DNA from: Rhodanobacter sp. LX-99
GTDB taxonomy: Bacteria > Pseudomonadota > Gammaproteobacteria > Xanthomonadales > Rhodanobacteraceae
Length of the DNA: 64,000 nucleotides
NCBI RefSeq assembly: GCF_018599185.1
Contig: NZ_JAHFVL010000001.1
Span: forward strand, 1,178,001 to 1,242,000
Reading direction: 5' to 3'
Part shown: positions 1 to 64,000 of the stretch, piece by piece
Numbering within the stretch: position 1 is the first letter of the stretch
How the letters are laid out: each line of letters starts with the position of its first letter
Made by a program: the position numbers and the translations under genes
Notes under the pieces: generated by a model
The model's database searches: none
Seen by the model: only the letters and a program-made list of their open reading frames with translations
What the model was told of the DNA's origin: nothing

Positions 1-1
1 G

Positions 2-181
2 GCGAACAAGGACAAGTACGAGGCCAAGGTCTACATCCTGCCGAAGAAGCTCGACGAGGAAGTCGCGCGCCTGCACCTGGAGAAGATCGGCGTGAAGCTG
101 ACCACGCTCACCCCGACCCAGGCCGCCTACCTCGGCGTGCCGGTGGAAGGCCCGTACAAGCCGGATCACTACCGCTACTGA
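2..181 (+). CDS. ahcY: S-adenosylhomocysteine hydrolase, C-terminal end (partial)
   Basis: This is the last 59 codons of adenosylhomocysteinase; the start lies before the window. The enzyme splits S-adenosylhomocysteine into adenosine and homocysteine, feeding the methionine cycle. The visible tail carries the conserved C-terminal block ([20 protein letters not shown], then [20 protein letters not shown]) and ends in HYRY, as expected for the family; the KPDHYRY ending supplies the lysine and tyrosine that reach the NAD site of the neighbouring subunit. metF, another methionine-cycle gene, lies 11 kb downstream, beyond an accessory block that appears to separate a usually close pair. A strong hairpin follows the stop codon. 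Confidence 0.95.
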
Positions 182-201
182 GCCGCTAGCGGATCATGCG
201 T

Positions 202-248
202 CGGCTGCAGCAGAACGGGCGCGCAAGGCGCCCGTTCTGCTGCAGCCG
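202..248 (+). terminator. Perfect 20-bp hairpin after ahcY
   Basis: Bases 202-221 and 229-248 are exact reverse complements around a 7-base loop. The position, 20 bases after the ahcY stop, fits a transcription terminator. There is no T-run after it, so it may instead be an mRNA 3' end stabiliser or need a helper factor. Confidence 0.6.
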
Positions 249-292
249 GTTCCACCACCGGGCAGCGTGCACCGTGCGGCCTGCGCTGCGCT

Positions 293-315
293 GGATCATA
301 CTTTCGTACCGATCC
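293..315. promoter_or_regulatory. Inverted repeat upstream of rpiR-type regulator
   Basis: GGATC at 293-297 and GATCC at 311-315 form an inverted repeat with a 13-base spacer, about 30 bases before the regulator's start codon. It could be an autoregulatory operator, but the arms are short and chance occurrence is possible. Confidence 0.25.
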
Positions 316-346
316 AACACGGTCGAACCCACGGGAGACGGCGTCG

Positions 347-1267
347 ATGTCGCCAAAGCCAAGCAGCGCCGACCGGCGATTGTTCAGCCAGCTTCGCAGT
401 GAAATGGAGCGGATGACCGCGTCCGAACGGGTGATCGCGAACTTCCTGCTCACCAACCGGCAGGCGGTGCCGTTCGAGACTGCCAACTCGCTAGCCGCCA
501 AGCTAGCCATCAGCGCCGCGACGGTGGGCCGGTTCTGCCGTCGCCTCGGCTACCGGAACTTCCGCGAGCTGAAGGCGGCTTTCAAGTTCGACGTGGCCGT
601 CGCGCCATGGCCGATCGGCGAAGGCCTGCGCTCGATGCTGCAGACCGGCGGCGGCGAGCCGGCACTGCAACGCGACCTGGACCTGACCATCGCCGGCATC
701 ATCGAGGTCTACCGCCGCGCGGAAACGCGCGAATGGCAGGATATCGTCGCGCGTCTGGCGCACTGCTCGACACTGCACATCGTGGGATTCCAGACCGAGC
801 GCGGGCTTGCGGCCCACTTCGCCAGTTTCCTGCAATACGTGCGCCCGCGGGTGCGGGTGGCCGATCTGGCTACCGGAAGCTTCTCGGAGGTGCTGCTCGA
901 CGGCACCGACAAGGATTGCGTCGTGATCGTGGAGACGCGCCGCTACTCGCGCCAGGCACAGCTGCTCGCCCGTCATTGCCGGCAACGCGGGCTGCCGCTG
1001 GTGATGATCACCGACAAGTATTGCCACTGGGCCAGCGAGTACACGCCGCACATCCTGGCATTGCCGACGGAAAGCGGGATTTTCTGGGGCACCACCGTTC
1101 CGATCCACGCAGCACTGGCGCTGCTGGTCAACGGCGTGGTTCTCGCGCTCGGCGACCGCGTGGAGCAACGCCTGGCCCACGTCTCCGACCTCTACCAGGA
1201 ATTCGTCGGCCACGTCGGGAAACCCGGGCGCGGGCAGCGCAAGAAGGGCGGCGACATCGAGCCTTGA
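347..1267 (+). CDS. RpiR/MurR-family transcriptional regulator
   Basis: This 306-aa protein is an RpiR-type regulator: an N-terminal helix-turn-helix (about residues 20-80, with AAKLAISAATVGRFCRRLGY as the recognition region) followed by a SIS sugar/ligand-binding domain (about 125-265). Family members sense phosphosugars, N-acetylated sugars or related metabolites and usually repress adjacent catabolic genes. It stands convergent to the permease gene and at the edge of the D-amino-acid/N-acyl-amino-acid cluster, so it is the likely local regulator, perhaps responding to an N-acetylated amino acid; that ligand is inferred only from context. No strong Shine-Dalgarno is seen beyond the GGGAGA about 10 bases upstream of the ATG. 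Confidence 0.9.
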   Translation: MSPKPSSADRRLFSQLRSEMERMTASERVIANFLLTNRQAVPFETANSLAAKLAISAATVGRFCRRLGYRNFRELKAAFKFDVAVAPWPIGEGLRSMLQTGGGEPALQRDLDLTIAGIIEVYRRAETREWQDIVARLAHCSTLHIVGFQTERGLAAHFASFLQYVRPRVRVADLATGSFSEVLLDGTDKDCVVIVETRRYSRQAQLLARHCRQRGLPLVMITDKYCHWASEYTPHILALPTESGIFWGTTVPIHAALALLVNGVVLALGDRVEQRLAHVSDLYQEFVGHVGKPGRGQRKKGGDIEP

Positions 1268-1330
1268 GCACGCGGCGCACCGTCGGGCCGAGGCCCGGCG
1301 CTTCCGCGAAACCGGGATCGCCGCTCCCGT

Positions 1331-2791
1331 TCAGCGCGACCGCACGTAGGCCACGTAGATGATCAGGCCGGCCGCGAAATAACCGCCGACGATCGCCAGC
1401 GGCAGCACGTCGCCGCGCGTTGCGCGCAGCACCATGTCGATCAGCAGCGGCAAGCCCATCAGCGCGGCGAAGGCGATGCCGAGTGCCGGAATGATGCCGA
1501 TCCACCAGCCACGCACGCGGATGCCGCCCAGCGGCACCCGGAACGAACGCGGGCGATCGGGCTCGACCACGCGCAGGCGCATGACCGCCGCGCAAACGAT
1601 CGCGAACGCGACCGCCGTGCCGAGGCTGATCAGGTCGCCGAGCAGGCTGATCGGCAGGCACGCCGCGAGCAGCGCCATGGCCACGCCGGTATAGATGGTG
1701 CCGACCTGCGGCGTGCGCGTCCTGCCGTCGATCCGGGCGAACACCGGCGGCAGCATGCGATCGCGCGCCATCGCGTAGAAGATACGGGTCTGTCCGTAGA
1801 TCGACGTCAGCAGCACCGAAAGCAGGCCGATCACCGCGGCGGACTTGACCGCAATGCCGAACATCGGCAACTGCATCGCGTCGACGGCGACCGCAATCGG
1901 GTCGGCGACGCCGAGCCGGGCGTAGGGCACGATGCCGGTCATCACCGCGGCGACGGCCATGTACAGCACCGTGCAGACCGCCAGCGTCATGAAGATGCCG
2001 ATCGGCAAGTCGCGCTGGGGGTTGCGCGCCTCGGCCGCGCTCGTGGACACGGTCTCGAAGCCGACGTAGGCGAAAAAGATCGCCGAGGCGCCGCGCAGCA
2101 CGCCGGGCCAGCCGAACTCGAAATCGCCCCGCGCCGGCGGCACGAACGGCGTGAGGTTGGCCGGGTCGACGAAGGCGATGCCGACCAGCACGAAGGCGAC
2201 CAGCGCAGCCATCTTGAGCAGCACGATGGCCGTGTTGAACGCGAACGACTGCGTCACCCCGCGCAACAGGACAGCCGTCACCACCAGGATCGCGCCGGCG
2301 GCGACGAGGTTGACGCCGCCGCCGAACTGCAGGCGATTGGTGCCGCCGTCGGAGCGGAAGTCGAGCATCGGCGTGGTGATCGACGCCGGCAGGTGCAGAC
2401 CGAACTGGTCGAGCAACGCCACCGCGTAGCCGGCGAAGCCGACCGCGACAGTCGCCGCGGCAATGCCGTACTCGAGCAGCAGCAGCCAGCCGGCGCACCA
2501 CGCGGTGAAGCGGCCAAACGTGAGCAACGCATACGAATAGCTCGAACCGGACAACGGCATCGTGCCGGCAAGCTCGGCATAGCAGAACGCGGTGAATCCG
2601 CAGGCGATCGCCGCCGCCACGAACGACAGCACCACCGCCGGCCCGGCATGGGTCGCCGCCGCGGTGCCGGTCATCACGAAGATGCCGGCGCCGATGACGC
2701 AGCCGACACCGATCATCGTCAACTGGAGCGGGCCGAGCGTGCGCGCCAGCCCCGATTCGTCGTCATCCACCGATTGCAATTTTTCTTTCAT
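1331..2791 (-). CDS. APC-family amino acid permease
   Basis: This 486-aa polytopic membrane protein has the APC-superfamily signature near its N-terminus (GVGCVIGAGIFVMTGTAAA, about residues 26-45), the FVAAAIACGFTAFCYAELAG segment, and about 12-13 hydrophobic helices, close in pattern to cationic-amino-acid/YfnA-type transporters. It should import an amino acid by proton symport across the inner membrane. An in-frame extension reaches 2887, but the ATG at 2791 gives the normal family N-terminus (MKEKLQSVDDDESGLARTLG) and is preferred, although no good Shine-Dalgarno precedes it. It is divergent from the racemase gene across a short AT-rich gap, so the two probably share regulation. Confidence 0.9.
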   Translation of the reverse strand: MKEKLQSVDDDESGLARTLGPLQLTMIGVGCVIGAGIFVMTGTAAATHAGPAVVLSFVAAAIACGFTAFCYAELAGTMPLSGSSYSYALLTFGRFTAWCAGWLLLLEYGIAAATVAVGFAGYAVALLDQFGLHLPASITTPMLDFRSDGGTNRLQFGGGVNLVAAGAILVVTAVLLRGVTQSFAFNTAIVLLKMAALVAFVLVGIAFVDPANLTPFVPPARGDFEFGWPGVLRGASAIFFAYVGFETVSTSAAEARNPQRDLPIGIFMTLAVCTVLYMAVAAVMTGIVPYARLGVADPIAVAVDAMQLPMFGIAVKSAAVIGLLSVLLTSIYGQTRIFYAMARDRMLPPVFARIDGRTRTPQVGTIYTGVAMALLAACLPISLLGDLISLGTAVAFAIVCAAVMRLRVVEPDRPRSFRVPLGGIRVRGWWIGIIPALGIAFAALMGLPLLIDMVLRATRGDVLPLAIVGGYFAAGLIIYVAYVRSR

Positions 2792-2841
2792 GAGAGTTAC
2801 TATGATATAAATTATGCATCCACGTCCAGAGGCCGGCTTGC
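2792..2841. promoter_or_regulatory. AT-rich divergent promoter region (permease / racemase)
   Basis: The 50 bases between the divergent permease and racemase genes are strikingly AT-rich for this genome, with overlapping -10-like hexamers on both strands (TATGAT on the plus strand near 2801; TATCAT and CATAAT on the minus strand). No clear -35 boxes are seen. This is the most likely place for the cluster regulator to act. Confidence 0.45.
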
Positions 2842-3831
2842 ATGCAGACCGAGGTTCGCCACGAACGCTGGGAGCTCGCCGCGCCATTCGTCATCGCGCA
2901 CGAGACCTACCTGCATGCCGACGTCATCGTGGCAACGCTGTCGTGCGATGGCGCCGTCGGCCGCGGCGAATGCACGCCCACCGCGTTCTACGGCGAGAGC
3001 GTGGGCGGCGTGATGGAGACCGTGCGAGAACTGCTCGCCCGCCTCGCCCGCGGCGAGTCATGGGACCGCATCCACGATCGCGTGCCAGCCGGCGCCGCGC
3101 GCAACGCGGTCGACTGTGCGTTCTGGGATCTGCGCGCGAAACTGGCGAAGCGGCGTGTCTGGGAACTGGCCGGCGTCCCCGCCCCGGGCCAGGTGCGCAC
3201 CGCGCAGACCATCAGCGTGGGCGAAGCGGCGCAGCAGGCGGACAAGGCGCGCGCGATCGTCGCCACCGACGGCGATGGCGCCCTGATCAAGCTGAAACTC
3301 GATGCACACGACATCGTCGCCCGCGTCGCGGCCGTGCGCGACGCCGCTCCGGCCGCGACCCTGATCATCGACGCGAATGAATCCTGGGACCCGGTGCTGC
3401 TCGACGGCGTCATGCCTGCGCTGCAGGCCGCGCATGTCGCGATGGTCGAGCAGCCGCTGCCCGTGGGCAAGGACGACGCGCTGGCACGGATCGAACGCCG
3501 CGTGCCGGTCTGCGCCGACGAATCGGCCCACGTCAGCGCCGACCTCGACGCGCTGCGCGGCCGCTACGACCTGGTCAACGTGAAGCTGGACAAGACCGGT
3601 GGCCTGACCGAGGCGCTGCGCATGACTGCCCGCGCGCGCCAGCTCGGTTTCGGGTTGATGGTGGGCTGCATGGAAGGGACGTCGCTCGGCATGGCGCCAG
3701 CGACGCTCGTCGCCGGCGCTGCACGCTTTGTCGACCTCGATGGCCCGCTCCTCATCGGTCGTGACCGCGACCCGGGCCTGCACTACCAGCGCGGCCTCGT
3801 CTCGCCACCCAGCGCGGCGCTGTGGGGTTGA
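2842..3831 (+). CDS. dgcA: Dipeptide epimerase / N-acetyl-D-glutamate racemase (DgcA-like)
   Basis: This 329-aa enolase-superfamily protein has the muconate-lactonizing layout: a capping domain (1-115) and a TIM barrel. The catalytic set is complete: KLK with K150/K152, metal ligands D177, E203 and D226 (DANES, VEQPLP, ADES), and the second base K248 in VNVKLDKTGG. Paired lysines on opposite faces are typical of racemases such as L-Ala-D/L-Glu epimerase. Because a DUF1611 (DgcN) gene lies in the same operon, the better match is DgcA, which converts N-acetyl-D-glutamate to N-acetyl-L-glutamate in the described D-Glu catabolic route. A muropeptide-dipeptide epimerase role remains possible. The next gene starts 29 bases after the stop. 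Confidence 0.85.
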   Translation: MQTEVRHERWELAAPFVIAHETYLHADVIVATLSCDGAVGRGECTPTAFYGESVGGVMETVRELLARLARGESWDRIHDRVPAGAARNAVDCAFWDLRAKLAKRRVWELAGVPAPGQVRTAQTISVGEAAQQADKARAIVATDGDGALIKLKLDAHDIVARVAAVRDAAPAATLIIDANESWDPVLLDGVMPALQAAHVAMVEQPLPVGKDDALARIERRVPVCADESAHVSADLDALRGRYDLVNVKLDKTGGLTEALRMTARARQLGFGLMVGCMEGTSLGMAPATLVAGAARFVDLDGPLLIGRDRDPGLHYQRGLVSPPSAALWG

Positions 3832-3860
3832 GCCGCATGTTTTCCCGGAGAACCGATTCC

Positions 3861-5375
3861 ATGACGAACCGAACACTGATCTCGCTGCTGCTGATCGCAC
3901 CGCTGGTCGTGTTGCCAGCCGGCCATGCAGCAGCGGCCGACTTCATCGTGCGCCATGCCGTCGTCGTCGACGGCACCGGCGCCGCGGCCCGGCAGGTCGA
4001 CGTGCGCGTCGCCGACGGCCGCATCGCCGCCATCGGCGAACTCGCACCGCAACGCGGCGAACCGGTGGTCGACGCCCGCGGGCTGGTGCTCGCGCCGGGG
4101 TTCATCGACACCCACAGCCACCACGACCGCGGCCTCGACAGCCAGCTCGACGCGCTGCCGGTGACCAGCCAGGGCGTCACCACGATCGTCATCGGCCAGG
4201 ACGGCTTCTCGCAGGAGCCGATCGCCGATCTGTTCCGCCGCTACGACGCCACGCCGGCGGCGATCAACATCGCCTCGTACGCGGGCCACAACTCGCTGCG
4301 CGAGAAGGTGATGGGTGTCGACGCCAGCCACGCGGCGACGCCAGCGCAGGTGCAGGCGATGCGCCAGCTGCTCGCCGCCGACATGAAGGCCGGCGCGCTC
4401 GGCCTGTCGACCGGCCTTGAATACGACTCGGGCCTCTACTCCACGCGCGCCGAGGTGCTCGCGCTCGCCGACGCGGCCGCACCCTACGGTGGCCGCTACA
4501 TCAGCCACATGCGCAGCGAGGACCGCAAGGTCTGGGATGCGCTCGACGAACTGCTGGCGATCGGCCGCGAGGCGAAGATCCCGGTGCAGGTCAGCCACGC
4601 CAAGCTGGCGATGACCGACTGGTGGGGCCAGGCCGACCGCTTCCTGGGCATGCTCGACAAGGCGCGCGCCGAAGGCGTCGACGCGACGCTCGACGTCTAT
4701 CCCTACGACAGCTGGCACAGCGAGTTGATCGTGCTGTGGCCCGAGCGCGACTTCGGCAACCGCGCGACCGCCGAATTCGTGCTCAAGCACCTCTCCCCGG
4801 CCGATGGCCTGCGCCTGTCGCAGTTCAAGCCCGAACCGGACCTGGTCGGCAAGAGCGTGGCCGATATCGCGCGCCTGCGCGGCACCGACGACGCGGATAC
4901 GGTGATGGCCCTGATCCGCGAATCGGAAGCGGCCCACAGCACCGCGCAGGTCATCAGCCGCAGCATGGACGAGCGCGACATCGCGAAGTTCATCGCCTGG
5001 CCGCAGGCGAACATCTGTTCCGACGGCAGCCTCGACGGCCTGCACCCGCGCGGCTACGGCACGTTCCCGCGCGTGCTGCGCATGTACGTGCGCGAGAAGA
5101 AGACGCTGACGCTCGAGCAGGCCGTGCACAAGATGACCGGGCTGGCGGCGCAACACATGGGCTTGCGCGACCGCGGCCATATCCGCGTCGGCGCGGCGGC
5201 CGACCTCGTCCTGTTCGATCCGCGCACGGTGGCCGACCGCGCCACCTACGAGAAGCCGCACGAGCTGTCGGTCGGCATCGCGCGCGTATGGGTCAACGGC
5301 ATCGTGGTCCTCGTCGACGGCAAGGCGACCGGCGCCCATCCGGGCCAGGTGCTGCGCCGCCAGGAGGCAGGTTGA
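3861..5375 (+). CDS. Exported N-acyl-D-amino-acid deacylase (D-aminoacylase family)
   Basis: This 504-aa amidohydrolase begins with a signal peptide (about residues 1-26, ending GHAAAA), so it should act in the periplasm. The ATG at 3861 is chosen because GGAG lies 10 bases upstream and it gives a clean signal peptide; an in-frame ATG at 3837 is less likely. Metal ligands typical of D-aminoacylases are seen: H85 and H87 in FIDTHSHHD, H216 in ISHMRSE, H246 in VSHAKL, and the late SDG motif. The position usually held by a zinc-binding cysteine (GNCG in classical D-aminoacylases) reads GQDG here (D114). It probably removes acyl groups from N-acyl-D-amino acids (Asp/Glu or neutral, not decidable). 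It is in an operon with dgcA and dgcN. Confidence 0.85.
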   Translation: MTNRTLISLLLIAPLVVLPAGHAAAADFIVRHAVVVDGTGAAARQVDVRVADGRIAAIGELAPQRGEPVVDARGLVLAPGFIDTHSHHDRGLDSQLDALPVTSQGVTTIVIGQDGFSQEPIADLFRRYDATPAAINIASYAGHNSLREKVMGVDASHAATPAQVQAMRQLLAADMKAGALGLSTGLEYDSGLYSTRAEVLALADAAAPYGGRYISHMRSEDRKVWDALDELLAIGREAKIPVQVSHAKLAMTDWWGQADRFLGMLDKARAEGVDATLDVYPYDSWHSELIVLWPERDFGNRATAEFVLKHLSPADGLRLSQFKPEPDLVGKSVADIARLRGTDDADTVMALIRESEAAHSTAQVISRSMDERDIAKFIAWPQANICSDGSLDGLHPRGYGTFPRVLRMYVREKKTLTLEQAVHKMTGLAAQHMGLRDRGHIRVGAAADLVLFDPRTVADRATYEKPHELSVGIARVWVNGIVVLVDGKATGAHPGQVLRRQEAG

Positions 5376-5376
5376 C

Positions 5377-6429
5377 ATGCAGATCGCCGCCCCCTACCTG
5401 CTTTTCCTCGGCAACACCCCGCATCGCCTCGACGCCAAGACGGCCAGCGGCATTCTCGACTGGCGCCCGGAACTGTGCGCCGGGCAATGCCGGCTCGATG
5501 CCGACACGGTCGACCTCGGCCTGCCTGACATGACGCCGGCCGCCGCCGCCGCCGCCGGCGTACGCACGCTGGTGATCGGCGTGGCCACCTTCGGCGGTGC
5601 GCTCGACGAGACGTGGATCGACACCCTGCTGGCCGCGATCCACGCCGGCCTCGACATCGCCAGCGGCATGCATGCACGCCTCGGCGAGAATCCGCGGATC
5701 GCCGAGGCCGCGCGCCTGGCCGGCGTGCGGCTGTTCGACGTGCGCCACGCCGACGCGCATTTCGACGTCGGCTCCGGCCGCAAGCGCAGCGGCCGCCGGA
5801 TGCTGATGGTCGGCGTCGATTGCGCGGTCGGCAAGAAGTACGCCGCGCTGGCCATCCACCGCGCCTTGGCGCGCCGCGGCATGGCCGCCGATTTTCGCGC
5901 GACCGGGCAAACCGGCATCCTCATCGCCGGCGCCGGCGTCGCGATCGACGCGGTCGTCGCCGATTTCGCCGCCGGCGCGGCCGAAGCGCTGTCGCCCGAC
6001 AACGAGCCCGGGCACTGGGACGTGATCGAAGGCCAGGGCTCGCTGTTCCACCCGGCCTATGCCGGCGTCAGCCTCGCCCTGCTGCACGGCTCGCAGCCGG
6101 ACGCGCTGGTGCTGTGCCACGACCCGCGGCGCACCCACATCGACGGCTATCCGGACTATCCGCTGCCGACGCTCGCCGCCTGCATCGCCGCCAACGAACA
6201 GGCCGCGCGCCTGACCAACCCCGCCGCACGCTGCATCGCCGTCGCGCTCAACACGCACGGCATGAGCGAAAGCCAGCGCGCGGACGCGTTCGCCCGCGCG
6301 CACGGGGAAACCGGGCTCGTCGTCTTCGACCCGATCGCGACCGGTGCCGACGCGGTCGTCGACACGCTGCTCGCGGAAGCGCGCGAATTTCCGCAAGCCA
6401 GTCCACGCACCCCGGGGGATCACCCATGA
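5377..6429 (+). CDS. dgcN: DUF1611 protein, D-glutamate N-acetyltransferase (DgcN-like)
   Basis: This 350-aa protein has the DUF1611 plan: an N-terminal Rossmann-like part and a C-terminal P-loop domain with GVDCAVGKK (about 146-154), followed by ATGQTGILIAGAGVAID. DUF1611 proteins were later shown to be DgcN, which acetylates D-glutamate so that DgcA can racemize it; the two genes together define that pathway. The start lies one base after the stop of the deacylase gene (TGACATG), so translation is probably coupled. No signal peptide is present, so this step is cytoplasmic. The identification rests on the family motif and on the dgcA neighbour; the acetyl donor specificity cannot be read from sequence. 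Confidence 0.85.
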   Translation: MQIAAPYLLFLGNTPHRLDAKTASGILDWRPELCAGQCRLDADTVDLGLPDMTPAAAAAAGVRTLVIGVATFGGALDETWIDTLLAAIHAGLDIASGMHARLGENPRIAEAARLAGVRLFDVRHADAHFDVGSGRKRSGRRMLMVGVDCAVGKKYAALAIHRALARRGMAADFRATGQTGILIAGAGVAIDAVVADFAAGAAEALSPDNEPGHWDVIEGQGSLFHPAYAGVSLALLHGSQPDALVLCHDPRRTHIDGYPDYPLPTLAACIAANEQAARLTNPAARCIAVALNTHGMSESQRADAFARAHGETGLVVFDPIATGADAVVDTLLAEAREFPQASPRTPGDHP

Positions 6430-6611
6430 AACGCAAGACTGTGGCCATGACCACCGTGCCGGCCTGTTCCCACGGCGACGCGCCTGCCGGGCTCACGGGT
6501 CATTTCATCGGGTTGAGCTGTTGCACGGCGGCGAAGGCAGCATGGATTCGGCGCGGTCGGATGGACGTCCAAATCATGATAAGCGGCCAGCGTATCCCCG
6601 GATGTCGTTGA
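6426..6611 (+). CDS. Possible 61-aa ORF overlapping dgcN end
   Basis: An ATG overlaps the dgcN stop (ATGA) and opens a 61-codon frame (begins MKRKTVAMTTVPAC) that ends at 6611. It resembles nothing I recognise and has four cysteines. The overlap would allow coupled translation, but the composition is undistinguished and it may be a chance frame or a remnant of a gene lost from the operon. It covers much of the roughly 300-base gap before the receptor gene. Confidence 0.25.
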   Translation: MKRKTVAMTTVPACSHGDAPAGLTGHFIGLSCCTAAKAAWIRRGRMDVQIMISGQRIPGCR

Positions 6612-6728
6612 GATAGCGACAGCGTGTAAACGCAGCGTTGAAATCGGCTGGTTTCCGCTACGTGCTCCACGTGAAGAGGCTCGGCAGGTTTGGTTGCTCC
6701 GTTACGGTCTGTGGGGAGGTAGCAGGTC

Positions 6729-9269
6729 ATGTCCAAAGGTCATTTCAAGTGTGGTGGCAAGGCGCAACGGGTGATTCTGTCGCGCTTGCCGCTCGCGGCG
6801 GCGATCAGTTTTGCGGTGACCGCACCAGCGCTCGCTCAGGATGCTGCCGAGCAACCCGCATCGGCCGCGACGACCGCCGCGACGGCGCAAAAGGTCAAGA
6901 CCCTGGGTGCGGTCACGGTGACCGCGCAGCGGCGCACCGAGGATCTGCAGAAGGTGCCGATCAGCATCAACGTGCTGGCACAGGATCAACTTGAGGCCCT
7001 GCACGTGCAGAACTTCAAGGACTATGTGAAGTATCTGCCCAGCGTGTCCTTCCAGGACAACGGTGGCGGCAATGGCGCGCAAGGCTTTGCCATCATCTAC
7101 ATGCGCGGTGTCAGCAGCGGCAGCGGCGGGGACTATACCGGGTCGCGGCCGAGCGTCGGCGTGTACCTCGACAACCAGCCGGTCACCACGATCCAGGGGC
7201 CGGTCGACATCCACATGTACGACATCGCCCGCATCGAGGTGCTGGCAGGACCCCAGGGCACGTTGTATGGCGCCAGCGCCGAAGCGGGCGCGTTGCGCAT
7301 CATCACCAACAAGCCCGACCCCGGCGCTTTCGCGGCAAACTACGCGCTCGGCGTCAACAAGGTTGCACACGGTGGCATCGGCTCCACCGCCGAGGGCATG
7401 GTCAATATCCCGCTCAGCAAGAGTGCCGCGATTCGCCTCGTGGGTTGGCGCGAACACGACGCGGGCTACATCGACAACAAGCCCGGCACGCGTACCTACC
7501 CGTCCTCCGGCATTACCATCAGCAACGCCGACGACTGCACCCCCGGCGTGCTGCTGCAATGCCACGGGCACGCCCGCAAGCATTACAACGACGCCGACAC
7601 CCAAGGCGCACGCGCCGCGCTGAAAGTGGACCTGGACGACAACTGGTCGATCAGCCCGACCCTGATGGGGCAACAGACGATCTCCCATGGTTCATCTTCC
7701 AGCGATCCGAGCGTGGGCGATCTCGCCGTCACGCACTTCTTTCCCGAGCGCAACAACGATCGGTGGTGGCAGGGCGCGCTGACCGTGCAAGGCAAGCTCG
7801 GCAATTTCGATCTGACTTATGCCTATGCGCATCTCAAGCGCAACCAGGAGCAGGAGTCCGACTACACGGACTACTCGTTCTGGTACGACACGCTGAACGG
7901 CTCCGGTGTCTATTTTTATGATAACGGCGGGAGCCTGATCGATCCGTCGCAGCATCCATTCTTCCGCGACCACTACACCGACAACAGCCACGAACTGCGC
8001 CTTGTCTCACCCAGCGACGATCGCCTGCGTCTGGTCGCCGGCGCGTTCTGGCAGAAGCTGAAACACGACATCCAGTACCAGTACAAGATCAGCGGCCTGG
8101 CCGATTCGCTGACGGTTACCGGCTGGCCGGACACCCTCTATCTGAGCCGGCAGATCCGCTACGACCGTGACCGGTCGGTGTACGGCGAACTGTCCTGGGA
8201 CTTCATCCCCGACGTCCTCACCGGCACGATCGGTGAGCGCTATTACCGCGACAGCGGCAGCTTTTACGGCTTTTTCGGTTTCAGCGAGGGCTATTTCCCC
8301 GGTTCCAGTTACGGCGAGGCCGGCTGCATCTCGCCCGAGCCATTCGAGGGCGCGCCCTGTCTGGACTTCAACAAGCGGGTGAAGCAAAGCGGGTCGCTCA
8401 ACAAGGTCAACCTGACCTGGCATGTCACGCCCCAAGCCATGGTCTATTTCACCCGGTCCGAGGGCTATCGCCCGGGCGGCATCAATCGCAACGCGTCGCT
8501 GCCGCCCTATCAGGCGGATTTCCTGACCAACGTCGAACTCGGCTGGAAAACCTCATGGCTCGACCATCGGCTGACCTTCAACGGGGCCGTGTTTCGCGAG
8601 ACCTGGAACAATTTCCAGTTCGACATCACGGGTCCGAACGGCATTTCCGAAATCCTCAATGCCAATTCGGCCCGCATCAACGGACTGGAGTCGCAGCTGA
8701 ACTGGCAGGCGACCTACAACCTGCAGCTGAGCGCCGGCATCGCGTTGTATGACGCCAAGTTGACCGCCAACTACTGCGGCTTCACCGACAACAACAACCG
8801 CCCCGTCACCGACTGTCCGGCCGGCTCGATCAATACACAAACCGGCGACACGGTGGACGGACCGCTGGCACCCACGGGCACCCGCCTGCCCATCACGCCA
8901 CGGTTCAAGGGCAACCTCATCGCGCGTTACACCTTTGATGTCGGCAACAGGAGTGGCTTCGTCCAGGGCGCATTGACGCATGTGGGGAACCGCACGACGA
9001 GCCTGCTCCTGCTCGAACGCAGCCTCTACGGCGGCCTGCCCGCCTACAATTCGGTCGACCTCTCCGCCGGCCTCCAGGGGGGCAACTGGTCGGCGAGTGT
9101 CTACATCAACAATGCGTTCGACAAGCGCGCCGCGCTGTACAAGTTCTCCGAGTGTGCGGTAACGGTTTGTGGTGCGCACGGCGTGGTGCCGGAATACCCG
9201 AACGGGCAGGTGTACACGGGTTTCAGCCAGCCGCGCACGTTCGGCATCAGCTTCACGCAGGATTTCTAG
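6729..9269 (+). CDS. TonB-dependent outer-membrane receptor
   Basis: This 846-aa protein is a TonB-dependent transporter: a signal peptide ending near APALAQ (residues 1-36), a TonB-box-like stretch (GAVTVTAQRR), a plug domain (about 60-180, with LSVQNF-like LHVQNFKDYVKYLPSVSF and the VLAGPQGTLYGASAEAGALR motif), and a long beta-barrel that ends in a terminal phenylalanine (GISFTQDF), the usual outer-membrane insertion signal. A GGGAGG sits about 10 bases before the ATG. It resembles the large receptor class expanded in Xanthomonadales and sphingomonads. Placed between two exported N-acyl-amino-acid hydrolases, it probably imports the acylated substrate or its bound form; the real ligand is unknown. 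Confidence 0.93.
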   Translation: MSKGHFKCGGKAQRVILSRLPLAAAISFAVTAPALAQDAAEQPASAATTAATAQKVKTLGAVTVTAQRRTEDLQKVPISINVLAQDQLEALHVQNFKDYVKYLPSVSFQDNGGGNGAQGFAIIYMRGVSSGSGGDYTGSRPSVGVYLDNQPVTTIQGPVDIHMYDIARIEVLAGPQGTLYGASAEAGALRIITNKPDPGAFAANYALGVNKVAHGGIGSTAEGMVNIPLSKSAAIRLVGWREHDAGYIDNKPGTRTYPSSGITISNADDCTPGVLLQCHGHARKHYNDADTQGARAALKVDLDDNWSISPTLMGQQTISHGSSSSDPSVGDLAVTHFFPERNNDRWWQGALTVQGKLGNFDLTYAYAHLKRNQEQESDYTDYSFWYDTLNGSGVYFYDNGGSLIDPSQHPFFRDHYTDNSHELRLVSPSDDRLRLVAGAFWQKLKHDIQYQYKISGLADSLTVTGWPDTLYLSRQIRYDRDRSVYGELSWDFIPDVLTGTIGERYYRDSGSFYGFFGFSEGYFPGSSYGEAGCISPEPFEGAPCLDFNKRVKQSGSLNKVNLTWHVTPQAMVYFTRSEGYRPGGINRNASLPPYQADFLTNVELGWKTSWLDHRLTFNGAVFRETWNNFQFDITGPNGISEILNANSARINGLESQLNWQATYNLQLSAGIALYDAKLTANYCGFTDNNNRPVTDCPAGSINTQTGDTVDGPLAPTGTRLPITPRFKGNLIARYTFDVGNRSGFVQGALTHVGNRTTSLLLLERSLYGGLPAYNSVDLSAGLQGGNWSASVYINNAFDKRAALYKFSECAVTVCGAHGVVPEYPNGQVYTGFSQPRTFGISFTQDF

Positions 9270-9296
9270 TCGAGCGGTCGATTGCCGCACCGGATG

Positions 9297-9323
9297 AAAG
9301 CCCTGGCGTCAGCCAGGGCCTTT
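9297..9323 (+). terminator. Intrinsic terminator after receptor gene
   Basis: GCCCTGGC (9300-9307) and GCCAGGGC (9312-9319) form an 8-bp stem with a GTCA loop, flanked by AAA before and CTTT after. It lies 30 bases past the receptor stop and 60 bases before the next gene, so that gene may have its own promoter. Confidence 0.7.
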
Positions 9324-9385
9324 CGCTACCCGCCCGATGGCGAGCAACGTCTCTCCGACAGATGATCATTTGACGGGAGTGGTTC

Positions 9386-11086
9386 ATGCCCCTCTTCATT
9401 CGCACCGCCTGCATGTGGATTGTCGCGGCCATCGGGCTGTTGACAGCGACGCCATCTTCGGCTGCCGGCGTCAAGTACGACACGATCATCCGCAACGGTC
9501 ACATCATCGACGGCACGGGTTCGCCCTGGTACGCGGCCGATGTCGCCGTGAAGGACGGTCGCATCGCCGCGATCGGCAACCTCGCCGACGCGCATGCCAG
9601 GCAGGTGATCGACGCCCACGGTCTGGTTGTGGCGCCGGGATTCATCGACATGCTCGGTCAATCGGAAATCACCCTGCTGGTCGATCCTCATGTGCCGTCG
9701 AAGATCTTCCAGGGCATCACCACCGAGATCACCGGAGAAGGCGAATCGGTGGCGCCGCTCGACGCCGAGATGATCAGGCAACGCCAGGCGGCTTACGCGC
9801 ATTATCAGGTAATGCCGGACTGGCGCACGTTCGAGCAATATTTCACGCGCCTGCAAAAGCACGGCATGGGCATCAACGTGGGCACGTACGTGGGCGCCAC
9901 TTCAGTGCGCGAGATGGTCATCGGTTACACGAATCGCGCACCCACGCCGGACGAGTTGAAGCAGATGCAGATGCTGGTCGCGGACGCGATGAAGCAGGGT
10001 GCGCTGGGGCTGTCCACTGCGCTGGAGTACACGCCGGCGCCCTACGCCGGAACCGACGAATTGATCGCCCTGGCGAAGGTTGCCGCACGCCATGGCGGCA
10101 TTTACGCGACCCACATGCGCAACGAGGGCGACGCAGAGATGGCGGCGCTGGACGAAACCTTCCGGATCGGCCGCGAGGCGGATATTCCGGTGGAGATTTT
10201 CCATCTCAAGGCCACCGGCAATCTCAAGGGCAAGATGGCACAGGTGATCGCGCGCATCGACGCAGCGCGTGCCAGCGGCATCGACGTGGCGGCGGACACC
10301 TACGCCTATACCGCGTGGCAGAACGATCTGTCGGCTTTCATCCCGCCCTGGGCCCATGACGGCGGCAACCTGAAACTGATCGAACGCCTGAAGAATCCGG
10401 CCACGCGTGCGCGCATCCGCAAGGACATGCTCACTCCCGGCGATGCCTGGGACAACGAGTGGCTCGCGGCCATCGAGCGGGCGCATGGCATCATGATCGG
10501 CAGTGTCAACAACAAGGCGTTGCAGAAGTACGTCGGCAAGCGGGTCAGTGAGATTGCGGCGGAATGGCACGAGGATCCGATCGACACGATCTGCGACTTC
10601 CTGATCAAGGACAACGCCGCCACCAGTTCGGTGGTGTTCGGCATGCGGGAGTCTGATGTCGATCTGGCGCTGAAGCAGTCGTGGGTTTCGATCGACACGG
10701 ACTATGAGGGAACGTCGCCGGATGGCCTGCTCGGCAAGGATCGTCCGCACCCGCGCGCCTACGGCACCTTTCCGCGCATTCTCGCCAAGTACGTGCGGGA
10801 GCAGAAGCTGCTCACGCTTCCGGACGCCATCCGCAAGTTCAGCGCATTGGCGGCCCAGCGTGAGCATCTGACGGATCGTGGCGTGCTCAAGCAGGGCATG
10901 TGGGCAGACATCGTCGTGTTCGACCCGGACACCATTCGCGATGTCGCCACCTTCACCGACCCGAACCAGCTGTCGGTCGGGATGCAATATGTGCTGGTCA
11001 ACGGGGTACCGGTGATCGATGGCGGCAAGATGACGGATGCGCTGCCGGGGGCGGTATTGCGTGGTCCGGCTTACTCCGGCAAATAG
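9386..11086 (+). CDS. Exported D-aminoacylase-like amidohydrolase lacking the HxH motif
   Basis: This 566-aa protein has a signal peptide (about 1-27, ending SSAAG) and the same overall fold as the deacylase at 3861, with conserved THMRNEG (H near 240), FHLKATG (second histidine), a DTDYEG near the usual catalytic aspartate, and HPRAYGTFPRIL. Unlike that protein, the strand-1 metal motif is changed: FIDxHxH reads FIDMLGQ (L90 and Q92 in place of both histidines). It may use one metal ion or have a changed substrate range; it looks intact and full-length, not decayed. GACGGGAG upstream of the ATG is a fair Shine-Dalgarno. Likely role: periplasmic hydrolysis of an N-acyl or peptide-like D-amino-acid compound; the substrate is not known. 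Confidence 0.8.
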   Translation: MPLFIRTACMWIVAAIGLLTATPSSAAGVKYDTIIRNGHIIDGTGSPWYAADVAVKDGRIAAIGNLADAHARQVIDAHGLVVAPGFIDMLGQSEITLLVDPHVPSKIFQGITTEITGEGESVAPLDAEMIRQRQAAYAHYQVMPDWRTFEQYFTRLQKHGMGINVGTYVGATSVREMVIGYTNRAPTPDELKQMQMLVADAMKQGALGLSTALEYTPAPYAGTDELIALAKVAARHGGIYATHMRNEGDAEMAALDETFRIGREADIPVEIFHLKATGNLKGKMAQVIARIDAARASGIDVAADTYAYTAWQNDLSAFIPPWAHDGGNLKLIERLKNPATRARIRKDMLTPGDAWDNEWLAAIERAHGIMIGSVNNKALQKYVGKRVSEIAAEWHEDPIDTICDFLIKDNAATSSVVFGMRESDVDLALKQSWVSIDTDYEGTSPDGLLGKDRPHPRAYGTFPRILAKYVREQKLLTLPDAIRKFSALAAQREHLTDRGVLKQGMWADIVVFDPDTIRDVATFTDPNQLSVGMQYVLVNGVPVIDGGKMTDALPGAVLRGPAYSGK

Positions 11087-11210
11087 CTGAATTCCGAAAG
11101 GAACTGGTGTAGCGCCTTGCGGGGTTCCCGCATGGGATCAGCGTGTTGATTTCCGCCGAAAACTGAGCCGGCCGCCACGTCGAACGAGCCGCCGGCGAGC
11201 TGAATCCAGG

Positions 11211-11250
11211 CGGCATATATCGCTCCATCGCGAATCGAAGATATATACTG
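11211..11250. promoter_or_regulatory. Imperfect inverted repeat in the metF upstream region
   Basis: GGCATATATCG (from 11212) and AGATATATACTGCC (to 11252) form an imperfect inverted repeat in the gap before metF, ending about 30 bases before its ATG. The AT-rich arms stand out in GC-rich sequence and could hold a -10 element or an operator. No MetJ box or SAM/SAH riboswitch core was recognised here. Confidence 0.3.
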
Positions 11251-11279
11251 CCGGACACCCTGGCCCCGGAACCTTCGCG

Positions 11280-12104
11280 ATGGCGTCAATCAGCTTCGAA
11301 TTCTTCCCGCCCAAGACCGACGACCAGCGCGCGCAGCTCGACCGCACGGCGCAGGCACTGAAGGCGCACCAGCCCGAGTACGCCTCGGTCACCTTCGGCG
11401 CGGGCGGCTCCACGCTCAGCTACACCGGCGACACCGTGGCACGGCTGCATACGCAGCATGGGCTCAACGTGGCACCGCACCTGTCGTGCATGGGCGGCAC
11501 CCGGGCGGAGATCGCCGAACTGCTGGACGGCTACCGCGCGGCGGGCTACCGGCGCATCGTGGCGCTGCGCGGCGACATGCCTTCGGGCATGGCCACCGCG
11601 GGCGACTTCCGCTACGCCGCCGAACTGGTGAGTTTCATCCGCCAGCACTGCGGCGACCACTTCCACATCGAGGTGGCGGCGTACCCGGAAACCCATCCGC
11701 AGGCCGATGACGCGCTGCGCGACCTGCAGCATTTCAAGGCAAAAGTCGACGCCGGCGCGAACGGCGCGATCACCCAGTACTTCTTCAACCCCGACGCGTA
11801 TTTCCGCTTCGTCGACGACGTGCGCCGGCTCGGCGTCAACGTGCCGATCGTGCCGGGTATCATGCCGATCGCGAACTACAGCCAGCTGAAACGCTTCTCC
11901 GACATGTGCGGCGCGGAGATCCCGCGCTGGATCGCCAAGCGCATGCAGGCGCACGGCGACGACGCCGATTCGGTGCGCGCGCTCGGCGCCGAGGTGGTGG
12001 CGCAGCTGTGCCGGCGCCTGCTCGACGGCGGCGCGCCGGGCCTGCACTTCTACACGCTGAACCGGGCCCGCGCCACGCAGGCGGTGCTGCAGCAAATTTT
12101 CTGA
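11280..12104 (+). CDS. metF: Methylenetetrahydrofolate reductase
   Basis: This 274-aa protein reduces 5,10-methylene-THF to 5-methyl-THF with FAD, supplying the methyl group for methionine synthesis. The family hallmarks are present: SFEFFPPKT near the N-terminus, the FGAGGST loop, ALRGDMP, VAAYPETHPQ and GIMPI. Length is normal for bacterial MetF. It is the partner of ahcY, found at the left edge of the window, in the methionine cycle; the pair is split by an 11-kb catabolic block, which suggests insertion between them. The following gene starts 25 bases downstream but is functionally unrelated. Confidence 0.97.
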   Translation: MASISFEFFPPKTDDQRAQLDRTAQALKAHQPEYASVTFGAGGSTLSYTGDTVARLHTQHGLNVAPHLSCMGGTRAEIAELLDGYRAAGYRRIVALRGDMPSGMATAGDFRYAAELVSFIRQHCGDHFHIEVAAYPETHPQADDALRDLQHFKAKVDAGANGAITQYFFNPDAYFRFVDDVRRLGVNVPIVPGIMPIANYSQLKRFSDMCGAEIPRWIAKRMQAHGDDADSVRALGAEVVAQLCRRLLDGGAPGLHFYTLNRARATQAVLQQIF

Positions 12105-12129
12105 TTCGCGCGGCGGGTATGCTGGGGCG

Positions 12130-12708
12130 ATGCACCGCTTGGCCGCCCTGCTCTGCCTGATCCTGTTCGCCTGTGCCGCGCCCGCCGCGGCGCAGACGCC
12201 GATCCATCGCTGCATCGGCGCGAACGGCGGCGCGGTGTTCACCGACCAGCCCTGCGCCGCGCTGCAGGCGACCCCGGCCAGCCCGAACGCCTCCTCCGCG
12301 CAAGCAGCCGCCCCGCTGGCCGCCCCGCCGCCGATCCTGTGTGCCGCCGGGCCCGGCGAACTGCGCCAGAGCGTGATCGACGCCTTCGCCAGCCGCGACG
12401 CCAACCGCATGGCCGGCCTGATGCTGTGGGACGGCTATGGCCGCGGCGCGGCGATCGCGGACATCCGTTCGCTGGCCGAGCTGATGAAGCAGCCGTTGCT
12501 GGACGTGGACATCCCGAACGGCAGCGCGCCGGCGCAAGCCGCCAGCATCGACGACCCGTTCGCCACGGACGCCCCGCCCGCTCCGCCATCGGCCGGCAAC
12601 CAGCTGGTGTTGCACACCGCCGGCAACGACGGCAGCGGCAGCCCGCGGGAACTGCGTTTCGACATCGTGCGCCAGGCCGGCTGCCTGTGGCTGCGCAACG
12701 CGAATTGA
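12130..12708 (+). CDS. Exported DUF4124-like protein of unknown function
   Basis: This 192-aa protein has a signal peptide (about 1-21, ending APAAAQ) and then a short DUF4124-type segment (IHRCIGANGGAVFTDQPC, with the paired cysteines typical of that domain). The rest is alanine- and proline-rich with no recognised domain; three further cysteines occur later. DUF4124 proteins are common small periplasmic proteins in Xanthomonadales and have no firm function. It follows metF by 25 bases and could be read from the same transcript. Confidence 0.75.
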   Translation: MHRLAALLCLILFACAAPAAAQTPIHRCIGANGGAVFTDQPCAALQATPASPNASSAQAAAPLAAPPPILCAAGPGELRQSVIDAFASRDANRMAGLMLWDGYGRGAAIADIRSLAELMKQPLLDVDIPNGSAPAQAASIDDPFATDAPPAPPSAGNQLVLHTAGNDGSGSPRELRFDIVRQAGCLWLRNAN

Positions 12709-12761
12709 CGCCGACCCGGCGCCCAGCAGTTATCATGGGCGGTCCCCATTGGAGAATCGAC

Positions 12762-13679
12762 ATGGCGCAGCAATACCCCGAATGGATCTGGCAGAACGGC
12801 AGCATCAAGCCCTGGGCCGAGGCGACTACCCATGTGATGTCGCACGCGCTGCACTACGGCTCATCGGTGTTCGAGGGTATCCGCAGCTACGCCACGCCCG
12901 ACGGCGCGGCGATCTTCCGCCTCACCGACCACCTGAACCGGCTGTACCAGTCGGCCAAGATCTACGACATGGCGTTGCCCTACTCGGCCGACGAACTGGC
13001 CGCAGCCTGCCGCGAAGTGATCCGCAAGAACGAACTGGGTGCTTCCTACCTGCGCCCGGTCGCCTGGCGCGGCCTGGGCGGTTTCGGCCTGTCCGCCGAA
13101 ACCCCGATCGACATGGCCGTGGCCACCTGGCCGATGGGCCCGTACCTCGGCGCCGAGGCGCTGCAGAACGGCATCGACGCCTGCGTGTCGAGCTGGCAGC
13201 GCTTCGCGCCGAACACCATCCCGGCCGGCGCCAAGGCCGGCGGCAATTATCTTTCCGGCCAGCTGATCGCGCGTGAAGCACGCCGCCTCGGCTTCGGCGA
13301 AGGCATCGCGCTGGCCTCCACCGGCCTGCTCAGCGAAGGCGCCGGCGAGAACCTGTTCCTGGTCTTCGACGGCGTGCTGCACACCCCGCCAGCCAGCGCC
13401 TCGCTGCTCACCGGCATCACCCGCAACACGCTGATGACGCTGGCCCGCGAGGACGGCATCGAGGTGGTCGAGCGCGACATCCCGCGCGAATACCTGTACC
13501 TCGCCGAGGAAGTGCTGATGTGCGGTACCGCCGCCGAGATCACCCCGATCCGCTCGGTCGACGGCAAGCAGGTCGGCACCGGCAAGGCCGGTCGCGTGAC
13601 CCTGCGCCTGCAGGAACTGTTCTTCGGCCTGTTCGACGGCCGCACCCACGACAAGTGGGGCTGGCTGGAACAGGTGTGA
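12762..13679 (+). CDS. ilvE: Branched-chain amino acid aminotransferase
   Basis: This 305-aa class IV PLP aminotransferase transfers the amino group between glutamate and the keto acids of Ile, Leu and Val. Seen in it: HALHYGSSVFEGIRSY near residue 28, YLRPVAWRG, the PLP lysine K158 in AGAKAGGNYLSG, and the phosphate-binding stretch LLSEGAGENLFLV plus TGITRNTLM. The ATG at 12762 follows TTGGAGAATCGAC, a good Shine-Dalgarno; a longer upstream frame exists but has no family similarity and overlaps the preceding gene. A strong terminator follows, so it ends its transcript. Confidence 0.95.
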   Translation: MAQQYPEWIWQNGSIKPWAEATTHVMSHALHYGSSVFEGIRSYATPDGAAIFRLTDHLNRLYQSAKIYDMALPYSADELAAACREVIRKNELGASYLRPVAWRGLGGFGLSAETPIDMAVATWPMGPYLGAEALQNGIDACVSSWQRFAPNTIPAGAKAGGNYLSGQLIAREARRLGFGEGIALASTGLLSEGAGENLFLVFDGVLHTPPASASLLTGITRNTLMTLAREDGIEVVERDIPREYLYLAEEVLMCGTAAEITPIRSVDGKQVGTGKAGRVTLRLQELFFGLFDGRTHDKWGWLEQV

Positions 13680-13705
13680 GCGTGCAACCGATGCGCTGAT
13701 TCGTG

Positions 13706-13732
13706 AAACGCCCCGCGATGCGGGGCGTTTTT
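13706..13732 (+). terminator. Rho-independent terminator after ilvE
   Basis: ACGCCCCGC (13708-13716) pairs with GCGGGGCGT (13720-13728) around a 3-base loop, with A residues before and a T-run (TTTTTG) after. This is a textbook intrinsic terminator. Confidence 0.92.
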
Positions 13733-13749
13733 GTTTCTGCTCTGGTCGG

Positions 13750-13781
13750 TGCTCCCTCCCCTGCATCGCAGGGGAGGGGCC
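13750..13781. repeat. Dispersed GC palindrome, copy 1
   Basis: CCCTCCCCTGC (13754-13764), ATC, GCAGGGGAGGG (13768-13778) is a perfect 11-bp-arm palindrome between convergent ilvE and the sensor kinase gene. The same core recurs in several intergenic gaps of this window, so it is a family member and not a simple terminator. Confidence 0.75.
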
Positions 13782-13788
13782 AAAGGCG

Positions 13789-15072
13789 TCAGCTGAACTT
13801 GATGCTGGCGATCGCGCCATTCGCATCGGCGCGCGGGCGCATGGAGACGTCCCAGCCGTAGAGTTCGCACAGGCGGCGCACGATGGCCAGGCCGAGGCCG
13901 GCGCCGCTGCCGCCGGCGCCTTCGCCGCGCACGCCGCGCTGGAACAGCCGCTCGGCGTCCTCCGGCTTGATCCCGGGGCCGGTGTCGATCACCTCGATGC
14001 GGCCGTCGCCCACTTCGACGCGCACGCTGCCTTCGAGCGTGTACTTGATCGCATTGCCGACCAGGTTGGTCAGCGCCACCGACAGCACCGAGGCCGGCGC
14101 GTTGACGTTGACCGGTTCGCTGACGGCGAGCTCGATGCTCAGCGGCTTGCCGCGCATCTGCGGGCGCTGGCTCTCGATCACGTCGGCGGCGACCTTGCCC
14201 ACCTCGGTGGTCTCGCCGCGGGTGGGGCCGCGCCGCTCGGCGCGCGACAGCAGCAGCAGCGCCTCGATCAGCTCGGTGGCCTGGCGCGACGCGCGCTCGA
14301 TCCGCTTCAGCCGCTCGCTCAGCTTCTCGGTGAGATCGGGCGAACCCTGCAGCAGTTCGGTGGTGCTGGCGATCACCGCCAGCGGCGTGCGCAGTTCGTG
14401 GCTGACGTCGGAATTGAATTCGCGATCGCGCTCGACCATCGCGGTGAGCCGCGCCGAATACTCGTCCAGCGCATGCGCCAGCTCGCCCACCTCGTCGTCG
14501 GCGAAGTGCGGCGCCAGCGGCTCGGCCTTGCCGGCCTTGCGGAAATCGCGCAGGCGGTTGGCCAGCTCGCTGACCGGCTTCAGTACCTTGCGCGAAAGCC
14601 ACAAGCCCAACACCAATGAGAGCAGGCCGAACAGGAACACCGCGCCGATTACGCTGAACAACAACTGCTGCTTGCCGAGTTCGTCGCGGGTAACGTCATA
14701 GCGGATGAACCCGATCAGTCCGTACTTCTTGCGTACGGCAAGCTTGTAGTGGTGCCTCGTACCGTCTGCTCCCGTCTCGTAAATATCGTGCACGCCGCTG
14801 TCGAGCGCCTGCCAGGAAAGCGGCATGTTGTAGAGCGTGCGATCGCTGCGCATCCAGGCCTCGATGAGGTCGGAACCCGCTGGCTTGGTGGGATCCTTGT
14901 GCACTTTCTCGACAGCCTGATCCACGTCCTGCTGCAAGGATGCGGTAACCAGCTGGCTTTCGACCTTGGCGCGAATGTTCAGCGCGGCCACGGCAAACAA
15001 CGCGCTGAGGCCGAAGCCGAACAGCGCGAAGGAGACGATCAATCGAAAGCGAAGCTTACGCCTGGACTGCAT
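13789..15072 (-). CDS. Two-component sensor histidine kinase
   Basis: This 427-aa membrane kinase has a first transmembrane helix (about 9-31), a periplasmic sensor region (about 32-136), a second helix (137-160), a HAMP domain, the HisKA phospho-acceptor H225 (in SDVSHELRTP), and an ATPase domain with N340 (NAIKYT), DTGPGI (363-368) and GAGLGLAIV. All catalytic boxes are intact. The ATG at 15072 is chosen over an in-frame TTG at 15096; it overlaps the end of the response regulator gene by 17 bases, so the two are co-transcribed and probably translationally coupled. The architecture is PhoQ/QseC-like, but the signal cannot be inferred. Confidence 0.93.
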   Translation of the reverse strand: MQSRRKLRFRLIVSFALFGFGLSALFAVAALNIRAKVESQLVTASLQQDVDQAVEKVHKDPTKPAGSDLIEAWMRSDRTLYNMPLSWQALDSGVHDIYETGADGTRHHYKLAVRKKYGLIGFIRYDVTRDELGKQQLLFSVIGAVFLFGLLSLVLGLWLSRKVLKPVSELANRLRDFRKAGKAEPLAPHFADDEVGELAHALDEYSARLTAMVERDREFNSDVSHELRTPLAVIASTTELLQGSPDLTEKLSERLKRIERASRQATELIEALLLLSRAERRGPTRGETTEVGKVAADVIESQRPQMRGKPLSIELAVSEPVNVNAPASVLSVALTNLVGNAIKYTLEGSVRVEVGDGRIEVIDTGPGIKPEDAERLFQRGVRGEGAGGSGAGLGLAIVRRLCELYGWDVSMRPRADANGAIASIKFS

Positions 15073-15742
15073 CCGGCTCGACCATCCGATAGCCAATGCC
15101 GTGCCGCGTGTGGATCAGCGGCTTGTCGAACGGTTTGTCGATGGCGGCGCGCAGGCCATGGATGTGCACGCGCAGCGAATCGCTGTCGGGCAGTTCCTCG
15201 CCCCACACGCGCTGTTCCAGGTCCTGCCGGGTGACCACTGACGGGCTCGCTTCCATCAGCGCCTGCAGCAGCTTCAGGCCGATCGGGTTCAACTGGATCG
15301 ACTTGCCCTCGCGGTTCACCGTGAGCGTATCCAGGTTGAAGGTCAGGTCGGCCACCTTCAGCACGCGGCTCTGCGGACCCTTGCCGCGGCGCGCCAGCAC
15401 TTCCAGCCGCGCGGCCAGTTCCTGCAGCGCGAACGGCTTGGTCATGTAGTCGTCGGCGCCGGACTCGAAGCCGGTCAGCTTCTGCTCCAGCGCGTCGCGC
15501 GCGGTCAGCATCAGGATCGGGGTCTGCTTGTGTGCCTCGTGGCGTAGCTTGCGCGCCACTTCCAGGCCGTCCATGCCGGGCAGCGTGAGATCGAGCACGA
15601 TCACGTCGAAATCGTGCACCACCGCCAGGTGCAGGCCGGTCACGCCGTCGCCCGCGAAATCGACCACGTTGCCCCGGTCTTCCAGATAATCGCCGATGTT
15701 GGTCGCGATATCGCTGTTGTCTTCGATCACCAGTACGCGCAT
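15056..15742 (-). CDS. OmpR-family response regulator
   Basis: This 228-aa regulator has a receiver domain (1-115) with the acidic pair E7/D8, the phospho-acceptor D51 (VLDLTLPG), T/A switch residues and K in MTKPF, then a winged-helix DNA-binding domain (about 125-225, RVHIHGLRAAIDKPF and HTRHGIGYRMV). It is the cognate partner of the overlapping downstream kinase. AGGAG lies 7-8 bases before the ATG. The sequence fits the PhoP/OmpR class; targets are not visible here. Confidence 0.95.
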   Translation of the reverse strand: MRVLVIEDNSDIATNIGDYLEDRGNVVDFAGDGVTGLHLAVVHDFDVIVLDLTLPGMDGLEVARKLRHEAHKQTPILMLTARDALEQKLTGFESGADDYMTKPFALQELAARLEVLARRGKGPQSRVLKVADLTFNLDTLTVNREGKSIQLNPIGLKLLQALMEASPSVVTRQDLEQRVWGEELPDSDSLRVHIHGLRAAIDKPFDKPLIHTRHGIGYRMVEPDAVQA

Positions 15743-16075
15743 GTGTCACTCCTGCGCAGCCGGCGCACAGGCCGGCTGGAGCTGCAAGCTTAACAATCTT
15801 GTGTGAAGCCGGCGCGCCAGGCGCGCCGTGAAACTGAACGAGATGCCATCCGGGCAAGAAAAAGGCCCAGATGCGCGACTCGCCGTCGCCCACCTGGGCC
15901 CAAACTACTGCCCCGATACCATCGTCTGCCGTCACCCAGCCGTTCAGGCCAACGTGCTGCAAAAAACAGTGACTGCTTTATAGGGGGTCGGTGGTTACGG
16001 TGCAGTTAACCCGTTCCCACCTGGCTGAATGCAGTCCTTCCGCGGAAGCAATGGCCACGGAGAGGGGCTGGCGGC
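15743..16075. other. Intergenic region between response regulator and rimK
   Basis: This 333-base gap has no gene I can support. It holds a perfect palindromic pair GGCGCGCC-A-GGCGCGCC at 15811-15827, about 70 bases upstream of the regulator's start and flanked by TTCAC and CTTCAC on the regulator's strand, which could be part of its promoter or operator. It also holds the rimK terminator (15860-15900). A further 170 bases up to rimK's stop show nothing recognised. Confidence 0.4.
15858..15900 (-). terminator. Terminator downstream of rimK
   Basis: On the minus strand GGCCCAG and CTGGGCC arms (15894-15900 and 15864-15870) bracket a longer imperfect stem (GTCGC/GCGAC inside) and are followed by a TTTTTC run. 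It lies 176 bases beyond the rimK stop, and no gene intervenes. Confidence 0.75.
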
Positions 16076-16996
16076 TCAAGCCTTGGCGGGCTTGCGGCGC
16101 GGGCGGGTTTCGGCGTGGGAATCGTGGGCCTGCGCTTGCAGCAGGTCCATGATCGCGCCGGCCACGTCGATGCCGGTGGCGGTCTCGATGCCTTCCAGGC
16201 CGGGCGAGGCGTTCACTTCCAGCAGCAAAGGGCCGCGGTTGGAGCGCAGCAGGTCGACGCCGGCGATGCCCAGCCCCAGCGCGCCGGCCGCGCGCACGGC
16301 GATGCGCCGTTCCTCGGCGCTCAGCGTGGCCGCCACCGCGGTGCCGCCGCGGTGCAGGTTCGCGCGGAAATCGCCCGGGCTGGAGTCGCGCTGCATCGCC
16401 GCCACCACCTTCTTGCCGACCACAAAGCAGCGCAGGTCGCTGCCCTTTGCCTCGGCCACGAACTCCTGCACCAGGAAGTTCGCGTACAGGCCGCGGAACG
16501 CCTCGATCACGCTCTGCGACGCGGCGCGCTTCTCCGCCAGCACCACGCCGGTGCCCTGGCTGCCCTCGTTGAGCTTGATCACGTGCGGCGGATCACCGAG
16601 CAGGCCCAGCACGTCCTCGGTATCGTCCGGGTTGTCGCCGAACACCGTCACCGGCATGTCGATGCCCTGCGCGGCGAGGATCTGCAGGCAGCGCAGCTTG
16701 TCGCGCGCGCGCAGGACCGCGTCGGACGGGTTCGGCGTGTACACGCCCATCATCTCCAGCTGGCGCAGCACGGCGGTGCCGTAGAACGTGCTGGTGGTGC
16801 CGATGCGCGGGATCACCGCATCGATGTCGCGCAGCTCCTTGCCCTTGTAGCGGATCGACGATGCGCCCGGCGCGATGCGCACGTAGCAGCGCAGCGGATC
16901 GAACACGCGCACCACGTGCCCGCGCACGCGCGCGGCTTCGACCAGGCGCTTGGTCGAATAGAGTCGGGTATTGCGCGACAGGATCGCGATCTTCAT
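16076..16996 (-). CDS. rimK: RimK-type ATP-grasp glutamate ligase
   Basis: This 306-aa ATP-grasp enzyme matches RimK, which adds glutamates to the C-terminus of ribosomal protein S6 in E. coli and can make poly-glutamate. Seen: [24 protein letters not shown], the ATP-grasp loop [10 protein letters not shown], the [19 protein letters not shown] strand, and the metal-binding [14 protein letters not shown]. Its C-terminus is a basic tail ([11 protein letters not shown]). The gene follows a retropepsin-like gene by 10 bases, a pairing known for RimK and RimB-type proteins, and the two are probably one transcript ending at the hairpin near 15880. Confidence 0.93.
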
Positions 16997-17006
16997 GGAG
17001 TGGCCG

Positions 17007-17474
17007 TCATCGAAGGTCCGTGGCCGCCGTCAGTGGCCGCGGCTGGGTATAGGAGCGTACCGGGTCCACCGCAAAACGCCCGCTCAGCGCGCTGCGGCCC
17101 AGCAACATCGGAAACAGCATATGCCGACGATCGGTCAGGTTGATGTCGACGCTGAACTGTTGCCCGGCCAGCTGCACTTCACTGCGGATGAACCAGCGCT
17201 CGGTGCGCCGCCCCCCGGTGTCGGTCACCGCGCGGCGGTCCAGCGCCGGCGCCTCGCAGCAGATTTCCATCGGCTGACGCCGCCCGGCATGGATAGTGAA
17301 CCGCAGCCAGGTCGCACCGTTGCGCTGGAAGGTCTCCAGGGTGTCCACATGCAGCGAACTGCTGCGCGCGCCGGTATCGAGCTTCGCCTTGAGCATGCCG
17401 ATACCCAGCTGCGGCAACGCCAGCCGCTCGCGCCAGCCCAACGTAATCAGGCCCGCGGTGATCAGATCCGCCAT
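17007..17474 (-). CDS. rimB: RimB-type retropepsin-like protein (DUF785)
   Basis: This 155-aa protein belongs to the family named putative ATP-dependent zinc protease, which in fact has a retropepsin-like fold. The single aspartyl-protease motif [11 protein letters not shown] (D near residue 33) and the late [20 protein letters not shown] match. It has no signal peptide, so it is cytoplasmic. In pseudomonads a RimB protein of this type removes glutamates added by RimK, and the tandem arrangement with rimK here supports an opposing pair acting on S6 or another target. The function in this organism is inferred. Confidence 0.85.
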
Positions 17475-17506
17475 AAGGACTTCGGGATTGCTCGGGGACC
17501 GGGGAG

Positions 17507-17580
17507 TGGAGCGGGTGAAGGGAATCGAACCCTCGTCAGTAGCTTGGGAAGCTACAGCTCTACCATTGAGCTACACCCGC
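17507..17580 (-). tRNA. tRNA-Gly (anticodon CCC)
   Basis: On the minus strand the sequence folds as a complete tRNA: a 7-bp acceptor stem (GCGGGTG with CACCCGC), an anticodon arm GTAGC-TTCCCAA-GCTAC giving anticodon CCC, a T arm with GGTTCGATTCC, discriminator T, and an encoded CCA (17507-17509). It reads glycine codon GGG. No attachment-site duplication or integrase is seen nearby. Confidence 0.95.
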
Positions 17581-17773
17581 CTGGGTCGGCGGATGGTAAC
17601 CCGGGATTCGCGTGGTTGAAAAGCCGAGAACCGGCCGGGCGACCCAACGCGTGCTGAACAACCGCCTGCGCATACTTCGGCGACGGTCATCGCCGGCCTG
17701 ACAATGCACGTTGAGGCGGGGGAATCGAACGGAAGCCCCCGTGCCACCCGCGCTCACTCCCAAGGAGAGCACC

Positions 17774-20005
17774 ATGCCCAGGTTTGTCGAGTTGTCCACT
17801 CCGTGGCGCCGTCACTGGCGAGCGCTGGCGATCACGTTGCTGTGCATGGCGGCGGGCCTGGCCCAGGCGCAGTCCGGCGTCGACGACAGCGCCGATCCGC
17901 CGAGCCGGGTGGCGCGGCTGTCGTACGTCGCTGGCGACATCGGCTTCCTGCCTGCCGGCGCGAAGGACTGGAGCGACGCCAACATCAACCGCCCGCTGAC
18001 CACCGGCGACAAGCTGTCCACCGCCGCGGGCGCACGCGCCGAACTGGAGTTCGGCGGCGGCACGCTGCGCATCGACGGGCGGACCGACTTCGGCCTGCTC
18101 GACCTCAACGATCAGCTGGCCCAGATCGAGCTGACCCAGGGCACGCTCAGCCTCACCGTGCGCCGCCTCGACGACGGCCAGAGCTACGAGATCGACACTC
18201 CGGCCGTGGCGCTGGTGGTCGACCAGCCCGGCACGTTCCGCGTCGACATCGACGAGCGCGACGGCAGCACCCGCGTCACCGCGTTCGACGGCGGCGCCAC
18301 CGTGTTCGGCGAGAACAACGCGCAGCGCTCGATCAACCCCGGGCGCAGCTACCGCTTCGTCGATCCCAGCCTGTCCACGGTGACGATCACCGACATCGAC
18401 GGCGGCGACGCGTTCGACGACTGGGCCAGCGAACGCGACCGCCGCTACGCGCAATCGGACAGCAGCCGGTACGTCTCCGTCGACGTGGTCGGCTACCAGG
18501 ACCTCGACCAGTACGGCGCCTGGCAGGACACCAGCGAGTACGGCGCGGTGTGGTTCCCGCGCGACGTCGGCCCCGGCTGGGCGCCGTACCGCACCGGCCA
18601 CTGGGCCTACATCGCGCCATGGGGCTGGACCTGGGTGGACGATGCGCCGTGGGGCTTCGCGCCCTACCACTACGGCCGCTGGGCGTACGTGCGCGGCGGC
18701 TGGGGCTGGATCCCGGGGCCGCGCGACGTGCGCCCGATCTACGCACCGGCGCTGGTCGCCTTCGTCGGCGGCGGTGGCTGGTCGGTCGGCATCGGCGGCG
18801 CGCCGGTGGGCTGGTTCCCGCTCGGCCCCGGCGAGTTCTACAACCCGTGGTACCGCTGCGGCCGCACCTATTACGCCAACGTCAACATCCGCAATATCCA
18901 CGGTCGCCACGGCTACGATCCGCGCCGCGACATCGACGACCACTACAACCGTTACCGCCGCGGCCAGCCCGGTCGCGGCGACCACTACGTCAACCGCGAC
19001 GCACCGCGCGGCTTCACCGCCGTGCCCGGCCGCAGCTTCGCCGGCGGCCGCCACGTGCAGCGCGACATGATGCGGATCGACCCGCGCAAACTCACCGATG
19101 CGCCGGTGCTGCCGCGTGGCGTCGACCGGCCGCGCCCGATCGCCGACGCTGCAAGGCCTCCGCGCAACGCGCACGCACGCGACTTGCCCGCCGGCGGCTT
19201 CAACCGCCAGGTGGTGGCGCGCCGCGCGCCGCCCGTCATACAAGACGTACCCGTTCCCGGCCGCAACGACAGGTTCGCCGCCAAGCCGCGCAGCAACGTG
19301 CACGTGCTGGATGACCAGGGCGATCTCGGCCGCAGCCGGCGTCCGTCCATGGCGGACCGCAACGACAACATTCCGCGCCGGCCAGTCACCGCGACCGGGC
19401 AGCTTCCCGCCGTCCCGCGCATCGCAACGGCCACGCCCGACCGCAGGCCGGACATGGTGCGCGACGACGGCGAACTGCGCTCCGCACGCTTCGCCCACCC
19501 GCGCGGCCGCGACGACATGGACCGCCGCGCGGCGACGCCACGCCCGGGTGTCAGCTACATCGCCCCCGCCGCAGAAGACCGGGCGCGCGCGACCTCCGGC
19601 AACCGCCCGATGCCGTCGGAGGCGCCGCCGCAGATCCGGCGCGCCGAACCTCGCCGCATGCCGGCCGACGACGACCGCTTCCAGCGCTATCAGTCGTCCG
19701 ATCGCGCCATGCAGCGGGAACGGCCGCAGCCGACGGCACCGGCACGCGATATGGCCGCGCCGCGCTTCCAGAGGCCCGAGCCCGCCGCACCGCGCGAATA
19801 TGTGCGCGAACAGCCGCGCCCGATGCCCAGCCCGAACCGCAGCGAACCGATGCCGCAGCGCTACCAGCCACCGCAGCGCGCCATGCCGGAGCCCCGCGCC
19901 ATGCCGCAGCCGCGCGCCGAAACGCCGCGGCCGCAACGCAGCGAAGCACGGCCGTCCAACCGCAAGAACGCGGAGCGTGTGCGCGAGGACGGGCGGCAGT
20001 ACTGA
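17774..20005 (+). CDS. FecR-domain / DUF6600 secreted protein with Arg-Pro-rich tail
   Basis: This 743-aa protein starts with a signal peptide (about 1-33, ending AQAQ), then a FecR-like beta-sandwich region (about 45-205; FGGGTLRIDG, GTLSLTVRRL, TPAVALVVDQPGTFRVD), then a DUF6600 block (about 240-375) rich in Trp, Gly and Tyr (YGAWQ, HWAYIAPWGWTWVDD, APWGFAPYHYGRWAYV). The last 360 residues are low-complexity, very rich in Arg, Pro and Asp. AGGAG lies 8 bases before the ATG at 17774. The family is secreted or envelope-bound with no firm function. A positively charged tail could bind nucleic acid, LPS or peptidoglycan; that is speculation. Confidence 0.8.
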   Translation: MPRFVELSTPWRRHWRALAITLLCMAAGLAQAQSGVDDSADPPSRVARLSYVAGDIGFLPAGAKDWSDANINRPLTTGDKLSTAAGARAELEFGGGTLRIDGRTDFGLLDLNDQLAQIELTQGTLSLTVRRLDDGQSYEIDTPAVALVVDQPGTFRVDIDERDGSTRVTAFDGGATVFGENNAQRSINPGRSYRFVDPSLSTVTITDIDGGDAFDDWASERDRRYAQSDSSRYVSVDVVGYQDLDQYGAWQDTSEYGAVWFPRDVGPGWAPYRTGHWAYIAPWGWTWVDDAPWGFAPYHYGRWAYVRGGWGWIPGPRDVRPIYAPALVAFVGGGGWSVGIGGAPVGWFPLGPGEFYNPWYRCGRTYYANVNIRNIHGRHGYDPRRDIDDHYNRYRRGQPGRGDHYVNRDAPRGFTAVPGRSFAGGRHVQRDMMRIDPRKLTDAPVLPRGVDRPRPIADAARPPRNAHARDLPAGGFNRQVVARRAPPVIQDVPVPGRNDRFAAKPRSNVHVLDDQGDLGRSRRPSMADRNDNIPRRPVTATGQLPAVPRIATATPDRRPDMVRDDGELRSARFAHPRGRDDMDRRAATPRPGVSYIAPAAEDRARATSGNRPMPSEAPPQIRRAEPRRMPADDDRFQRYQSSDRAMQRERPQPTAPARDMAAPRFQRPEPAAPREYVREQPRPMPSPNRSEPMPQRYQPPQRAMPEPRAMPQPRAETPRPQRSEARPSNRKNAERVREDGRQY

Positions 20006-20011
20006 GGCCTG

Positions 20012-20059
20012 CCCCATCCCAAAACCCTCCCCTGCGCGCAGGGAGGGTTGGGGTGGGGT
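20012..20059. repeat. Dispersed GC palindrome, copy 2
   Basis: The gap between the DUF6600 gene and trmB carries CCCTCCCCTGC-GC-GCAGGGAGGG with outer arms (CCCCATCCC / GGGGTGGGG) that extend the hairpin. It ends about 20 bases before the trmB ATG, so it may also terminate the upstream transcript or affect trmB translation. Confidence 0.7.
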
Positions 20060-20078
20060 ATAGCCCTACAATACGCGG

Positions 20079-20789
20079 ATGCCCACGATCGATTCCCCCG
20101 ACCACACCACCCCTGAATACATGCGCCGCATCCGCAGCTTCGTGCTGCGCGAAGGACGCATGACGCCGGCGCAGCAACGCGCGTTCGACACGCTGTGGTC
20201 GCGCTTCGGCATCGACTATCGGGGCACGCCGCACGACTTCGCCGCGAGCTTCGGCCGATCGGCGCCGCTGGTGCTGGAGATCGGCTTCGGCAATGGCGAG
20301 GCGCTGGCCTGGGCCAGCGAGCACGACCAGGCGCGCGACTTCATCGGTGTCGAAGTGCACGGTCCCGGCGTGGGCCGGCTGATGAACGCGCTGGCTGCAC
20401 GCGACGCCGGCAACGTGCGGCTGTACAAGCACGACGCGGTGGAAGTGCTGCAGCACGAGATCGCTCCCGCCGCCCTGGCCGAAGCGCGCATCTGGTTCCC
20501 CGACCCGTGGCACAAGAAGCGCCACAACAAGCGTCGCCTGATCCAGCCCGAGTTCGTCGCCCTGCTCGCCTCGCGCATGGCTCCGAACGGCCTGCTGCAC
20601 CTAGCCACCGACTGGCAACCCTACGCCGAGCACATGCTCGAGGTGATGGAAGCCGCCCCCGCCTGGCGCAACCAGCTCGGCCCCGGGCAGTACGCCGAGA
20701 AACCCGAGTGGCGCATCGAGACCCACTTCGAGCGGCGCGGGCTGAAGCTGGGGCATGGGGTGTGGGATTTGCTGTATCGGAAGATCTGA
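20079..20789 (+). CDS. trmB: tRNA (guanine-N7-)-methyltransferase
   Basis: This 236-aa SAM-dependent enzyme makes m7G46 in tRNA. Seen: [11 protein letters not shown] near the N-terminus, the SAM-binding [11 protein letters not shown] (about 67-77), [13 protein letters not shown], and the family signature [18 protein letters not shown], followed by [10 protein letters not shown]. Length is normal. The upstream gap carries a palindromic repeat and no clear Shine-Dalgarno. Nothing in the context suggests anything other than a housekeeping role. Confidence 0.96.
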
Positions 20790-20871
20790 GCGAAGAGCGA
20801 CCCCACCCCAACCCTCCCCCTGCGACCGAAGGAAGTCCCTTGTGGGCAAGCAGGGGAGGGGGCAAGACGCG
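20787..20871. repeat. Dispersed GC palindrome, copy 3 (interrupted)
   Basis: This copy begins at the trmB stop with GAGCGAAGAGCGACCCCACC and has CCCTCCCCCTGC and GCAGGGGAGGGG arms separated by a 26-base loop (around 20824-20849). The loop looks like an insertion into the usual 2-3 base centre. Confidence 0.65.
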
Positions 20872-20912
20872 CTCCGGCCCGGCTCCCTTCCAGCAAGGGC
20901 ACCTGCGATTCT

Positions 20913-20951
20913 GCTCCTCCCCCTGCTGGCAGGGGGAGGCTGGGAGGGGGT
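20913..20951. repeat. Left 39-bp inverted copy flanking the DUF559 gene
   Basis: These 39 bases (core CCTCCCCCTGC-TG-GCAGGGGGAGG) are the exact reverse complement of 21334-21372. They abut the stop codon of the DUF559 gene, which shares base 20951. They belong to the same palindrome family as copies at 13.75, 20.0, 21.4 and 28.2 kb. Confidence 0.85.
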
Positions 20952-21298
20952 CAGGCCTTTGACTCTTCTTCCAGTACCCGAAAAATCTCCGCTACCACGT
21001 CATCCGTGCGCAACAGCACGTCGTCATTCCAGAATCGCAGCACGCGATAGCCCTCACGCTGCAAGGCTTCGGTGCGCCGCTGGTCGTACGCCAGTGCATC
21101 GAGGTGCTGTCCGCCATCCAGCTCGACCACCAGCCGCGCCGGCACGCAGACGAAGTCCACGATATAACCGGCCAGCGGATACTGGCGACGGAACTTGTGG
21201 CCGTCCAATTGCTGCCGGCGCAGGAAATACCACAGGCGGCGTTCCGCGTCGGTGCTGTTGTTGCGCAAACGGCGGGCATTGATCCATATACGCTGCAT
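20951..21298 (-). CDS. DUF559 (Vsr-like) endonuclease-domain protein
   Basis: This 115-aa protein is a single DUF559 domain, a PD-(D/E)XK nuclease relative of the Vsr mismatch endonuclease. The likely active-site residues are D48 (YIVDFV), E59 and D61 (VVELDGGQH), with H65 and a late VLRFWNDDVL motif. The N-terminal NARRLRNNSTDAERRLWYFL block is typical of the family. GAGG about 8 bases upstream of the ATG is a modest Shine-Dalgarno. The gene is precisely framed by perfect 39-bp inverted repeats, one touching its stop and one 35 bases before its start, suggesting it moves or is maintained with that repeat. Its cellular role is unknown. Confidence 0.85.
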   Translation of the reverse strand: MQRIWINARRLRNNSTDAERRLWYFLRRQQLDGHKFRRQYPLAGYIVDFVCVPARLVVELDGGQHLDALAYDQRRTEALQREGYRVLRFWNDDVLLRTDDVVAEIFRVLEEESKA

Positions 21299-21333
21299 GG
21301 CTGAGCCTCTTCCGATCTGAGGCGAAGAGCTTT

Positions 21334-21372
21334 ACCCCCTCCCAGCCTCCCCCTGCCAGCAGGGGGAGGAGC
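21334..21372. repeat. Right 39-bp inverted copy flanking the DUF559 gene
   Basis: This is the exact reverse complement of 20913-20951. Upstream context GATCTGAGGCGAAGAGC (21315-21331) resembles the sequence at the trmB end (GATCTGAGCGAAGAGC), showing that the family consensus extends beyond the palindrome core. Confidence 0.85.
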
Positions 21373-21385
21373 AAAGCGTCGTACT

Positions 21386-21470
21386 CCATCCCCTGCGCAC
21401 AGGGTGAGGGCTGATCGCTGTGCTCCCTCCCCTGCGTAGCAGGGGAGGGTCGGGGTGGGGTTGCTCTTGG
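21386..21470. repeat. Dispersed GC palindrome, copies 5-6 (tandem)
   Basis: A degenerate copy (CCCCTGCGCACAGGGTGAGGG, 21390-21410) is followed by a full copy with CCCTCCCCTGC-GTA-GCAGGGGAGGG and the GGGGTGGGGTTG outer arm (21422-21462). Counting 20.8 to 21.5 kb, five copies cluster around the DUF559 gene. Confidence 0.7.
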
Positions 21471-21605
21471 CCTCCGGTTCACCAGCAACCTTGCTGCGCC
21501 GCTTATACTCACGGCCATCCACCCAGGGACGAATCGTCGCAGCGTGAAGCTTCCACTGCCCCATCGTATCCACCGCAGCCAGCTGCTCCGCAGGGACGTC
21601 AGCTA

Positions 21606-23447
21606 GTGGCACTCTCGCTCACCCCCGAAATGATCCTGGTACTCGGGCTGGTGGGCTTCACCATGCTGATGCTGGTGCTGGAGTGGATCCGCGCCGACAT
21701 GGTGGCGCTGCTGGTGGTGGTGGTGATCGGGCTGACCGGGCTGATTCCGTCCGAGCGCGTGTTCAACGGTTTCGCCGGCAACGCGGTGATCGCGATCATC
21801 GCGATCATGATCATGGGCGAGGGACTCGATCGCGCCGGCGTGCTCAACCTCACCGCGAACTTCGTGATGCGCATGGCGCGTGGTGCGGAATCGCGCCTGG
21901 GCGTGGTGATCAACCTGGTCGCCAGCCTGTTCAGCGCGGTGATCCCCAGCCAGGCGCTGGCGGCGCTGATGATCCCGGTCAGCAGCCGGCTGGCCGCGCG
22001 CACCGGCGTGCCGCTGTCGAAGCTGCTGCTGCCGATGGCGTTCTGCATCCTCACCGCCACCAACACCACGCTGATCGCGAACTCGCCGCTGATCGTGCTG
22101 AACGACCTGATCGCCAGCGCCAACGTGAACCTGCCGCCGGGCGCGCACACGATCCCGAAGTTCGGCCTGTTCAGCGTCACCCCGGTCGGCCTGACCCTGG
22201 CGCTGCTGGGCGTGGGCTACTTCTACTTCTTCGGCCGCAAGCTGCTGCCCGGGCACGAGGATGAGCGGCTGAAGGTGACGCCGGGGCGCACCGAGAGCTA
22301 CTTTGCCGAGACCTACGGCATCGTCGGCGAGACCGCCGAACTCACCGTCACCGCGGAAAGCCCGCTGGTCGGCATGAGCATCGGCGAGGTCGAGCAGTTG
22401 CACGAGGCGCCGCTGATCCTGGCGATCAAGAGCGGCAATGACGCGCGCATGGCGCCGCCGGCCGATCACGTGATCTGGGTCGGCTCGGTGCTCGGCGTGC
22501 TCGGCCCGCGCGAGCAGCTCAACCAGTTCGCCAATAACCAGCTGTGCCGGCTGTCCACCCGCATGCGCCAGCTCGGCGAGCTGTTCAATCCCACCCGCGC
22601 CGGCATTTCCGAGGTGGTGATCCCGCCGGTGTCGCGCTTCATCAAGCACACCGTGGGCGAGCTGCGCCTGCGCAAGCGCTTCGGCATCTCGGTGCTGGCG
22701 GTGAACCGCGGCGACCAGGTGATGCGCGACGACGTGCGCGCGGTCAGCCTGCGCGCCGGCGACACCGTGGTGCTGCACAGCAACTGGCGCGACCTGTCGC
22801 TCGCCGCGGAAGAGAGGGACCTGGTCGTCGTCACCGACATTCCGAAGGAGCAGCAGCGCCCAGGCAAGATCTGGCAGGCGGTGGGCTTCTTCCTGCTGGC
22901 GAAGTGCCTGGCGCTGTTCACCAACCTCGACCTGTCGGTGGCGATGATGACCGGTGCGATCGGCATGCTGCTCACCGGCGTGCTGAACATGGACGAGGGC
23001 TACAAGGCGATCAACTGGAAGACCATCTTCGTCACCGCCTGCCTGATCCCGCTGGGCTGGTCGATGGACGCCACCGGCACCGCCGCGTGGATCGCCCAGG
23101 TGGTGCTGGACCACCTGGGCAGCGCGTCGCCGTGGCTGCTGCAGCTGTGCCTGGCCATTCTCACCCTGCTGTTCTCGCAGGTGATGTCCAACGTGGGCGC
23201 CACCGTGATGATGGTGCCGATCGCGATCAGCGTGGCCGTCGCCACCGGCGGCAACCCGTCGGCCTACGCGCTGATCGTGGCGGTGTCCTCGTCCAATACC
23301 TTCCTGCTCAGCTCCGGCCATCCGGCGCTGATGATGGTCACCGGTCCCGGCGGCTACAAGGGCAAGGACTTCCTGCGCGTGGGCCTGCCGCTGACCTTCC
23401 TGGTCCTCGTCGTCACCCTGCTCGCGATCAACCTGCTGTTCCATTGA
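21606..23447 (+). CDS. SLC13-family permease with RCK_C (TrkA-C) domains
   Basis: This 613-aa inner-membrane protein has DASS/SLC13-type hydrophobic segments at both ends (about 8-220 and 415-613; e.g. ALIVAVSSSNTFLLSSGHPA and the NTTLIANSPLIV motif) and between them two TrkA-C domains (about 225-400), which usually bind ligands that gate transport. Such proteins move dicarboxylates, sulfate or related anions with sodium; the substrate cannot be fixed. The GTG at 21606 follows a GGGAC and gives the normal N-terminus; a longer frame from 21420 reads through repeat DNA and is rejected. Confidence 0.85.
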   Translation: MALSLTPEMILVLGLVGFTMLMLVLEWIRADMVALLVVVVIGLTGLIPSERVFNGFAGNAVIAIIAIMIMGEGLDRAGVLNLTANFVMRMARGAESRLGVVINLVASLFSAVIPSQALAALMIPVSSRLAARTGVPLSKLLLPMAFCILTATNTTLIANSPLIVLNDLIASANVNLPPGAHTIPKFGLFSVTPVGLTLALLGVGYFYFFGRKLLPGHEDERLKVTPGRTESYFAETYGIVGETAELTVTAESPLVGMSIGEVEQLHEAPLILAIKSGNDARMAPPADHVIWVGSVLGVLGPREQLNQFANNQLCRLSTRMRQLGELFNPTRAGISEVVIPPVSRFIKHTVGELRLRKRFGISVLAVNRGDQVMRDDVRAVSLRAGDTVVLHSNWRDLSLAAEERDLVVVTDIPKEQQRPGKIWQAVGFFLLAKCLALFTNLDLSVAMMTGAIGMLLTGVLNMDEGYKAINWKTIFVTACLIPLGWSMDATGTAAWIAQVVLDHLGSASPWLLQLCLAILTLLFSQVMSNVGATVMMVPIAISVAVATGGNPSAYALIVAVSSSNTFLLSSGHPALMMVTGPGGYKGKDFLRVGLPLTFLVLVVTLLAINLLFH

Positions 23448-23504
23448 GACGAAGAACACCCCGCCCCAGCCCTCCGCTGCTCCGCAGGGAAGGGGGCAAA
23501 GCTT
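23446..23504. repeat. Dispersed GC palindrome, copy 7 (degenerate)
   Basis: Directly after the carrier's stop, GACGAAGAACACCCCGCCCC then CCCTCCGCTGC-TCC-GCAGGGAAGGGGGCAAAGC matches the family consensus with several changes in the arms. Confidence 0.55.
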
Positions 23505-23576
23505 GCAGCGGGAGAAGAGCAGAACGGCACTGCCCGCTATCATTCACGATTTACCACGACCATCAGGAACGCACGG

Positions 23577-24926
23577 ATGACCCCACTCCCCTGCTTCAAG
23601 GCCTACGACATTCGCGGGCGCGTGCCCGACGAGCTTGACGAAACACTGGCGCGCAGGATCGGCCTGGGCATGTCCGGCCTGCTCGGCCCGGGAGCGGTGG
23701 TGGTGGGACGTGACGTACGCCTGAGCAGCCCGGCACTGCAGGCGGCGTTGACCGAAGGCTTCCAGGCGGCCGGGCGCGAGGTGATCGACATCGGCATGGG
23801 CGGCACCGAGGAAGTCTATTTCCAGACCGACCATCTCGGCGCAGCCGGCGGCGTGATGGTCACGGCCAGCCACAACCCGATGGACTACAACGGCATGAAG
23901 CTGGTGCGCGAGGGCTCCCGGCCGATCAGCGGCGACAGCGGACTGTTCGCGATCCGCGATTTCGCCGCCAGCCACGACGCGCCGATCCCGACGGCCACCG
24001 CCACGCCACGCCTGATGACGGACAAGTCCGCCTACGTCGCCCACCTGCTTGGCTACATCGACCGCGACCGGCTGCAGCCGCTGAAGATCGTGGTCAACGC
24101 CGGCAACGGCGGCGCCGGCCTCGTGGTCGACCAGCTCGCCCCGCACCTGCCGTTCCGGTTCATCCGCATCCAGCACGAAGCGGACGGCCATTTCCCCAAC
24201 GGCATCCCCAACCCGCTGCTGCCCGAATGCCGCGCCGCCACAGCCGACGCGGTGCGCGCGCATGGCGCCGACTTCGGCGTGGCCTGGGACGGCGACTTCG
24301 ACCGCTGCTTCTTCTTCGACGCCGACGGCCGCTTCATCGAGGGCTACTACCTGGTCGGCCTGCTGGCCAAAGCGCTGCTGGCGCGGCACCCGGGCGGCAG
24401 GATCATCCACGACCCGCGACTCACCTGGAACACCATCGAGATGGTGCGCGAGGCCGGCGGCATCCCGGTGCTGAGCAAGACCGGCCATGCCTTCATCAAG
24501 GAACGCATGCGCGCCGAGAACGCCGTCTACGGCGGCGAGATGAGCGCCCACCACTACTTCCGCGACTTCGCCTACTGCGACTCCGGCATGATCCCGTGGC
24601 TGCTGATCGCCGACCTGATCTCGGCCAGCGGGCTGTCGCTGGCCGAGATGGTGGAAGACCGCATGCGCGCCTTCCCGTGCAGCGGCGAAATCAACTTCAA
24701 GGTCGCCGACGCCCGCGCCGCCACCGAACGCGTGCTGGCGCACTACGCCCACCTCGCCCCCGCCCTCGACCACACCGACGGCATCAGCGCCGACTTCGGC
24801 AACTGGCGCTTCAACCTGCGCAGCTCCAACACCGAACCGCTGCTGCGGCTCAACGTGGAGTCACGCGGCGACAGCGCACTGATGCAGGAACGCACGGCCG
24901 AGATCGCGGCGTTGATCGGAGGCTGA
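23577..24926 (+). CDS. Phosphomannomutase / phosphoglucomutase
   Basis: This 449-aa enzyme of the alpha-D-phosphohexomutase family interconverts mannose-6-P/mannose-1-P and glucose-6-P/glucose-1-P, feeding NDP-sugar synthesis for LPS and exopolysaccharide. Seen: [10 protein letters not shown], the phosphoserine loop [11 protein letters not shown] (S98), the metal loop DGDFDR, the sugar-binding [11 protein letters not shown], and the phosphate-binding [12 protein letters not shown]. It corresponds to XanA/CpsG-type enzymes. The nearby nucleotide-sugar dehydrogenase gene fits the same pathway area, although a 250-base repeat-bearing gap separates them. Confidence 0.95.
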
Positions 24927-24945
24927 CGAGCGAACCGCTCACCCA

Positions 24946-25078
24946 ACCCTTCCGTTCATCCCCGGATCAAGTCCGGGGCAGGCTCTGAGCCCGTCGAAGG
25001 ATGGACGGAAGGATGCGCAGCGGGCCAATCCTCACGAATGCCCTTCGACAGGCTCGGGGCGAACGGGTTATACGCGGG
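24946..25078. repeat. Composite inverted repeat region
   Basis: The gap between the hexomutase and dehydrogenase genes holds nested repeats: CTTCCGTTCATCC / GGATGGACGGAAG arms, the palindrome CCCCGGATCAAGTCCGGGG at 24961-24979, and GAGCCCGTCGAAGG against CCTTCGACAGGCTCGGGG. Motifs of the type CCTTCGACAGGCTC are widely dispersed in proteobacterial genomes. This family is different from the CCCTCCCCTGC palindromes. Confidence 0.65.
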
Positions 25079-25175
25079 CTCACAGCGAACGGGGTTTGCG
25101 CAAGCACGCCGCGCTACATGCAACCCGCGCCGGCCCATTAGACTGGCGGCCACCCGGGGGAATCCAGACAGGCTC

Positions 25176-26459
25176 ATGCAGATACCTACGTTGCCATCCA
25201 CGAAAATCGCGGTTGTCGGGCTCGGCTACGTGGGGCTGCCGCTGGCGGTGGAATTCGGCAGGCAGTTCGATACCGCCGGCTTCGACATCAGCGGCGAACG
25301 CGTCGCCGAGCTGCGCGCGGGGCGCGACCACACGCAGGAAACCCCGCCGGAGGAACTGGCTGCTGCCAGCCAGCTGCGCTTCACCACCGACATCGGCGAC
25401 CTTGCCGGGTGCAACGTCTTCATCGTCACCGTGCCCACCCCGGTCGACGAAGCGAACCGGCCCGACCTGAGCCCGCTGGAGAACGCCAGCGCCAGCATCG
25501 GCACGGTGCTCAAGCGCGGCGACGTGGTGATCTACGAATCCACCGTCTACCCCGGCACCACCGAGGAGATCTGCGTGCCGGTGCTGGAGCGGGTCTCGGG
25601 GCTGCGCTTCAACCGCGACTTCAGCTGCGGCTACAGCCCGGAACGGATCAATCCCGGCGACAAGCAGCACCGGCTGCCCACGATCACCAAGATCACCTCC
25701 GGCTCCACGCCCGAAACCGCCGACTTCGTCGATGCGCTGTACCGCCGCATCATCACCGCCGGCACGCACAAGGCATCCAGCATCAAGGTGGCCGAAGCGG
25801 CCAAGGTCATCGAGAACACCCAGCGCGACGTCAACATCGCGCTGGTCAACGAGCTGGCGATGATCTTCAACACCATGGGCATCGACACCCAGGACGTGCT
25901 GGATGCCGCCGGCACCAAGTGGAACTTCCTGCCGTTCAAGCCCGGCCTGGTCGGCGGCCACTGCATCGGCGTGGACCCGTATTACCTCACGCACAAGGCC
26001 ACCATCCTCGGCTACCACCCCGAACTGATCCTCGCCGCGCGCCGCATCAACAGCCGCATGGGGCTGTACGTGGCGCACCAGGTGATCCGCCTGATGGCGA
26101 ACAAGCGCATCCACGTGGTCGGTTCGCGCATCCTGGTGCTGGGCCTGGCCTTCAAGGAAAACTGCCCCGACCTGCGCAACACCCGCGTGGTGGAAATCGT
26201 GCGCGAACTCGAAGCCACGCACGCCCAGGTGGACGTGTACGACCCCTGGGCCGATCCGCTCGAGAGCCGCCAGAAACTCGGCGTCACCCTGGTCGATACG
26301 CCCGCCGAACATGCTTACGACGCCATCGTGCTGGCCGTGGCACACCGGGATTTCCTCGGCCACGGCGACGCAGACATCCGCCGCTACGGCCGCGAGAACT
26401 GCGCCGTGTTCGACATCAAGAGCCTGCTGCCCGTTGCCGCTGTCGACGGACGGCTGTAG
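25176..26459 (+). CDS. tviB: Nucleotide sugar dehydrogenase (TviB/WbpA type)
   Basis: This 427-aa UDP-sugar 6-dehydrogenase uses two NAD+ to oxidise C6 of a UDP-hexose, probably UDP-GlcNAc to its uronic acid by likeness to TviB/WbpA. Seen: an N-terminal Rossmann motif IAVVGLGYVGLPLA (11-24), TVPTPVD, ESTVYPGTTEE, SPERINPGDK, the catalytic cysteine C263 in GGHCIGVDPYYL, and the C-terminal Rossmann part with LGLAFKENCPDLRNT. The ATG at 25176 gives the family-standard N-terminus; the frame extends to 25038 through repeat DNA. It probably supplies a sugar for surface polysaccharide. Confidence 0.9.
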   Translation: MQIPTLPSTKIAVVGLGYVGLPLAVEFGRQFDTAGFDISGERVAELRAGRDHTQETPPEELAAASQLRFTTDIGDLAGCNVFIVTVPTPVDEANRPDLSPLENASASIGTVLKRGDVVIYESTVYPGTTEEICVPVLERVSGLRFNRDFSCGYSPERINPGDKQHRLPTITKITSGSTPETADFVDALYRRIITAGTHKASSIKVAEAAKVIENTQRDVNIALVNELAMIFNTMGIDTQDVLDAAGTKWNFLPFKPGLVGGHCIGVDPYYLTHKATILGYHPELILAARRINSRMGLYVAHQVIRLMANKRIHVVGSRILVLGLAFKENCPDLRNTRVVEIVRELEATHAQVDVYDPWADPLESRQKLGVTLVDTPAEHAYDAIVLAVAHRDFLGHGDADIRRYGRENCAVFDIKSLLPVAAVDGRL

Positions 26460-26526
26460 GGCCAACCCGCTGCATCTTGCACGGTCGGCGTGAATGGGGA
26501 GGCGTGCTTGCGGTCATCCACTCGCA

Positions 26527-26892
26527 TCATGCTTCCCGCGCCAGCCTTACCTCGCCGGCTTCCACCTGCACCGCCACCGCGCGCAGGTGTTCGCCGCGGC
26601 ACGGGCCGGCGATGCACAGGCCGTCGCCCCGGTTGAAGGTGGCGCCGTGCACGGCGCAGATCAGGGTGTCGTTCTTCAGCAGGAACTTGCCGGGGGCGTA
26701 GTCGAGACGGCGGCCGGCGTGCGGGCAGACGTTGAGGTAGCCGCGCACCTGGTCGCCGCGGCGCAGCAGGATCAGGCTTTCGTCGCCGTCGGCCAGGCTG
26801 GCGTCGACGGCGGTGGCGCCGCCGTCGGGGATCTCGTCGAGCCGGCACAGCGACTGCCGGTCCAGCGATTCGACGGGGGTAAATGTATCCAT
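26527..26892 (-). CDS. Rieske 2Fe-2S domain protein
   Basis: This 121-aa protein is a stand-alone Rieske ferredoxin-like domain with both ligand pairs: CPHAGRRLD and CAVHGATFN (a C-x-H and C-x-x-H arrangement). It has no signal peptide and resembles small Rieske components fed by nitrite-reductase or dioxygenase-type electron chains, but no oxygenase lies nearby. The ATG at 26892 is the first with family similarity; the open frame extends far upstream with no homology. The upstream gap (26893-26970) separates it from a divergent small membrane protein. Confidence 0.9.
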   Translation of the reverse strand: MDTFTPVESLDRQSLCRLDEIPDGGATAVDASLADGDESLILLRRGDQVRGYLNVCPHAGRRLDYAPGKFLLKNDTLICAVHGATFNRGDGLCIAGPCRGEHLRAVAVQVEAGEVRLAREA

Positions 26893-26970
26893 CGGCACTT
26901 GCCTCGCGGGGCGGATAGCCCCATGGTTGCACGCGTAAGTCGTTGATTTTACCACACGGATTTTTAACAC

Positions 26971-27240
26971 ATGTATTTCGCCATGCCTTCCCTGCGTCGT
27001 CCCCGCCACCCGCTTGCCCGTGCCCTGTCGTTGCTGCTGGGCGTGGCGGTGCTTGGCGTGCTGCTGGTGTTCGGGCTGGTGGTGGCCGGCGTGCTGCTGG
27101 TCGGCGGCGTCGTGCTGCTGGCCGTGCGCCAGTGGAAGCAGGGCCGCGCGCCGGCGAAGCCGGTGGCGTCCAACGCGCAGCCGGCCGTGCTGGAAGGCGA
27201 GTTCGTGGTGATCCGCCAGGGGCGCCCCGTCGCGCACTGA
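26971..27240 (+). CDS. Small single- or double-pass membrane protein
   Basis: This 89-aa protein has a basic N-terminus (SLRRPRHPLARA), one long or two short hydrophobic stretches between about residues 17 and 52 (LSLLLGVAVLGVLLVF, then VVAGVLLVGGVVLLAV), and a hydrophilic C-terminal tail. No family is recognised. Starts at 26971 or 26983 are both possible, and neither has a strong Shine-Dalgarno. It sits divergent to the Rieske gene and 80 bases before the EamA exporter gene. Confidence 0.6.
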   Translation: MYFAMPSLRRPRHPLARALSLLLGVAVLGVLLVFGLVVAGVLLVGGVVLLAVRQWKQGRAPAKPVASNAQPAVLEGEFVVIRQGRPVAH

Positions 27241-27318
27241 TCGCGTTTTTCGGCAACCCGCTGCGGACAACCGGCACGGACGCGCGGATAATGCGCCGTC
27301 CCCATACGATCCACCCCC

Positions 27319-28230
27319 ATGTCCGATATCCCTGCCTCCGTCGCGGCCGAAACGCCGCGCAGCCTGACTGATCCCCGCTTCCTGATCCCGCTGGCGCTGC
27401 TCGCGCTGTACGTGATCTGGGGTTCGACCTACCTGGGTATCCGTTTCGCGCTGGAAAGCTACCCGCCGTTCCTGCTCGCCGGCGTGCGTTTCCTGTGCGC
27501 CGGCGTGGTGCTGTACGGCTTCCTGCGCCTGCGCGGGATTGCCCCGCCGACGCGACTGCAGTGGCGCAACGCCGCGATCACCAGCGTGTTCTTGCTTGGC
27601 CTCGGCAACGGCCTGGTGTGTTTTGCCGAACAGCAGGTGAGTTCGGGCATCGCCGCGGTGGCGGTAGCCAGCATGCCGCTGTTCGCCGCGCTGTTCACCG
27701 GCATGTACGGCGAATGGCCGAACCGGCACGAAAGCTTCGGCCTGGTGGTCGGCTTTGCCGGCGTGATCGTGCTGAACCTGGGCAGCAGCCTGTCCGGCTC
27801 ACGGCTGGGTGCGCTGGCGCTGCTGGCCGCGGCCGCCGCATGGGCCTTCGGATCGGCGTGGAGCCGACGCCGCGAAATGCCGCCCGGCCCGATGAACACC
27901 GCCGCGCAAATGATCTGCGGGAGCATCGCGCTGCTCGGCTTCGCCCTGCTCAGCGGCGAGCGGCTGCCGACGCATCCCAGCCTGCGTTCCACTTTGGCGA
28001 TCGCCTATCTGGCGGTGTTCGGCTCGATCATCGCGTTCAGCGCCTATCTGTATGTGCTCAAGCGCGCGCGCCCGGCACTGGCCACCAGCTACGCCTACGT
28101 GAACCCGCCGGTGGCGGTGCTGTTCGGCGTGCTGTTGGCCGGCGAGCACGTGGGGCCCTACGACCTCGCCGGCATGGCGATCATCCTGTTCGGCGTGGCG
28201 GTGATCACGCTGGCGAAGCGGCGGCGGTAG
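27319..28230 (+). CDS. yedA: EamA/DMT-family exporter (YedA-like)
   Basis: This 303-aa protein has ten predicted membrane helices in two EamA repeats (about 20-145 and 165-297); LLALYVIWGSTYLGIRF and RFLCAGVVLYGFLRLRG match the YedA group. Such proteins export metabolites such as amino acids or drugs. The ATG at 27319 is the first in frame after the small membrane gene. A dispersed palindrome lies just past the stop. The transported compound is unknown. Confidence 0.88.
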   Translation: MSDIPASVAAETPRSLTDPRFLIPLALLALYVIWGSTYLGIRFALESYPPFLLAGVRFLCAGVVLYGFLRLRGIAPPTRLQWRNAAITSVFLLGLGNGLVCFAEQQVSSGIAAVAVASMPLFAALFTGMYGEWPNRHESFGLVVGFAGVIVLNLGSSLSGSRLGALALLAAAAAWAFGSAWSRRREMPPGPMNTAAQMICGSIALLGFALLSGERLPTHPSLRSTLAIAYLAVFGSIIAFSAYLYVLKRARPALATSYAYVNPPVAVLFGVLLAGEHVGPYDLAGMAIILFGVAVITLAKRRR

Positions 28231-28288
28231 CTTTGCTCCCTCCCCTGCTGGCAGGGGAGGGTTGGGGCGGGGTTGTTCTTCGCCGCAA
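28230..28288. repeat. Dispersed GC palindrome, copy 8
   Basis: Right after the exporter's stop, GCTTTGCTCCC leads into CCCTCCCCTGC-TG-GCAGGGGAGGG, then TTGGGGCGGGGTTGTTCTTCGCCGC. This copy and the one at 21.42 kb define the longer consensus of about 55 bases. Confidence 0.75.
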
Positions 28289-28404
28289 GGTCAAAAGCTT
28301 CACGTTTGGCGGCGCAGATTGGCTTCATTGAAGCTAGACCATGGTCGGCTTGCCCGTGGCGCCGCCGCGGCGCGACGATGTCGCGATCACCGGCGGAGAA
28401 CAGC

Positions 28405-29817
28405 ATGAACGCGAGACAGGACGGCTGGATGGCGCGCGCGGCGTTGCGCAGCGCGGCGTGGGCGGAGCGCTGGTTTCCGGATGCGTGGGTGTTCGCCGCG
28501 TTGGGCGTGGTGGTGGTGGCGCTGGCGGCATTCGCCTTCGGCGCCACGCCGACGGCGACGGTCAACGCGTTCGGCGAGGGCTTCTGGAGCCTGATCCCGT
28601 TCACCATGCAGATGGCGTTCGTGGTGATCGGCGGCTACGTGCTGGCCACCGCGCCGGTGGTGGCGCGCTTCATCGACGTGCTGGCGCGGGCGCCGCGGAC
28701 GGGGCGCGGGGCGATCGTGTACATCGCGCTGGTCAGCATGCTGGCGTCGCTGCTGAGCTGGGGTTTCTCGCTGGTGTTCGGCGGGCTGCTGGTGCGTGCG
28801 CTGGCGCGGCGCGATGACCTGCGCATGGATTACCGCGCGGCCGGCGCGGCGGCATATCTCGGCCTGGGCGCGATCTGGGCGATGGGACTGTCGTCATCGG
28901 CGGCGCAGCTGCAGGCGAACCCGGCGAGCATGCCGCCGGGCCTGCTGGCGATCACCGGCGTGCTGCCTTTCAGCCAGACCATCTTCCTGTGGCAGTCGAT
29001 CGTGCTGACCACGGTGCTGATCGCGGTGTCGCTGCTGGTGTGCTGGTACACCGCCCCGTCGGATGCCAACGCGCGCACCTCGCAGGATTTCGACGTAGCG
29101 GAAGATTCGACGCCGGCACTGCCGGTGCGCACGCGCCCCGGCGAGTGGCTGGAGTACAGCCCGCTGCTGTCGCTGGCGATCGGCCTGCTGGGGCTGGGCT
29201 GGCTCGGCCACGAGTTCGCCAGCAAGCCGGCGGTGACCGCGATCGCCAACCTCAACACCTACAACTTCCTGTTCCTCACCCTGGGCATCCTGCTGCACTG
29301 GCGCCCGCGCAGCTTTCTCGATGCTGTGAGCCGCGCGGTGCCGAGCACGTCGGGCGTGCTGATCCAGTTCCCGCTGTACGGCGGTATCGCCGCGCTGCTC
29401 ACCCACGTGCCGGGCAGCGACGGCGCCACCCTGGCGCACCGGCTGTCGCACTTGTTCGTGCAGGTGGCCGGCCAGGAGAGTTTCCCCGCGGTGATGGGCG
29501 CGTATTCGGCGGTGCTGGGCTTCTTCGTGCCGTCCGGCGGCGGCAAGTGGCTGGTCGAGGCGCCGTACGTGATGCAGGCGGCGAACGACCTGCACGTGCA
29601 CCTGGGCTGGGCGGTGCAGGTGTACAACGCCGCCGAGGCGCTGCCGAACCTGATCAACCCGTTCTGGATGCTGCCGCTGCTCGGCGTGCTGGGACTGAAG
29701 GCGCGCGACGTGGTCGGCTACACCTTCGTGCAGTTGGTGGTGCACGTGCCGCTGGTGCTGGGCATGCTGTGGCTGCTCGGCATGACGCTGACTTACCTGC
29801 CGCCGGTGATGCCGTGA
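28405..29817 (+). CDS. atoE: Short-chain fatty acid transporter (AtoE family)
   Basis: This 470-aa polytopic membrane protein matches the AtoE/short-chain fatty acid permease family: AERWFPDAWVFAALGVVVV at the start, LSWGFSLVFGGLLVRAL, QFPLYGGIAALL, FFVPSGGGKWLVEAPYV and NPFWMLPLLGVLGLKARDVVGY near the end. It probably carries acetoacetate, butyrate or similar acids across the inner membrane. GGAG eight bases upstream of the ATG at 28405 decides the start over the longer frame from 28273. No acetoacetate-degradation genes are nearby. Confidence 0.88.
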   Translation: MNARQDGWMARAALRSAAWAERWFPDAWVFAALGVVVVALAAFAFGATPTATVNAFGEGFWSLIPFTMQMAFVVIGGYVLATAPVVARFIDVLARAPRTGRGAIVYIALVSMLASLLSWGFSLVFGGLLVRALARRDDLRMDYRAAGAAAYLGLGAIWAMGLSSSAAQLQANPASMPPGLLAITGVLPFSQTIFLWQSIVLTTVLIAVSLLVCWYTAPSDANARTSQDFDVAEDSTPALPVRTRPGEWLEYSPLLSLAIGLLGLGWLGHEFASKPAVTAIANLNTYNFLFLTLGILLHWRPRSFLDAVSRAVPSTSGVLIQFPLYGGIAALLTHVPGSDGATLAHRLSHLFVQVAGQESFPAVMGAYSAVLGFFVPSGGGKWLVEAPYVMQAANDLHVHLGWAVQVYNAAEALPNLINPFWMLPLLGVLGLKARDVVGYTFVQLVVHVPLVLGMLWLLGMTLTYLPPVMP

Positions 29818-29839
29818 ACGGGAAACTCCATGGTGCAAT

Positions 29840-29875
29840 CCTCTCCCCAACCCCTCTCCCGGAGGGAGAGGGGCT
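29840..29875. terminator. GC hairpin between convergent genes
   Basis: CCCCTCTCCC (29851-29860), GGA, GGGAGAGGGG (29864-29873) forms a perfect 10-bp-arm hairpin between the convergent permease and ABC operon ends. A CTCTCCCCAACC prefix relates it to another widespread GC repeat type. It may act as a bidirectional terminator, though no T-run is present. Confidence 0.5.
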
Positions 29876-29881
29876 TGAAGC

Positions 29882-31207
29882 TCACAGTTCGCGCAGCGCC
29901 GTGGTCACCGGCAGCCGCGCCGCGCGCACGGCGGGGAACAGGCCGCCGATGAAGCCGATCGCCAGCGCCCACTTCAGGCCGGTCCACAGCAGCGCGGGAG
30001 TCACAGCCAGCTTGAAGCTGAGCGTGCCGACCGTGCCCTGGGCCAGGGTCGAGGCGCTGTAGCCGTTGAACACCAGCCAGGCCAGCAGGCCGCCGACGAT
30101 GCCGCCGAGCAGCGCCAGCAGCATCGTCTCCAGCATCACCGCCACCACCACCGGCAGACCGCGGAAGCCGATCGCGCGCAGCGTGGCGATCTCGCGGGCG
30201 CGCGTGGCCACGGTGGCGAACATGGTGTTGAGCGCGCCGAACACCGCGCCGATGGCCATGATCACGCCGACCACGATGCCGATGATGCTGATCGCCTTGG
30301 TGACGCCCTCGGACTGCTTGCGGAAGTAGTCCAGCGTGGTGCTGGCATCCACCTGCAGGCGCGGGTCGGCGGCGAGCGCCGCCTTGAACGTGCCGAAGGC
30401 CGCGGGGCCGGTCAGGCGCACGAACACCGAGGTGCGGCTGCTGCCGCGCCGGTAGGTGTCGGCGACCACGTTGGCATCGCCCCACAGTTCCGAGTCCATC
30501 GCGTTGTTCGACTCGAACACGCCGACCACGGTCCAGATCTGGCTGCCCAGTTTGATCTCATGGCCCGGCGTCAGTCCGGCGAACTGGCGCTGCGCGCCCT
30601 TGCCCGCCACCAGCTCGCGCAGGCCGGGCTTGAACTGGCGCCCGGCGACGATCTTCACCTCCGGGCGCAGCGCCCAGGCCTGCTCGCCGACGCCGCGCAT
30701 CTGCACGCTGCCCTCGTCGCCGCTGCCGTCGCTGAGCGGCAGGTTCGCCGCCACCACCAGCTCCGGCGAGGCGACCGGCTTGCCGGCGGCGTCGCGGGCG
30801 ATGCCCGGCGCCTGCGCGATCACCGTGGTGCTCGCGTTGTCGAGCACCGAGGACACCTCCGACGCCGATCCCCCGCGCAGCACGATGGCGGTGTCGGCAC
30901 TGCCGCTGCGCCCCAGCGTCTGCTGGTAGCCCACGCCCATCGCCAGCATCGACACCAGCACCGCGACCACGCCGGCGATGCCGATGACCACCACCGACGA
31001 AGCGCCGAGGCGCTGCGGCAGGGTGCTCACGCCGACGCGGGTGACCGAGCCCGCCTGCCGGCCGGTGCGCGCCAGCAGCATCCACAGCGCGAACAGCACG
31101 GCGAGCGCCAGCAGCAGCGGCCACGGCAACACGGTCCAGGCAACGATACCGGCGACGACGATCAGGCACAGGCCGAGGCCGCGCAGAAACGATTTCAACT
31201 TGTTCAT
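29882..31207 (-). CDS. ABC transporter permease (FtsX/MacB type), second subunit
   Basis: This 441-aa permease has the FtsX-like layout: two N-terminal helices (about 5-45), a further helix (about 67-90), a large periplasmic MacB-like domain (about 95-300), and three C-terminal helices (VVGVIMAIGAVFGALNTMFA, then two more). It is the last gene of a four-gene efflux operon. AAGGAG lies 8 bases before the ATG at 31207. It and the gene before it are different sequences, so the pump is probably a heterodimer, unlike classical MacB, which is a homodimer with a fused ATPase. Confidence 0.9.
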   Translation of the reverse strand: MNKLKSFLRGLGLCLIVVAGIVAWTVLPWPLLLALAVLFALWMLLARTGRQAGSVTRVGVSTLPQRLGASSVVVIGIAGVVAVLVSMLAMGVGYQQTLGRSGSADTAIVLRGGSASEVSSVLDNASTTVIAQAPGIARDAAGKPVASPELVVAANLPLSDGSGDEGSVQMRGVGEQAWALRPEVKIVAGRQFKPGLRELVAGKGAQRQFAGLTPGHEIKLGSQIWTVVGVFESNNAMDSELWGDANVVADTYRRGSSRTSVFVRLTGPAAFGTFKAALAADPRLQVDASTTLDYFRKQSEGVTKAISIIGIVVGVIMAIGAVFGALNTMFATVATRAREIATLRAIGFRGLPVVVAVMLETMLLALLGGIVGGLLAWLVFNGYSASTLAQGTVGTLSFKLAVTPALLWTGLKWALAIGFIGGLFPAVRAARLPVTTALREL

Positions 31208-31220
31208 GGCGGATACTCCT

Positions 31221-32387
31221 TCAGCGGCCGGCCAGCGCATCGACGATGTTCAGGCGCATCGCCCGCAACGCGGGCAGCACTCCCACCAGCAGGCCGATGG
31301 CGACCATCAGGCCCACGCCCAGCAGCCAGCTGCCCGCGTGCACCGGCGGCATGTTGATCACGCCGCCGCTGCCGGCGCTGACGATCGGCCCCAGCACCGC
31401 CGCCAGCCCCAGTCCCAGCACGCCGCCGAGCAGCACCAGCAGCACCGATTCGGCCAGCACGATCATCAGCACGCTGGTGCTGGAAAAGCCGATGGTCTTC
31501 ATCACCGCCAGCTCCGAGGTGCGTTCGCGCACCGCCTGCGCCATGGTGTTGCCGGTCAGAAACAGCAGGGTGAAAAACACCGCGCCCATGATCGAGAACA
31601 CGATCAGGCCGACGTTCGCCATCTGCTTGATCCACGACGCCATCGCGGCCTGCTCGGTCTGCGTCCGGGTCTCGTGGTCGGAGTTGGCCGACAGCGCGTC
31701 GATGGCCTGCACCACCCGGTCGGCCTGGGCGGGGTCGGCGACGCGGCTGACGTACCAGCCCACCTCCCCCTGGTTGTAGGGGTTGGACTCGTCGAAGTAC
31801 TTCCAGTGCATCAGGATGCCGCCCTGCAGGAACTCGCCGTGGCTCGGGTCCTTGGCGTGCATGATGCCGGCGATGTCGAAGGTCCAGGTCTTGCTGCCGT
31901 CGCGGTTGGGGAAGATGTTCGACATCAGCGGGATCTTGTCGCCGACCTTCCAGTGGTACTTCTTCGCCAGCACGTCGCCGACCAGCACGCCGGTGCGGGT
32001 GGCGTCGAACGTCTTGCGCTCGGCCGGCGTGATGGCGATCTCGGGGTACATGTCGATGTAGTTCGGGCTGACCGCGAAGGTGAAGATCTGGTTGTGCGCG
32101 TCCTGGTAGGCGCCGCCGAACCAGTTGGCGTAGGCCACGTCCTTCACGCCGGGTACGCCCGCGATCTTCGCCTGCAGCGCCGACGGCAACGGCTGGATGA
32201 ACGACAGCTTCGAGCCGGTCTGCAGGCGCTCGGCGCCGGCCGCGCTCTTGCCGGCATCGGCGAAGCTGGTGCGCACGCCATCGAGCATGCCGAACAGCAG
32301 GAACGCGGCGACGATCGACACCAGGGTGAGGATGGTGCGGGCCTTGCGCCGGAACAGCGCGGCCCAGATCAGGTGGAGGTATTTCAT
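31221..32387 (-). CDS. ABC transporter permease (FtsX/MacB type), first subunit
   Basis: This 388-aa protein has one N-terminal helix (about 15-35, RKARTILTLVSIVAAFLLFG), a periplasmic domain (about 36-260) and three C-terminal helices (about 265-380), the MacB/LolC pattern. GAGGAGG sits 5-6 bases before the ATG at 32387, deciding the start; the open frame runs 90 bases further. It lies 10 bases after the ATPase gene and 13 before the second permease. It should export a peptide, lipid or antibiotic from the periplasmic side; the substrate is unknown. Confidence 0.9.
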   Translation of the reverse strand: MKYLHLIWAALFRRKARTILTLVSIVAAFLLFGMLDGVRTSFADAGKSAAGAERLQTGSKLSFIQPLPSALQAKIAGVPGVKDVAYANWFGGAYQDAHNQIFTFAVSPNYIDMYPEIAITPAERKTFDATRTGVLVGDVLAKKYHWKVGDKIPLMSNIFPNRDGSKTWTFDIAGIMHAKDPSHGEFLQGGILMHWKYFDESNPYNQGEVGWYVSRVADPAQADRVVQAIDALSANSDHETRTQTEQAAMASWIKQMANVGLIVFSIMGAVFFTLLFLTGNTMAQAVRERTSELAVMKTIGFSSTSVLMIVLAESVLLVLLGGVLGLGLAAVLGPIVSAGSGGVINMPPVHAGSWLLGVGLMVAIGLLVGVLPALRAMRLNIVDALAGR

Positions 32388-32397
32388 CGTTGCCTCC

Positions 32398-33084
32398 TCA
32401 GGCCAGCGCCTGCTCGACGAGCGTGCCCTTGTCCAGATGCAGCGTATGACTGGCGTATTCGGCCGCCTTCGGGTCATGCGTGACCATCACGATGGTCTTG
32501 CCGTGCTCGCGGTTGAGCTGCTGCAGCAGGCCGAGCACGTCCTCGGCGGACTGCCGGTCGAGATCGCCGGTGGGCTCGTCGCAGACCAGCAGTTCGGGGT
32601 CGGAGACGATCGCGCGGGCGATCGCCACGCGCTGCTGCTGGCCGCCGGAAAGCTCGCCCGGCTTGTGGCTGGCGCGGTCGGCCAGGCCGACCAGCTGCAG
32701 CGCGATGGCGGCGTTCTTCTTGCGCTGCGCGGCCGACAACTTGGTCAGCAGCAGCGGCAGTTCCACGTTGCGCTGCGCCGACAGCATCGGCATCAGGTTG
32801 TAGAACTGGAACACGAAGCCCACGTTCGACGCGCGCCACTTCGCCAGCGCGCCGCCGCCGAGCTGGTCGATGCGCTGGCCGCCGACGCTGATGCTGCCGG
32901 CGCTCGGCGCGTCCAGCCCGCCGATCAGGTTGAGCAGGGTGGTCTTGCCGGAGCCGGACGGCCCCATCAGCGCGAGGAAATCGCCTTCCGCGATGTCCAG
33001 GTTGACGTGGTGCAGCACTTCGACTTTCTGCTTGCCGCGCTCGTAGGTCTTGGCAAGGTCCTTGATCTCGATCAGCGTGCCCAT
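32398..33084 (-). CDS. ABC transporter ATPase (MacB/LolD type)
   Basis: This 228-aa ATPase powers the adjacent FtsX-type permeases. All motifs are intact: Walker [10 protein letters not shown] (about 41-49), the Q-loop near [12 protein letters not shown], the signature [14 protein letters not shown], Walker [13 protein letters not shown] and the switch histidine in MVTHD. The sequence class matches MacB/LolD/YbbA ATPases, which work with periplasmic adapters in efflux or lipoprotein release. The membrane-fusion protein gene lies 30 bases upstream. Confidence 0.95.
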
Positions 33085-33114
33085 GGCAGTTCTCCGATGA
33101 ATGAGTGGATGCGC

Positions 33115-34350
33115 CTACGGCGCCTTGATCCGGACGTCCGAACCGTCGCGCAGTTCGGCCGGCGGCGACACCACCACGCTGTCACCCGGCTTCACCGCCG
33201 CGGGCAGCAGGCGCAAATCGCCATAGGTCCGCGCGGCGGGATTCACCGTGCGCTGGCGCACCCGGCTGCCGTCGAGCACGAACACCACGCTGTGGCCGTC
33301 GCGCTGCACGATCGCGGTGGCCGGCACCAGCACGCCTTGCGGTACGCCGGCGCTGGCCTTCGGTTTCTCTTCCAGGAACGACACCCGCGCGCCCATGTCG
33401 GGCACCACGCGCGCGTCCTTCTTTTCCAGCGCCACGCGCACCTTGATGGTGGCCTTGCCGCGGTCGGCGGTGGGCACGATGGCGACCACGCGGGCGGGAA
33501 TCTTCCAGTCCGGATACGCATCCAGCACCGCATCGGCCGGCATGCCCGGCTTGATCCGGCCGATGTAGGCCTCGTTGACGTCGACGTCGATCTCCAGCGA
33601 ATCCATGTCGACGATGGTGCCCACGCCGGTGCGGGTGAAGCCGCCGCCGGCGGACAGCGGCGAGAGGATCTCGCCGACCTGCGCATCCTTGCTGGTGACC
33701 ACGCCGCTGAACGGCGCGCGCACCACGCAATAGTCGAAGTTGACCTGCGCCACCGCGGCCTGGGCGTCGGCGGCCTTGGCTTGCTGCTGCTGCGCGTTGA
33801 GCTGCGCGCGCAGGCTGTCGACCTGGGTACGCGCCTGCTCGGCGCTCTGCTTCGACACCAGCCCGCGGGCGGCCAGCGATTCCAGCCGCGCGGCGTCGTG
33901 GCTGCCCTGCGCCAGCTGCGTCCGGATCTGCGCCACCTGCGCATGCGCCGAGTCGGCCTGCGCCTTGGCCGCTTCGAGCTGGGCCTTGTAGCCGCTGTCG
34001 TCCAGCCGCGCCAGCACCTGGCCGGCGCTGACGTGGTCGCCTTCCTCGATCAGCACCGCGGTCAGCGTGCCGGTGATCTGCGCCGACACCGTGGCCCGAC
34101 GCCGCGCGGTGATGTAGCCGGTCGCCTGCAGCACCGCGCCCGCCTCGCTGCCGGCGCTGGGCGCCACCGCCGTGGCAGTCTGCACGGTTACCGCCTGCTG
34201 GCCGAAAAACAGCCGCGCGGCGCCGCCGAACAGCAACAGCAGCACGACGATCGCGCCGCCGATCCACAGCCAGCGCCCCGGGTTGCGCCCGTGGTCCTCG
34301 CGCTGGTGGCGTTCGATGCGCAGCTCCTTCAACAGTTCGGCGTTGTCCAC
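33115..34350 (-). CDS. Periplasmic adapter (membrane fusion protein) of ABC efflux operon
   Basis: This 411-aa HlyD/MacA-type adapter has one membrane anchor (about 27-47), a lipoyl half-motif (TVSAQITGTL), a long alpha-hairpin coiled coil (about 110-200), and beta-barrel and membrane-proximal domains. It links the ABC permeases to an outer-membrane channel, which is not encoded here. Two GTG codons compete for the start: 34356 lies too close to AGGAG, while 34350 has 7-base spacing and is preferred. It is the first gene of the operon, which runs to 29882. Confidence 0.9.
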   Translation of the reverse strand: MDNAELLKELRIERHQREDHGRNPGRWLWIGGAIVVLLLLFGGAARLFFGQQAVTVQTATAVAPSAGSEAGAVLQATGYITARRRATVSAQITGTLTAVLIEEGDHVSAGQVLARLDDSGYKAQLEAAKAQADSAHAQVAQIRTQLAQGSHDAARLESLAARGLVSKQSAEQARTQVDSLRAQLNAQQQQAKAADAQAAVAQVNFDYCVVRAPFSGVVTSKDAQVGEILSPLSAGGGFTRTGVGTIVDMDSLEIDVDVNEAYIGRIKPGMPADAVLDAYPDWKIPARVVAIVPTADRGKATIKVRVALEKKDARVVPDMGARVSFLEEKPKASAGVPQGVLVPATAIVQRDGHSVVFVLDGSRVRQRTVNPAARTYGDLRLLPAAVKPGDSVVVSPPAELRDGSDVRIKAP

Positions 34351-34446
34351 GTCCACTCCTGCTCAAACGGCCATGTTCCAGGTGACGGGGTGCATCATGG
34401 ACGCCCGGCCGGCGCGCTGCCAGAGCATGGCATCAACCATCGACGG

Positions 34447-34458
34447 TGACAGCTGTCA
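34447..34458. promoter_or_regulatory. 12-bp perfect palindrome TGACAGCTGTCA
   Basis: This palindrome is in the 206-base gap between the divergent ABC efflux operon and the FAH-family gene, about 97 bases from one start and 99 from the other. It looks like a dimeric regulator site. No regulator gene lies beside it, and it matches no operator I can name with confidence. Confidence 0.4.
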
Positions 34459-34556
34459 TTCGCACCCCGCCGCCATCCCGTAAATGACGAACGGGAGCGC
34501 GCGGGATCGACACGCCGCGGCAGCGCCTCGTTCCAGGCTTTGCTACGCTTGCGGCC

Positions 34557-35243
34557 ATGGACTATGCCATCGCCCCACCCGCCATCCCCAGCCTGCCGGT
34601 CATCGGTTCCGACCGGCGTTTCCCGATCCGTCGGGTGTTCTGCATCGGCCGCAACTACGCCGAGCATGCGCGCGAGATGGGCGCCACGGTGGACAAGTCC
34701 GCGCCGATGTTCTTCTGCAAGCCGGCCGATGCGGTGGTCGCCGACGGCGCCGATGTGGCGTACCCGCAGGCGACCGCCGACCTGCACCACGAAGTGGAGA
34801 TGGTGGTGGCGCTGGGCGCCGGCGGCCGCGACCTCAGCCCCGAGCAGGCCGCGGCCCTGGTGTGGGGCTATGGCGTGGGGCTGGACCTGACCCGTCGCGA
34901 CCTGCAGGCGCAGGCCAAGGCCAAGGGCCATCCGTGGGACGTGGCCAAGGGCTTCGACCACTCCGCCCCGGTCTCCGCGCTGCGCCCGGCCGGCGCGGCG
35001 ACGGTGGACGCGCAGACCGTGCTGCGGCTCAGCGTGAACGGCGAGCTGCGCCAGCAGAGCACGCTGGGCGAGATGGTGCACGACGTGCCGCACATCCTGG
35101 CGGCGCTGTCCACGCTGTTCGAGCTGAAGGCCGGCGACCTGGTCTTCACCGGTACGCCGGCCGGTGTTGCTGCGTTGCAGCGCGGCGACCGCTTCCATGC
35201 CGAGCTGGTCGGCGTGGCGGAACTGCACGGCCGGATCGTCTGA
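34557..35243 (+). CDS. Fumarylacetoacetate hydrolase family protein
   Basis: This 228-aa protein is a FAH-fold hydrolase/decarboxylase of the YcgM/FAHD1 type: [27 protein letters not shown], metal-binding [11 protein letters not shown] and [14 protein letters not shown], with [16 protein letters not shown] and a GTPAGV turn near the end. Such enzymes cleave or decarboxylate acylpyruvates or oxaloacetate using Mg2+. No aromatic-degradation genes are nearby, so an acylpyruvase/oxaloacetate decarboxylase role is most likely. Confidence 0.9.
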
Positions 35244-35337
35244 GCTTCCACGAAGCCTTCATCTGTTCGCGCATACCTTGCCTTGTCGCGCTACATTCGA
35301 CACGCCATCCGGCCCAACCAAGGGGAGTACCAGCAGC

Positions 35338-35748
35338 ATGAGCATGATCAGCGAATTCAAGGCCTTTGCCATGCGCGGCAACGTCATCGACCTGGCGGTC
35401 GGTGTGGTCATTGGCGGCGCCTTCGGCAAGATCGTCACCTCCCTGGTCGACCAGATCATCATGCCGCCGATCGGCTGGCTCACCGGCGGCATCGACTTCT
35501 CCGCCATGAAGTGGGTACTCAAGCCGGCCGACGTCACCGACCCGGCGCACAAGGTGGCCGAAGTGGCGATCCAGTACGGCGCCTTCATCAACACGCTGAT
35601 CCAGTTCATCATCATCGCGTTCGCGATCTTCATGGTGATCAAGGGGATCAACAAGCTCAGCCGCAAGCAGGAAGAGGCGCCCGCCGCGCCGCCGGCCGAC
35701 GTGGCCCTGCTGACCGAGATCCGCGATTTGCTGAAGAACAAGCCATAA
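35338..35748 (+). CDS. mscL: Large-conductance mechanosensitive channel
   Basis: This 136-aa protein is MscL, which opens under membrane tension to release solutes in osmotic downshock. Seen: the N-terminal amphipathic helix and TM1 ([20 protein letters not shown]), the [16 protein letters not shown] loop, TM2 (about 80-103), and a C-terminal cytoplasmic bundle ([11 protein letters not shown]). Length is normal. GGGGAG 11 bases before the ATG supports 35338; ATG 35344 is a possible alternative. The open frame from 35164 overlaps the previous gene and is not used. Confidence 0.97.
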
Positions 35749-35753
35749 CGAAA

Positions 35754-35794
35754 GAAGCCGCGGCTTCGCAGGGCGGGCATTGCCCGCCCTGCGG
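35754..35794 (+). terminator. GC-rich hairpin after mscL
   Basis: CGCAGGGCGGGC (35767-35778) pairs with GCCCGCCCTGCG (35782-35793) around ATT, and AAGCCGCGGCTT just before it is also palindromic. There is no T-run. It probably ends the mscL transcript. Confidence 0.6.
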
Positions 35795-35877
35795 GGTTCC
35801 CGGCCACCCATGACTTCTGGCCTAAGCGGCAACGGGCAACAACGCCATAATCGGGGTTTACCCAGCGGAGTCCCCCG

Positions 35878-37311
35878 ATGCGCCGTCTTCCCCTCACCCT
35901 GCTCGCCGCCGGCCTGCTGGCCAGCGGCATCGCCAGCGCCGCCAACACCACGATTCCCGCCACGGCCGTAAAGACGGCCGAACAGTTGCGCGACAAGGCG
36001 CTGCACGACGACACCGCGTACAAGGTCACCGCCTCGCTGACCACCGAGGTCGGCGCGCGCATGGCCGGCAGCGAGGCCGACCGCCGCGCGGTCGACTGGG
36101 CCGTGGCGAAGTTCAAGGAACTGGGCTACGACAAGGTGTACACCGAAGCGGTGACGTACCCGCTATGGGTGCGCCGCAGCGAGCACGCCGCGATCGTGGC
36201 GCCGTTCCCGCAGCCGCTGACGCTGACCGCGCTGGGCTATTCGCCCGCCACGCCGAAGGGCGGGCTGACCGCCGAGGTGGTGAAGTTCGACACGCTGGAT
36301 GCACTGAAGGCGGCCGACCCGGCCAGCGTCAAGGGCAGGATCGTCTACGTCGACTACCACATGGAACGCGCGAAAGACGGCCACGGCTACGGCATGGGCT
36401 CGGCCGTGCGCACCGCCGGTCCAGTGATCGCCGCGGAAAAGGGCGCCGCCGGTTATCTGCTGCGCTCGGCCGGCACCGACGCGCACGAACGCGCGCCGCA
36501 CACCGGCGTCACCGGCTTCCGCGACCTTGCCAAGGCGATCCCCGCCGCCGCACTGACCAACCCCGACGCCGACCAGCTCACGCGCGTGCTCGCCTATGGC
36601 AAGCCGGTGACGCTGAAGCTCGATCTCGACTGCGGCGTGGTCGGCGAATACACCGGCGCCAACGTGATCGGCGAGATCACCGGGCGCAAGCACCCCGACC
36701 AGGTGGTGGCGATCGGCGGCCACCTCGACTCGTGGGACCTGGGCACCGGCGCGATCGACGACGGCGCCGGCGTGGCGATCGCGATGGCCGCCGGCAAGCT
36801 GATCCGCGACCTGCCGCGGCGGCCCGACCGCACGATCCGGGTGATCGCGTTCGCCAACGAGGAGATGGGCCTGTGGGGCGGCCGCGCCTACGCCGAGAAG
36901 CACGGTGCCGAGGTGGCGAAGTTCCAGCTCGGCACCGAGTCCGACTTCGGCGCCGGCAGGATCTGGCGCATGAGCGCCAGCGTGAAGCCCGAGGCGCGCG
37001 ATGCGATCGGCCAGATCGCCAAGGTGCTGGAGCCGGTCGGCGTGGCCTACGACGCCACGCGTCCCGGCGGCGGCGGTTCGGACTTGTCGCAGATGCACGC
37101 CAAGGGCATGGCCGCGCTGTCGCTGACCCAGGACGGCACGAAGTACTTCGACTGGCACCACACTCCGAACGACACGCTGGACAAGATCGACCCCGCCGAG
37201 CTGGCGCAGAACGTGGCGGTGTACGCGGCGTTCTCGTACATGGCCGCCCAGGCCAACGGCGACTTCGGCTCCGCGCCGGGCGCGTTCGCGCAAGACGGCG
37301 CCGGCGACTGA
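35878..37311 (+). CDS. Exported M28-family zinc aminopeptidase/carboxypeptidase
   Basis: This 477-aa protein has a signal peptide (about 1-21, ending IASA), a PA-like insert (about 120-250) and a binuclear zinc peptidase domain. Ligands and catalytic residues are visible: H282 and D284 (GGHLDSWD), D294 (bridging), E328/E329 (general base, NEE), D356 (TESD) and H427/H428 (HHTPNDT). It resembles Q-type carboxypeptidase/M28 aminopeptidases found in the periplasm of Xanthomonadales, where it should trim peptides. It has no partner gene, and a palindrome follows. Confidence 0.9.
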   Translation: MRRLPLTLLAAGLLASGIASAANTTIPATAVKTAEQLRDKALHDDTAYKVTASLTTEVGARMAGSEADRRAVDWAVAKFKELGYDKVYTEAVTYPLWVRRSEHAAIVAPFPQPLTLTALGYSPATPKGGLTAEVVKFDTLDALKAADPASVKGRIVYVDYHMERAKDGHGYGMGSAVRTAGPVIAAEKGAAGYLLRSAGTDAHERAPHTGVTGFRDLAKAIPAAALTNPDADQLTRVLAYGKPVTLKLDLDCGVVGEYTGANVIGEITGRKHPDQVVAIGGHLDSWDLGTGAIDDGAGVAIAMAAGKLIRDLPRRPDRTIRVIAFANEEMGLWGGRAYAEKHGAEVAKFQLGTESDFGAGRIWRMSASVKPEARDAIGQIAKVLEPVGVAYDATRPGGGGSDLSQMHAKGMAALSLTQDGTKYFDWHHTPNDTLDKIDPAELAQNVAVYAAFSYMAAQANGDFGSAPGAFAQDGAGD

Positions 37312-37320
37312 GCCGACTAA

Positions 37321-37356
37321 CTGCTCCCTCCCCTGCATCGCGGGGGCAGGGAGCAG
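37321..37356. terminator. Palindrome between convergent genes (repeat-family copy 9)
   Basis: CTGCTCCCT (37321-37329) and AGGGAGCAG (37348-37356) form outer arms around CCCCTGC-ATC-GCGGGGGC. It combines the dispersed palindrome core with a longer stem and lies exactly between two convergent stop codons, so it may end both transcripts. Confidence 0.6.
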
Positions 37357-37360
37357 TTCG

Positions 37361-37753
37361 CTACTTCGCGTAGTACTGCCCCGACGCCACCAGCGGTTCC
37401 GGGATGCAGAACGTCTTCGGCCGCACGGTGATCGCGATCGGCACCAGCACTTCCTTCTCGACGCCGCCCACGCTGGCGCACGAGGTCTCCGGCGGCAGCC
37501 GGTAGTGGATGATGCGCACGGTGTATTGCGGGCAGACGTCCGAACAGGGGAATTCGGCGACCACCGGCACGTTGCGGTAGCGGCCCAGTGCCACCGTGGT
37601 GTTCATCAGCGCGGCCTTGTCCCACGGCTGGGCGGCCCAGGCCCGCAGGGCGGCGGCGTCCATCTGCGCGGGGGTGCCGGCGCAGGCGGTGGCGCCGATG
37701 GCCATGCCGGCGACGGCGGCGAATACGGTGACGACCGATGTCAGGCTGCGCAT
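37361..37753 (-). CDS. Small secreted protein of unknown function
   Basis: This 130-aa protein has a signal sequence (about 1-24; the stretch ATACAG could be a lipobox with C24 or a normal cleavage site). Four cysteines remain in the mature part (CSDVCP, TSCAS, KTFCIP), suggesting disulfides and an oxidising compartment. No domain is recognised. It is read from its own promoter between the M28 peptidase and the RND pump; nothing in the context gives a function. Confidence 0.65.
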   Translation of the reverse strand: MRSLTSVVTVFAAVAGMAIGATACAGTPAQMDAAALRAWAAQPWDKAALMNTTVALGRYRNVPVVAEFPCSDVCPQYTVRIIHYRLPPETSCASVGGVEKEVLVPIAITVRPKTFCIPEPLVASGQYYAK

Positions 37754-37811
37754 GTCCGCTCCCTCGATGACGGAGCGGCCAGCCTAGTCGCGGACGGCTG
37801 AACGCCGCAAG

Positions 37812-40800
37812 CTAGCGCGCCGGCGATGTCCTGCCCGATTGCTGGAAGCGCTGCTGCAGCTGGTCCATGTAGATATAGATCACCGGCGTCAGGTACAGCG
37901 TGAGGACCTGCGAGAACACCAGGCCGCCGACCACGGCCAGGCCCAGCGAGCGGCGCACCTCGGCGCCGGCGCCGATGCCCAGCGCGATCGGCAGGGTGCC
38001 GGCCATCGCCGCCATCGTGGTCATCATGATCGGACGGAAGCGCACACGGCAGGCGTCAGAGATCGCCTGCGCCGGCGACATGCCTTCCTCGCGCTGCCGT
38101 TCCAGCGCGAAGTCGATCAGCATGATCGCGTTCTTCTTGACGATGCCGATCAGCATCACGATGCCGACGAAGGCGAACAGGTCCAGCGAGGCGTTGAAGA
38201 TCACCAGGGTCAGCAGCGCGCCGACCGCCGCCGCCGGCAGGCCGGACAGGATCGTCAGCGGATGGATGAAGCTCTCGTACAGGATGCCCAGCACCAGGTA
38301 GATCACGAACACCGCCAGCAGCAACAGCATGCCCATGCCCTGCATGGATTGCTGGAACGCCTGCGCGGTGCCCTGCACGCTGCCGCTGATGGTCGCCGGC
38401 AGGCCCATCGTGTCCATCGCGCCATCGATGCTGGCCACCGCGTCGCTGAGCGACACGCCCGGCGCCAGGTTGAACGACACCGTCACCGCCGGCAGCTGGC
38501 CCTGGTGGTTCACCGTCAGCGCCTGCGGCTCGCGGCTGAAGCTGGCCACCGCGCTGAGCGGCACCAGGCTGCCGCCGTTCGAGGTGACGTACAGCTGCGA
38601 CAGCACCGCCGGGTCGTCCTGCAGCTTGCGTTCGACCTGCAGGATCACCCAGTACTGCGTGGACGAACCGTAGATGGTGGAAACCTGGTTTTCGCCGAAG
38701 CCGATGCCCAGCGCCGTCTGCACCTGCGCCATGGTGAGACCGAGCGGCGCCAGCTTGGCGCGATCGACCTTGACCACGATCGACGGGCTGTTGAGATCCA
38801 GGTCGTTGGTGACGTCCTCGAAACCCGGCAGCGCGGCGAACGCGCGGGTCACCTTGCCGCTCCAGTCGTACAGCTGGTCGAGGTTCACCGACTGCAGCGT
38901 GTACTGGTATTGCGCCTTGGACTGCCGCCCGCCGATCTGGATCGCCGGCGCGTTCTGGATGTAGCTGCGGATGCCCGCCACCGTCGCCAGCTTCGGCCGC
39001 AACTCCTGGATGATGCCGTCCGGGCCGAGCTTGCGTTCGTGCGCCGGCTTCAGCAGCAGCAGGATCGAACCGTTGTTGATCGTGCTGCGCGCGCCACCCG
39101 CGCCCACGGTGGACATGTAGCCGGCGATGTTCGGATCCTTCGCCACGATGTCGACCAGCCGCTGCTGGCGCGCCAGCATGCCCTCGAACGACACGTCCTC
39201 CGGCCCTTCCGTGTTGACGCGCAGCTGGCCGTTGTCGCCGGCCGGGATGAAATCCTTCGGCGTCGCGTAGAACAGCAGCGCGGTGGCCAGCAGGCTCACG
39301 CCGAAACCGGCCAGCACCAGCCGCGGGCGCTCCATGCACCAGCGCAGGCTGTCCGCGTAGCCGCGCTGCACGGCGCCGAAGCCGCGGTCGAAGCCGGCGA
39401 CCAGCCAGTTCTTCCTGCTCTTGTCAGGGTCGCCGTGGTCGTGCGCCTTGACGAAGCGGCTGCACAGCATCGGCGTCAGCGTGATCGCGACGATGCCGGA
39501 AATCAGGATCGCCACGCTGATCACCACCGCGAACTCGTGGAACAGTCGGCCCACGATGCCGCCCATGAACATCACCGGGATGAACACCGCGATCAGCGAC
39601 AGCGTCATCGAGAAGATGGTGAAGCCGACCTCGCCGGCGCCCTTCAGCGCCGCCTCGTACGGCGGCACGCCCGCCTCCATGTGGCGCACGATGTTCTCCA
39701 GCATCACGATCGCGTCGTCCACCACGAAGCCGACCGCGAGGGTCAGCGCCAGCAGCGAGAGGTTGTCCAGGCTGTAGCCCAGCGCGTACATCACGCCGAA
39801 CGTGCCCAGCACCGAGATCGGCAGCGCCACCGCCGGGATCAGCGTGGCGGACAGGTTGCCGAGGAACAGGTAGATCACGAACACCACCAGCGCGCCGGCC
39901 AGCAGCAGGGTGAACTGCACGTCGTCGACCGAGTCGCGGATCGACTGCGAGCGGTCGTACAGCGTGTCCAGCGTGATCGACGGCGGCAGCCCGGCGCGGA
40001 AGCTGGGCAGCACCGCCTTGATCCGGTCCACCGTGGCCACCGTGTTCGCGCCCGGTTGGCGCTGGATCGCCAGCACGATCGCCTGCTTGCCGTTGTACGA
40101 ACTGACGCGCTGGTCGTCCTGCACGCTGTCGCGCGCCTGGCCGATGTCGCCCACGTGCACCGGCGCGCCGTTGCGGTATGCCACCACCACGTCGTTGTAG
40201 GCGGCCGCGCGCAGCAGCTGGCCGTCGCTGCGAATCGGCAGCTGCTGGCGCTTGCCGTAGAGCGAGCCGGTGGACTGGTTGACGTTGGCGTCGGCGATGG
40301 CGTCCTGCACCTGGTCGATGCCGATGCCGCTGGCGGCCAGCCGGTCCGGGTCCACGCTGATGCGTACCGCGTATTTCTGCGAGCCGTACACGTTCACCTG
40401 GGCCACGCCGTCGATCATCGACAGCTGCTGCGCCAGCTCGGTCTCGGCGTACTCGTCGACCTGGGTCAGCGGCATCGTCGACGAGCTCATCGCCAGGTAC
40501 AGGATCGCCGCGTCGGCCGGGTTGACCTTGCGGAACGTGGGCGGCGTGGTCATCTCCTTCGGCAGCTGGCGCAGCGCCGAGGAAATCGCCGACTGCACGT
40601 CCTGCGCCGCCGCGTCGATGTTGCGGTCCAGCTCGAAGCTCAGCGTGATCGAGGTGGAGCCGAGCGCGCTGGTCGAGCTCATCGAGCTGATCCCGGCGAT
40701 GGTCGACAGCCGGCCTTCCAGCGGCGTGGCCACCGCCGAGGCCATCGTCTCCGGCGAAGCGCCGGGCAGGCTGGCGCTGATGCTGATGGTGGGAAAATCG

Positions 40801-40919
40801 ACGTTCGGCAGCTCGTTCACCGGCAGCTGCGGATAGGCGACGATGCCGAACACCAGCAACGCCGCCATCAGCAGCGTGGTCATCACCGGGCGGCGGATGC
40901 AGAGCTCGGGGATGTTCAT
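37812..40919 (-). CDS. RND multidrug efflux permease (MdtB/MdtC/MuxB-like)
   Basis: This 1035-aa inner-membrane transporter has the full RND layout with 12 helices and two large periplasmic loops. Family features include MNIPELCIRRPVMTTLLMAA at the start, the helix-4 proton-relay acids in GFVVDDAIVMLENI, and LIGIVKKNAIMLIDFAL late in the protein. It matches the MdtB/C-MuxB/C group (heavy substrates such as bile acids or novobiocin). Only one permease is present, unlike MdtABC, so it is probably a homotrimer. It starts 4 bases after the adapter gene and is co-transcribed. No outer-membrane factor gene is in the window. Confidence 0.93.
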   Translation of the reverse strand: MNIPELCIRRPVMTTLLMAALLVFGIVAYPQLPVNELPNVDFPTISISASLPGASPETMASAVATPLEGRLSTIAGISSMSSTSALGSTSITLSFELDRNIDAAAQDVQSAISSALRQLPKEMTTPPTFRKVNPADAAILYLAMSSSTMPLTQVDEYAETELAQQLSMIDGVAQVNVYGSQKYAVRISVDPDRLAASGIGIDQVQDAIADANVNQSTGSLYGKRQQLPIRSDGQLLRAAAYNDVVVAYRNGAPVHVGDIGQARDSVQDDQRVSSYNGKQAIVLAIQRQPGANTVATVDRIKAVLPSFRAGLPPSITLDTLYDRSQSIRDSVDDVQFTLLLAGALVVFVIYLFLGNLSATLIPAVALPISVLGTFGVMYALGYSLDNLSLLALTLAVGFVVDDAIVMLENIVRHMEAGVPPYEAALKGAGEVGFTIFSMTLSLIAVFIPVMFMGGIVGRLFHEFAVVISVAILISGIVAITLTPMLCSRFVKAHDHGDPDKSRKNWLVAGFDRGFGAVQRGYADSLRWCMERPRLVLAGFGVSLLATALLFYATPKDFIPAGDNGQLRVNTEGPEDVSFEGMLARQQRLVDIVAKDPNIAGYMSTVGAGGARSTINNGSILLLLKPAHERKLGPDGIIQELRPKLATVAGIRSYIQNAPAIQIGGRQSKAQYQYTLQSVNLDQLYDWSGKVTRAFAALPGFEDVTNDLDLNSPSIVVKVDRAKLAPLGLTMAQVQTALGIGFGENQVSTIYGSSTQYWVILQVERKLQDDPAVLSQLYVTSNGGSLVPLSAVASFSREPQALTVNHQGQLPAVTVSFNLAPGVSLSDAVASIDGAMDTMGLPATISGSVQGTAQAFQQSMQGMGMLLLLAVFVIYLVLGILYESFIHPLTILSGLPAAAVGALLTLVIFNASLDLFAFVGIVMLIGIVKKNAIMLIDFALERQREEGMSPAQAISDACRVRFRPIMMTTMAAMAGTLPIALGIGAGAEVRRSLGLAVVGGLVFSQVLTLYLTPVIYIYMDQLQQRFQQSGRTSPAR

Positions 40920-40923
40920 CCGA

Positions 40924-42123
40924 TCACCCCCGCTTGACGGTGGCGGCGCTGCCGTCGACCAGCAGCATCTGGCCTTCGGTCACCACCTGCTCGCCGGCCT
41001 TCAGGCCCTTGTCGATGACGGTGCGCCCGGCGCTGGTCGGACCGGGCGTGACGTAGCGCTGCCATACCTTGCCGTCGGCGCCGAGCACGAACACGAAACT
41101 GCCGCTGCTGGAACTCTGCAGCGCATGCACCGGCACGCTGACCACGTCGGCCAGGCGCGTGGTGGGCAGCGTCACCTGCACGAACTGGCCGGGGACGAGC
41201 CGGTGGTCGGCGTTGTCGAAGCGCGCCTTCAACACGATGGTGCCGGTCGTGGCGTCGACCGCGTTGTCGATGAATTCCAGCGTGCCGGCCAGCGGCGTGC
41301 CCTTGTCGCCGGAGAGGGTCACCTGCACGGCGATCGCCCCGCTGGCCAGCGCGGCGCGCACGGCGGGCAGGCTGTCCTCGGGGATGTTGAACGCCACGCG
41401 CACCGGCTCGACCTGGTTGAGCACCACGATGTCGGTGCTGTCGGCGCTGATCTGCGCGCCCGGCCACACCAGCGGCGCGCCGGCGATGCCGTCGAACGGG
41501 GCGACGATGCGCGCGTAGTCGAGCTGGGTCTGCGCCAGTTCCTGCGCGGCGCGGTCGCTCTGCAGGCTGGCCCGGGCCACCGCCAGGTTGGCCTGGTACA
41601 GGTCGTAGTCCGCCTTCGAGACGAAGCCCTTGGCCAGCATGTCGGCATAACGCCGTTGGTCGGCCTGCGCCTTCTGCAGCAGCGCCTGGTCGCGCGCCAC
41701 GCTGCCGCGCGCCTGGTCCAGTTGCGCCTGCAGCAGGCGCGGGTCGATCTGCGCCAGCACGCTGCCCTTGCGCACCAGCGCGCCGGGCGTGAACGACAGC
41801 GATTGGAGCTGGCCGGAGACCCGCGCGCGCAGGCTCACCGTCGACCACGCCTCGACCCGGCCCACCAGCTTCAGCGACAACTCGACGTCGCCCCGGATGG
41901 CGCTGGCTACTTCGACCGGCACCGCTGCCGGCGCCCTGGTGGCCTTGCTGCTGTCGCCGGCACCACGCCCGAAGTGCATGGCCATGGCGATCGCCAGCAG
42001 GACAGCCACCACGAGGACGATTTTTTTCCAGAACATGCGCGGGGGCTTCTCGATCTTCGCGCCACGCGCGGTGGCGATGGCGGGGTTCTTGCGCGGTCGG
42101 GGAACCGCAGGGCCGGTGACCAT
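40924..42123 (-). CDS. RND efflux periplasmic adapter
   Basis: This 399-aa adapter pairs with the RND permease. It has an N-terminal helix (FWKKIVLVVAVLLAIAMAM, about 31-50), lipoyl halves, an alpha-hairpin (about 100-185), a beta-barrel and a membrane-proximal part, as in MdtA/AcrA. The start is uncertain: ATG 42123 gives an unusual basic 29-residue cytoplasmic tail before the helix, while ATG 42036 starts right at the helix. Neither has a good Shine-Dalgarno. Upstream lies a candidate operator and, 138 bases away, a MarR-type gene in the same direction. Confidence 0.88.
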   Translation of the reverse strand: MVTGPAVPRPRKNPAIATARGAKIEKPPRMFWKKIVLVVAVLLAIAMAMHFGRGAGDSSKATRAPAAVPVEVASAIRGDVELSLKLVGRVEAWSTVSLRARVSGQLQSLSFTPGALVRKGSVLAQIDPRLLQAQLDQARGSVARDQALLQKAQADQRRYADMLAKGFVSKADYDLYQANLAVARASLQSDRAAQELAQTQLDYARIVAPFDGIAGAPLVWPGAQISADSTDIVVLNQVEPVRVAFNIPEDSLPAVRAALASGAIAVQVTLSGDKGTPLAGTLEFIDNAVDATTGTIVLKARFDNADHRLVPGQFVQVTLPTTRLADVVSVPVHALQSSSSGSFVFVLGADGKVWQRYVTPGPTSAGRTVIDKGLKAGEQVVTEGQMLLVDGSAATVKRG

Positions 42124-42134
42124 GCACCAAGCCT

Positions 42135-42151
42135 GTTACAACGCGTGTGAC
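42135..42151. promoter_or_regulatory. Candidate MarR operator before the efflux pair
   Basis: GTTACA-ACGCG-TGTGAC has matching half-sites GTnACA and TGTnAC, ends 12 bases upstream of the adapter's ATG, and contains ACGCGT at the centre. The position and form fit a repressor site for the adjacent MarR-family regulator. Binding has not been shown. Confidence 0.45.
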
Positions 42152-42260
42152 GGCTTCAGGTTGACCCGCCGGAAGACACGCCAGTTTCCCACTATGCCGC
42201 GGATTGTGCTGCGGACGGACCCCGACCTATGGCACTGGTCAGTGCCGCCGCATGCGCGCA

Positions 42261-42713
42261 TCAGGGTGTGCCGTCGCCCTGCTCCAGCGCCTGCAGGTTG
42301 TCCTTGATCCGGCCGATCACCGCCAACGCCTGCCGCAGCTCGTCGTGGTCGATGCCGCGAGTGGCATCCTTGCGCAGCTCGCGCGCGATGATCTCCATGT
42401 CGCCCACGATCACGCGCGCCTGGTCGGTGACGTACAGCCGCCAGGCGCGGCGGTCCTTCGGGTCCGGCCGGCGCTCGACGAAACCGGCCGCCTGCAACCG
42501 GTCGATCACCCGGCCCACCGCGATCGGTTCCATTTCCAGGAACTCGGCCAGCTCGGTTTGCCGCAGGCCCTCGCGGTGGTACAACACCTTGGTCGCGCGC
42601 CACTGCGCGCGGGTCAGCCCGAATTTCACCGCGCGCCGGTCGAAGTGCTTGCGGAACAGCAAGGTCACGTCGCTGAGCAGATAGCCGAAGGAAATGTCTT
42701 CCGTTTTCGCCAT
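42261..42713 (-). CDS. MarR-family transcriptional regulator
   Basis: This 150-aa winged-helix regulator carries the MarR core: LTRAQWRATKVLYHREGLRQ, helix-turn-helix LAEFLEMEPIAVGRVIDRLQ and the wing RRPDPKDRRAWRLYVT. Such proteins are dimers that release DNA on binding phenolic or drug ligands. It lies just upstream of the RND efflux genes in the same orientation, the usual arrangement for a local repressor. It may be co-transcribed with the pump; the 137-base gap between them contains a palindromic site. Confidence 0.93.
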   Translation of the reverse strand: MAKTEDISFGYLLSDVTLLFRKHFDRRAVKFGLTRAQWRATKVLYHREGLRQTELAEFLEMEPIAVGRVIDRLQAAGFVERRPDPKDRRAWRLYVTDQARVIVGDMEIIARELRKDATRGIDHDELRQALAVIGRIKDNLQALEQGDGTP

Positions 42714-42775
42714 GACCTGTTGCCACCCCGCCGCGCTCGAATACCCGCCTGAAGCATAAGGTAAGCCGCCACCCC

Positions 42776-43297
42776 ATGCCCATCCAGGTCATCCACGCCG
42801 ACATCACCCGCCTGGCCGTGGACGCTATCGTCAACGCGGCGAATCCCGGCCTGCTCGGCGGCGGCGGCGTGGACGGCGCGATCCACCGCGCCGCCGGACC
42901 GGCCCTGCTGCAAGCCTGCCGCGCGCTGCCGGAAATCGCGCCCGGCGTGCGCTGCCCCACCGGCGAGGCACGCCTCACGCCGGGCTTCGCGCTACCCGCG
43001 CGCTGGGTGATCCACACGGTCGGGCCGGTCTGGCATGGCGGCACCCGGGGCGAGGCGCAGTTGCTGGAGTGCTGCCATCGCAACTCGCTGCAACTGCTGC
43101 GCAAACAGCGGCTGCATACGATCGCGTTCCCGGCGATCAGCTGCGGCGTCTACGGTTACCCCGCCGCGCGGGCCGCCGCGGTGGCGGTGGCCACGTTGCG
43201 CGATGCGCTGGCCGCCACGGATGACATCGACGTGACGCTGTGTTGTTTCAACGATGCCATGCGCGCGGTGTTCCAGCACGCGCTCAATGCAGCTTGA
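42776..43297 (+). CDS. Macrodomain protein, O-acetyl-ADP-ribose deacetylase (YmdB-like)
   Basis: This 173-aa protein is a single macrodomain: [20 protein letters not shown] with the conserved asparagines, [24 protein letters not shown] and the late [12 protein letters not shown] loop. YmdB-type proteins remove O-acetyl or ADP-ribose modifications and affect RNase III regulation in E. coli. Its last 14 bases overlap the end of the convergent batD gene. It does not seem to belong to either flanking operon. Confidence 0.94.
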
Positions 43298-44975
43298 ACG
43301 GATACAGCGGCGGCAAACCCGAGCTTTCGTCGGTCGCCTCCGGGGCACGCCAGGCGAAGCCGCGCTTGAACGCTTCGGCCAGGTTCGCGCCGGCATCGTG
43401 TGACGGCGTGGCCGCGTAGTGGCGTTGCTGCAGGGTTTCGATCGCCGCGCGTTGCGAGGCATCGTCCAGCGCCGCCGACAACTCGCCCAGGTGCTGGATC
43501 GCCGGCCGCTCCGCGCGCGCCCAGGCCAGCAAGGTGCGCACCTGCGCGGCCGGATCGCTGCCGCGCGCCGCGGCAAGAAAGGCCAGCTGGCAGCTGCGCG
43601 TCGAGGTGCGCGCCGCAGCCGTCGGCATCACCGGCGACGCGCGCCGGCGGCGCTGCCACAGCCACCAGGCCAGCACGCTGAGCAGCCACAGGCCGAGGCT
43701 GGCCAATGCGATCCAGCGCCATGGCGTGGGTGTCGTCGCGCCCGGGACGGTGTTGCCGGCGACACCGCTGTCCACCGCTGCGGCTGGTGCGGGCGGCGGC
43801 GTGGCAGCCGCACCGACCGCCGGCAGCACGGTGACGCTGTGCGCGGGAATCTGTGCCACTTCCATCTTGTCGGTCAGCACGTTCCACCACTTCAGGGTGG
43901 TGGCGGGGATGGTCAGCGTGCCGGCGCGCTCGGGCACGATCGCGAACGACTGCTGGCGCCGGCCGATGATCCACTGGCCATCCTGGCGGTTGCCGGTGAC
44001 CGGCTTGTCCGGATACACCGTGGCGCCGTCCAGCGGCGGCAGGCTCAGCGCCGGCAGCGCCTCGTACGACAGGCCGCTGGCCTGCAGGTTCATGGTGAGG
44101 TTCAGCGGCTGGCCGACCCGCGGCGGCGCATCCTGCGCGGTGGGCCAGCCGTCCAGGCTCAGGCTCAGCTGGCGCGCCGGCAGCCACGCGCTGCCGCCCC
44201 AGTCGGCGGGCGCCGGTTTCACCTCGATCATCTGCGCCGGCGCACTGGCGCTGACCGGCACGGTGGCGCCGAAGAAGCTGTTGGGATCGTTCGGATCGGC
44301 GGCCTCGCCCTGGAAATCCACCGGGGGAATCTCGACCTTTCCGGCGTGCTGCGGAATCAGCGCGTAACGTTGTTCCAGCACGTGATACGTACGCCCGCCG
44401 CGCTCCGCATCGTAGTTCAGGCCCTTGCCGAGCGCGCTGACTTCCACGCCGTCGGCCTGCGGTGGCGGCGGCGCGTCGCCGCCGATGCGGTTGGCGTAGT
44501 ACAGGCGCACCACGTAGGTCAGCTGCTGGCCGACATAGCCGTGCGCCGGCTCGACCTGCGATTCCATGAAGACGTCGCGCTGCGTGGCGGCGGCCGCGGC
44601 CGGGTCCGGCGCCGTCACGGTGAGCTGCAGCGGCGCGGTGCGGCTGCCGGCCACGCTCAGGGCGGGAATCTGCAGCACGCCGACGTGGCGCGGACGCAGT
44701 GCCACGCCGAAGGTCAGTTCCGAGCTGGCCTGGCCGTTGATCACGCTGAGGCTGTTGTTCTGCGAAGTGCCGAGCAACTGGAAGTCCTGGCTCAGCGCGC
44801 GCAGGTCGGGCGCGGCGACGCCGCCGGCATCGCCCTGGACGCGCACGTTGAGCGTCACCGTTTCGCCCAGTTGCACGTGGTCGCGATCCAGCGTGGCGGT
44901 CACCTCGACCGCACTGGCCAGCGCCGGGATCAGCGCCAGCATCAGCAAACAACTGCATACGACATGTCGAAACAT
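43284..44975 (-). CDS. batD: BatD-like membrane protein (oxygen tolerance operon)
   Basis: This 563-aa protein has a signal sequence (about 1-19), a periplasmic part built of repeated immunoglobulin-like modules (e.g. [24 protein letters not shown]-type stretches), and one C-terminal membrane helix (about 430-450, [20 protein letters not shown]) followed by a cytoplasmic domain. This is the BatD pattern. The ATG at 44975 overlaps the BatB/C stop by one base (TGATG); an in-frame GTG just before it (44978) is also possible. It is the last gene of the MoxR/Bat operon. Confidence 0.88.
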
Positions 44976-46857
44976 CACGGCTGTCCATCCTCGCTCGGTG
45001 CGCCGCCGTGGCGCTGCTGGTATTCCAGTTCGAACTTGCGCCGCAGCAGGGCGCCGGGGTCGTCCGGCACGCGCTGCAGGGCGTGGCGCAGGTCGGCCGG
45101 CAACTTCGCCTGCGGATCGTCCTTGGCCAGCGCGCCGAGCTGGTGCCCGGCCTTGCCGTCGCCCGGCTTCGCCAGCGCGGCGTCCATCTGCTGCTTCAAC
45201 GCCTGCCGCGCCTGTTCCGCCTGCGCCTGCTGCTCGGCCTGCTGCTGCGCGGTCTGCGGCTCGGGCTGATCGGCGCCACCCTGCTCGGACCTGCCCTGCT
45301 GCGACTCGTTTTTGCCGGACTGATCCTGCGCCTGCGACTTGCCATCCTGGCCCGGCTGGCCGGACGGCTCGGCGGCGTCCGCTGCGGACGACCGATCCTT
45401 CGCATCCTGCTTGCCGCTCTTGCCCTGCTCGCCCTGCGACGACTGGTTCTGCTTGCCGCCGTGGCCCTCGTGTTCCTTCTGGTCCGACGGCTGCTGTTGC
45501 TGCCGGCGCAGCCAGTCCTCGACCGCCTGGCGGTTCGCCTTCGCATCGGCGTTGGCCGGGTCGAGCTGCAATGCATGGTCGTAGGCCGCGAGCGCCTTCT
45601 GGTATGCGCCCTGTTTCGCCAGCGTGTTGCCGAGGTTGTACGCCGCGTCGCCGCCGGGCGCCTGCTGCAGGGCCTGCGCCGCGGCGGCGTAGTCGCCGGC
45701 GCGATACGCTGCCGCGCCACGCCAGGCGGGATCGCGCGCGAGCTGTTGCGCCTGCTTCGCGTCACCCGCGCGCAAGGCCTGTGCAGCCTGCTGGTCGCGG
45801 CGCTGCCAAAGGTCCTGCCACGTCGTCGCCGCGGCCGTAGCCGGCCATAACGGCAGCACGACCAGCGGCAGCAACAGCAGCCAGCCGCGGCGGAACGCCA
45901 GCGCCACCACCAGCAGCAGCGGCAGCAGCAGCCACGCACCGCGGTCCTGCCAGGCGTCGCCGACCTGCCCGTCGGCCAGCGTCGCCTTCGCGCTGCGCAG
46001 TTGCGCATGCAGCGCGTCGACGTCGCGCCGGTCTGCGCTCATCGCCACGTAGCGGCCCCCGCCGGCAGCGGCCAGCGCCGCGAGCGCGGCATCGTCGCGA
46101 CGGGCCAGCAGCATGCTGCCCTGCGCATCGCGCAGGAAGCCGCCATCGGGCAACGGCACCGGACCGCCCTGCGGCGTGCCCACGCCAAGCACCGACACCT
46201 GCACGCCGGCGGCGTTCGCCTTGCGCGCGGCGGCCGCGGCCGCGGCATCGGCCTGGTCGGTGATCAGCACCAGTGAACCGCCGCTGGCCTTGCCGTCGCG
46301 GATCAACTCCACGCCGCGCTCGATCGCCGCGGCCGCGTTGTCGCCGTCCACCGGCATGGTGTCCGGCGCCATCGCCTCGAGCAGGTCGTCGAGGCTGTGC
46401 GCATCGGAGGTCAACGGCGCCACCACGAAAGCCTCGCCGGCGTAGCCGACCAGCGCATTGAGGCCGTCCTGGTTGGCGCGCAGCAGGTCGCGCGCCTTGT
46501 AGCGTGCGCGATCGAGCCGGCTCGGCGCCACGTCGCGCGCCAGCATGTGTTGCGACAGCGAGATCGCCACCACCTGCGCCGCACGGCTCGCATACAGCGG
46601 CTGCTCGACGCGGCTCCATGTCGGTCCGGCCAGGGCCAGTGTGCACAGCGTCCAGCCCAGCGCGAACAGCCACAGCGGCAGGCTGCGGTTGCCGGCGCGC
46701 CCGCGCAGCAGGTGCGGCAGCAGTTCGGCATCGACCAGCCGCGACAGTTCCACCTGCGCCACGTTGCGGCGCGCGCCGAGCCAACCCAGCAGCGGCAACA
46801 GGAGCAGCGCGGCCAGCCACCACGGCCGCAGGAAATGGAATTGCTGCAGCAGTTCGC

Positions 46858-46861
<4 letters not shown>
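44975..46861 (-). CDS. batB: BatB/BatC fusion: VWA domain plus TPR
   Basis: This 628-aa protein has two N-terminal membrane helices (about 8-30 and 60-82), a von Willebrand A domain (about 90-280), another helix (about 310-345), and a C-terminal part with tetratricopeptide motifs (GDAAYNLGNTLAKQGAYQKA) and a long Gln/Ser/Lys-rich, low-complexity tail. The metal-site motif DxSxS of VWA domains reads SxSxH here (S101, S103, H105 in AISLSQHMLARDVAP), so MIDAS metal binding may be lost or changed; LITDQADAA later matches the fourth strand. It overlaps BatA (ATGA) upstream and BatD downstream. Confidence 0.88.
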
Positions 46862-47836
<975 letters not shown>

Positions 47837-47844
<8 letters not shown>

Positions 47845-48367
47845 CGGCGCGCTCCGTCGCGGCTGGCTTCCAGTTCGCCGGCTTCAACGCCAGTCGCAGC
47901 CACGACCTCACGGCCATCACGCTGGCCGCATGGTCGAACGGTGCGGGTGGTCGATAGACCTGCCGGTCCAGCGCCAGCAGCTGCTGCAGCGTGGCGGTAT
48001 CGACCGGCACCCGCGCCAGCGTCCGCCGCCAGGCGTCGCCGCGTTGTCGCGCAGCCTGCGCATCGTGTTGGCGCGCCACTCGCCGCAACAACTGGTGTAA
48101 TGCGCTCGCCAACGCAAGCCCATCGCCGTCACGCTGATGCTGCTGCGCGAACCGATCGAGTTCGCCGAGCACTTGGCGACGCTGGCGAAGCGCGCGGCGA
48201 TGCCCTCGCCACCACCAGATGCCGGCCAGCAGCAGCGCCAGTGCCAGCGCGGCGAGCAGCCACCAGCCCGGGGCCGGCGGCCACCAGGACGGCTCGGGCG
48301 GCAGATGGATATCGCGCAAATGGGGACCGGGCGGCGATGGCGCGGGCTGGGCAGACGGCGGCATCAT
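47837..48367 (-). CDS. DUF4381 membrane protein
   Basis: This 176-aa protein has a proline-rich N-terminus (PPSAQPAPSPPGPHLRDIHL), one membrane helix (about 33-52, WWLLAALALALLLAGIWWW), and a cytoplasmic C-terminal domain. DUF4381 proteins are regular members of MoxR/Bat operons between the DUF58 and BatA genes, as here. Two adjacent ATGs (48367 and 48364) can serve as the start; both overlap the DUF58 stop. Confidence 0.85.
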
Positions 48368-49299
48368 CGCGTCGGCCTCCGCGCGCCGAGCAGGCCGCTG
48401 ACCGCATCGAACGCATCGGCGGCGGTGTCGATGCTGTTCCAGCGCAGGCCCAGCGACTGCGCCAGCTCGCCCAGCCGCGCCGGACCGGCACCCAGCGCCC
48501 GCTGGAAATCGCTGCGCTGACGCTCGGACTGCAACAACACTTCGCAGCGTTCGCCGGCATGTTCCAGCGGATAGCGTCCCGGCGGGGCCGGCGCCAGTTC
48601 CAGTGCATCGGCCACCACCAGCACGCTGACCCCGGCATGCCGGCCAAGGTCAAGCAGGCGCTGCCGCGCCGATGCATCGCAGCTGAATCCGTCGCTGACC
48701 AGCAGCACGCGGCTGGCACCATGCAGCACGCGACTGGCGCGGGCCAGCGCATCGGACAACGGCTCGATCCGATCGGACGCGGGCTGCGCATCCCATTCGG
48801 CCAGCGCGCCGCACACCGCCAAGGCACCGCGCGGCCCGGCCTCCGGCCGCAGCAGCTGGTCGGCGTGGCCGAACGCCATCGCCCCGACCCGCTCGCCGGC
48901 GCGCACCGCGTACCACGCGGCGGCGGCGGCGGCGCGCGCCGCCTGCACCGACTTGAAACGCGCGCGGGTGCCGAAGCGCATACTGGCGTGAGTGTCGAGC
49001 AGGATCAGCAGGCAGCCTTCGCGATCTTCCTGGAACAGTTTGGTGTGCAGCTTGCCGCTGCGCGCGGTGAGCCGCCAGTCGAGCCGGCGCACGTCGTCGC
49101 CGGCCTGGTAGACGCGCGACTCGGCGTAGTCCATGCCGCGGCCGTATAGACGGCTGGACTGCTGACCGCTGCGCGCGGCACGGCTGAGCAGCGGCGCCAT
49201 GCGCACGCGGCCGACCCGCGCGCGCAGTGCGATCAGTTCGGCCAGTGCGACCCGGCTGCGGCCGTCGCCATCCGCACGGTGTGGCGCGACGGCGTTCAC
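48364..49299 (-). CDS. DUF58-domain protein of the MoxR/Bat operon
   Basis: This 311-aa protein has the DUF58 signature (GRGMDYAESRVYQAGDDVRR, then LDWRLTARSGKLHTKLF) and a VWA-like domain (LLILLDTHASMRFGTRARFK, where the MIDAS serine pattern D-x-H-x-S is altered). DUF58 proteins are partners of MoxR ATPases. The GTG start at 49299 overlaps the MoxR stop (GTGA), so translation is coupled. It is predicted cytoplasmic; the function is scaffolding or maturation, inferred from the operon. Confidence 0.88.
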   Translation of the reverse strand: MNAVAPHRADGDGRSRVALAELIALRARVGRVRMAPLLSRAARSGQQSSRLYGRGMDYAESRVYQAGDDVRRLDWRLTARSGKLHTKLFQEDREGCLLILLDTHASMRFGTRARFKSVQAARAAAAAAWYAVRAGERVGAMAFGHADQLLRPEAGPRGALAVCGALAEWDAQPASDRIEPLSDALARASRVLHGASRVLLVSDGFSCDASARQRLLDLGRHAGVSVLVVADALELAPAPPGRYPLEHAGERCEVLLQSERQRSDFQRALGAGPARLGELAQSLGLRWNSIDTAADAFDAVSGLLGARRPTR

Positions 49300-50291
49300 G
49301 GCAGCGGCACGAGATCCAGCAGGCGGTCGATCACCTGGTCCGGCCGCACGCCCTCGGCTTCCGCTTCGTAGCTGAGCAGCACGCGATGGCGCAGCACTTC
49401 GTGGGCGATCGCGTGCACGTCTTCCGGCAGCACGTAATCGCGACCGGCCAGCCACGCCTGCGCGCGCGAGCAGCGGTCCAGCGCGATGGTGGCGCGCGGA
49501 CTGCCGCCCCAGGCGATCCAGCGCTTCAGCTCGGGACCGTAGCGGCCGGCGTCGCGGGTGGCCAGCACCAGCTGGGTCAGGTATTCCTCCAGCGCCGGCG
49601 CCATGTGCACCGCCATCGCCGCATCGCGCGCGGCGAACACGTCGGCCTGGCTCAGCAACGCCGGCGGCGCGGCGACGGGATGAGCGCGGCGACTGGCCTG
49701 GCCGCGCGCCAGCTTGAGGATCGCCAGCTCGGCGACCGCATCCGGATAACCGATCGTCACGTGCATCAGGAAGCGATCGAGCTGGGCCTCCGGCAGGGTG
49801 AACGTGCCTTCCTGCTCGATCGGGTTTTGCGTCGCCATCACCATGAACAACTCGGGCAGCGGCCAGGTGCGGCGGCCGACGGTGATCTGCTGCTCGGCCA
49901 TCGCCTCCAGCAGCGCGGACTGCACCTTGGCCGGCGCACGGTTGATCTCGTCGGCCAGGACGATGTTGTGGAACAGCGGGCCGCGCTCGAACTCGAAGCT
50001 GCCGGACTGCGGGCGGAACACGTCGGTGCCGGTGAGGTCGGCCGGCAGCAGGTCGGGGGTGAACTGCACGCGATGGAAGTCCGCCTCGATGCGCGCCGCC
50101 AGCGCCTTCACCGCCGTGGTCTTGGCCAGGCCCGGCGCACCCTCGACCAGCAGGTGACCGTCGGCCAGCAAGGCCACCAGCAGGCAGTCGATCAAATGCG
50201 GCTGGCCGATGATGCATTGCTGCAGGTCGTCGCGCAGTTGCACGAACGACTGCTGCAGGCGAGTCGGCGTTGAGGTTTCGGGCATATCCAT
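49296..50291 (-). CDS. moxR: MoxR-family AAA+ ATPase
   Basis: This 331-aa ATPase has Walker A EGAPGLAKTT, Walker B in VLADEINRAPAKVQSALLEA, the sensor MVMATQNPIEQEG and the C-terminal lid with GGSPRATIALDRCSRA. MoxR proteins act as chaperone-like remodelers for VWA-domain partners. It is the first gene of a six-gene operon extending to batD. Starts at 50291 (MDMPETS) or 50285 (MPETS) are both possible; no strong Shine-Dalgarno is present. Confidence 0.95.
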   Translation of the reverse strand: MDMPETSTPTRLQQSFVQLRDDLQQCIIGQPHLIDCLLVALLADGHLLVEGAPGLAKTTAVKALAARIEADFHRVQFTPDLLPADLTGTDVFRPQSGSFEFERGPLFHNIVLADEINRAPAKVQSALLEAMAEQQITVGRRTWPLPELFMVMATQNPIEQEGTFTLPEAQLDRFLMHVTIGYPDAVAELAILKLARGQASRRAHPVAAPPALLSQADVFAARDAAMAVHMAPALEEYLTQLVLATRDAGRYGPELKRWIAWGGSPRATIALDRCSRAQAWLAGRDYVLPEDVHAIAHEVLRHRVLLSYEAEAEGVRPDQVIDRLLDLVPLP

Positions 50292-50424
50292 GAGCGGGTT
50301 CCGTTCTTGACGTGACAGCGGCGCAGCCCGGTGCGCGGCAGGACGCAGCGGACCGGATGGCGTGCTACAGACCATCGGCAACGCAGGAAGTTTAATCGGC
50401 CTTGGGCAGCCTGGCCTCTGCGCA

Positions 50425-50455
50425 CAAAAAAAGAGGCGGCCGAAGCCGCCTCTTT
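50425..50455 (-). terminator. Rho-independent terminator after pilQ
   Basis: On the minus strand AGAGGCGGC and GCCGCCTCT arms (50445-50453 and 50432-50440) with a 4-base loop are followed by seven Ts. It lies 20 bases past the pilQ stop. Confidence 0.92.
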
Positions 50456-50473
50456 CACTGCAAGCTTGCGCGA

Positions 50474-52651
50474 TTACTGCAACGTGTCGCTGAGGATGCG
50501 CGGCGTCACGAAGATCAGCAGCTCGGCCTTGGTATTGGTCCGCGATGTCTTGCGGAACAGTATCCCAATGCCGGGAATGTCGCCCAGGCCGGGAACCTTG
50601 GTCATGGTGTTGGACTTGTTGATCTCGTAGATGCCGCCCAGCACCACGGTCTGCCCGTTGTCGACCAGCACCGAGGTGTTGATCTCGCGGGTGTCGATGG
50701 TCGGGATCTTGCCGCTGCCCGGCGCATCCACGTAGCCGGCCAGCGCGTCCTTCTTGACGTTGATCATCAGGTAGACGCGGTTGTCGGCGGTGATCGTCGG
50801 GGTCACCTTCAGCTCCAGCACGGCGTCCTTGAACTGCACCGTGGCGGTGCCGCTGCCGGCGCCGCTGCCGGCGCTGTTCTGGAACGTGACGTAGCCGATT
50901 TCCTGGCCCTGGCGGATCACCGCTTCCTGCTGGTTGGCGGTAATCACGCGCGGGCTGGAGATCACCTCGCCGCGACCCTCGGTCTGCGCCGCGGAGAGCT
51001 CCAGGTCTATCGCGTAGTTGGCGCCGAGGATGGCCAGACCGAAGGTGCCGGCCGCCGGATTGACCGGCAGGTTCACGTTGAGGCCGCCCGAGGTCACGTT
51101 GCCGCCGCCGATGCCGGCAGTCAGCGCCGGCGTGGCCGTGGCGGCGTTCTGGAACTCGGTGTTGTTGACCCGGCCGTTGACGCCGAACTTGGCGCCCAGC
51201 TCGCGGGTGAAGTCGTCGCTGGCGACCACGATGCGCGACTCGATCAGCACCTGCTGCACCGGCTTGTCCAGCACCGCGATCAGTTCGCGCAGCTGCCGGA
51301 TCTTCTCGGGCGTGTCGTTGAGCAGCAGCGTGTTGGTGCGCTCGTCGAACGACACGCTGCCACGCGGCGACAGGAAGCCGCGCTGGGTGTTGCCGCCGCT
51401 GGCGCCGCCACCGCCCTGCTTGCTGCCGCTGGTCAGCAGCGTGGCAATATCGGCCGCCTTGCCGTAGCTGATCGGTACGTAGTCGGTGACCAGCTCGGCG
51501 GTGTCCTGCGCCTTCAGCTTGGCGTCGGCCACGTCCTGTTCGTACTTGGCCAGCTCGGCCTGCGGCGCGACCCACACCACGTTGCCGTTGCGGCGCTTGT
51601 CCAGGCTCTTGGCGCGCAGGATCACGTCCAGCGCCTGATCCCACGGCACGTTGACCAGGCGCAGGGTGACGCTGCCGCCGACGCTGTCGGAGGCGACCAG
51701 GTTGAGGCCGGAGATGTCCGCGATCAGCTGCAGCGCCGAACGCACCGGGATATCCTGGAAGTTGAAAGTGACGCGCTTGCCGCTGTAGCTCGGCTCCTGG
51801 CCCAGCTTGGCCAGCTTGGCGTCCTTGGCGTCGGCTTTCTTCGGCGCCACTTCGACCACGTACTGGTCGGCCGTCTGGTAGGCCGAAGTCTCGACGTCGC
51901 CCTTGACCGCGATTTCCATGCGCGCACCGCCGCCGTTGCCGGCGCGCGTGACGATGGACTGCACCGGCGTGGCGAAGTCCAGCGTATCCAGGCGCTGGGC
52001 GAGGTTGGCCGGCAGGTTCGCGTGGTCGACGGTGACTAAGACCTTGTCGCCCTTGCGGGTCATTTCGGCATTCGCGCCGCTGCCGCTGAAGTCGATCAGC
52101 ACGCGGCCTTCGCCGTTCGGGCCGCGACGGAAGTCGATGTTGGAGATGGCTGGACCGGCCGATGACGACGGCAAGGCCTTGGTCGGGTCGATCGTGGACG
52201 CGGTGGTCACGGACTGGTCCGTGCTGCCGTTGTTGACGGTCAGCACCAGGCTGTTGCCTTCGACGCGCGAGCGGTAGCTCGACTCGCGCATCAGCTCGAC
52301 CACCACGCGGGTGCGTCCGCCGGCCGATACCGCGGATACGCCGGAGGTCGAGCCCTTGCCGATGTCCAGATGACGCGGGGCCGCGTTGTCGGTGTCGGCG
52401 AAGTCGACCGCGATGCGCGGCGGGTTGCCGGTGGTGAAGATCTTCGGCTGCGGCACCGGGCCATCGCCGAAGTCCATGTGCAGTTCGACGCTGCCGCCAG
52501 GCAGTGCGTCGTAGCTGATGTTCTTCAGCGTGGTGGTGGCTGCCATCGCGGCGCTGGCCCAGGTGGCGCCGGCGATCAGCAGGCCCATCAACATGTAACG
52601 GCTCGCATGGCGCATGACACGGCCCCGGACGGATTGGATTTGGTTGGTCAT
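50474..52651 (-). CDS. pilQ: Type IV pilus secretin PilQ
   Basis: This 725-aa outer-membrane secretin forms the pore for the type IV pilus. Seen: a signal sequence (about 18-38), two AMIN domains in the first 300 residues, the STN/N0 domain with SGLNLVASDSVGGSVTLRL, an N1 module, and the C-terminal secretin domain with VQQVLIESRIVVASDDFTRE and VPGLGDIPGIGILFR. It is the last gene of the pilMNOPQ operon and starts 20 bases after pilP. Several in-frame ATGs lie near the start; the first (52651) is used. Confidence 0.96.
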   Translation of the reverse strand: MTNQIQSVRGRVMRHASRYMLMGLLIAGATWASAAMAATTTLKNISYDALPGGSVELHMDFGDGPVPQPKIFTTGNPPRIAVDFADTDNAAPRHLDIGKGSTSGVSAVSAGGRTRVVVELMRESSYRSRVEGNSLVLTVNNGSTDQSVTTASTIDPTKALPSSSAGPAISNIDFRRGPNGEGRVLIDFSGSGANAEMTRKGDKVLVTVDHANLPANLAQRLDTLDFATPVQSIVTRAGNGGGARMEIAVKGDVETSAYQTADQYVVEVAPKKADAKDAKLAKLGQEPSYSGKRVTFNFQDIPVRSALQLIADISGLNLVASDSVGGSVTLRLVNVPWDQALDVILRAKSLDKRRNGNVVWVAPQAELAKYEQDVADAKLKAQDTAELVTDYVPISYGKAADIATLLTSGSKQGGGGASGGNTQRGFLSPRGSVSFDERTNTLLLNDTPEKIRQLRELIAVLDKPVQQVLIESRIVVASDDFTRELGAKFGVNGRVNNTEFQNAATATPALTAGIGGGNVTSGGLNVNLPVNPAAGTFGLAILGANYAIDLELSAAQTEGRGEVISSPRVITANQQEAVIRQGQEIGYVTFQNSAGSGAGSGTATVQFKDAVLELKVTPTITADNRVYLMINVKKDALAGYVDAPGSGKIPTIDTREINTSVLVDNGQTVVLGGIYEINKSNTMTKVPGLGDIPGIGILFRKTSRTNTKAELLIFVTPRILSDTLQ

Positions 52652-52670
52652 TGCATCAGCCCCTGTCTAC

Positions 52671-53216
52671 CTATTTCGCGTCAAGCGCGATGCTGGCCGG
52701 ACGTTCCATCCAGCCACCATTCCCGTTGGATACCAGCTCGACCAGATCGATATGGTCCTCGCTGATCGCCGTGATGTGCCCGTAGTTCTGGCCCATGTAT
52801 TCGTTGACATGGACTCGATGGATCACACCACCCGGGTCCTTGACCAGTACCTCCATGCCCGCACCGGTACCGACCGTGCCGACCATCTTCAGGCTGTCCA
52901 GCGCGAACAGCTCCAGCGGCTGCTTGGCGCGGTTGGCATCGGGCCGCGGGCCGCTGGTGGCGCTGTTGTTCTCCAGCTCGGCCGTGCTCGGGCTGAACGG
53001 ATCACGCCGGTCCTGGTCGTCGTACTTGAACGTCTCGAACGTCTTGATCACCGGCAACGGCTGGATCGGCGCGCCCTTCTTGGCCTTTTCCTGGGCGACC
53101 CAGGTGCGCAGGTCGGACATGCCGCGGGTACAACCGGCCAACACCAGCACGGCAGCCAGCATCAGCAACAGACGCGCCACGCGGGTCGGCTTGATGGCAG
53201 TCAACTTGTTCATCAT
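52671..53216 (-). CDS. pilP: Type IV pilus assembly lipoprotein PilP
   Basis: This 181-aa inner-membrane lipoprotein has a lipobox (LVLAGCTRG, C29) and a C-terminal beta domain (about 75-170, DSLKMVGTVGTGAGMEVLVK and YMGQNYGHITAI) that docks to the secretin PilQ. It links PilNO to PilQ. The start overlaps the pilO stop by 4 bases (ATGA). Confidence 0.95.
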   Translation of the reverse strand: MMNKLTAIKPTRVARLLLMLAAVLVLAGCTRGMSDLRTWVAQEKAKKGAPIQPLPVIKTFETFKYDDQDRRDPFSPSTAELENNSATSGPRPDANRAKQPLELFALDSLKMVGTVGTGAGMEVLVKDPGGVIHRVHVNEYMGQNYGHITAISEDHIDLVELVSNGNGGWMERPASIALDAK

Positions 53217-53869
53217 TTCGCGCCCCCCGCCTTCTTGCCGGCGCCAGCAGTGGAGCTCTCTTCGTCATCCAGATAACGGTAGGTCTTCACGGTGCCCTGC
53301 AGGACCAGCTGGCCGCTCGAGGTGCCATCGCCCTTGCTGGGCGTTTTCGGCGTCAGCGAGACGTCATGCAGGGTCAGGATCACCACCCGCGGCAACGACG
53401 CCACGCCGCTGATGAACGCGCCGAACTGGTGGTAGGTGCCGGTCATGCGCAACGTGATCGGCTTCTCCGCGTAGAAGTCCTTCGGGGTTTCCGGGCCGGG
53501 CTGGAACAGCTCGGTCTCCAGGCCGGCGGACTGCGCGGTCTGCGAGATGTCGATCAGCAGTTCGGGCATTTCGGTCTTGCTGGGCAGCTGGCGCAGCAGC
53601 TGGCGCAGCATGTCCTGCATCTCGTCGAGTTGCTGTTGCAGCGCCTCCAGGTTGACCGACTTGGCCTGCTTGGTGGAGAACTCCTGCTTGAGCTGGTTTT
53701 CCTTGCCGACCAGCGTATTCAGGCTGTCCTGCTGGTCGCTGACGAAGAAGTACCAGCCCACCAGCAGTACGAAGCCCAGCAGCAGGACGGTGAAGAAGAT
53801 CTTGACCGATTGCGGCCAGCCGCCGACGTTGTTGCGGTCGAGGTTCTGGATATCGTTGATGAAACTCAT
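53213..53869 (-). CDS. pilO: Type IV pilus alignment protein PilO
   Basis: This 218-aa bitopic protein has one membrane helix (about 24-46, IFFTVLLLGFVLLVGWYFFV), a coiled coil (about 50-95) and a periplasmic ferredoxin-like domain. It pairs with PilN. Its ATG overlaps the pilN stop (ATGA), and its stop overlaps the pilP start. The C-terminus ends in a short low-complexity tail (AGAGKKAGGAK). Confidence 0.95.
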   Translation of the reverse strand: MSFINDIQNLDRNNVGGWPQSVKIFFTVLLLGFVLLVGWYFFVSDQQDSLNTLVGKENQLKQEFSTKQAKSVNLEALQQQLDEMQDMLRQLLRQLPSKTEMPELLIDISQTAQSAGLETELFQPGPETPKDFYAEKPITLRMTGTYHQFGAFISGVASLPRVVILTLHDVSLTPKTPSKGDGTSSGQLVLQGTVKTYRYLDDEESSTAGAGKKAGGAK

Positions 53870-54599
53870 GATCCGGCACCTCCCGTGGCAGCTGGCGCAC
53901 TCACCGGCCTGGCTTCCGGAGTGGCCGTTGTCGCAGGTTTCGCCGGCAGGGTGGTCGCCGCCTTGGCTGCCGCACCGAGCGCCGCCGGTACCGCCGGAGC
54001 CGCGCCGGAACTGGCGCCAGCCGGCAACACCGGGGTCTTACCGTCGGTTTCGTCGGACTTCGGCTTGCTCAGCAGCACGTTCAGGCCAAACTCGTACGGC
54101 ATGCGGGTGCCGTTATGCGTGTTTTCGGTCTTGCGCAGATCGGCGTGGCCCATCCACGGCGAAGTCTCGATGTTGCGCATGTACTCGGCGACGCTGGCGT
54201 TGGACTGCGCCACGCCGTCGAGCGACATCGACTGGCCGCCCTGTTTCAGACCGGTCAGCCGCGCGCTGGTGGGAATCGTCTTCACCAGTTCGTCGAACAG
54301 ATGCACCATCTGCGAACGGTCGGCCTGCAACTGCTCGATGATCTGCTTGCGCGCGAGCAGGTGCTCGCGCACCTTTTCCAGGTCCTTGATCTTGGCGATG
54401 CGCACGTCCAGCTGCTTGATCTCGGTCTGCAGGTAGGCGTTGCGCTCGTTCTGGTTGTCGATGCGCTGATCCATCCAGAAGACCCACAGCAGCAGCACGC
54501 CCAGTCCCACCACGAAGGCGGCGACGAGCTGCATGTAGAACTCGCGTTCGCGTTGCTTGCGCCGCTCGGCGCGCCACGGAAGTAGATTGACGTGTGCCA

Positions 54600-54600
<1 letters not shown>
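53866..54600 (-). CDS. pilN: Type IV pilus alignment protein PilN
   Basis: This 244-aa protein has the short N-terminal motif INLLPWR-like VNLLPWRAERRKQRERE that binds PilM, one membrane helix (about 24-43), a coiled coil (about 45-90) and a periplasmic domain. An Ala/Pro/Thr-rich C-terminal tail of about 60 residues is longer than usual. The ATG overlaps the pilM stop by one base (TGATG). Confidence 0.95.
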
Positions 54601-55746
<1,146 letters not shown>

Positions 55747-55929
55747 CGGTCTACGGGAACTTTCTCAAGTAATTGGCGTGATGCCCGCCACATTTATAGG
55801 GAAGCCCCTCTTGGCCTGACCCTTGCTTTGGAGGCCAGCTTTTGTATTGGTCGACCGCTGCTCATGTGGGGAATACTCCTACATCTATACTCTGTCATGT
55901 TTTGACTCAGGTCTCGCTATCCCCACACC

Positions 55930-58458
55930 ATGCAAATTTTCAAACGCTTGTTGCGCTGGGCTTTGATCCTGGCCTTTTCCGGTTTGCTCCTGGCAGTTGT
56001 CGCGGTGGGTGTGGCGTACTGGCTGATCGCCCCGAGGCTCCCTTCGGTAGCCGAGCTGAAGAACTATCCGATGCAGGTGCCGCTGCGCGTGCTGAGCGCC
56101 GACGGCAAGCTGATCGCCAGTTTCGGCGAGACCCGGCGCATTCCGGTGAACATCGAGAACGTGCCGGACCGGCTCAAGCACGCCGTGCTGTCGGCCGAGG
56201 ATGCGGACTTCTACCACCACCCGGGCGTGGACTGGCACGGCATCGTGCGGGCCGGCTGGCATGTCGTGGTGACCGGCGGCGACAAGGGCCCCGGCGGCTC
56301 TACGATCACCCAGCAGGTTGCCCGCAACTTCTTCCTGAGCCCGGAAAAACTGTATTCGCGCAAGCTCACCGAGATCTTCATCGCGTTGCGCATCGAGCAC
56401 GAGCTCACCAAGGACCAGATCCTCGAGCTGTACCTCAACAAGATGTTCCTCGGCCACCGCTCGTACGGCGTGGCCGCGGCCGCCGAGTACTACTACGGCA
56501 AGACGCTGGACCAGCTGACCGTGGCCGAATGCGCGCTGATCGCCTCGACCTTCCAGCTGCCGTCGGTGGTCAATCCGATCAACGGGCAGAAGCGCGCGAT
56601 CGCCCGGCGCAACTGGGTGCTGGGCGAAATGCTGCGCCACGACTACATCACCAGGGCCGTGTACGAGCAGGCGATCGCCGAGCCGAACCACGCCTACCCG
56701 CATGAGCAGCCGATCGAGGTGGATGCCCCTTACCTGGCCGAGATGGTGCGCCGGCAGGTGCTCGACCGCTTCGGCAACGATGCGCTGACCGAAGGCTACG
56801 TGGTCAGGACCACGGTGCAGAGCGGCCGCCAGCAGGCTGCCGTGGAAGCCGTGCGCGACGGGCTGATCGCCTATGACCGCCGGCATGGCTGGCGCGGACC
56901 GGAAGCCCACCAGGACCTGCCGGCGGGCGCCGGCGAAGCGGATTTCGACGGCCTGCTGGCCAACTACGGCAATGTCTCCGGCATGCAGCCGGGCATCGTC
57001 ACGGCCAGCGACGCGAAGCAGGCGACCGTCTACCTGTCCAGCCACGAGAGCGTGATACTCGACCTGGCCGGGGTCGGCTGGGCGCGTCCGCACATCAACG
57101 ACGACCGCGTCGGCGCCACGCCGACCCGCGTCGACAGCGTGCTCAAGCGCGGCGACATCATCCGGCTGGCGCGCGGCGACAAGGGCGAGTGGCAGCTGGC
57201 GCAGATCCCCGCTGCACAGGCGGCGCTGACCTCGATCGAGCCCGAGGACGGTTCGATCCAGGCCCTGGTCGGCGGCTTCAACTTCGTGCGCAGCAAGTTC
57301 AACCGGGCCGTGATGGCGGCGCGCCAGCCCGGCTCCAGCTTCAAGCCCTACCTGTACTCGGCGGCGTTCGAGCGTGGATTCACCCCGGCCTCGATCGTCA
57401 ACGACGCGCCGCTCGCCCTGCCCGATCCGTCGCGCCCGAACGGTATCTGGACCCCGTCCAACGACGACGACAAGTTCGCCGGGCCGATGCGCCTGCGCGA
57501 AGCGCTGGTGCAGTCGAAGAACCTGGTCTCGGTGCGCCTGCTCGACGCCATCGGCGTGCGCTACATGCGCGAATACGCCACCCGCTTCGGCTTCTCGCAG
57601 GACGCGATCCCGGCCAACCTGTCGATGGCGCTGGGCACCGCCTCGGTGTCGCCGATGGGCATGGCCCGCGGTTATGCGGTGTTCGCCAATGGCGGCTACC
57701 TGGTCACGCCGTATTTCATCCACGAGATCGACGACCGCAACGGCAAGCCGGTGTACGTCGCCAACCCCGCGCGCGCCTGCCGCAACTGCCAGGAGCGCCT
57801 GCTCGACACGCGGCCGCCCGGCCCGCCGCCCGCCGACATGAACCCCACCCCCGCCAACAACATGGCCAGCGCATCATCCGCAGCCCCTGCCGAATCCAGC
57901 AGCGTCGACGGCGTCGGCGACGCGGTACTGCCGGCCGACGCGCACGGCGACGGCGCACATCCGCCGGTACTCGCGCCGCGCGTGATCGAGGCACGCAACG
58001 ACTACCTGGTGACTTCGCTGATGAAGGACGTGATCCTGCGCGGCACCGGCTCGGCCGCGCGTGCGCTGGAGCGCGACGACCTGGCCGGCAAGACCGGCTC
58101 CACCAACGACCACCGCGACGCCTGGTTCGTCGGCTTCAACGGGGACTTGTCGACTGCGGTGTGGCTGGGTTTCGACGACTACAGCTCGCTCGGCCGCGGC
58201 GAGTTCGGCGCCAAGGCCGCGCTGCCGATCTGGATGTCCTACATGGGCAGCGTCCTGAAAGGCATGCCGTCGAGCACGTTGCCGATGCCGCCGGGAATCA
58301 GTACGGTATTGATCAACCGCTACAGCGGCCTGCCCGCCTCGTCGGGCGATCCGGACGGCATCAACGAGATGTTCAAGGTGGAAGACGTCGACCGCCTGCG
58401 CAGCCAGGCCGCCCAGCAGAAGGAACAGGACCAGCAGCACGCCTACGACATCTTCTGA
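55930..58458 (+). CDS. mrcA: Penicillin-binding protein 1A (bifunctional peptidoglycan synthase)
   Basis: This 842-aa class A PBP has an N-terminal membrane anchor (about 9-33), a glycosyltransferase domain with catalytic E90 in VLSAEDADFYHHPGVD and GGSTITQQVARN, an OB-like insert (about 320-400), and a transpeptidase domain with SSFK (S469, K472), the SKN box near 525, and KTG at 721. It polymerises and crosslinks peptidoglycan in the periplasm. A Pro/Ala/Ser-rich linker (about 625-675) interrupts the transpeptidase domain near its end. It is divergent from pilM, the usual order in gammaproteobacteria. No Shine-Dalgarno is visible close to the ATG; TATACT at 55886-55891 may be its -10 element. 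Confidence 0.95.
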   Translation: MQIFKRLLRWALILAFSGLLLAVVAVGVAYWLIAPRLPSVAELKNYPMQVPLRVLSADGKLIASFGETRRIPVNIENVPDRLKHAVLSAEDADFYHHPGVDWHGIVRAGWHVVVTGGDKGPGGSTITQQVARNFFLSPEKLYSRKLTEIFIALRIEHELTKDQILELYLNKMFLGHRSYGVAAAAEYYYGKTLDQLTVAECALIASTFQLPSVVNPINGQKRAIARRNWVLGEMLRHDYITRAVYEQAIAEPNHAYPHEQPIEVDAPYLAEMVRRQVLDRFGNDALTEGYVVRTTVQSGRQQAAVEAVRDGLIAYDRRHGWRGPEAHQDLPAGAGEADFDGLLANYGNVSGMQPGIVTASDAKQATVYLSSHESVILDLAGVGWARPHINDDRVGATPTRVDSVLKRGDIIRLARGDKGEWQLAQIPAAQAALTSIEPEDGSIQALVGGFNFVRSKFNRAVMAARQPGSSFKPYLYSAAFERGFTPASIVNDAPLALPDPSRPNGIWTPSNDDDKFAGPMRLREALVQSKNLVSVRLLDAIGVRYMREYATRFGFSQDAIPANLSMALGTASVSPMGMARGYAVFANGGYLVTPYFIHEIDDRNGKPVYVANPARACRNCQERLLDTRPPGPPPADMNPTPANNMASASSAAPAESSSVDGVGDAVLPADAHGDGAHPPVLAPRVIEARNDYLVTSLMKDVILRGTGSAARALERDDLAGKTGSTNDHRDAWFVGFNGDLSTAVWLGFDDYSSLGRGEFGAKAALPIWMSYMGSVLKGMPSSTLPMPPGISTVLINRYSGLPASSGDPDGINEMFKVEDVDRLRSQAAQQKEQDQQHAYDIF

Positions 58459-58521
58459 GCCTTCGACGCAGCTTCCGGCAAAAAAGGAAGCTGCCGGTTA
58501 CCGATCGATGAGGAGCGCGCC

Positions 58522-59193
58522 ATGTCCCGAGGCGAACACCACCGCATCCATGCGCACGACCGCCTGCGGCGCAACCGCTTGCGGGTTGCCCAGGAAGCCG
58601 CGCGACTGATGAGCGAGCACGGCATCCGCGACTTCCACCACGCCAAGCTGAAGGCCGCCGAGCGGCTCGGCATCCTCGACACGCAGGCGCTGCCGCGCAA
58701 CCTGGAGATCGAGCAGGCGCTGCGCGAGCACCAGCGCCTGTTCCTCGCCGACAGCCAGCCGCAATTGCTGCGCGAGCGGCGCGAGGCGGCGGTCGAGGCG
58801 ATGCGTTTTCTCGCCGCGTTCGAACCGCGCCTTGTCGGCGCCGTGCTCGAAGGCACCGCCGACGCGCATTCGGCGGTCTGCCTGCACGTGTACAGCGACG
58901 ATCCGGAGGCGGTCGTGCTGTACCTGCGCGAACACGGCGTGCCGATCGAGACCCAGGTGCGCCGGCTGCGCTACAGCCGCGACGACCAGCCCGAATACCC
59001 GGTGCTGCTGTTCGCCGCCGACGAGCTGCCATTCGATCTCACCGTGCTGCCGCGCGACGCGCTGCGCCAGGCCCCGCTGGACCGCGCCGACGACCGGCCG
59101 ATGCGGCGCGCCTCGCTGGCCCAGGTGGAAATGCTGCTCGACGAGGACGCCGACGAAACCTTCGAGCAGCGGCTGGGCGCGGCGTTGCGCTGA
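58522..59193 (+). CDS. Conserved protein of unknown function
   Basis: This 223-aa protein is predicted cytoplasmic, rich in Arg, Glu and Asp, and mostly helical in its first half (HDRLRRNRLRVAQEAARLMS). The second half has a mixed alpha/beta stretch (FEPRLVGAVLEGTADAHSAV, then VCLHVYSDDPEAVVLYLREHG) that looks like a nucleotidyltransferase-type or ferredoxin-like fold, but I cannot name a family. It lies 63 bases after mrcA with GAGG near its ATG and ends just before a shared bidirectional terminator. Confidence 0.6.
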   Translation: MSRGEHHRIHAHDRLRRNRLRVAQEAARLMSEHGIRDFHHAKLKAAERLGILDTQALPRNLEIEQALREHQRLFLADSQPQLLRERREAAVEAMRFLAAFEPRLVGAVLEGTADAHSAVCLHVYSDDPEAVVLYLREHGVPIETQVRRLRYSRDDQPEYPVLLFAADELPFDLTVLPRDALRQAPLDRADDRPMRRASLAQVEMLLDEDADETFEQRLGAALR

Positions 59194-59213
59194 ACCCGGG
59201 TTGTCTCCCGCAC

Positions 59214-59241
59214 AAAAAAGCCCCGGCCTTGGCCGGGGCTC
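59214..59241. terminator. Bidirectional terminator
   Basis: AGCCCCGGCC (59219-59228) and GGCCGGGGCT (59231-59240) pair across a 2-base centre. On the minus strand it is followed by six Ts, giving a strong terminator for gltA; on the plus strand it closes the mrcA-side transcript. Confidence 0.88.
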
Positions 59242-59262
59242 TTCATCGGCGCGACGTGGCGG

Positions 59263-60558
59263 TCAGCGCTTCGCGGTCGTCACGTAGTCGCGTACGCCGG
59301 CACCGGTATAGACCTGGCGCGGGCGGCCGATGCGCGACCCGGGCGTTTCGTGCTGTTCGATCCAGTGCGCGATCCAGCCGGCGGTGCGCGCGATCGCGAA
59401 CATCACGGTGAACATCTCGGTGGGAATGCCCAGCGCCTTGTAGATGATGCCGGAGTAGAAGTCGACGTTCGGATACAGCTTGCGCTCGACGAAATACTCG
59501 TCCTTCAGCGCCGCCTCCTCCAGCTTCATCGCCACTTCCAGCAGCGGGTCGTTGACGCCCAGTTCGGCCAGCACCTTGTGGCACATCTCGCGGATGATCT
59601 TCGCGCGCGGATCGAAGTTCTTGTACACGCGATGGCCGAAGCCCATCAGGCGGAAGCTGTCGTTCTTGTCCTTCGCGCGCAGGATCGCCGACTCGACGTT
59701 GTCCGGCGTGCCGATCTCCTGCAACTGCTTGAGCACGGCCTCGTTGGCGCCGCCATGCGCGGGGCCCCACAGCGCGGTGATGCCGGCGGCGATCGATGCG
59801 TACGGGTTCGCACCGGTGGAGCCGACCAGGCGCACGGTCGAGGTGGACGCGTTCTGCTCGTGGTCGGCATGCAGGATGAACAGCAGGTCCAGCGCCTTGG
59901 CCGCGACCGGGCTCATCTGCAGCGGCTCGCTCGGCACCTCGAACATCATGTGCAGGAAGCGGTCGACGTACTCCAGGTTGTTGCGCGGATAGCGCATCGG
60001 CCAGCCGATCGAATAGCGGTAGCAGGCGGCGGCGATCGTCGGCATCTTGGCGATCAGGCGGATCGCGGCAAGCTTGCGGTCGGCCGGGTCGTCCACGTTG
60101 AGGTCGTCGTGGTAGAACGCCGACAGCGAGGCCACCGCGGCGGCCAGCATCGCCATCGGATGCGCGTCGTGGTGGAAGCCCTGGAAGAAGTTCTTCAGCG
60201 ACTCGTGCAGCATCGTGTGATGCGCGACGTCGTGCTCGAACGTGGCGAACTCGGCCGGCTTCGGCAGCTCGCCGTTGAGCAGCAGGTAGGCCACTTCGAG
60301 AAAACTGGAGTTTTCCGCGAGCTGCTCGATCGGGTAGCCGCGGTACAGCAGCACGCCCTGGTCGCCGTCGATGTAGGTGATCGCGCTCCTGGTGCTGGCG
60401 GTCGAGCCGTAGCCGGGGTCGTAGGTGAAGTGACCGGTGTCCTTGTACAGCGTGGCGATGTCGATGCACGCCGGACCGAGCGTGCCGCTGACCAGCGGCA
60501 GTTCGCTGCTGCGGTTGTTCGACTCATCCACCAGCTTGACGGTCTTGGGATCGGACAC
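59263..60558 (-). CDS. gltA: Citrate synthase (type II)
   Basis: This 431-aa enzyme condenses oxaloacetate with acetyl-CoA at the start of the TCA cycle. Seen: [20 protein letters not shown] at the start, [20 protein letters not shown], catalytic [24 protein letters not shown] and DFYSGI(I)YKALGIP. The start is GTG (60558), chosen because AAGGAGG lies 5 bases before it and it gives the known N-terminus. The long allosteric type II form is typical of gammaproteobacteria. Confidence 0.96.
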
Positions 60559-60673
60559 GGAAACCTCCTTACATGTGGGTCGTCGCCACCGGCAACCGCG
60601 ATGGCGGCGCCGGCCGGCGAAGGAATGCCTGGGCATGGCGTGCCGGGGAAAACACGCGATGCAACGGACGCGG

Positions 60674-60698
60674 TGACGTCAGTTCACTGACCATTATC
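60674..60698 (-). promoter_or_regulatory. Likely gltA promoter region
   Basis: On the minus strand GATAAT (60698-60693) makes a good -10 element about 135 bases before the gltA start; no matching -35 box is seen 17 bases upstream. TGACGTCA at 60674-60681 is a perfect 8-bp palindrome nearby. The rest of the 275-base gap holds only the rpmE2 terminator. Confidence 0.35.
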
Positions 60699-60747
60699 GC
60701 ACAAGGTCCCGTTTGCATTCGATGGCGAATGGTCGAATGCCGGGCAC

Positions 60748-60785
60748 GAAAAGACACGGGGCAAGCCTGCGCCTGCCCCGTGTCT
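60748..60785 (-). terminator. Terminator downstream of rpmE2
   Basis: AGACACGGGGCA (60752-60763) and TGCCCCGTGTCT (60774-60785) form a 12-bp stem; on the minus strand it runs into TTTTCG. It lies 48 bases past the rpmE2 stop. Confidence 0.85.
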
Positions 60786-60833
60786 CGAATCGGATCTGCG
60801 CAGCCAGCGCCAGGCGCCGGCTGCCGCCGTCAC

Positions 60834-61088
60834 TTATTCCTTGACGGAACCCGCGTAGCGGCGACGGAACTTGTCGACACGGCCGCCGACGTCCAGCGTC
60901 TTCTGCTTGCCGGTGTAGAACGGGTGCGAATGGCTGGAGATATCCACCTTGATCAGCGGGTACTCGTTGCCGTCCTCCCACTTGATGGTTTCCTTGCTGG
61001 ACATGGTCGACTTGGTCAGGAACGCGAAGTCGGACGACAGGTCCTGGAACACCACCGGGATGTAGTTCGGATGGATATCAGGCTTCAT
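60834..61088 (-). CDS. rpmE2: Ribosomal protein bL31, type B
   Basis: This 84-aa protein is the zinc-independent form of L31: [16 protein letters not shown], then [19 protein letters not shown] and [11 protein letters not shown]. The zinc-binding CxxC of the type A form is absent. In many bacteria type B replaces type A under zinc limitation by Zur control; no Zur box was seen upstream. It has its own promoter and a strong terminator. Confidence 0.96.
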
Positions 61089-61121
61089 GGCTGGCTCTAA
61101 AGCGGTGGTGAAAAGAGCGGC

Positions 61122-61151
61122 ATTGTAACGAGGAACCTGCTGCGGCTGCAA
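61122..61151 (-). promoter_or_regulatory. Sigma-70-like promoter for rpmE2
   Basis: On the minus strand TTGCAG (61151-61146) and TACAAT (61127-61122) are 18 bases apart; the -10 lies 34 bases before the start codon. Confidence 0.6.
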
Positions 61152-61207
61152 GTCAGCGGTCAGCCCGGTCGTGTCTCACTTTGAAATCTGGCGTGCCAGC
61201 CGATTCC

Positions 61208-61236
61208 TTGAGCGGTCAGGCATGCGGCTTCATACT
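61208..61236 (+). promoter_or_regulatory. Candidate promoter for the KGG-motif gene
   Basis: TTGAGC (61208-61213), a 17-base spacer and CATACT (61231-61236) form a sigma-70-like promoter. The -10 lies 7 bases before the ATG at 61243, so the transcript would be nearly leaderless, and no Shine-Dalgarno is visible. Confidence 0.35.
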
Positions 61237-61242
61237 GTAGGC

Positions 61243-61475
61243 ATGTCTAATAAGCGCCCACGCGACCCGAACCAGCTAGCCCATCTCATCGCTGCGATAG
61301 CGACGGGTGAGGTCGAGGACGTCAAGACAGACGATGGGAAGAACCCGGCTGCGGTCGCGCTGGGGCGTAAGGGGGGGGGCTGAAAGGTGGTGAAGCACGC
61401 GCAAAAAAACTGACCGCTAAAGAGCGGTCAGAGATTGCGAAGAAGGCAGCGAAGGCTAGGTGGAAAGCCGACTAA
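61243..61475 (+). pseudogene. KGG-motif small basic protein, frameshifted at a G9 tract
   Basis: The frame from ATG 61243 reads MSNKRPRDPNQLAHLIAAIA and then KNPAAVALGRKGGG before an immediate stop at 61381. One base more or two fewer in the run of nine Gs at 61371-61379 would continue into LKGGEARAKKLTAKERSEIA and KKAAKARWKAD, ending at 61475. The restored protein of about 77 aa belongs to a known type of small basic proteins with a KGG repeat, often near phage or plasmid genes. The shift could be a real mutation, a slippage switch or a sequencing error. Its end overlaps the convergent P63C gene by 4 bases. Confidence 0.7.
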
Positions 61476-62488
61476 TCCTCATGTTTGCCGAAGTCCAACT
61501 GCGCGGTTTCGCCGTATCTCGGGTGAACCAGATTCACGTTGTCTCGGAACTGCTGTGGAGTTTTCGACAGCTTGAGAATTGAAACAATCGAGGCAAGGTG
61601 CTCGCGCAATTTTGGATGCCCAATGTCGGTGGTTAACCACTGATGCAGCTTGGCCCTCTTCTCGGCCTTGCTCGCAGCCTTCTTCAATTCCGGTAGCAGA
61701 TCAGGAGCGAGCCTGTTGTAGACCACTTCGTTCGTGATGGTTCCAAAAAATGCAGGCCGCCATTGTGGCCTTTTGTCTTTTGGCGGGTACTCGTATCCGT
61801 AAAGACGGAAGAGCTGCTCATAGTAGTCGGACGGAAACGTCTTCAAGTAAGGCTGCAATTCTTTTGCTACGAACGCCTCGAGGATTTTAGCCAAAGCATC
61901 CTTCGCGCGATCTTTCTGGTAGCCCGTGGCCTCATCAACTAGAGCGATGATCCCAACACGAGCGAAGCCCCTGAGCAAAATTTCGCATTGGTTCGCGATG
62001 TGAGCTTGCTGCGGCCTTAAGGCACTCGCCTGTCGCGCCTCAAGCACGGCCTCGCAAAGGTCCGCGAGGATGGTTGCTTCATAGCCTGTCGCTGCGCTTC
62101 CGCCTGTGGGTGCCTGGAAGCGAATTGGCGTTTTCATCCTGCTCGCTAAGTCGTTGGAAATAAAAGGGGATATGGCTTTTCCTGACACAAAACTAGTCAG
62201 TCGATCACCCTCACCACCTCCGGCGCTGCCAATCGACATTCCCAGTGCCTTTGTCATTCCGCCAAGGGAGAGTACGCGGCGCCCGTCCTCAAGCACATAA
62301 CAAGGGATTTCGACGTTTCCGATCCTAAGCGGGTGCTCGCTAGATCCATGCGTTGCTTTTGGCAACATCGCCCGTTCGCGCCGCGCCTCAACACCCTTGA
62401 GTGAGATCGCCTTACGTTGTTCAGCGGATAACGCCTTAGCCCGAGCTTCCCCACCGGCTGACTTTCCAAGCCCCTTTGCTGTGCTCAT
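61472..62488 (-). CDS. P63C-domain protein (phage-related)
   Basis: This 338-aa protein matches the P63C-domain family found in prophages and plasmids: VLSLGGMTKALGMSIGSAGG, ISNDLASRMKTPIRF, AILADLCEAVLEARQASALR-like and the C-terminal block FPSDYYEQLFRLYGYEYP, then the TITNEVVYNRLAPDLLPELK stretch. It resembles phage regulatory proteins of the Ant/KilA-C kind, but its function is not known. The first 40 residues carry GGEARAKALSAEQRKAIS, matching the KGG motif of the neighbouring small gene. AAGGA seven bases before ATG 62488 decides the start over 62503. An inverted repeat lies in its promoter. Confidence 0.8.
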   Translation of the reverse strand: MSTAKGLGKSAGGEARAKALSAEQRKAISLKGVEARRERAMLPKATHGSSEHPLRIGNVEIPCYVLEDGRRVLSLGGMTKALGMSIGSAGGGEGDRLTSFVSGKAISPFISNDLASRMKTPIRFQAPTGGSAATGYEATILADLCEAVLEARQASALRPQQAHIANQCEILLRGFARVGIIALVDEATGYQKDRAKDALAKILEAFVAKELQPYLKTFPSDYYEQLFRLYGYEYPPKDKRPQWRPAFFGTITNEVVYNRLAPDLLPELKKAASKAEKRAKLHQWLTTDIGHPKLREHLASIVSILKLSKTPQQFRDNVNLVHPRYGETAQLDFGKHED

Positions 62489-62514
62489 TTCAGTTCCTTG
62501 CATTGCTCATGGTG

Positions 62515-62550
62515 CAAGTATGTTACTTGTATTTATCAAAAATGCAAGTA
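62515..62550. promoter_or_regulatory. CAAGTA-TGT-TACTTG operator-like repeat
   Basis: CAAGTA (62515-62520), TGT and TACTTG (62524-62529) form a perfect inverted repeat, and a third copy of CAAGTA lies at 62545-62550. They fall in the 94-base AT-rich gap between the divergent P63C and transposase genes, overlapping the likely P63C promoter, as expected of a repressor operator. Confidence 0.5.
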
Positions 62551-62582
62551 AACTAACTGAACTATATGCTTGAGCGACAACA

Positions 62583-63448
62583 ATGAACCGCATGTCCAAC
62601 CAAGAGCGCGCCAAAATCCTCGGTTTCCTCGTTGAAGGAATGAGCCTGCGTGCGGCTTCCCGCTTGGCGGACTGTTCCATCAACACCGTGACAAAGCTGC
62701 TTGTGGACGTTGGCGTGGCCTGCGCCGAGTACCAAGACAAGGCGCTGCGCAATCTGCCGTGCAAGCGCATCCAGTGCGACGAAATCTGGTCGTTCGTCGG
62801 CGCCAAGCAGAAGAACGTGAGCGCGAAGGCGAGTTCGGCGTAGGCGACGTGTGGACATGGACGGCCATCTGTGCCGATACCAAGATCATTGCTTCGTGGA
62901 TGGTTGGCGACCGTGGTGCTGCCGCTGCAAACGCCTTTATCGCTGACCTGGCTAGCCGGCTGTCTAACCGCATCCAGCTCACCACGGACGGCCATCGCGT
63001 CTACGTGAATGCAGTCGAGCGGGCATTCGGCGGGGACATCGACTACGCCATGCTGGTGAAGGTCTACGGTGAAGGCCCAGCATCGCACGAGCGCAAGTAC
63101 AGCCCGAGCGAGCATATCGGAACCGAGACGGTACGCATTGAGGGCGAACCTGATCCAGCCCATATCTCGACAAGCTATGTCGAGCGCCAGAACCTGACCA
63201 TGCGCATGTCGATGCGCCGCTTCACGCGACTGACCAACGCTTTCAGCAAAAAAGTGGACAACCACATGGCGGCGGTTGCGCTGCATTTCATGCATTACAA
63301 CTTCGGCCGCATCCATAAGAGCCTGCGGGTCACGCCTGCGATGGAAGCTGGCGTGTCTGATCATGTATGGTCGCTGGAAGAGATTGCGGCCCTTGTGCCA
63401 GAACCGGAGTCTAAGCCCCGCGGTCCTTACAAAAAGAAAGCCGCCTGA
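62583..63448 (+). pseudogene. IS1-like transposase, -1 frameshift
   Basis: An N-terminal frame (62583-62843; MSNQERAKILGFLVEGMSLR, an HTH region, then IQCDEIWSFVGAKQKN) and a C-terminal frame (to 63448; GDVWTWTAICADTK, TTDGHRVY, STSYVERQNLTMRMSMRRFT) together make one IS1-family DDE transposase. The catalytic D, D and E are all present. The frames join by a -1 shift near 62828 (AAG then GGC). No slippery A-rich heptamer is seen there, so a one-base deletion is more likely than programmed shifting. No terminal inverted repeats were found, so it may be a solitary gene and not a complete IS. Confidence 0.8.
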
Positions 63449-63458
63449 TAGGCGGCTT
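63438..63458 (+). terminator. Hairpin at the transposase end
   Basis: AAGCCGCC (63438-63445) and GGCGGCTT (63451-63458) pair around TGATA; the transposase stop codon is inside the loop. A-rich sequence precedes it on the plus strand, giving a T-run for minus-strand transcripts, so it could end the small gene below. Confidence 0.65.
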
Positions 63459-63483
63459 ACAAAGTGTTCGTTGCAGCGACAAA

Positions 63484-63651
63484 TCAGCCGGCTAGCTCTT
63501 GGCTGCGCTCACAACGAGCAATGGCTTGTTCTATGTGTCCGCTGATGATGTGCAGCTCTGACAGAATTTCATTCGCCAGAGCAATGCAATCCTGCCTGCT
63601 CTTGGGTTCTGCCAAGGCATGCAGATCAAAGTTCAGGCTAGTCATGTACAT
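63484..63651 (-). CDS. 55-aa small protein with a strong ribosome site
   Basis: A short frame, MYMTSLNFDLHALAEPKSRQ then DCIALANEILSELHIISGHI and EQAIARCERSQELAG, is preceded by GGAGGAAGG at 3-4 bases from ATG 63651 (a second ATG, 63645, has ideal spacing). It reads as an acidic helical protein and has two cysteines. No family is recognised. It lies 24 bases downstream of the partial gene on the same strand, and the two may form an operon that ends at the hairpin near 63448. Confidence 0.7.
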   Translation of the reverse strand: MYMTSLNFDLHALAEPKSRQDCIALANEILSELHIISGHIEQAIARCERSQELAG

Positions 63652-63675
63652 GATCCTTCCTCCGGTTAACGCTTT

Positions 63676-64000
63676 TTAAAACTTCGACTGCTTTTTCAGC
63701 TCGTCGATCACTCTTTCGTAATCTTCCTTGTTGTGTCCATCGCAAGCTGCCGCCAGCTCGCTCATCTTAAGGATGCATTGCTTTGAATTTATGGCATCTC
63801 GCGCTTCTTCGTAGCCTAAAAGTTTGCTGTCTAGCAACTTGGACAACGCAAAGTCGACAAATTCAAAACCAGCTATCACTTCTTCCAAGCTTGGGTTCAG
63901 GTTCTCCTTGAACGCAACGAAATCAAACTTGTTGTGAGCTTCCAGTAGCCGGTTGACTTGTACGATGACACCGTTCCAAATCTGACCAAGGAGTTCAGCT
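63676..64000 (-). CDS. Hypothetical protein, partial (N-terminus outside window)
   Basis: The frame is open from the window's right edge to a TAA at 63676, giving at least 107 residues (FDFVAFKENLNPSLEEVIAG, then FEFVDFALSKLLDSKLLGYE, EARDAINSK and a C-terminus ending ELKKQSKF). It looks helical, acidic and soluble, and its codon use is less GC-biased than the core genes. No domain is recognised. A TTG at 63888 is not a likely start, since the frame continues upstream without a stop. Confidence 0.65.
   Translation of the reverse strand, partial: AELLGQIWNGVIVQVNRLLEAHNKFDFVAFKENLNPSLEEVIAGFEFVDFALSKLLDSKLLGYEEARDAINSKQCILKMSELAAACDGHNKEDYERVIDELKKQSKF

Follow-up and report, generated by a model that had tools for sequence, protein, structure and literature searches.

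DUF559 nuclease genes framed by inverted triplex-type repeats: a candidate REPIN-like element in Rhodanobacter and related bacteria

Results

The DUF559 locus and its repeats

The window (the whole 64,000-nt stretch of Rhodanobacter sp. LX-99 DNA analysed here) carries a DUF559 gene for a protein of 115 aa (20951-21298, minus strand), flanked by trmB (20079-20789) and a permease gene. The reverse complement of positions 21334-21372 is identical to 20913-20951 over all 39 nt, and over a wider 45 nt the arms (20912-20956 and 21329-21373) are still 96% complementary. The downstream arm runs into the stop codon and the upstream arm lies 35 nt from the ATG, so that the earlier note on this DNA was accurate in its account of the repeats and their placement. 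Its description of each arm as a palindrome holds for the hairpin and is incomplete, as a mirror-symmetric, G-rich tail is added. With tails on their hairpins, the arms have a direction. They read CTCC...GGAG followed by the tail, and a strict triplex-motif finder calls both with 0 mismatches: the downstream end (20916-20951, plus strand, hairpin 20916-20939) has its tail towards the gene and over the stop codon, and the upstream end (21334-21369, minus strand) also has its tail towards the gene.

Outside this pair is a second one. On the right, a motif called by the strict finder (21425-21461, plus strand) has its tail directed off the gene, and the stretch 21442-21471 is 90% complementary to 20790-20819. 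The outer left copy (20801-20863, minus strand) was recognized by eye, from an inverted repeat (I2) and from an insert pattern; its loop is widened by a short insert at about 20824-20849, and it receives no call from the strict finder. A degenerate hairpin of the motif family (21386-21409, direct-repeat family D3) sits between the two right-hand motifs. Further strict calls are a double-tailed copy before trmB (20014-20057), a dispersed GCAG-type motif (28238-28273, plus strand) and a dispersed CTCTCCC-type motif (29839-29873, minus strand), the last being of the type that flanks the second DUF559 gene of this genome. There are seven strict calls in the window, two of them being the two strands of the double-tailed copy, against 0, 0, 0, 1 and 0 in five block-shuffled windows, in line with the earlier claim that the arm family occurs elsewhere in this stretch.

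A search of the genome finds two DUF559 genes. The second (locus L002) is likewise framed, with the hairpin type CCCCTCTCCC instead of CCTCCCCCTGC. That one arrangement recurs in the genome with dissimilar sequences gave the earliest indication that its architecture, rather than its letters, is conserved.

The insert in the outer left loop has its own distribution. About 24 nt long (GACCGAAGGAAGTCCCTT, then a G run), it occurs in loops and tails of triplex motifs in the window (20824-20849) and at loci L113, L118, L119, L125, L132, L135, L137, L138, L365 and L369, with further cases at L046, L371 and L388. It is also present within an unrelated palindrome family (TAGGAGCGCACCCTG...), as if targeting hairpins. 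The insert pattern matched 20 distinct contexts, most of them, though not all, inside hairpins as judged by eye.

The protein

The 115-aa protein matches the DUF559 family (PF04480) with an E-value of 1e-41. An AlphaFold2 model built from 49 sequences has a pLDDT of 89.8, and the nearest folds to it are 3hrl, which is a DUF559-like protein of solved structure, and the catalytic domain of the homing endonuclease I-Bth0305I (3r3p, TM 0.68/0.78); the fold match to Vsr (1vsr/1cw0) is weaker (E 0.03-0.06). Comparison of the DUF559 profile with structures gives the same two entries, with E-values of 2.7e-41 for 3hrl and 3.6e-4 for 3r3p. Fourteen columns are invariant in the 49 sequences, among them E19, D48, E59, D61 and H65. 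By family profile and predicted fold, the protein is thus a DUF559 member of the PD-(D/E)XK type, similar to Vsr and to homing endonucleases. YcjD, the Escherichia coli DUF559 member, had already been grouped with Vsr by profile (PMC1189080). In Caulobacter, cells without ScmA, a methyltransferase, show an SOS response that has been attributed to the DUF559 protein VsrA, and VsrA has been proposed to be a mismatch-repair enzyme (PMC12907096). Assignment to a defence system was considered and dropped, the PADLOC overlap being weak only (Hhe, E 4.3e-4; DpdF, E 9.6e-4).

Framing of DUF559 genes

The inverted architecture is specific to DUF559 genes. For each gene, the 200 bases on one side were compared with the 200 bases on the other, and the best inverted match gave the score of the flanks. 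A score of at least 16 is reached at 88 of 107 DUF559 loci, compared with 15 of 2126 shifted windows of equal size from the same loci, and a score of at least 25 at 64 of 107 compared with 2 of 2126; these are the scored members of a set of 111 (four with short flanks were left out), which is biased towards relatives of the window's protein, since L032-L111 were found by likeness to it. Together with the shuffled windows, the shifted windows rule out chance as the source of the inverted arrangement.

A wider sample was drawn across Pseudomonadota, where 145 of 398 genomes have a DUF559 match. From it came 69 loci (29 returned by the search tool and 40 picked by hand from the listed matches), of which 68 were scored. 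An inverted pair is present at 44 of the 68 with 400-base flanks and at 41 with 200-base flanks. Control genes from the window's family are almost never framed in this way: with 400-base flanks the count is 1 of 27 for ParE and 0 of 27 for Vsr, and with 200-base flanks it is zero for both (27 of 30 were scored in each set, three with short flanks being left out). The earlier note had proposed such a comparison with other small genes, and its outcome is the one that the note anticipated. DUF559 genes without palindromes, which it named as evidence to the contrary, do exist in part, since 24 of the 68 loci lack the pair. Overall, the original observation is confirmed, and it is larger in extent than first reported.

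The motifs are also consistently directed. At DUF559 genes, the nearest strict motif has its tail inward in 127 of 139 cases upstream and in 138 of 150 downstream, and a tail-inward strict motif stands on both sides at 103 of 219 loci, a number that includes repeated views of the trmB site. When consecutive motifs lie 150-1500 nt apart, the pair is tail-inward in 96 of 107 cases enclosing DUF559 and in 2 of 29 cases not enclosing it, with some overlap among the loci counted. Motifs less than 150 nt apart in the fetched DUF559 loci are mostly tail-outward (69 of 112), meaning that many elements have compound arms like those of the window (20801-20863 and 21425-21461).

A few loci have unusual features. 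In Legionella anisa (L075, ~2830-3490), a DUF559 gene has an inverted arm of 147 nt and is possibly a recent copy; two loci of genome G349 (L154 and L233) have flank scores of 98.5 and 84.5, with unusually long and well-matched arms that are possibly recent as well. Weak DUF559 matches occur in open frames of ~1500-2250 aa in several genomes of the family, perhaps representing fused domains.

Design of the repeat

Each arm consists of a hairpin with a pyrimidine 5' arm, as a rule a further 2-3 bases, and then the G-rich tail. This tail repeats the 3' arm of the stem in mirror order, G standing over G and either A or T over A, which is the pairing code of a purine-motif (reverse-Hoogsteen) triplex. 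In 240 arms, taken only from the 131 loci with inverted flanks, the mirror reading is perfect in 177 and the direct reading in 108. With tails swapped between loci, the mirror score averages 0.658 (sd 0.010), down from 0.848, and for the 101 distinct arm/tail combinations, compared with shuffles, the z value is 7.4 for the mirror and 1.9 for the direct reading. Where the stem has A, the tail has A or T at 84% of 490 sites. The code is kept where a second hairpin stands between stem and tail: 16 of 31 such arms are perfect mirrors compared with 5 of 31 for the direct reading, and their mirror mean is reached by 0 of 500 shuffles. At a threshold of 85%, the short-linker mirror code does not fit 60 of the 240 arms, of which 29 also have no second hairpin.

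Judged by their sequence, the arms share the design of the intrastrand triplex motifs known as BoxC, PIT or TM, and not that of the GTAG REPs. All of the variants seen here probably form one family with the motif of Holder et al. 2015 (PMC4666352). According to that source, one G/C-rich triplex motif is present in more than 260 bacterial genomes and is associated with instability; the folding of a G/C-rich motif as a triplex in solution has also been studied.

Copy number and matched variants

Motif copy number is linked to the presence of DUF559, a relation on which the earlier note had made its idea depend. Copies were counted with a loose motif pattern in 117 genomes of the family. The median is 37 in the 73 genomes with a strong DUF559 match, 0 in the 39 without, and 2 in the five with weak or broken matches only. 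Within genera, the difference is positive in every one of the 13 mixed cases, and it is attained in 0 of 5000 permutations stratified by genus. For ParE the trend within genera is borderline, being attained in 154 of 3000 permutations (p 0.43 without stratification), and for Vsr it is weaker (408 of 3000; p 0.08 without stratification). Exceptions occur in both directions, with at least 10 copies in 5 of the 39 genomes lacking DUF559 and 0-1 copies in 5 of the 73 possessing it. Within the window's genus, a query made of one P3/P2 doublet (see below) and its flanks, with 13 candidates scored per genome, gave at least 12-23 matches in the 13 genomes with DUF559 at the trmB site, compared with at least 0-20 in the 17 without (Fisher p 0.0003 for 12 or more matches).

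The motif variants match the genes that they flank. Arm similarity tracks DUF559 similarity at 32 loci (rho 0.44), a value that 0 of 500 permutations of arms within genera attain (mean 0.165, maximum 0.421). On a tree of 199 domains, which has few columns and many open forks, GCAG-type arms require 6 changes compared with 13.6 after shuffling (0 of 500 as low). Both of these figures are inflated by pairs that are inherited neighbours.

Gene-less doublets

The core CCCTGC-N0-8-GCAGGG occurs at 48 places in the window's genome, compared with 2 for a reversed control. Of 18 core places that were fetched, 9 contain no strict motif, 3 contain one and 6 contain a pair; every pair is tail-inward, with 21-42 nt between the motifs. 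In genome G083, 7 of 7 strict pairs are tail-inward and 12 of 20 sites hold single motifs. In G086 (20 sites), the sole pair closer than 150 nt is direct, and one tail-inward pair is 205 nt apart. Dispersed inverted doublets are therefore a feature of the window's genome and of G083, not of G086.

Each doublet in the window's genome combines one P3 motif (CCTCCCCCTGC, tail GGGAGGGGGT) with one P2 motif (CCCTCCCCTGC, tail GGGGTGGGGT). Gene-carrying elements of the window's DUF559 clade display the same two end types: among 23 distinct end pairs, 13 have P3 upstream and P2 downstream, one has the reverse order (sign test p 0.002) and nine have ends of the same type, the window's own element (P3/P3) being among the last. 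An inner GCTYTT lies close to the tails in 19 of 23 and 21 of 23 doublets, and in 11 of 11 and 9 of 11 elements at the trmB site. The loci L390-L409 were retrieved for their resemblance to a single doublet, which selects their end types in part, and 17 of the 23 doublets came in this way. A comparison of inner sequences by profile, distorted by an offset, did not separate the two ends: the P3 side of the doublets matched the left-end profile in 19 of 23 cases and the right-end profile in 20 of 23, and the P2 side matched neither (0 of 23 for each). Gene-less doublets and gene-carrying elements thus have ends in common (P3 plus P2, with GCTYTT), as in the pairing of a MITE with its autonomous relative, and to judge from these sequences the doublet looks like an element minus its gene.

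Site states and turnover

The gap between trmB and the permease gene was compared in 30 of the 45 genomes of the genus, to which the relatives L032 and L033, with their matching gene order, connect the window; 13 are filled and 17 are without DUF559. Twelve of the filled sites have one direction and one (L114) is flipped. Three others, examined by eye, keep one doublet and have no DUF559 gene (L129, L138 and L141), and L138 resembles L132 minus everything between two direct motifs. In genome G029 three copies of the unit stand in tandem (read in L291). Filled, empty, flipped and tandem states show that there is turnover. At the trmB site, DUF559 looks to have been mostly inherited in place, which means that moves are rare. 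Apart from the tandem triplet, DUF559 copies within one genome are only 36-71% identical (up to four per genome, nine genomes). No target-site duplication was read at the trmB site or at the doublet site L304, filled and empty alleles being too diverged at the junction, and no excision intermediate was identified in the loci examined. One trmB site without DUF559 (L123) contains a different insertion, ~300 nt long, whose ends are inverted and which begins near GAGAGCCTGCTTATGATCTCCAAGT.

A second intergenic site was read in 30 loci (L360-L389). A P3/P2 doublet is called strictly at both ends in seven of them and at the P2 end only in three; some loci have other hairpin repeat types, and in 5 of 30 the gap is just 23 nt. 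The hairpin repeat families in this gap differ between species, and it is perhaps a hot spot for repeat insertion.

E. coli K-12 carries triplex motifs, and its ycjD gene is annotated as DUF559; no strict motif is found beside ycjD in this strain. By eye, the locus (L271, 5030-5830) shows a degenerate hairpin at the stop codon and a BoxC-like copy ~150 nt downstream, and it has the look of an element in decay. In 3362 of 5426 genomes there is a place that covers 80% or more of the ycjD region. The comparison of empty sites in E. coli gave none: two genomes lacking ycjD (L272 and L273) carry an efflux operon there, after fabI, and the candidate empty site in H40 (L274) was rejected as a different place altogether. 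The control genomes of the PF04480 search show no E. coli, despite the annotation of ycjD in K-12.

Discussion

A nuclease with cognate triplex ends

The explanation that we favour, and consider reasonably probable, is that the unit is a small element with triplex ends and a cognate nuclease of the Vsr/homing type, similar to REPIN/RAYT systems and working by a different chemistry. Its layout would be a triplex motif with the tail inward, the DUF559 gene, and a second tail-inward motif, often within an outer pair, and the scattered gene-less doublets would be its non-autonomous relatives. At a replication fork, or in some other single-stranded stretch, the G-rich strand may fold into the hairpin with its third strand; the cognate nuclease would recognize this fold and cut beside the motif. 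Repair by copying, or recombination between repeat copies, could then spread, flip, duplicate or remove the unit, so that the nuclease would move or maintain the repeats by its cutting. A broader proposal, which we advance tentatively and hold to be nearly as plausible as its opposite, is that DUF559 nucleases define a new class of element, mobile or resident, whose ends form triplexes. The nuclease would recognize its cognate fold on single-stranded DNA and copy gene-less doublets around the genome with the help of host repair, and the BoxC, PIT and TM repeats would be the non-autonomous descendants of such elements.

The main rival to this is that DUF559 is a repair enzyme of the host, a structure-specific processing nuclease that makes triplex-rich genomes tolerable. 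Genomes rich in repeats would keep the gene, and its flanks would be regulatory or simply tolerated. Such a role would cover the copy-number link, the long vertical retention at the trmB site, the single divergent copies and the Vsr-like fold, and it agrees with the SOS role and proposed mismatch-repair function of VsrA in Caulobacter (PMC12907096). It leaves unexplained why the gene lies inside a tail-inward pair, why the motif variant tracks the nuclease clade, and why dispersed doublets have the same two end types and inner sequences, and for these reasons we regard it as unlikely. Less likely again is that the nuclease gene is passive cargo, or a target, of repeats moved by another enzyme or by replication slippage. 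Repeats of the triplex design are indeed reported with local instability (PMC4666352), yet in the fetched loci the content of tail-inward pairs is almost exclusively DUF559, the ParE and Vsr genes of the same family are unframed, and the Y1 transposase domain, the family searched for, is missing from the window's genome.

Two further explanations concern the repeats themselves. The conserved fold might be a G-quadruplex rather than a triplex, since 151 of 180 short-linker arms have a four-run G3 motif; only 1 of 31 second-hairpin arms has this motif, although the mirror code is still kept in them, and at most sites an A in the stem goes with A or T in the tail, which makes it quite improbable that a quadruplex was the fold conserved. 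It is hardly credible that the flanks serve a small gene as hairpin terminators or as regulatory structures in its RNA. Genes often end in stem-loops and the downstream arm does touch the stop codon, but the motif stands inverted on both sides, the window's arms, as read in the sequence, are not followed by a T-run, and the control genes do without such motifs; in addition, earlier work cited by Holder et al. found the E. coli motifs to be without promoter or terminator activity (PMC4666352).

Repeats of the BoxC/PIT/TM design, so far without a known mover or associated protein, are here tied to a specific nuclease family. The link to DUF559 yields cognate pairs that can be tested and a possible mechanism for the reported instability of the repeats, and it opens a direct way to test what DUF559 proteins do, YcjD of E. 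coli and VsrA of Caulobacter among them. To our knowledge, there is no earlier repeat-spreading system built on a repair- or homing-type nuclease and a DNA triplex instead of a transposase, and this one, if true, would be the first of that kind.

Comparison with known systems

Homing endonucleases are a nuclease family that spreads its own gene, and I-Bth0305I (3r3p) is related to the window's protein by profile (E 3.6e-4) and by fold (TM 0.68/0.78). It differs in its setting, since no intron or intein is seen at the window's unit, which lies between repeats in intergenic DNA. Vsr resembles the window's protein in fold, and E. coli YcjD has its published profile link to Vsr, while the motif frames none of the 27 Vsr genes scored.

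Among repeats, the closest in design are the BoxC/PIT/TM sequences (Holder et al. 2015, PMC4666352), which share the purine-motif design, the intergenic location and the variability between strains. They also share the inverted pairing of two types: the five inverted pairs of E. coli K-12 always join type A with type B, as reported there. The difference is that the same source reports no association of its motifs either with mobile elements or with any class of neighbouring gene, and that DUF, endonuclease and Vsr never occur as words in its main text, whereas the motifs described here form the two ends of a unit with DUF559. Among the open-licence papers listed by full-text searches, no title or abstract opening connects DUF559 with these repeats; subscription papers may hold such a connection. 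CGTC REPs, as described in PMC3733652, are similarly palindromic repeats without a known transposase, and have other stems and tags.

In architecture, the unit resembles REP/REPIN sequences and their RAYTs (Bertels & Rainey 2011, PMC3116915; Di Nocera et al. 2013, PMC3733652). In both cases an enzyme gene stands between inverted palindromes, inverted doublets are dispersed, and the repeat variant is matched to the enzyme variant; RAYT copies within one genome are also divergent (PMC3116915), as are the DUF559 copies at 36-71% identity. Of the earlier suggestion of a REP-type mobile unit, this architecture therefore stands (inverted ends, doublets, matched variants and divergent copies), the design of RAYT-type REPs does not, and mobility driven by the nuclease is inferred rather than observed. 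A RAYT or REPtron can be rejected for the window's unit, since the enclosed gene is DUF559, PF01797 has no match in the genome and there is no GTAG at the foot of the palindrome. In place of the HUH tyrosine transposase there is a PD-(D/E)XK nuclease, and in place of the GTAG tag there is a mirror third strand.
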